Part shown: positions 1-21,766 of the stretch, piece by piece
Layout: each line of letters starts with the position of its first letter
Position numbering within the stretch: the stretch's first letter is position 1
Origin: a virus
IMG/VR virus record: IMGVR_UViG_3300030380_001349
Span: 1 to 21,766 of that record
Reading direction: 5' to 3' (one strand)
DNA: 21,766 nucleotides
Made by a program: the position numbers and the translations under genes
Notes under the pieces: model-generated
Databases searched by the model: none
What the model saw: only the letters and a program-made list of their open reading frames with translations
Told to the model about the DNA's origin: nothing

Positions 1-1
1 C

Positions 2-193
2 GAGCGAGATAATAATGCCTCTGGGGCTAATATTGTATTTGCAGGCAAGCGTTATTGGCTAGTGGGATATTGTGAAGGTGACGGCATTTGGAGCGATGAC
101 GCACAAGACCAAGGGATATGGACAGATGACAGTGTTGCGACAGGTATATGGGTGGATGACAGTGCAGCGTCAGGAACGTGGACGGATGCTTAG
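2..193 (+). CDS. 3' end of a fibre-like structural protein with 10-residue repeats (partial)
   Basis: The open frame enters from the left edge (codons start at base 2) and stops at TAG 191-193, giving the last 63 residues. The end of the protein is a tandem repeat of about 10 residues: GIWSDDAQDQ, GIWTDDSVAT, GIWVDDSAAS and a final GTWTDA. The W-x-D-D core has a fixed spacing. Repeats of this kind with regular aromatic residues are typical of beta-structured tail fibre or adhesin tips, and the next genes are a collar protein and a hub protein, so a virion tail component is likely. The start and all upstream domains lie outside the window, so family assignment is not possible. A short 37-base gap separates it from the next gene. 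Confidence 0.6.
   Translation, partial: ERDNNASGANIVFAGKRYWLVGYCEGDGIWSDDAQDQGIWTDDSVATGIWVDDSAASGTWTDA
83..190 (+). repeat. 30-base in-frame tandem repeat (3.6 copies)
   Basis: Copies begin at 83, 113, 143 and 173 (last one truncated by the stop codon). Each encodes G-[IT]-W-x-D-[DA] followed by four variable residues. The TGG and GATGAC blocks are the best conserved at DNA level, while the last four codons of each unit diverge. Confidence 0.7.
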
Positions 194-230
194 AAAAATG
201 GTACGTTGGGTTTAAGAAAAGGAATTTAAT

Positions 231-884
231 ATGTCTACGACAGCAAATTTAGGTTTAACGAAACCAACGGTAGGTGGAAGTGATAGCACTTGGGGCAATA
301 CACTCAACGCAAACTTTGATGCACTTGATACAGCTATCAACACGGCAATGCCTACTGGTGGCATTATTATGTGGTCTGGTACGGTTGCAACGATACCGAC
401 AGGATGGGCATTATGCGATGGCACAAACGGCACACCTAACTTAACAGGTAAGTTTATCGTTCACGCAGACGCAGATAGTAGCGGAACGTACAACGTAGGC
501 GCAACAGGTGGTGCAAATGATGTGACACTAGCAACTAGCGAATTGCCTGCACACAATCATACTGGTACGGCGGTAAGCGGAGGCAATCACACGCACACTG
601 GAACGACAAACAGTGCAGGAGCGCACACGCACAGCTACACAGATAGTAATGTCTTACAAAGTTCTCTAAATCCAGGCATAGACATCGACTTTAACGCTAC
701 AACTTGGAACCCAAACGGCTTATTGAATAAGACAACAGGTTCGGCAGGGGCACACTCTCACACTGTAACTATTGCTAGTGGCGGCGCACATACTCACACA
801 TTGTCTGTCGATAACGCAGGCGGTGGTAGCGCACACGAAAACAGACCACCTTTCTATGCACTTGCTTATATTATGAAAACGTAA
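231..884 (+). CDS. Phage tail-collar / microcystin-dependent-type fibre protein
   Basis: This 217-residue protein has the hallmarks of the phage tail collar domain family. The segment around residues 41-75 contains GWALCDGTNGTPNLTGKF, the typical G-W-x-x-C-D-G...P-x-L-x-G-x-F collar signature, and the C-terminus (202-217) is HENRPPFYALAYIMKT, the usual ending of these fibre tips. Residues 1-40 (TKPTVGGSDSTWGNTLNANF) resemble the N-terminal attachment segment found in many short phage fibres. Between 108 and 189 lie five H-x-H motifs in a glycine/threonine-rich background, like the metal-binding repeats of T4 long-fibre tips. It probably forms a trimeric fibre or collar that contacts the host surface. 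The start has a good AAGGAA Shine-Dalgarno at 219-224. It is followed 2 bases later by the hub protein gene. Confidence 0.85.
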   Translation: MSTTANLGLTKPTVGGSDSTWGNTLNANFDALDTAINTAMPTGGIIMWSGTVATIPTGWALCDGTNGTPNLTGKFIVHADADSSGTYNVGATGGANDVTLATSELPAHNHTGTAVSGGNHTHTGTTNSAGAHTHSYTDSNVLQSSLNPGIDIDFNATTWNPNGLLNKTTGSAGAHSHTVTIASGGAHTHTLSVDNAGGGSAHENRPPFYALAYIMKT

Positions 885-886
885 AC

Positions 887-2776
887 ATGACTTTAGTACC
901 CTTAGACATACCATCTGGATTTTACCGAATAGGCACAGACTATGAGCAATCTGGCAGATGGCGTGAAGGTAGTTTAGTTAGATGGTTAGACGGTTCGTTG
1001 CGTCCTATTGGTGGATGGCAAGATAGAAAGCAAGATTTTGCTTTACAGCCAATTAGAGGTATGCACGCTTGGGAAGCGCTAAACACTAGCACTTGGTTAG
1101 CAGGCGGTTCACATAATGCATTGGTTGCTATGACAGGTGGCGGCTTGTGCTACGATATTACACCTCAAAACTTAGCAACTGGACGTAAAGATGCGGCTGT
1201 GTCGGCAGGGTATGGTAAAGGTGCTTATGGTGTTGGTTTCTGGGGTACGCCAAGACAGCAACTTGCAAATGCCATTCCTGAGCCTGCTACGTTTTGGAGT
1301 TTAGATAATTTTGGCGAACTTATGGTAGGTTGTCATTATGATGATGGTAGGCTTTTAGAGTGGGGATTAGGTGTTTCTAGCGGCTCTGAGCTTATAACTA
1401 ATAACAGTTTTTCGGCAGGAACAGATTGGACGCTAGGAACTGGTTGGGCTATAAGTGGTGGTGAGGCCAAGTGGACAGGCACAACGGCTGCTAATTTACA
1501 GCAAGCTATAACTGGTTTAACTAACGGTGTTAAATATCATTTCACAATAAATGTAACTGACCCCGATGCTGATAGTGATGCGTCAACAATACCGTCATTA
1601 AAAGTTAAAGTTTTAGGCACAACAACTACGACAGTCTTACTTGATAAAACTTTACCTATTGGAAATAGTTTCTATAGGTTCGACACAGACGATACTGGCA
1701 TTACGATACAAATTTATCCTGCAAGTAATGCAGAGCAAAATGTAAATGTAACTGAAACATCTTTAAAATTAGCAACCGTTGCTACGCCTATAACTAATGC
1801 ACCATTATCTAATTTAGGATTAGTAGTCACAGAAGAACGGTTTATTTTTGCATTAGGTTCTGGCGGTAACAGTCGTAAAATATCTTGGTGCGACAGAGAA
1901 GATAGAAATACTTGGACGCCTGCCGCTACCAATGAGGCAGGGGATATAGAGCTACAAACTTCTGGGCAAATTATGCAAGCAATAAGAACCAGAGGGCAAA
2001 CGCTTATTTTAACGGACACAGACGCCCATACAGCACGTTATCAAGGGCCACCTTATGTTTATGGTTTTGAGCGTGTTGGCACATCATGCGGAACTGTCAC
2101 GATGCGTGGGGCGGTGGATACTGATAGAGGCGTGTTCTTTATTGGTCAGGAAAATTTCTTTTTGTTTAATGGTAACACAGTACAAACTATTAAGTGCGAT
2201 GTGCATGATTATATATTTGGTGACATTAACACTTCTCAGCAAACTAAAATATGGGCTATGGGTATACCTCAATATGGTGAAGTTTGGTGGTTTTATCCTT
2301 CTAGCGACAGTATAGAAATAAATCGTTATGTTGCTTATGATTACAACGAAAATCACTGGATGATTGGTGAATTATCGAGAACATCTGGCGAGGCTAGAGG
2401 CGTATTTAGATACCCATTCATGGCAGATTATGACGGTACACACGCAAATATAAAAGAACACGAAGTCGGTTATAACGTGGATAGCGGTGCTATTTTTGCA
2501 GAAACAGGACCAATATCTGCAGGAACAGGCGAAAATATTATGTACGTTACGTCAGTAATTCCTGATGAGGTTACGCAAGGTGATGTAAGTATGACCTTCA
2601 AAACAAGGTATCATCCTAACGATACAGAAACATCACATGGCCCATTTACGCCTGCTAATCCAACAGACGCTAGGTTTAGTGGTAGGCAAGTTCGCATGAG
2701 GGTGACAGGTGTGCGTCCTGCGGATTGGCGTGTAGGTATAATGAGGCTTGAAGCTACAATAGGGGGTACACGTTAA
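887..2776 (+). CDS. P22 gp10-like tail hub / packaged-DNA stabilization protein with an inserted CBM-like domain
   Basis: The 629-residue protein matches the pattern of phage stabilization proteins: an N-terminal VRWLDGSLRPIGGW block (31-44), repeated beta-rich segments such as GVFFIGQENFFLFNG, and the block PQYGEVWWFYPSSDS...RYVAYDYNENHWMIGEL around 461-496. P22 gp10 plugs the portal after packaging and attaches the tail; a similar hub role is inferred here. Residues about 165-298 (bases about 1379-1780) look inserted: SGSELITNNSF, then WTLGTGWAISGGEAKW, is the classic start of a galactose-binding/CBM-like jelly roll, and the hub sequence resumes at TNAPLSNLGLVVTEERF. The stop overlaps the next start by one base (TAATG). 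Confidence 0.7.
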   Translation: MTLVPLDIPSGFYRIGTDYEQSGRWREGSLVRWLDGSLRPIGGWQDRKQDFALQPIRGMHAWEALNTSTWLAGGSHNALVAMTGGGLCYDITPQNLATGRKDAAVSAGYGKGAYGVGFWGTPRQQLANAIPEPATFWSLDNFGELMVGCHYDDGRLLEWGLGVSSGSELITNNSFSAGTDWTLGTGWAISGGEAKWTGTTAANLQQAITGLTNGVKYHFTINVTDPDADSDASTIPSLKVKVLGTTTTTVLLDKTLPIGNSFYRFDTDDTGITIQIYPASNAEQNVNVTETSLKLATVATPITNAPLSNLGLVVTEERFIFALGSGGNSRKISWCDREDRNTWTPAATNEAGDIELQTSGQIMQAIRTRGQTLILTDTDAHTARYQGPPYVYGFERVGTSCGTVTMRGAVDTDRGVFFIGQENFFLFNGNTVQTIKCDVHDYIFGDINTSQQTKIWAMGIPQYGEVWWFYPSSDSIEINRYVAYDYNENHWMIGELSRTSGEARGVFRYPFMADYDGTHANIKEHEVGYNVDSGAIFAETGPISAGTGENIMYVTSVIPDEVTQGDVSMTFKTRYHPNDTETSHGPFTPANPTDARFSGRQVRMRVTGVRPADWRVGIMRLEATIGGTR

Positions 2777-3126
2777 TGCCTGCACCTATTTTACCAGTTA
2801 TAAGCCAAGACCTTTCTCAGTGGGGCAGACAGCTTACAAACTATTTGCAGCGTAATTTAGGTAAGCTGTACTTTAAATCATCAGACGATAACCCATCAGA
2901 AAATGGCGTTATATTGTGGGATGAAACTAAAAAATATGCAGTTGTATCGAGCGATAATGCTTTTCGACAGCTTGCAACAAAACAACCTACTCCTAGTGCA
3001 AATACTGGTAGTGTAGGCGATGTAACTGGAATGATAGCCTGGGATACAAATTATATTTATATTTGTGTTGCCGATTATGATGGAAGTAGCGCAATTTGGA
3101 AGAGGGTAGCACTAGCTACATGGTAA
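2776..3126 (+). CDS. Small virion-associated protein with IWKR C-terminus
   Basis: This is a 116-residue protein. Residues 1-60 include a possible amphipathic N-terminal segment (LSQWGRQLTNYLQRNLGKL). The last third has a pattern seen at the end of many phage structural proteins: GSVGDVTGMIAWDTNYIYI followed by CVADYDGSSAIWKRVALATW. I recognise this pattern but cannot tie it to a defined function; a beta-structured accessory to the hub or fibre is an inference from position. Its ATG overlaps the stop of the hub gene by one base, so translation is probably coupled, and the next gene begins immediately after its TAA. Confidence 0.65.
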   Translation: MPAPILPVISQDLSQWGRQLTNYLQRNLGKLYFKSSDDNPSENGVILWDETKKYAVVSSDNAFRQLATKQPTPSANTGSVGDVTGMIAWDTNYIYICVADYDGSSAIWKRVALATW

Positions 3127-3501
3127 ATGCCTAAAGATACGCAAGTTAACGAATTAGAAAGATGCCGCCCTTGGATTGAGGCGGCTTTGGAGTATAGTGG
3201 CGGTACGCATATATTTGAGGATATAGCGGAAGGTATTATCGAGGGTCGTATGCAATTATGGCCTAGCCCAAGGGGGTGCATTGTTACAGAAATTGTGGTA
3301 TATCCAAGAAAAAAGGTGTTAAACGTGTTTTTAGGCGGTGGAGAGCTAGATCAGTTGTTAGATATGCATGATGATGTTACAGCCTGGGCAAAGCATTATA
3401 AATGTGAAGCATTAACGATTACAGGTCGTTTTGGATGGAAGAAACCTTTAAGGGCGCATGGGTGGGAAGCACTGCACGCCTCATATCAAAAGGAGATATA
3501 A
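3127..3501 (+). CDS. GNAT-like small phage protein
   Basis: The 124-residue protein resembles a phage family with an apparent acetyltransferase-like (GNAT) fold. An N-terminal helix (IFEDIAEGIIEGRMQLW) is followed by a strand pair (CIVTEIVVYP, KVLNVFLGGG), a long helix (LDQLLDMHDDVTAWAKHY), and the conserved end TGRFGWKKPLRAHGWE (99-114). In T7, gp13, a small protein of similar general layout, is encoded next to the internal virion proteins, and this gene also sits just before the ejection cassette. Whether it is enzymatic or structural cannot be told; the acetyl-CoA loop (Q/RxxGxG/A) is not evident. The ATG directly abuts the previous stop with no clear Shine-Dalgarno, implying coupled translation. 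Confidence 0.55.
   Translation: MPKDTQVNELERCRPWIEAALEYSGGTHIFEDIAEGIIEGRMQLWPSPRGCIVTEIVVYPRKKVLNVFLGGGELDQLLDMHDDVTAWAKHYKCEALTITGRFGWKKPLRAHGWEALHASYQKEI
3491..3495 (+). promoter_or_regulatory. Ribosome binding site deciding the start at 3503
   Basis: AGGAG lies 7 bases before ATG 3503. An in-frame start at 3458 would add 15 residues inside the previous gene with no such site, so 3503 is preferred. Confidence 0.7.
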
Positions 3502-3502
3502 G

Positions 3503-3952
3503 ATGAGCGGTGGTGGTAAAGGCGGTCGTCAAAATACAGATGTAACAATGCCAGCTTTTGCAGAAAAAGCGCTTCAACAAGGCGTTGGTATGGCGCAAGA
3601 TGTTTCGGCATTAGGATATGTTCCATATTATGGGCCAGACGTTGCGGCGTTTTCTCCACAACAGCAAGCGGCATTTCAAGGCACAAACCAAATGGCAGAT
3701 GCTTTTGGAATGCCTAGCGCCACTGGTCAACAATATATGCCACAAGCTCAAACTTTTGATGGCGGGATACAGGGTTATTCATCTGCGCCAGCTTTTGACC
3801 AGGCTGTAAGTGAGCTTGCCGTAAGGCGTCCTGGCCAAGCAGGTTATCTTGGCAGTTTTACTATAGATCCAGCAACGGGTACACCTGGGTCCAGGACCCC
3901 AGCACAACGGCCAGTAGCATTAGAAATGCAAGGTGGAAGGAAGGGTAAGTAA
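3503..3952 (+). CDS. Internal virion (ejection) protein, cassette 1, first gene
   Basis: This 149-residue protein starts with MSGGGKGGRQ and continues through an alanine/glutamine-rich helical stretch containing GYVPYYGPDVAAFSPQQQAA, a phrase I recognise from short internal proteins of marine podoviruses. The C-terminus is glycine-rich and basic (ending GGRKGK). No signal peptide, membrane segment or catalytic motif is seen. Its place at the head of a run of Gly/Ala/Gln-rich proteins directly before the portal gene suggests a protein packaged in the capsid and released with the DNA. It may correspond to the N-terminal part of the larger 15680-16654 protein in cassette 2, but similarity there is too weak to claim. 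Confidence 0.6.
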   Translation: MSGGGKGGRQNTDVTMPAFAEKALQQGVGMAQDVSALGYVPYYGPDVAAFSPQQQAAFQGTNQMADAFGMPSATGQQYMPQAQTFDGGIQGYSSAPAFDQAVSELAVRRPGQAGYLGSFTIDPATGTPGSRTPAQRPVALEMQGGRKGK

Positions 3953-3953
3953 C

Positions 3954-4631
3954 ATGGGTGCTTCAGCAAATCCCGCAATGGCGGCAAATCCATACCAGGC
4001 TGCGGCTCAAGCTCAAATTGGGGCTATGGGTAGAACAGCGCAAGGATTAAACGAAACTGCAGCACAAGGCATGGGAAACTACCAAAACCCATATGAAAGC
4101 CAGGTTGTGCAGCAAACTCTTAGAGATGTAGGAAGCCAAGCATTAAATGCACAAAATATGCTAGGCGCACAAGCAACTGCGGCAAATGCATTTGGTGGCT
4201 CTAGGCATGGTATAGCTGAAGCAGAAATGGCAAAGGGTTATACACAACAAATGTTTGACCAAGCAAACAGAATGAGGCAACAGGGTTTTAATACTGCTTT
4301 AGGTGCGGCACAAGCAGATAGGGCGGCTCAATTAGGAGCGGCAGGTCAATTAGCAGGTTTAGGTGGTCAAGCGTTTGGTTATGGCCAATCCATACAGCAA
4401 CAACAGTTGCAACAGGGCGCAATGCAACAAGCAGCGATGCAAGGCTTAATTGATGCAGCCAAAAACCAGTATCAAGGATATACCACTGCACCACAACAAG
4501 GTTTAGCCGCATTGTTTGGTGGAGCAGGTTTAACGCAAGGCACTCAAGGTGAAACAAAAACATACCAACCTGGCTTAATGGATTATTTAACAATGGGCGC
4601 AGAAGCTGGGATGAAGATATATGGAATGTAG
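3954..4631 (+). CDS. Internal virion protein with AFGGSR motif, cassette 1
   Basis: From ATG 3954 the product has 225 residues. It is alanine/glutamine-rich and largely helical. Residues 45-120 run from NPYESQVVQQ through AFGGSRHGIAEAE (79-91) and align without gaps to residues 132-207 of the 15680-16654 product, 28 of 76 identical by my count, so the two are paralogues. The C-terminal half contains Q-rich runs and an IDAAKNQYQ segment also echoed in the paralogue. This family is common among inner-capsid or ejection proteins of marine podoviruses; its exact place in the particle is not known to me. A GTG at 3933 would extend it by seven residues inside the previous gene; ATG 3954, one base after the TAA, is preferred. 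Confidence 0.65.
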   Translation: MGASANPAMAANPYQAAAQAQIGAMGRTAQGLNETAAQGMGNYQNPYESQVVQQTLRDVGSQALNAQNMLGAQATAANAFGGSRHGIAEAEMAKGYTQQMFDQANRMRQQGFNTALGAAQADRAAQLGAAGQLAGLGGQAFGYGQSIQQQQLQQGAMQQAAMQGLIDAAKNQYQGYTTAPQQGLAALFGGAGLTQGTQGETKTYQPGLMDYLTMGAEAGMKIYGM

Positions 4632-4641
4632 GGTTAGTTAA

Positions 4642-5742
4642 ATGGCAGAAAGAGATTTTCGTGACGTAGCTGGTGCATTAAGCGGAGTTTTAGCATCTGG
4701 TTTTAACCAAATGAGATTAAGGCCAGACCCTGGTTTAGACGCCAGATTACAAACGATTGAGCAACAGCGTACTGCTAATCGAGCGAAAAACAAAACTGTT
4801 GAGTATTTGCGAGGTCTTGACAGCGATATGGGCAACCAACTTGCGGGTATGGTAGAAACTGGTGCTTTAACTGGGCAGCAAGCCTACAATCAAATATTGC
4901 AGTTACAACGCGACCAGATAGATTTTGAAAGAGAAAAAACAAAAGACACTGCATTGATTAGAAACGCTGTAGCGGCAGGGTTTACGCCTGGCACACCAGA
5001 ATATCAAAGATTTATAGCTAGTGGCGGAGATATTTATAGCCAGGAGACCGCACTATTATCAAGCTTACCAAAACCAGACAAAGGCATGAGGTATGAGTTT
5101 GAAAAAGGTGAAGGTGGTGGAATAACAGACATTAAGATGGTTCCTATAAGCGGAAGTGAAGCGGCCATAGAAGAGGAAGAGCGACAAAAAGCTCTTAGAG
5201 AAAAAGGCCAATTAGAAACGCAAAAGAGAACTGGCATAAGCATAAGTGTTAACCAGGTATTAGATGCTATAGAAAATGACAAAAGTATACTTGGCACAAC
5301 TGGCGTTTTAGGTAAGTTTGCCGCAGATTATACTCCATCACAGTCTGCTAGAAACGTTAAGAACTTATTAAAATCTGTGCAGTCAAATGTGGCATTTAAC
5401 AGACTACAAGAAATGCGTGAAGCAAGTAAAACTGGTGGTGCGCTAGGTAACGTAAGTAACGTAGAACTTGGCTTATTGATGGCCGCACATGGCGCAATAC
5501 AGCAAGACTTAAGTCCAGAATTATTAACTAAAAACTTAAAACGAATTGATGAGATTATGGGTATGGTTGAGCAAGACCCTATTGCGATGGCATATTATTC
5601 TGAAGGAAAAGATTTAAGAGGAACAGAATTAGATAGACAAGTTAAGGCTAGAAAAGGCCAAGGCGGTGGTGGCGGTGGCTCATCATCAACGGCAACGCAC
5701 AGATTTAACCCCGAAACTGGTAAGGTAGAGGCTATAAGATAA
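4642..5742 (+). CDS. Internal virion / DNA-ejection protein with TGGALG domain, cassette 1
   Basis: The 366-residue protein is mostly helical with a central charged coiled-coil-like part (80-100 and 172-198). Residues about 216-300 contain the most telling region: GTTGVLGKFAADYTPS, then FNRLQEMREASKTGGALG (252-269) and NVSNVELGLL. This is a pattern I recognise from phage internal core and DNA-transfer proteins. The C-terminus is a polyglycine-serine linker followed by THRFNPETGKVEAIR, another frequent ending in this class. It lies between the AFGGSR protein and the larger hydrophobic protein, and the stop overlaps the next start by one base (TAATG). Function is inferred from family and context. 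Confidence 0.65.
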   Translation: MAERDFRDVAGALSGVLASGFNQMRLRPDPGLDARLQTIEQQRTANRAKNKTVEYLRGLDSDMGNQLAGMVETGALTGQQAYNQILQLQRDQIDFEREKTKDTALIRNAVAAGFTPGTPEYQRFIASGGDIYSQETALLSSLPKPDKGMRYEFEKGEGGGITDIKMVPISGSEAAIEEEERQKALREKGQLETQKRTGISISVNQVLDAIENDKSILGTTGVLGKFAADYTPSQSARNVKNLLKSVQSNVAFNRLQEMREASKTGGALGNVSNVELGLLMAAHGAIQQDLSPELLTKNLKRIDEIMGMVEQDPIAMAYYSEGKDLRGTELDRQVKARKGQGGGGGGSSSTATHRFNPETGKVEAIR

Positions 5743-7313
5743 TGGCTATTGTGGTAGACGCAGGAGATGGTCGCCTAATAGAGTTTCCAGATGAGGCAAC
5801 TGCAAACAGTTTCTTTGCATCCCAAGGTGGACAGCAAGCCACTGAGGAAGAGGGCAGAGAGCTTTTTGGTAGCGTTGGCGAGGTTGGTGGCTCTGCGTTA
5901 GCAGGAGCGGCGAGAGGTGCTTTGGGTGCTTTAGAGTTGCCAGAGATGGCCTTAAGAGGTGTTGCTAGATTAGGCCAAGAAGGTTTGCAAGCTGTTGGTC
6001 TTGCGGATGAAGATTATAATATACCCGTTCTTGATACGTTTACTGGCAGAGGCATTGACGCCGCGACAGAAGCTATAGGTGCAGATGAATTAATAGACTA
6101 TCGAGGTGATAGTAGAGCCGCCGGATTAGCAGGTACAATCGGTGAGTTTGGAGCAGGTGGTGGTGTTGTAGGAGGAATAGGTAAAGGTGCAAAAGCTTTA
6201 GCTAAAAGAGCGGGAGCGCAAAGAACAGAAAAGCTTGCAGAAGGTATAGAGAAAGCAGGTCTTACTACAAAAGGACAGGCTTTATCTACAGTAGCGGCGA
6301 CAGGTAGCGAGGTTGCGGGTCAAGCAACTGAGGGTACAAATCTTGAGCCATACGCAAGAGTTGGGGCGGCTTTATTGGCTCCTACTGTGGGTGTGAAAAC
6401 TACTAACTTTACTAATAAAACCTTAAATATGCTTACAAATCGAAAACAACCACCTACTGTAAAAGATTTAAAAACCAAAGAAAAATTAGCATATAAAGAA
6501 GTTGACGAAGCAGGGCCAGCAATGAGCGGAACTGATGTTGCATATATGGTTGATGAGGCTTTGAACACAGCTGCAAGCAGAGGTGCTTTTGCATTAACAG
6601 ACAAAACTTTTGTTAAGGCAAGAAAATTTTTAAAAGAGTTAGAAATAAAGGCTTCATCACAAGGCGGCATTACATTAGCTCAATATGATAAAGCCAAAAG
6701 AAGAATAAGTGATTTATACAATACTAAAAAAGGCAAAAAAGAGCCTTTTTTGATTGATATGATGAAAACAATGGAAAACGAAATAACTAAGGTTACTGAC
6801 AAAGTTGGTAAGTTAAAAGAAGCTAGGCAAATAAGTAGGCGTGCAAATAAAGCGAAGATTTTAGAAAAAGAAGTTAATTTGCTACAAAACCAAAGAAAAG
6901 TATCTGGTTCTGGCGGTAATGTTGTAAACTCTTATCGTAGGTCTATACAAAAAATATTAGACAACCCCACCAAGATTTCATTCTTTGATGACCCAGAGAT
7001 AAGAGCTATGCAGCAAATCGTAGATGGTAGGGTCGCAGATAACATATTGCGGCTTGCAGGTAAGATGGCTCCAAGCGGTAATGGTCTAATGGCATATATG
7101 AACATAATCATGTTTAGTATGAACCCTGCTTTCTTAGGTCTTTCTGCGGCCTCTATCGGTGCAAAGTCTCTTGGTGATGCTAGGATAAGAACCGCAGTTA
7201 AAAATTTACAAGACACAGTAAAATTGGGTGGTTCGCCTGATAAAATTAGCAGAGATGAAGCACTAGAACTATTAGCCTCACAAGGTATGTTGTCAGGTTT
7301 AGGACAGGAGTAA
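5742..7313 (+). CDS. Large internal virion / DNA-transfer protein, cassette 1
   Basis: This protein has 523 residues. The N-terminus (DAGDGRLIEFPDEATANSFF) is a short domain often found at the start of phage internal proteins. It is followed by glycine/alanine-rich, potentially membrane-inserting segments (about 45-80 and 130-155, e.g. GEFGAGGGVVGGIGKGAKAL). The middle is a lysine-rich helical region. The C-terminal block from about 387 has SGSGGNVVNSYRRSIQKIL, FFDDPEIRAMQQIVDG and NILRLAGKMAPSG, which I recognise from podoviral DNA-transfer proteins, then a hydrophobic stretch (about 448-475). No lysozyme or transglycosylase motif is visible. It probably helps form the conduit through the envelope. 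It is followed 3 bases later by the portal gene. Confidence 0.65.
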   Translation: MAIVVDAGDGRLIEFPDEATANSFFASQGGQQATEEEGRELFGSVGEVGGSALAGAARGALGALELPEMALRGVARLGQEGLQAVGLADEDYNIPVLDTFTGRGIDAATEAIGADELIDYRGDSRAAGLAGTIGEFGAGGGVVGGIGKGAKALAKRAGAQRTEKLAEGIEKAGLTTKGQALSTVAATGSEVAGQATEGTNLEPYARVGAALLAPTVGVKTTNFTNKTLNMLTNRKQPPTVKDLKTKEKLAYKEVDEAGPAMSGTDVAYMVDEALNTAASRGAFALTDKTFVKARKFLKELEIKASSQGGITLAQYDKAKRRISDLYNTKKGKKEPFLIDMMKTMENEITKVTDKVGKLKEARQISRRANKAKILEKEVNLLQNQRKVSGSGGNVVNSYRRSIQKILDNPTKISFFDDPEIRAMQQIVDGRVADNILRLAGKMAPSGNGLMAYMNIIMFSMNPAFLGLSAASIGAKSLGDARIRTAVKNLQDTVKLGGSPDKISRDEALELLASQGMLSGLGQE

Positions 7314-7316
7314 CAG

Positions 7317-9422
7317 ATGGAACTTAAAGAAAAAAGCAAAGGCGAAATCGAGACTATTGTTCAAAACGCTATAGATGATGCAGTAGACTTTGTAGAAAGC
7401 GAAATATCAGAAGATCGCATTAGATCGCAACGTTACTACGATGGTGAGGTAGATATAGGCTACGAGGATGGTCGAAGCAAAGTAGTCGCTACTAAGGTTC
7501 GAGATACGGTGCGTGCGATTAAACCATCATTGATGCGTGTTTTTCTAAGCACTGCAAAGCCTGTAGAGTTCATGCCGCATGGCCCAGAAGATGTAAATAT
7601 GGCAGAGCAAGCCACAGATTATGTGCATTATGAGTTTCAGAGAAGCAACGGTTATAGAGTGCTAAACGATGCTTTCCACGATGCTCTAATCAAAAAGCAA
7701 GGCATAGTAAAAGCATATTGGGAAGAAATGCCCACCGCAGAAATATATACTTACACCAACTTAGACGATGATGAATACACGTTCTTGGTGCAAGATGATG
7801 ATGTAACGGTTCTTGAGCATACAGTAGAGCAGGAAATGAGTATGGATGAACAAGGCGTTGAAATAGAAACGCCTGTCCATTCTGCTAAAGTATCACGCAA
7901 AGAAACAACAGGATGTTTAAAGATAGAGAGTGTTCCGCCAGAAGAGTTTTTTGTAGATAGAAATTGTAGAACCCTAGAAGATGCCCATGTCGTTGCTCAC
8001 CGCACAGAAATGCGTGCTAGTGATTTAATATTTATGGGGTTTGATGCAGATGAAGTTTTAAAACTAGATAGCTTTGATGCAGGCTCAGAAATGACTGAGG
8101 CAGAGAGACAAGAGCGTCAAGGTTATTCAGATGATTTTAATGAAACAAGCTCTGACCCATCTATGCGCCAGGTTACTGTAACAGAAGCATATATGCGTAT
8201 GGATGTGGACGGCACAGGCGTAGCTGTGTTACACAAGTTCTTGTGCGGCGGGACAAAGTACAAACTGCTAGATTACGAACTCGCAGACGAAATACCTTTT
8301 GCAAAATTTGAGATTGATCCAGAGCCGCACACCTTTTATGGCAGAAGCATTGCAGACATTGTTATTGATGACCAGGATGCGGCAACAAGCATATTGCGTG
8401 GCATACTCGATAACGTGGCGATGACCAACAATCCTCGCGTTGGTATAGTCGATGGCGCAGTTAACATAGATGATGTGCTAAACAATGAGATTGGCGCGAT
8501 TGTGCGTATGAGACAGCCTGGTGCGGTCCAGGACCTAGCTGTGCCATTTACCGCAGGACAGACGCTAGGCGCACTTACATACCTAGATCAGCTTGTAGAG
8601 GGTAAGACAGGCGTTACCAGAGCGTCTATGGGGCTAGACCCTGATGCCATGCAGTCAACAACTAAAGCTGCTGTGCAAGCCACTGTGCAAGCCGCTGCCG
8701 GACAAGTAGAAGTCATGGTGCGTAACTTAGCAGATGGTGCAAGAGATTTGTTTGGAATGATGTTAAGATTACTACAAAAGAACATGGAAAACGGCGCAAT
8801 GATGCGTATGAACGGACGTTTCCAGCCTGTCGATCCTAAAGCTTTTGACATAGATATGGATATTAGCATTAACGTAGGTCTTGGCACTGGCAGAGAAGAG
8901 GACAAGATGGGCGCTTTGTCGTTAGCTCTACAACAACAAACTATGGTGTATCAGACATACGGCCCTATGAATGGCTTAGTGTCGCTTACAAACATCCGTA
9001 ACACTCTTGCAGACATATTAGCATCGAGCGGTATTAGAAATGCAGATCGTTACTTTGCACCAATTACGCCAGAAATAGAAATGCAACTATTACAGATGCA
9101 ACAACAACAGCAAGCACAAATGGCGCAGATGCAAGGACAGCAAGCCGACCCTGCCCAAGCTCTTGCCCAGGCAGAGGCCATGAAGGCAACAACAAATGCA
9201 CAAGTTCAAATGACAAAAGCACAAATGGAAAATCAACGTAAGATGCATGAAATGGCTATGAAAGACGATTTAGCTAGAGATAAAATGGCACAAGACCTAT
9301 ATGTAGATGCAGCTAAAACTATAGGTCAATACGGAAGCTCTGTAGATATTGCTAAAATAAAAGCAGAGCAAGACAAAGAACGTATGCATAACGAAGCTAT
9401 GATGAGAGTGGCAGGTATTTGA
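7317..9422 (+). CDS. Portal protein (head-tail connector)
   Basis: The 701-residue protein has the features of the large podoviral portal family. Residues 40-76 read YYDGE, DGRSKVVATKVRDTV and KPSLMRVF, and 86-100 MPHGPEDVNMAEQAT, all characteristic. Further blocks include VPPEEFFVDRN and PHTFYGRSIADIVIDDQ with NVAMTNNPRVGI, the region before the stem. The C-terminal 110 residues or so are glutamine/methionine-rich and helical (QQQQQAQMAQMQGQQ), as expected for a barrel or crown extension. The portal is a dodecameric ring at one vertex through which DNA enters and leaves. The Shine-Dalgarno AGGAG (7306-7310) is strong. The stop overlaps the next gene by four bases (TTGA). Codons here are visibly richer in G and C than in the second ejection cassette. 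Confidence 0.9.
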   Translation: MELKEKSKGEIETIVQNAIDDAVDFVESEISEDRIRSQRYYDGEVDIGYEDGRSKVVATKVRDTVRAIKPSLMRVFLSTAKPVEFMPHGPEDVNMAEQATDYVHYEFQRSNGYRVLNDAFHDALIKKQGIVKAYWEEMPTAEIYTYTNLDDDEYTFLVQDDDVTVLEHTVEQEMSMDEQGVEIETPVHSAKVSRKETTGCLKIESVPPEEFFVDRNCRTLEDAHVVAHRTEMRASDLIFMGFDADEVLKLDSFDAGSEMTEAERQERQGYSDDFNETSSDPSMRQVTVTEAYMRMDVDGTGVAVLHKFLCGGTKYKLLDYELADEIPFAKFEIDPEPHTFYGRSIADIVIDDQDAATSILRGILDNVAMTNNPRVGIVDGAVNIDDVLNNEIGAIVRMRQPGAVQDLAVPFTAGQTLGALTYLDQLVEGKTGVTRASMGLDPDAMQSTTKAAVQATVQAAAGQVEVMVRNLADGARDLFGMMLRLLQKNMENGAMMRMNGRFQPVDPKAFDIDMDISINVGLGTGREEDKMGALSLALQQQTMVYQTYGPMNGLVSLTNIRNTLADILASSGIRNADRYFAPITPEIEMQLLQMQQQQQAQMAQMQGQQADPAQALAQAEAMKATTNAQVQMTKAQMENQRKMHEMAMKDDLARDKMAQDLYVDAAKTIGQYGSSVDIAKIKAEQDKERMHNEAMMRVAGI

Positions 9423-9655
9423 TAACAGATATAAGAATACAGGCAGATGATGCCAAAAGGTTAAAAAACGATACTGCATTCATGCAGTTTGTTGAGGATG
9501 TTCGTAATGAGCAAATTAGGCTTTTTACGACTAGCGCGGCTCAAGACGTTGAGCAACGTGAAGAGGCGCACGCAATGTTGCGTGCATTAAACCAGATCGA
9601 AGTGCAGCTTGACGCCGCTATTGCAGCAGAGACACTCTTAGATCGCAAACAATAG
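9419..9655 (+). CDS. Small conserved protein between portal and scaffold, TTG start
   Basis: The 78-residue product is helical and charged, with LKNDTAFMQFVEDVRNEQI and a block REEAHAMLRALNQIEVQLDA that recurs in small phage proteins encoded next to portals. It has no membrane segment or known catalytic motif. The start is an inferred TTG at 9419 that overlaps the portal stop (TTGA, bases 9419-9422), so its translation is probably coupled to that of the portal; the first internal ATG is well downstream and would cut the N-terminal helix. Role unknown; an assembly accessory is an inference from its position. Confidence 0.65.
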   Translation: MITDIRIQADDAKRLKNDTAFMQFVEDVRNEQIRLFTTSAAQDVEQREEAHAMLRALNQIEVQLDAAIAAETLLDRKQ

Positions 9656-9658
9656 GAG
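9654..9658 (+). promoter_or_regulatory. Ribosome binding site supporting a GTG start at 9666
   Basis: AGGAG sits 7 bases upstream of GTG 9666. The first in-frame ATG (9684) has no comparable site. Confidence 0.7.
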
Positions 9659-9665
9659 CAGTACC

Positions 9666-10643
9666 GTGGAAGCGACTGACACAATGGAAAGCGCGATTGA
9701 ACAAATCATAGCGCCAGCGCAGCAAGAAACAGGCGAAACTAATCAAGTTGAGGAAGAAACATCTGTAACTCCAGAAGCTGAAGAGGCTGAAGTGGAAGCA
9801 GTTGAAGAAACTGAGGAACTTGATGAGCTAGAGGTATCTGATGAGGAATTATTAGATGCTGATATTGAAGCAGATGACATTGAAGAAGAAACTGTCGAGC
9901 CAGAGTATTACACCGTCAAAGCAGACGGCAAGGAAGAAACGGTAACAATAGATCAGTTAAAGCAAAGTTATTCAGGTCAAAGCGCAATAAACAAAAGGTT
10001 TCAAGAAGTGGCTGATATGCGAAAGCAAATTGAGCAAAAGACTTCTGAAATCTTACAACGTGAGCAAACGGTAAACTATCTTTATAATCAGTCTCAACAA
10101 CAAGGCTTTATATCACCACCTCAGTTGCCAGATCAGGCTTTGGCTGAAAGTGACCCTGTTTCTTATATGGAGCAAAGAGCTAAATATGATGCTGATATGC
10201 AAAGTTACCAGCAACAGCAGATGCAAATACAACAACTTAACGAACAGCGACAAAAGCAAGCCGATGAAGATCATCGGGTATATCTTGCAGAACAAGCTGA
10301 TATTATTAAAACCAAAATTCCCGAACTCGCAGACACTAGCAAGAGCAAAGCTCACTGGGATGCGTTGATGGGCGTTGGGCGTGAATATGGTTTTAGCGAT
10401 GAAGAAATCGCTCTAACCGCAGATGCACGCTACATAGAAATGGCTAATGATGCTATGAAGTATAAGCGTATTGTTGCAAATCGCAAAAAGGCAGAAGCTA
10501 AAAGCAAGAAAGCCAAACCTGTTGTAAAAGCTGGTGCTAAAAAGGTAGCTGATCCAGAAGGTTCACTAAAGCGTAAGCAATTTCAAAAATTGCAAAAGAC
10601 AGGTCGAATGGAAGATGCAATCGACTTAATTATGAAAACTTAG
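9666..10643 (+). CDS. Capsid scaffolding protein
   Basis: The 325-residue product lies directly before the major capsid gene and has the composition of a scaffold. Residues 1-80 are extremely acidic (runs such as EEAEVEAVEETEELDELEV), 81-110 form a short conserved block (YYTVKADGKEETVTIDQLK), and 110-210 are a glutamine-rich coiled coil. Residues about 266-310 are strongly basic (KKAEAKSKKAKPVVKAGAKK) and the C-terminal helix ends DAIDLIMKT. Scaffolds typically use a basic C-terminal helix to contact the capsid protein during prohead assembly. The GTG start is supported by the Shine-Dalgarno. The TAG stop is the first three bases of a 7-base-pair hairpin (10641-10658). Confidence 0.85.
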   Translation: MEATDTMESAIEQIIAPAQQETGETNQVEEETSVTPEAEEAEVEAVEETEELDELEVSDEELLDADIEADDIEEETVEPEYYTVKADGKEETVTIDQLKQSYSGQSAINKRFQEVADMRKQIEQKTSEILQREQTVNYLYNQSQQQGFISPPQLPDQALAESDPVSYMEQRAKYDADMQSYQQQQMQIQQLNEQRQKQADEDHRVYLAEQADIIKTKIPELADTSKSKAHWDALMGVGREYGFSDEEIALTADARYIEMANDAMKYKRIVANRKKAEAKSKKAKPVVKAGAKKVADPEGSLKRKQFQKLQKTGRMEDAIDLIMKT

Positions 10644-10658
10644 CATTAACAAATGCTA
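10641..10658 (+). other. Hairpin spanning the scaffold stop codon, upstream of the capsid gene
   Basis: TAGCATT (10641-10647) and AATGCTA (10652-10658) are exact inverted repeats with an AACA loop. There is no following T-run, so it is not a typical terminator. It might mark a processing or mRNA-stabilising point in front of the highly expressed capsid gene, or be chance in AT-rich DNA. Confidence 0.35.
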
Positions 10659-10682
10659 TAAGCCGTTGAAAGGAATAGATTA

Positions 10683-11639
10683 ATGGCACAACCAGCAAAT
10701 ACCTTTGATAGCTACGATCAAGTAGGGATTAGGGAAGACTTGAGCGATGTTATCAATAACATTACTCCAGAGGCCACTCCGTTTCATAGTAAGTGTCCTA
10801 AAACAACAGCCAGCAATACGTTGGTAGAATGGCAGACTGATACACTTCGTAACAGTGCCGCAAACGCTCACATTGAAGGTGACGCAACAGCAGCGCAAGC
10901 TGCCACAGCAACTGTTCGTCTTAACAACCGAACACAAATCTTCAAAAATGCGGTAATCGTATCTGACACTGATGAAGGCCTTAACAAGGCTGGAAGACAG
11001 CGTGAGATGGCCTACCAAATTGTAAAAATTGCCAAAGAGCAAAAACTCGATATAGAGAAAGCGCTATTTGACAATAATGCAAAAGTGGCTGGTAACGCAT
11101 CTACTGCGAGAGAGTTGGCAGGCGCTCCAGCTTGGTTGATTACAAACGTAAACTTCCAATCTGGTAACTCTGGTGCAAACCCAACTGGTGACGGTACTGA
11201 CGCTCGTACAGACGATGGTACTCCAACAGCGTTCTCACAAACTAAGTTTGATACTGTTATGCAATCAATTTGGGAAAACGGTGGAGAGCCAGACACGGTG
11301 TATCTATCTGCGTTTCAGATGAATGTTGCATTGGGCTTTACTGGTAACAACAACCAGCGTTCACAAGTGCAAGCATCTGACGAGCGTGTAATCAAAAGCT
11401 TGGCAGTATATACAACTCCGTGGGGAACTATAGAGTTTATGCCTAGCCGCGAGAACAGAAGTCGTGACGTTTTCATCATGCAGGATGACAAGTGGGAGAT
11501 CGCAACATTGCGTCCAACTAAAAACACTGAGCTTGCAAAAACTGGTGATAACACTCAGAGACAAATCGTTACTGAGCTTACTTTGTGTGCTAAAAGCGAA
11601 AAAGCTAACGGCATTATTGCTGATAACACAACTTCATAA
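10683..11639 (+). CDS. Major capsid protein (DUF5309 / SU10-type, HK97 fold)
   Basis: The 318-residue product has the diagnostic N-terminal pattern of this capsid family: FDSYDQVGIREDLSDVIN then ITPEATPF (28-35), followed by NTLVEWQTDTL and AHIEGD. Further conserved blocks are RTQIFKNAVIVSDTDE, REMAYQIVKIAKEQKLDIE and, near the C-terminus, TTPWGTIEFMPSR and DKWEIATLRP. It forms the icosahedral shell. The Shine-Dalgarno AGGA (10671-10674) is 8 bases from the ATG. Two tandem TAA codons end the gene, and a strong hairpin follows at once, so capsid mRNA may be separately terminated or stabilised. Confidence 0.92.
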   Translation: MAQPANTFDSYDQVGIREDLSDVINNITPEATPFHSKCPKTTASNTLVEWQTDTLRNSAANAHIEGDATAAQAATATVRLNNRTQIFKNAVIVSDTDEGLNKAGRQREMAYQIVKIAKEQKLDIEKALFDNNAKVAGNASTARELAGAPAWLITNVNFQSGNSGANPTGDGTDARTDDGTPTAFSQTKFDTVMQSIWENGGEPDTVYLSAFQMNVALGFTGNNNQRSQVQASDERVIKSLAVYTTPWGTIEFMPSRENRSRDVFIMQDDKWEIATLRPTKNTELAKTGDNTQRQIVTELTLCAKSEKANGIIADNTTS

Positions 11640-11648
11640 TAAGATAAT

Positions 11649-11675
11649 AGGTAGGGGCAAAACTGCCCCTACTTT
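11649..11675 (+). terminator. Candidate terminator/attenuator after the capsid gene
   Basis: GTAGGGGCA (11651-11659) and TGCCCCTAC (11664-11672) form a perfect GC-rich 9-base-pair stem with an AAAC loop, extendable by a G-T and an A-T pair to 11 pairs. Only three T residues follow, so termination may be partial. A terminator just after the capsid gene parallels T7 and would lower expression of downstream genes. Confidence 0.65.
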
Positions 11676-11689
11676 AACAGGAGATTAAA

Positions 11690-11941
11690 ATGAAAGTTTT
11701 AGTAAAAGATAGAAGCATATCAACATCTCAAGGTATCTTTAGGGGTGGTGATGAGGTTGAGCTTCCTGAAGCAGAAGTAAAAAAGATTATGGTTATGAAG
11801 CCAAATGCTTTTGAGGTGCTAAAAGCAGACCCAAAGCCTGCGAAGAAAGTAGCTAAGAAAAAGAAACGTGCTAGAAACGATGACGGCACACTAAAAGCTG
11901 ATGATCCGCAAACAGCAGATATTAATGAGGCATGGCAATAA
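11690..11941 (+). CDS. Small lysine-rich virion-associated protein
   Basis: The 83-residue product has an N-terminal beta-type domain (VLVKDRSISTSQGIFRGGDE, then VELPEAEVKKI) similar to small head or neck accessory proteins. A basic linker follows (PKPAKKVAKKKKRAR, about 48-62), and the C-terminus is NDDGTLKADDPQTADINEAW, a phrase I have seen ending small proteins encoded after phage capsid genes. The basic stretch could bind DNA or the acidic inner shell, but that is inference. AGGAG lies shortly before the ATG, after the terminator hairpin. Confidence 0.65.
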   Translation: MKVLVKDRSISTSQGIFRGGDEVELPEAEVKKIMVMKPNAFEVLKADPKPAKKVAKKKKRARNDDGTLKADDPQTADINEAWQ

Positions 11942-12231
11942 TGGCTAAAATTGGCGAGTCATATAAGTTTGAAGATGATACGTTAATCATTAAAAACACG
12001 CATGACGCTAATGATATGCTCAAGGATGTTGAACACGCAAGGCAACATTCTGATAATAGCTTTGGCTCTGATTATAAGCACGTCGGGAATGTCGATATGG
12101 CATTACTTGGCGTGTGGCTAAAAGAAGCTGGCGTGCAATGGACAGATACCCAGGCTGTCAAAGATGTGCTAAAACGTAAACTGATGAGTAACGAGTTTAG
12201 CAAGCTTAGAGTTTGGGAAGGTACATATTAA
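11941..12231 (+). CDS. Small head-completion-type protein
   Basis: A 96-residue protein with the pattern KHVGNVDMALLGVWLKEAGV, then VKDVLKRKLMSNEFSKLRVW near the C-terminus, which recurs in small structural proteins encoded after phage capsid genes. I chose ATG 11941, which overlaps the previous stop (TAATG) and has GAGG at 11927-11930; an in-frame ATG at 11932 would sit one base from that site. No membrane segment is present. It may belong to the neck or be a capsid accessory. Its stop overlaps the next start by one base. Confidence 0.6.
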   Translation: MAKIGESYKFEDDTLIIKNTHDANDMLKDVEHARQHSDNSFGSDYKHVGNVDMALLGVWLKEAGVQWTDTQAVKDVLKRKLMSNEFSKLRVWEGTY

Positions 12232-12422
12232 TGAGTAAGCGCACAGTACAATCAGCGCACTCACGCATAGATGCACTGGAAAAGCAGATGATTGAAATAC
12301 AGACTGAAATGAAAATACAGTTTAAAGACTTGTATAATCGTATGAAGCGTATGGAAGCGATTATGATCTGTATTACTGGCGCAAGTTTATTATTACTCGT
12401 TAGAATGACCATTATGGGGTGA
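12231..12422 (+). CDS. Small coiled-coil membrane protein (XhlA-like)
   Basis: The 63-residue product has a helical N-terminal coiled coil (RIDALEKQMIEIQTEMKIQF) followed by a single hydrophobic segment (about 47-62, MICITGASLLLLVRMTIM). This layout matches the haemolysin/XhlA group of phage lysis accessory proteins, though sequence alone does not prove homology. The start at 12231 overlaps the preceding stop (TAATG). It opens a run of membrane-associated genes ending at the endolysin, which favours a lysis role. Confidence 0.55.
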   Translation: MSKRTVQSAHSRIDALEKQMIEIQTEMKIQFKDLYNRMKRMEAIMICITGASLLLLVRMTIMG

Positions 12423-12426
12423 TGAT

Positions 12427-12843
12427 GTGGAGCTTCCAAAGGTAAATATAGCTGTTGCTGCTAGTGCGGTGGTGGCAATAGTTAGTACCGTGGGCGGTGG
12501 TATATGGTATGCAAGCTCTCAAGCTTCAATTATTGAAGGTCTAACAGAGCAAGTTGAAACTCTTACCATTGAGAACAACGCAACTGATCGCACAAATCTT
12601 ATTCGTGATGTAGAAGAAAACACTGAACGAATAGATGAAATTATAGATTACATCATAGAAGTAGAGGAAGACGGTGGCGAAACTATTGATGAAATCTATG
12701 AAGAGTTTGAAGACGTATACGAAACTCAAGAAGGGTTTTTGCTTCAGTTTAACCAGATCATTAAACTGCAAGCTAGGATCAAGACCCTAGAAAACACAAT
12801 GGAATACCTAACAAGACGCCCGATTAACTCAGACGGCAGGTAG
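12427..12843 (+). CDS. Membrane-anchored acidic coiled-coil protein (spanin-like layout)
   Basis: The 138-residue product begins with a hydrophobic segment (about 8-29, VAASAVVAIVSTVGGGIWYA) preceded by one lysine, then a long, very acidic helical domain (LIRDVEENTERIDEIIDYI and EDGGETIDEIYEEFEDVYE). The hydrophobic segment would act as an N-terminal anchor with the coil in the periplasm, as in an inner-membrane spanin. No lipoprotein partner with a lipobox was found nearby. The start is an inferred GTG with a weak GGGGTG site just upstream; nearby ATGs are in other frames. Function is inferred from layout and context. Confidence 0.55.
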   Translation: MELPKVNIAVAASAVVAIVSTVGGGIWYASSQASIIEGLTEQVETLTIENNATDRTNLIRDVEENTERIDEIIDYIIEVEEDGGETIDEIYEEFEDVYETQEGFLLQFNQIIKLQARIKTLENTMEYLTRRPINSDGR

Positions 12844-12845
12844 CA

Positions 12846-13301
12846 ATGGACCCCATTACAATTCTTGCAGGGCTGAAGACAGGACTGGCGGCGGGAAAAA
12901 CCGTAGCAAGCCTGTCAAAAGAAATAGGAAACTTCTTTGATGCAACGGATGCAGCCAAGAAAAAGTTGCAAAAAAAAGGCGTTACTAGTTCAGACGTTAA
13001 TTCTGTTGCGCTAGACAGATGGGCAAAAGAGCGTGAGGCTGCACAAGCTGAAGAAGAGCTAAGAGAGTGGGTAACTAATAATCTTGGTTTATCTCAGTGG
13101 CAGGCGCTGTTGCGGATTAGAAAAGAAGTTTTACAGGAAAAACGCGAAGCAGAGGCTCAGGCGAGGCGTGAGGCACAGGAAAGGGCTGATTTTGCACTTA
13201 CCTTAATAGCAATCGCTTTGCTACTGACAACGGCTTTTGTTGGCTCTGTGGGATATCTACATTACATGGGTTGGATTGACGTAAGGGATTATTTTCCATG
13301 A
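12846..13301 (+). CDS. Coiled-coil protein with C-terminal membrane anchor
   Basis: This 151-residue protein starts MDPITILAGLKTGLAAGKTV and continues ASLSKEIGNFFDATDAAKKK, an N-terminal block familiar from uncharacterised marine phage proteins. A charged coiled coil (about 60-114, rich in E, A and R) leads to one membrane segment (116-138). The C-terminal tail is short (GWIDVRDYFP). It is tail-anchored, opposite in orientation to the preceding 138-residue protein, so the two might face each other across a membrane pair; that is speculation. Its TGA overlaps the next ATG by four bases (ATGA). Confidence 0.6.
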   Translation: MDPITILAGLKTGLAAGKTVASLSKEIGNFFDATDAAKKKLQKKGVTSSDVNSVALDRWAKEREAAQAEEELREWVTNNLGLSQWQALLRIRKEVLQEKREAEAQARREAQERADFALTLIAIALLLTTAFVGSVGYLHYMGWIDVRDYFP

Positions 13302-13474
13302 TTTATGTTTTAGTATTCTTGCACTTTATAAATACCGATAACTTAAAATATTTTCAAATTGCTACATTTTCGGATAAAGAAGAATGTCTACAACAGGCAG
13401 AAAAAGCAAAAGTAATGGTAACACACAACTCAATGAAGGTGGTTTGCCTCGAAGTGAACAGCCCATCGTCATAG
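13298..13474 (+). CDS. Small 58-residue protein in the lysis cluster
   Basis: ATG 13298 overlaps the TGA of the preceding gene (ATGA) and has AAGGG at 13283-13287. The product is MIYVLVFLHFINTDNLKYF, then QIATFSDKEECLQQAEK and ending VVCLEVNSPSS. The layout (hydrophobic beta start, T-F-x-x-K-E-E-C helix, final V-C-L-E-V strand) resembles small alpha/beta proteins found in phage lysis regions. Without it, 13302-13383 would be unexplained. It overlaps the next open frame by 91 bases in another frame, so one of the two may start later or not be translated. Confidence 0.55.
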   Translation: MIYVLVFLHFINTDNLKYFQIATFSDKEECLQQAEKAKVMVTHNSMKVVCLEVNSPSS

Positions 13475-13605
13475 AAAAAGGTAAAAAGTTTGCAGCTTAT
13501 GATAAAAATGGTAAGTTAATTATATTGGGATATAATAGAAAGATAGTACAGGAGTATGCAAATGCCCAAAGCAAAGTACGATTTGAACGACAACGGAAAG
13601 ATTGA
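13384..13605 (+). CDS. Small basic hypothetical protein, start uncertain
   Basis: The frame from ATG 13384 encodes 73 residues, with a low-complexity N-terminus (STTGRKSKSNGNTQ) and a more convincing second half: IVIEKGKKFAAYDKNGKLII then LGYNRKIVQEYANAQ. The first part overlaps the 58-residue gene in a different frame and has only a weak ribosome site, so translation may instead begin at TTG 13444 (AAGGTGG just upstream). The 3' end overlaps the next gene by 44 bases. No known family is recognised. Confidence 0.4.
   Translation: MSTTGRKSKSNGNTQLNEGGLPRSEQPIVIEKGKKFAAYDKNGKLIILGYNRKIVQEYANAQSKVRFERQRKD
13550..13554 (+). promoter_or_regulatory. Ribosome binding site deciding the start at 13562
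   Basis: AGGAG ends 7 bases before ATG 13562. An in-frame ATG at 13556 is only one base from it and would be too close. Confidence 0.7.
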
Positions 13606-13867
13606 TCCAGATGAGCGAGATATTATGCTTGAGGATCGCCGCCGTATGATGGAAGACGCTGATGCCAAGAGAGACGCACAGTTACGCATGACTTGGTTTG
13701 CTTTAAGCGGTATGGTTCTATACCCATTTGCCATTGTGCTTGCTTCTTGGATGGGATTAGAGCAAGCATCTAATCTGCTTGCAGATATAGCTGCGGTATA
13801 TGTAGTTGCTGTATCTGGCGTGACAGCGGCATACTTTGGGTTTACCAACATGGGGAATAACAAATGA
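13562..13867 (+). CDS. Holin-like two-segment membrane protein with N-terminal EF-hand loop
   Basis: The 101-residue product begins with a canonical 12-residue calcium-binding loop, DLNDNGKIDPDE (7-18), with acidic or amide side chains at loop positions 1, 3, 5, 9 and 12, glycine at 6 and isoleucine at 8. A charged helix follows (EDRRRMMEDADAKRDAQ), then two membrane segments (about 45-65 and 72-93). Proteins with this order occur in marine phages beside endolysins, and a holin or holin-regulating role is likely but unproven. Only one EF-hand is visible, whereas calcium sensors usually pair two. The TGA overlaps the next ATG by four bases. Confidence 0.65.
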   Translation: MPKAKYDLNDNGKIDPDERDIMLEDRRRMMEDADAKRDAQLRMTWFALSGMVLYPFAIVLASWMGLEQASNLLADIAAVYVVAVSGVTAAYFGFTNMGNNK

Positions 13868-14247
13868 TAGGACAGTTATTAGGACCAGTAGCAGGTTTAG
13901 CCAGTAGCTGGCTTGATGCAAAGACTACAAAGCAAGCTGCAGAAGCAAAGCTAAAACTTACAGAGGCCGAAGCGAAAGCCAAGATATTATTATCTGAAAA
14001 GACTAGCGTTGCTGATTGGGAACGTATTATGGCGGAGAACAGCGGTTCTAGCTGGAAAGACGAATTTTTCGTAATTGTGCTGTCAATTCCACTTATTTTA
14101 GCCTTTGTGCCGGGTGCTGAAGGTATTGTGGACAGAGGATTTGAGCAGCTTCATAAAGCACCTGACTGGTATTTTTACAGTTTGGGTATTGCAATTTCAG
14201 CCTCTTTCGGTGTGAAAGGGTACAAACAATTTACGAGGAGAAAGTAA
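13864..14247 (+). CDS. Holin-like protein resembling the GTA holin (3TM) family
   Basis: This is a 127-residue protein. A weakly hydrophobic N-terminus (MIGQLLGPVAGLASSWL) is followed by a charged helix (19-47), the block SWKDEFFVIVLSIPLILAFV (63-82) carrying the first clear membrane segment, and PDWYFYSLGIAISASFGVKG (100-119) carrying the second. The SW-[KR]-DE...IP and P-x-W-Y blocks are like those of three-segment holins of gene transfer agents and related phages. It probably makes membrane lesions that free the endolysin. It is joined by ATGA to the preceding gene and TAATG to the endolysin gene, forming a tight lysis unit. Confidence 0.65.
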   Translation: MIGQLLGPVAGLASSWLDAKTTKQAAEAKLKLTEAEAKAKILLSEKTSVADWERIMAENSGSSWKDEFFVIVLSIPLILAFVPGAEGIVDRGFEQLHKAPDWYFYSLGIAISASFGVKGYKQFTRRK

Positions 14248-14858
14248 TGGCCTTTGAAGCATTAAAACTATTGCAAGAAAAGTGTGGAGTAGATCCAGAT
14301 GGTGCATTTGGACCAAATACAGCCAAGGCTATCGTTTCTCACTTTGAGCTATCACCAGAGCGTGGCGCACACCTGTTAGGTCAAACTGTACATGAAAGTG
14401 GGTCATTTAAATATACATCAGAGAACCTTAACTATTCTGTAGATGCTTGTCTCAAGGTGTTTGGCAAGTATTTTAAAACAAAAGAAGAAGCAGAGCCGTA
14501 TGCAAGGAATCCCAAAGCTCTTGCTGATAAGGTATATGGACACCGTGGCGGGAACGAAGGCCAAGGCTATGCGTGGCGTGGTCGAGGATTTTTACAATTA
14601 ACGCACAGAGATAATTATAGAATGTTTGCAAGCGATATGAGGCTACCAGAGGTTATGGATAACCCTGATCTTGTGGCAAATGATTATGCTATGGACTCAG
14701 CTTTGTGGTTCTTCAAACGTAATAATATATGGAAAATATGCGATGAAGGTGTAAATGATGACACAATAAAGCGTGTCACTAGGGTGGTGAACGGCGGTTA
14801 TAATGGACTAGATCACCGTGTGAAAGAAACAAAAAAGATTTACGAGTGGATATCTTAA
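14247..14858 (+). CDS. GH19-family endolysin (muramidase/chitinase-like)
   Basis: The 203-residue enzyme shows a GH19 lysozyme domain. The catalytic acid is probably E50 in QTVHESGSF, with E59 in SENLNYS as the second acid. The blocks KVYGHRGGNEGQGY (95-108), RGRGFLQLTHRDNY (111-124), then DYAMDSALWFFKRN and VNGGYNGLDHR, are all typical. Residues 4-30 (LKLLQEKCGVDPDGAFGPNT) look like a short peptidoglycan-binding segment. It has no signal peptide, so it would need a holin, and two candidates lie just upstream. It cleaves cell-wall glycan at the end of infection. The stop codon is inside a 10-base-pair hairpin. Confidence 0.9.
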   Translation: MAFEALKLLQEKCGVDPDGAFGPNTAKAIVSHFELSPERGAHLLGQTVHESGSFKYTSENLNYSVDACLKVFGKYFKTKEEAEPYARNPKALADKVYGHRGGNEGQGYAWRGRGFLQLTHRDNYRMFASDMRLPEVMDNPDLVANDYAMDSALWFFKRNNIWKICDEGVNDDTIKRVTRVVNGGYNGLDHRVKETKKIYEWIS

Positions 14859-14888
14859 CATATTGGTGTTAAGATAAGATATATTTTG
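14851..14888 (+). terminator. Candidate terminator spanning the endolysin stop
   Basis: TATCTTAACA (14851-14860) and TGTTAAGATA (14867-14876) form a perfect 10-base-pair stem with a TATTGG loop. An AT-rich, T-containing stretch (ATATTTTG) follows. The stem has only two G-C pairs, so termination would be weak. It lies at the boundary between the lysis genes and the second ejection cassette, which supports a transcript-boundary role. Confidence 0.5.
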
Positions 14889-14900
14889 TTGGAGAAGTAG

Positions 14901-15677
14901 ATGGCTTTATCAGACATAATTAAAGTAGGCGCTTCATTTTTAGGTGGTGGCGGCAACCCAATCACAAGTTTAGCCACTAATTTTCTCCTTAGTAAAGCTC
15001 TTGGGGCTGACACAAAAGACGCAATAAAATATGCTGGATTAGGGACTCTTCTTGGAACAGGATTAGGAACGCCCGGTCTTTTTGGAGGAAAAGACGAACA
15101 AATGTCTGATTTACCAATCGCATTATCTGGTGCTGCTAATAAAAAAGCTGCAAGTGATTTGGCAAAAACAGCTTCTCAATCAATAAATACGTCAAAAATA
15201 GCTGAAAAAGGTATAGCAAGTATAGATCCCGCAAAGGGAACTTTGGGTATTGCCTCTGGTTTAGCAAAGGCTGGGGTAATTGATCCAGAAGGTGGTCTGG
15301 CAGGTATTTTAAACACTCGTGCTGGAGAGGCTGGTTTGTTTGCTCTTGGCAGTCTATTAGCGGATAAATTATTTAGTTCAGATGATGGTGACTATAAAGA
15401 AACTCCATTTGGCGGAGTTGAAAGTTTTACAAATTTAAATGTACCCAGACGTTTAGCTGCAGGAGGATATATTGATGGACAATATTTTCCTCGAAGAAAT
15501 GGTGGAATTATGCCATCTGAAGGATCTGGTCAAAAAGATGATGTGCCTGCCATGCTCATGGCAGGTGAATTTGTATTAAATAAAAAAGCTGTAAAAGGTT
15601 TGGGTAATGGAGATCTTAATAAAGGTATTGAGAGAGCGTATGCCATGCAAAACCGACTTCAATCACAAGGAGCGTAA
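14901..15677 (+). CDS. Tape-measure-like internal protein, first gene of cassette 2
   Basis: This is a 258-residue protein. The first 160 residues are rich in glycine, alanine and leucine (e.g. AIKYAGLGTLLGTGLGTPGL, 41-60). The C-terminal part has the signature GSGQKDDVPAMLMAGEFVLN (208-227) and KKAVKGLGNGD, very like the S-D-D-[IV]-P-A-M-L...G-E-F-V segment found at the C-terminus of some tape-measure and internal virion proteins. It also has a preceding RRLAAGGYIDGQYFPRRNGG block. It lacks the length of a real tape measure. A role as an ejected internal protein is the best guess. It has a GGAG site before the ATG and follows the AT-rich hairpin. Confidence 0.6.
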   Translation: MALSDIIKVGASFLGGGGNPITSLATNFLLSKALGADTKDAIKYAGLGTLLGTGLGTPGLFGGKDEQMSDLPIALSGAANKKAASDLAKTASQSINTSKIAEKGIASIDPAKGTLGIASGLAKAGVIDPEGGLAGILNTRAGEAGLFALGSLLADKLFSSDDGDYKETPFGGVESFTNLNVPRRLAAGGYIDGQYFPRRNGGIMPSEGSGQKDDVPAMLMAGEFVLNKKAVKGLGNGDLNKGIERAYAMQNRLQSQGA

Positions 15678-15679
15678 AA

Positions 15680-16654
15680 ATGGCTGATCCATATGTAACA
15701 GTAAATCGCCGTCCAGAATATCTTGAATTACGAGAAAAAGCTCTGCTTGATGCAATTTTTGGGGAGTATAACAAAAGCAAAGGTTTTACAGGGGGTCTTA
15801 TACAAGATCCCGATATGTTTAAAATTGCTCCATTTAGATTAGCAGAGCAGGTAGGTAGAGATCCTGTAACAGGTGAGATAACAGATTTTGGACTCGAAAC
15901 ATACGGATCTCAATTTCTTCAACAAGATACAGATGGTGATGGCGTACCTGATTTTATGGAGCGTACCACACCATATTTTGATCAGGCGGAAGCAGGATTA
16001 AGAGAAGGTATTGGATCTTTAGAACAAGCTAGAGATATTATTGCAGATCCAATGTCTGTTCAAAATTTTATGAACCCATTTACACAGGCAGTCATAGATG
16101 AGACAGAAAGAGATATTGACCGACAAGGCCAAATAGCTTTGAATCGAGCGGCTGATCAGGCAATAAAAGCAGGAGCATTTGGTGGATCTAGACAGGGCAT
16201 ACAAGCCGCAGAAGTTGAAAGAAACATCATGGATGCGAAGCGTAAGGCCACCACAGATCTTAGAATGAAAAACTTTGCACAGGCTCAGAAAGCTGCACAA
16301 GAAGCAGGTAGACTTGTCGGTGGTATAGGTCAGTCTTTTGGTACATTAGGCACTCAAGCGGCTGATACTGGTCGTGTTTTTGGAGCTATGACACCTGCTG
16401 ATCTAGCTTTTATGCAAGGTACAGGAGAGGCTGAAAGAGCTTATCGTCAGCAAATGATTGACACAGCTAGACAAGAGTATCAAAGACCGACTGAACAAGC
16501 TTTATTACCATACAACTACGCATACGGTGCGTTATCTGGAACGCCATCTGCAGGTCTTTATAGCACAACACAGCAACCAATGTATGGCACAAACCCAATG
16601 TTGGCTGGTATAGGAGCATATACCGCCCTTCAAGGTATTGGGCAGCAGCAGTAA
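15680..16654 (+). CDS. Internal virion protein with AFGGSR motif, cassette 2 (paralogue of 3954-4631)
   Basis: The 324-residue protein contains residues 132-207, from NPFTQAVIDE to AFGGSRQGIQAAE (166-178), aligning without gaps with residues 45-120 of the shorter protein in cassette 1 (28 of 76 identical). It has an additional N-terminal region of about 130 residues, including DTDGDGVPDFME (83-94), a thrombospondin-type-3-like calcium-binding segment. The C-terminal half is rich in A, G, Q and Y (IDTARQEYQRP, then YNYAYGALSG). It probably assembles inside the capsid or is ejected with DNA. A GGAG site precedes the ATG, which lies 2 bases after the previous stop. Confidence 0.65.
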   Translation: MADPYVTVNRRPEYLELREKALLDAIFGEYNKSKGFTGGLIQDPDMFKIAPFRLAEQVGRDPVTGEITDFGLETYGSQFLQQDTDGDGVPDFMERTTPYFDQAEAGLREGIGSLEQARDIIADPMSVQNFMNPFTQAVIDETERDIDRQGQIALNRAADQAIKAGAFGGSRQGIQAAEVERNIMDAKRKATTDLRMKNFAQAQKAAQEAGRLVGGIGQSFGTLGTQAADTGRVFGAMTPADLAFMQGTGEAERAYRQQMIDTARQEYQRPTEQALLPYNYAYGALSGTPSAGLYSTTQQPMYGTNPMLAGIGAYTALQGIGQQQ

Positions 16655-16665
16655 GGCGAACAATT

Positions 16666-18510
16666 ATGGCAGATCCATCTCGTGTATATTTAGAAGAGTT
16701 AAAAAGATACGGCCTTGGAGCAGGTGGTCTTGGTTTTAATCCAATGGGCGAAAGAACTGTTTTTGCAGAAGAAGGTCCGGGTTCAACAATAGATGCTAAT
16801 ATATTTGATAAAGGAGTTGCTAATCTTGCAGAAAGATTTGGAATATCTCCTGACGAAGTAAGAAAAAGACAAGGTTTGGGATCAAAAATAATATCAGGTT
16901 CTAGCCAAACTAAAACAATGCCTTCAGACGCTTCTAGTTTTTCAGAATTAGCAGACGCTTATGCTGATGTTATGAAAGTAAGTAAAGATCCTGCGGTAGT
17001 TTCTAAGCCAGCTAGTATTGAAGATATATTAAACTCTGACCCAAGTGTTTTTAAATTAGAAGGTCCAGAAAGCTCTGAACCACTTCCATTAAAAAGTGGT
17101 GCTGGAGATGAAGCAGAAGCACAAAAAATTATAGCAGAAAATGAAGCTCAAAGAGAGCAAACAAATAAAGCAGCCATAACTTCTTTAGCTCAATTAAATC
17201 AAGAAGTTGCTGAAGATGAAATGGGTAGAAAAGAACCAAGCGGACCTGTAATTGAAGATGCTTTTTCATCAGCTATGCAAGATTACATTGAGCAAGCTCG
17301 TGGTGCTGGTCCTGAAACAAAAGAACTGTCTCTTGACGATTACAAAAAAGAATTTGCTGAAGCTACTGGCATAGATATAAGCGGCAAAGTAGACAAAAGT
17401 TCGGCTTTAATGGCGTTTGGTCTTGCTCTCATGCAAAACAGAGCAGGTAAGGGTTTTAATGTAGGTCGTATGCTTAGTTCAGTAGGAGAGGCAGGAGAGG
17501 TTGCTTTGCCTGCATTGGAGAAAGCTAAAACACAAGCTAGAAATGATGCCATAGCAGCAGGTAAATATGCTTTAGAAACTAGAGCAGCAGATCGAGCTAC
17601 CGATGCCGCCAATCAAGAAAAATTAATGAACCGTGGTAAATATTGGGTTTATAAAAAAGGTGGTAAGGGAGCAGAGTTTTCTGAATTTGATAATGGCGAA
17701 TTTGTTGATTTAAATAAATTTGAACTTAATAAACTTATAAACGATCCTGATTTTGATAAAAACTACGAATTTATTGATGCCTCTGATCGTTTATCAATTT
17801 TAAAAGAAAGAGCCAAAGGTGTTGATTTAGGTGATGAATGGGATTCTTATTCAATGATATCCTTAATTGGTGGAGATCCATCAAAAGCGCCTCCTGAACT
17901 GCAAATAATGGCTGCAGCAGTTAATCCAAATTACAAAGGACAAACAGCTACTGGATATAAATTACAAGAAACTCCAGAAACAATTATTAGAAGATTTGCC
18001 GAATACCAAAAAGGTATTACTTCTGGAGCAAAAAAGTTTGAAGATTTAATTGCTGCTATTAATACAGGTGTTAGTATACCAGAACAATTAGTCAGTACTG
18101 TATTTACTGGATTAAGAAATTTAGGCATTGAAGTTGGGGATGAGCCTACAGATATAAGTAAAGCTAGGGTTAAGTTAAAAGAAATTGCTGTTCGTGAAGC
18201 TACAAATATTCTTCAAGAATCAGGTAAAACGCTTTCTGATAATGACCGTAAGAGAGTTGAGGAACTTGTTGGAGAAATAAGTTTTCTTTCTGCTGATGCA
18301 AAATTAATAAAATCAAAATTAAAAGAAATATACAATCTAACAGTTTTAAAACCTCAAGATAATCTTGACGTTGCTATAGACTGGCTTGATAGAAATGCTG
18401 GAATACAATTTGGCGCTCTTCAAGATGATATGCCAAGAAGTAAAGAGGAATTGGATGCTTTCAATAAATACTACGGCACCGATTTAACAATGGAAGATTT
18501 TCAAAAATGA
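16666..18510 (+). CDS. Internal virion protein of 614 residues, cassette 2
   Basis: This soluble, acidic and largely helical protein has no evident membrane segment. Its first 220 residues are low-complexity and charged, probably flexible. Residues about 240-330 form an A/G-rich helical part (ALMAFGLALMQNRAGKGFNV). Residues 500-560 have KEIAVREATNILQESGKTL, then SDNDRKRVEELVGEI and KSKLKEIYNL, which I recognise from internal or tail proteins of marine phages. It occupies the same relative place as the 366-residue protein of cassette 1, but I see no convincing residue-level similarity between them. It ends ATGA-overlapped with the next gene. The DNA is AT-rich (11 G/C in 17701-17760 by hand count). 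Confidence 0.6.
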   Translation: MADPSRVYLEELKRYGLGAGGLGFNPMGERTVFAEEGPGSTIDANIFDKGVANLAERFGISPDEVRKRQGLGSKIISGSSQTKTMPSDASSFSELADAYADVMKVSKDPAVVSKPASIEDILNSDPSVFKLEGPESSEPLPLKSGAGDEAEAQKIIAENEAQREQTNKAAITSLAQLNQEVAEDEMGRKEPSGPVIEDAFSSAMQDYIEQARGAGPETKELSLDDYKKEFAEATGIDISGKVDKSSALMAFGLALMQNRAGKGFNVGRMLSSVGEAGEVALPALEKAKTQARNDAIAAGKYALETRAADRATDAANQEKLMNRGKYWVYKKGGKGAEFSEFDNGEFVDLNKFELNKLINDPDFDKNYEFIDASDRLSILKERAKGVDLGDEWDSYSMISLIGGDPSKAPPELQIMAAAVNPNYKGQTATGYKLQETPETIIRRFAEYQKGITSGAKKFEDLIAAINTGVSIPEQLVSTVFTGLRNLGIEVGDEPTDISKARVKLKEIAVREATNILQESGKTLSDNDRKRVEELVGEISFLSADAKLIKSKLKEIYNLTVLKPQDNLDVAIDWLDRNAGIQFGALQDDMPRSKEELDAFNKYYGTDLTMEDFQK

Positions 18511-21500
18511 CACCTCAAGAACAGTTAAAAAAGTTTAGAGAAAGTCAATTATCTCCACAAGAAAGACTTAGAAAGTTTCGCGCTCAATCGGAAAGAAATC
18601 CTTTTGGTGTCGCTAGAGCTAAATCATTTGATCAATTAGATGCTGATTCTACAGGTGAAGATAAAGGAAATTTTGATTACAAGACGGGTGCTAAAGCAGG
18701 TATTCGTGCTGCTTTATCTTTTATGGAAACTCCAGAAGAAAAAGAAAATTTATTGAAACAAAAAGTTGGATCTTCTGGTTTTACAAAAGATTCTAAAGGT
18801 AGATTAGCCTTAACACCAGAGGGTCAAAAGAAACTTGGTTACGATCCAATTAGTAAGAATTTAATTATAGAAGAAGAAGGTTTTCGTCTTGGTCGTGATT
18901 TAGCTGATGTAGCAGGTTTGGCTCCAGAAACTATTGGTTCTGTAATTGGTGGTATAATTGGTATGCCCACTCTTATTGGTGGCGCTCTGGGTGCAGCAGG
19001 AGGAGCTGCAGCAGGTCAGTTTGCTGAAGAAGGTATTGAAAAACTACTTGGTCTGCAAAAGCAGACAGGTCTTGAGGTTGTAAAAGATGCTGCAACCGAA
19101 GCTGCTATAGCAGGTACTGTTGACTTTGTTACTATGGGAACTTTTAAGGCTGGTAGAGCTTTGATATCAGGTGCGGGTAAAGGAGCAAGTGCAGCAGCTC
19201 GTGCAATGGGTCAAGGCGAAAGGCAGCTAGGGCAGGCACAGGCAGATCAAGCATTAAGAATTATGGATGAAGGTGGTATGCCAAGTTATGAAGCAGCAGG
19301 AATGCCAGCAGCTTTATCTAGAGCATCACAAATTGCAGAAGCTATATCAGGAAAAGAAAAAAGAGCAGTGCAAAATGTTTTGTTTGCTATGAATAAAAAA
19401 GATAACTTATTACGCGATGCAGGAATTTTAGATGTAGACGGCAACATAGTAGCAGGCGCAACTGTAGATGATTTATCTAAAATTATAGCAGACGCTGCGC
19501 CATCTAAAGCAGCGCAACTGCAAAAAGCATTAGATGATGCTCAAAAAGCTCACATGGATGCGATTGATGAAACAGTTTCATTATTAACTAAATCAACAAA
19601 AGAAGGCACAGAAATTGATGATTCTGTTCTTTCTGTGTTGATGAATAACTATGATGAGTTTGCAAAAGGGGCTAATGTTTCATACAAACTTGTTGATGAT
19701 AAGCTTGCAGAAATTACTGGACCTTTAAGTGTAAATGGAAGAACTATTCAAGTCGAGGGCGGCGAACTTCCAATCTTTGATATATCTGCTTTAAAAACAA
19801 GGTTTGATGACATCATTGATAGTAAATATGGTGGAGCTTCATCTGTTGCACCTGAACAGTTTACGGAAATTGGAAGACAAATTAGTGAATTAGTTTCCAA
19901 AGGCGCAGTAGAAGGTAAAACTACCTTTAATGGTTTGCGTGGATTAAGAAAAAATATTCAAGATACATTAATGGACCCACGTTTAAGCATCTCAGATACC
20001 ACTCCCCGTAGATTGCTTGTCGATATGAGAAATAATGTTGATAATATGCTAATGGGAAATGTTAAATTAACTGGTGTTGGTGGAAAAGCTAACGCTAGTA
20101 AAATGCGTGAAGCCATGAATTTATTGCAAGATGCCAACAAAGCATATCGTGCAGAAATGCGTATGTTTAATAGATTAGAAAATTTAGGTATTGTTAGAAA
20201 TTTTGGCGAACCCGGAGTTAATGTAAAATTAGAAGTTGGTCGTAATTACGATAAAATTATTCAAAGTCCAGCTCGTATAGAAGCTGCATTAAATGCAGCT
20301 AAAGGACAAAAAGAAGTTGTTCGTCAAGATTTGGCAAAACGTTATCTTGATGAAGCACTGTTAGATTCTAATAAAGACTTTGGTGATCCAACAAAATTTA
20401 ATGGTGTTCAATTCTACGGTAAGATTAAACGTATGAATAAAGATAAAACAGGCAAGTTATTATTCGGTGAACAATGGCCTGAAGTGCAAAATTTAGCACG
20501 TTCTTTAGCATATAGCGGTGTAAAAAAAATTGATGATACTACTTTAAACAAAATTGTATCACAAAACCCAAACGCAGGAATAGTAAATACTCTTCGCAGT
20601 GTTCGTGATGCGCAGGTTGGATTAGAAGAAGCAGCGCAATCTAGCATATTAAAAAGATTAAACGAAGGTAAGTTAGATCCTGAAGAAGCGGCAGCAGCTA
20701 TTACAAATCCAAATATAACTCGCGCTCAAATTAATAAAATAATGAAGTTTTTTGAGGATAGTCCAGAAGCTCAAGAAACATTAAGACGAACAATTGTAAA
20801 CGATATTCTTGGATCAGTTGATGAAGATATATTTATTAATGAAAAAGCTGCGTACTCTCTTCGAAACGCTTTAGACTCTTATAAACCTGAAATGCTTAAA
20901 AAAGTTTTAGGTGATCAGGCTGTAAAAGATATAAAACAATTATCAGATGATTTAGTTTTCTTGCGAGATACTGGAGCAAAAGGCGCTGGTTCACTAGCCG
21001 CTGACGCTATTCGAACAGGGCAATTTACAAACCCAATGAAAAACTTACCAAAAGCAGCTAGATTTCGTGCTTTAAATCATATGTTGAATAATCCTACTGT
21101 TATGCGCCGTGCGTTAGAAGTAAAAGCAGGAAGATCCACTCCTCAAGCAGCAGCACAAAGCTTGACTCAAGCTCTTAGCGAATCAGCCGCTCAAGCGGGT
21201 GGAAGAGGTGTATCTATAGGTGATAGAGCTAAAGGTGTAGCCAAAGGAGTTGGAGCTACTCTTGGGGCAATAAATAGAGGGAACGTAGCTGCTCGTCAGG
21301 GGGCTGCACAACTTCTTACAAGTCCTCAACAAGTTCGTGGAACTGTTCCAGAGCAGCCAGCCACAACCCGAACAAGTGTTCCAAAAGTTTTGCCTCCGGT
21401 AAATGTAGAAGATCTTCAAATAACTAGAAGAATAAACCCAGCCGTTCTTCAACGACAGGCAAATTTAAGAGAAAGGGCTAAAAGAAACCCATACATTGCA

Positions 21501-21542
21501 TCTACATTGCTTGGCGGTCTAGGAAGTGCAGGGTTGCTTTAG
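18507..21542 (+). CDS. Large membrane-type internal virion protein (1011 residues), cassette 2
   Basis: The protein starts with a duplicated 14-residue segment (TPQEQLKKFRESQL then SPQERLRKFRAQSE, 2-29). Residues about 130-172 are a glycine-rich hydrophobic stretch (IGSVIGGIIGMPTLIGGALG) that could insert in a membrane. The rest is helical, with repeated charged segments (300-870), a glycine/alanine-rich region near 890-930 and a hydrophobic C-terminus (STLLGGLGSAGLL). It resembles very large internal or ejection proteins of podoviruses in size and composition, analogous in position to the 523-residue protein of cassette 1. No lysozyme, transglycosylase or protease motif is visible. The ATG overlaps the preceding stop (ATGA). 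The stop interleaves with that of the opposite-strand gene. Confidence 0.6.
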   Translation: MTPQEQLKKFRESQLSPQERLRKFRAQSERNPFGVARAKSFDQLDADSTGEDKGNFDYKTGAKAGIRAALSFMETPEEKENLLKQKVGSSGFTKDSKGRLALTPEGQKKLGYDPISKNLIIEEEGFRLGRDLADVAGLAPETIGSVIGGIIGMPTLIGGALGAAGGAAAGQFAEEGIEKLLGLQKQTGLEVVKDAATEAAIAGTVDFVTMGTFKAGRALISGAGKGASAAARAMGQGERQLGQAQADQALRIMDEGGMPSYEAAGMPAALSRASQIAEAISGKEKRAVQNVLFAMNKKDNLLRDAGILDVDGNIVAGATVDDLSKIIADAAPSKAAQLQKALDDAQKAHMDAIDETVSLLTKSTKEGTEIDDSVLSVLMNNYDEFAKGANVSYKLVDDKLAEITGPLSVNGRTIQVEGGELPIFDISALKTRFDDIIDSKYGGASSVAPEQFTEIGRQISELVSKGAVEGKTTFNGLRGLRKNIQDTLMDPRLSISDTTPRRLLVDMRNNVDNMLMGNVKLTGVGGKANASKMREAMNLLQDANKAYRAEMRMFNRLENLGIVRNFGEPGVNVKLEVGRNYDKIIQSPARIEAALNAAKGQKEVVRQDLAKRYLDEALLDSNKDFGDPTKFNGVQFYGKIKRMNKDKTGKLLFGEQWPEVQNLARSLAYSGVKKIDDTTLNKIVSQNPNAGIVNTLRSVRDAQVGLEEAAQSSILKRLNEGKLDPEEAAAAITNPNITRAQINKIMKFFEDSPEAQETLRRTIVNDILGSVDEDIFINEKAAYSLRNALDSYKPEMLKKVLGDQAVKDIKQLSDDLVFLRDTGAKGAGSLAADAIRTGQFTNPMKNLPKAARFRALNHMLNNPTVMRRALEVKAGRSTPQAAAQSLTQALSESAAQAGGRGVSIGDRAKGVAKGVGATLGAINRGNVAARQGAAQLLTSPQQVRGTVPEQPATTRTSVPKVLPPVNVEDLQITRRINPAVLQRQANLRERAKRNPYIASTLLGGLGSAGLL

Positions 21543-21760
21543 TCTTCGATAACGGCGCTTAGTCCGCCAGAAACAGATCGTATCGGCTCGTGAGGCGGTA
21601 TAAACCCCTGTTTGTCGTAGGCATCGTCAACAATCAAAGAAAGTTGTTGTGAAATGTTTCTACGCTTTTTTTGCGACATTTGAACTATTTTCTTATAAGT
21701 CTCTACAGAAACACTTATAGACTTGTATTTAGTAGTTGCAGGCACTAGCATAACTCCCAT
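21539..21760 (-). CDS. Ribbon-helix-helix-type DNA-binding protein
   Basis: The 73-residue minus-strand product contains a typical RHH layout: a strand YKSISVSVE (12-20), helix TYKKIVQMSQ, a turn at KKRRN and a second helix ISQQLSLIVDDAYDK (36-50), then an acidic-ending tail. Alternating S and V residues in the strand are as in Arc/MetJ-type repressors and many antitoxins. No toxin partner is visible in the window. It is the only minus-strand gene and may regulate early or late phage genes; that is inference. The start may be at 21760 or at the ATG at 21751; only six bases remain upstream, so the promoter and ribosome site cannot be judged. Confidence 0.6.
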   Translation of the reverse strand: MGVMLVPATTKYKSISVSVETYKKIVQMSQKKRRNISQQLSLIVDDAYDKQGFIPPHEPIRSVSGGLSAVIED

Positions 21761-21766
21761 AATGTA

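Follow-up and report, generated by a model that had tools for sequence, protein, structure and literature searches.

The EF-2TM gene and its surroundings

The window analysed here is the whole of a 21,766-base virus record (IMG/VR IMGVR_UViG_3300030380_001349), in which the gene at 13562-13867 (+) encodes a 101-amino-acid protein (MPKAKYDLNDNGKIDPDERDIMLEDRRR...GNNK by translation). Residues 7-18 (13580-13615, +; DLNDNGKIDPDE) read D-L-N-D-N-G-K-I-D-P-D-E, and translation thus bears out the perfect 12-residue EF-hand loop of the original prediction. We refer to the family as EF-2TM, for EF-loop two-span membrane protein, and to the member in the window as P0001. The putative start is preceded, at a distance of 7 nt, by a Shine-Dalgarno-like AGGAG (13550-13554, +), and it is this spacing that makes 13562 the better choice; an alternative in-frame ATG at 13556 lies only 1 nt from the same AGGAG and was rejected. 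An opposite-strand, TTG-initiated open reading frame (13516-13863, -) was likewise set aside, the homologues sharing the plus-strand frame.

Besides that of EF-2TM, no canonical EF loop occurs in the window's six frames; residue-shuffled open segments of at least 60 amino acids (93 segments) give an expectation of 0.022, and such a loop appears in 56 cases when the protein itself is shuffled 200,000 times. Taken alone, the single loop in the window protein is therefore suggestive only; as chance is possible for one loop, we took conservation across homologues as the decisive test.

The EF-2TM stop codon overlaps the start of the following gene (ATGA at 13864), which encodes a second membrane protein (13864-14247, +) matching phrog_2524 at 3.2e-33, without a Pfam match. 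This protein is perhaps a distant relative of GTA_holin_3TM, since alignment of the phrog_2524-type family to that of the GTA holins gives an hhalign probability of 90 over 31 columns. Its stop codon in turn overlaps the start (TAATG at 14245) of a GH19-type endolysin gene (14247-14858, +; PHROG endolysin at 5.6e-52, PF00182 at 1.2e-7, above cut-off), and these stop/start overlaps suggest that all three genes are translationally coupled.

Upstream sits a co-conserved gene for a 151-amino-acid protein with one predicted membrane span (12846-13301, +; phrog_32327 at 1.5e-6), relatives of which lie one to three genes ahead of EF-2TM (-1 to -3) in 125 of 324 homologous loci, that of Limnohabitans phage DC31 included. 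It is preceded by a gene for a one-span, weakly Rz-spanin-like protein (12427-12843, +), which matches phrog_1009 (function unknown) at 2.1e-5 and the Rz-like spanin family phrog_739 at 0.0037. A 73-amino-acid open reading frame (13384-13605), relatives of which occupy position -1 in 64 of the 324 loci, also overlaps the EF-2TM start.

Conservation of the loop

Homologues were gathered from viral contigs, genome contigs and phage records, giving 324 loci with that of the window (some contigs being present twice), 261 of them distinct over the last 85 residues. Loci were read from stop to stop, and a loop was called canonical if it had D at position 1, D/N/S at 3 and at 5, G at 6, a hydrophobic residue at 8 and E at 12. 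The original prediction had named conservation of positions 1, 3, 5 and 12 in homologues as a check, and failure of that conservation as its refutation; the loop came through strongly, being canonical in 317 of the 324 loci and in 256 of the 261 distinct sequences. In the remaining seven, the loop is cut by a contig end (L037), has an ambiguous codon at position 1 (L163), carries E12Q (L177), E12D (L298), T at position 5 (L299) or T at position 8 (L300), or is missing altogether (L324, the homologue of the soil Stenotrophomonas phage DLP_6).

Queries that contain the loop could favour matches that keep it, but this explanation was rejected, as queries cut at the loop end still recover the loop. 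In two such scans the loop was present in 74 of 75 and 77 of 80 new loci, where about ten of the 75 are contigs already in the set, the 74 include two loci whose match began upstream, and the query of the second scan, like some alignment rows of the first, starts at loop position 12.

Clustering at 70% identity left 36 representatives, of which 32 are canonical, three near-canonical and one (DLP_6) loop-less. Among the 35 that bear a loop, positions 1 and 6 are invariant, with E at position 12 and I, V or L at position 8 each in 34 of 35; when 91 columns are ranked by conservation, positions 1 and 6 come out on top and position 12 shares third place with Q40, in a ranking made slightly circular by the choice of rows by loop pattern (one of the 36 being dropped).

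The loop is canonical in the freshwater Limnohabitans phage DC31 and in phages phiM12 and phiN3 of Sinorhizobium meliloti, a soil bacterium. For this reason the loop is not peculiar to seawater, and the link once drawn between calcium binding and the contrast of cytoplasm with seawater is unsupported as stated. A scan of genome contigs with one short pattern returned four loci, by which rarity of EF-2TM in bacterial genomes is weakly shown. In all 11 phage records first matched, as in the phage records matched later, the protein is labelled 'hypothetical protein'.

Membrane spans and predicted fold

Beyond the loop, the charged helix and two membrane segments described from the sequence are also recovered by prediction. 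The best 19-residue hydropathy windows of P0001 fall at residues 43-61 (13688-13744, +; mean 1.76) and 72-90 (13775-13831, +; mean 1.96), and although this method always picks two windows, a separate threshold count likewise gives two spans; for the protein of phage CRP-1, the threshold count detects one span only. An AlphaFold model of P0001 (38 alignment rows, mean pLDDT 82.8) shows coil at residues 1-15, a 48-residue helix (16-63) that contains the first span, and two further helices (67-75 and 77-100) over the second; together they form a hairpin with pLDDT of about 90 in the spans. In each of 125 representatives, the flanks carry more Lys and Arg residues than the inter-span stretch, a lenient sign, given that this stretch (mean 8.8 residues) is shorter than the flanks, from which both ends of the protein are predicted to be cytoplasmic.

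The model has no helix entering the loop; its exit helix begins at residue 16, or loop position 10, which is where the exit helix of EF-hands begins. In a model of a second subfamily (mean pLDDT 78.2; the input included seven residues upstream of the likely ATG), a short helix (20-24) lies ahead of the loop and the exit helix again starts at position 10. Searched against the PDB with Foldseek, this second model gave 78 rows, the best 50 all EF-hand-like by title, none significant (best E 1.6) and many spanning about 20 residues at 1-1.6 Å; the fold search of the PDB with the P0001 model gave no significant match and no EF-hand, and the viral library gave one match at E below 0.001 (A0A516M8G9, 43% identity), probably a homologue.

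Comparison of the family profile with PDB sequences points the same way, in that the best 60 of 182 rows are all EF-hand calcium-binding proteins or calmodulin constructs by name, with a best E of 0.0024 and a top row that sums several weak stretches. PF13202 is matched by 14 of 19 members at E up to 0.1 (best 0.0012); P0001 stays below the curated cut-off of the Pfam EF-hand families (13.1 against 25.9 bits; PF13202/PF00036). With known EF-hand proteins (PF00036, PF13202; calmodulin, EhCaBP1), then, EF-2TM shares the 12-residue loop (D1, D/N3, D/N/S5, G6, I/V/L8, E12) and the point of departure of the exit helix, but differs from them in having a single loop near the N-terminus, joined directly to a membrane helix, and, in the case of P0001, in its modelled lack of an entering helix and its sub-threshold Pfam score.

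Glu rather than Asp at loop position 12 favours calcium over magnesium, and the EF-2TM loop very probably binds calcium. The affinity of P0001 may be weak, since its model is without an entering helix. By analogy with EF-hand structure, the conserved hydrophobic residue at position 8 of a loop that stands alone suggests that EF-2TM molecules pair with one another.

Lysis-cassette context

An endolysin gene lies on the same strand at positions -4 to +5 in 133 of the 261 distinct sequences (the nearest at +1 to +3 in 110). It encodes an M15 enzyme in 65 of these, GH19 in 42, GH108 in 14 and GH24 in 12, where enzyme families were assigned by Pfam on representatives and extended by profiles of our own; the counts come from profile searches because single-linkage clusters merged unrelated genes, such as tape measures with GH108. 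Enzymes of four families thus alternate in the role of endolysin while EF-2TM is retained, which is what one would expect of a lysis-cassette component. Where the neighbour is an M15 gene, a gap of at most 15 nt was found in 17 of 17 cases. Elsewhere, EF-2TM is found in a T4-type baseplate-hub operon (44 sequences, considered below), with a spanin-like gene only (23, which are weak evidence, as the 12427-12843 family is only weakly identified as spanin-like), with a holin-slot gene only (nine) or with none of the genes sought (52, of which 23 have less than 2 kb of sequence on one side).

Phages CRP-1 and CRP-9 carry EF-2TM directly before an M15 endolysin gene and then a u-spanin-like gene, CRP-345 has u-spanin-like and endolysin genes 3' of EF-2TM, and Limnohabitans DC31 has an Rz-like gene and an endolysin gene. 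All four cassettes combine EF-2TM, a spanin-like gene and an M15 endolysin, with no neighbour from the three holin-slot families at -4 to +5; in CRP-9, CRP-345 and DC31, EF-2TM is moreover the sole non-spanin gene with two predicted spans over that range. In these four phages EF-2TM is the best holin candidate.

The products of the spanin-like genes of CRP-345 (L081:4290-4655) and CRP-1 (L087:4755-5096) each have a lipoprotein-like signal and a C-terminal hydrophobic span and are likely unimolecular spanins; the records label the former 'spanin2 family' and the latter hypothetical.

Relation to known holins

Class II holins of the S21 type have two spans with both ends in the cytoplasm. EF-2TM resembles them in its size of about 100 amino acids, its two predicted spans and charged flanks, and its frequent proximity to an endolysin gene, but differs in showing no convincing sequence kinship, in carrying an EF loop on a predicted cytoplasmic stalk and in having rather conserved spans; those of holins are usually less conserved than the spans of EF-2TM seem to be. 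Against holin profiles, no convincing match was obtained, the best Pfam holin family scoring 0.019, in three of 19 members, and the PHROGs that members match well are all of unknown function. One of these, phrog_27150, belongs to the same family (the Sinorhizobium phiN3 protein matches at 1.2e-95, and five of the 19 members match, at best 9.2e-12), but comes with no function and is not reached by the window protein. Annotated holin genes appear for CRP-822-type roseophages in an excerpt of PMC12629253, and may or may not be members of the EF-2TM family.

The GTA_holin_3TM (PF11351)/phrog_2524 proteins share cassettes with EF-2TM, and their genes often follow it immediately, but PF11351 is matched neither by P0001 (E up to 1) nor by the 19 members (E up to 0.1), and hhalign of EF-2TM to the phrog_2524 family reaches a probability of 50 only. 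The idea that both stem from one ancestral hairpin was therefore not accepted.

A model for EF-2TM, and its competitors

Synthesising these observations, we tentatively propose that EF-2TM is a holin-like lysis protein with a calcium-binding loop, class-II-like in its arrangement, or else the partner of a holin. A role of some kind in lysis is probable. EF-2TM would form an inner-membrane hairpin of the lysis system with both ends in the cytoplasm, resembling a class II holin, and would present one calcium-binding EF loop, on the cytoplasmic side, at the far end of a long helix that continues directly into the first span. In the resting cell, free cytoplasmic calcium would lie below the level that fills a lone EF loop; once the membrane leaks or the cell is de-energised, external calcium could enter and fill the loops, ordering the N-terminal stalks and allowing neighbouring loops to pair in the manner of EF-hands. 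We speculate that such pairing might drive an abrupt assembly and triggering of the membrane lesion and so set the moment of lysis, and that in the window phage EF-2TM might act together with the adjacent GTA-holin-like protein to free the GH19 endolysin. The several parts of this model carry different weight. The loop and its conservation, the order of the genes and their overlaps are seen directly, and the helix and two spans are predictions; the topology, holin activity, calcium binding, pairing and triggering are inferred. That calcium exerts control over lysis ranges from doubtful to possible, and that it is the trigger itself, making these proteins a widespread calcium-triggered holin family, is doubtful.

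The 'holin-like' label given to the protein at the outset stands in part. Two spans, small size, the charge pattern and a frequent position in lysis cassettes are in its favour, but in many cassettes, that of the window included, a better holin candidate comes next downstream, and since the next gene of the window (the GTA-holin-like one) has the better holin kinship, EF-2TM may be a holin partner. In its strictest form this becomes the alternative that EF-2TM is a holin modulator, an antiholin or timing partner of the adjacent GTA-holin-like protein, released or engaged by calcium and making no lesion of its own. The gene at +1 is of the phrog_2524 type in 81 of 324 loci, of the GTA-holin type in 13 (one of which matches PF11351 at 7.7e-24) and of cl92 (phrog_6637) in seven, and the ATGA overlap is found in 52 of the 81 phrog_2524-type neighbours, an arrangement that would fit equal production of the two partners. 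CRP-1, CRP-9, CRP-345 and DC31, on the other hand, have no recognised partner at -4 to +5, and PF11351 is unmatched in the whole of the CRP-1 and CRP-345 records, though there the positive control was unmatched too. On balance we regard a pure modulator as unlikely.

Another explanation dispenses with sensing and treats the loop as a structural clamp, whose permanently bound calcium or magnesium does no more than cap the long helix and make it rigid. Placed singly at the N-terminal end of a 48-residue helix, the loop could indeed serve as a helix cap, and its retention in freshwater and Sinorhizobium phages is compatible with this, but the near-constant Glu at position 12 and hydrophobic residue at position 8 (34 of 35 each) are not obviously needed by a cap; free cytoplasmic calcium is also probably too low to keep a lone loop constantly filled. 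We consider such a clamp improbable.

The 44 distinct sequences set in the T4-type baseplate-hub operon have gp26/gp51-type genes beside EF-2TM and no stand-alone endolysin gene nearby. In HTVC008M, Melnitz, phiM12, phiN3 and DLP_6, EF-2TM sits between gp51 (or an unnamed equivalent) and a large gene, which is tape-measure-like in HTVC008M (by PHROG) and phiM12 (by a note in the record) and unnamed in Melnitz. This setting raises the alternative that EF-2TM acts in the tail or in ejection, as a membrane protein helping the tail tube and tape measure to assemble or the DNA to enter, with the vicinity of endolysin genes a by-product of late gene order. Two profiles, applied to seven T4-type phages from among 712 gp26-bearing records (four cyanophages, Vibrio phage K362, Stenotrophomonas phage Ps15 and Aeromonas phage Ah1), found EF-2TM in none of them, with the proviso that very distant copies could escape, profile A2 missing the true phiN3 member that A5 finds. 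The hub operon can evidently work without EF-2TM, which on this account looks accessory there, and we rate the tail factor as distinctly improbable.

In DLP_6, the large protein encoded directly after the loop-less EF-2TM homologue (L324:4301-6463), in the position of a tape measure, has an embedded GH108 domain (1.4e-26).

Finally, a small two-span protein missing from the seven T4-type phages examined could be an inner-membrane superinfection exclusion protein similar to T4 Imm, but with endolysin genes frequently close by and the next gene of the cassette overlapped, this is very improbable indeed.

Implications for T4-type phages and for lysis timing

On the doubtful reading of EF-2TM as a calcium-triggered holin, it would be the missing holin of T4-type phages of SAR11 and OM43 bacteria (such as HTVC008M and Melnitz), and it provides a concrete holin candidate for marine phages of this kind. 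For Melnitz, the portion of PMC9004378 consulted names no classical holin and reports no lysin-like genes other than gp67; CsgGF curli-type pores are put forward there as the analogue of a pinholin, a role for which EF-2TM is another candidate.

Holin timing is explained for the most part by expression level and membrane energy. An EF loop as the most conserved feature of a membrane protein family of lysis cassettes would add a specific ion as a further trigger or brake, and the near-invariance of the loop suggests that calcium takes part in host lysis by EF-2TM phages. The open-licence papers searched, an excerpt of PMC6356626 among them, held no description of a holin-like family that bears an EF-hand loop, and the EF-hand protein of phage phiAC-1 is, in the part of PMC5795418 that covers it, given no tie to a holin.

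A further loop is encoded elsewhere in the window, at 15926-15961 (+) within the open reading frame 15680-16654. It reads DTDGDGVPDFME, a DxDxDG loop with Pro at position 8, and resembles the type-3 calcium repeats of thrombospondin more than an EF-hand.
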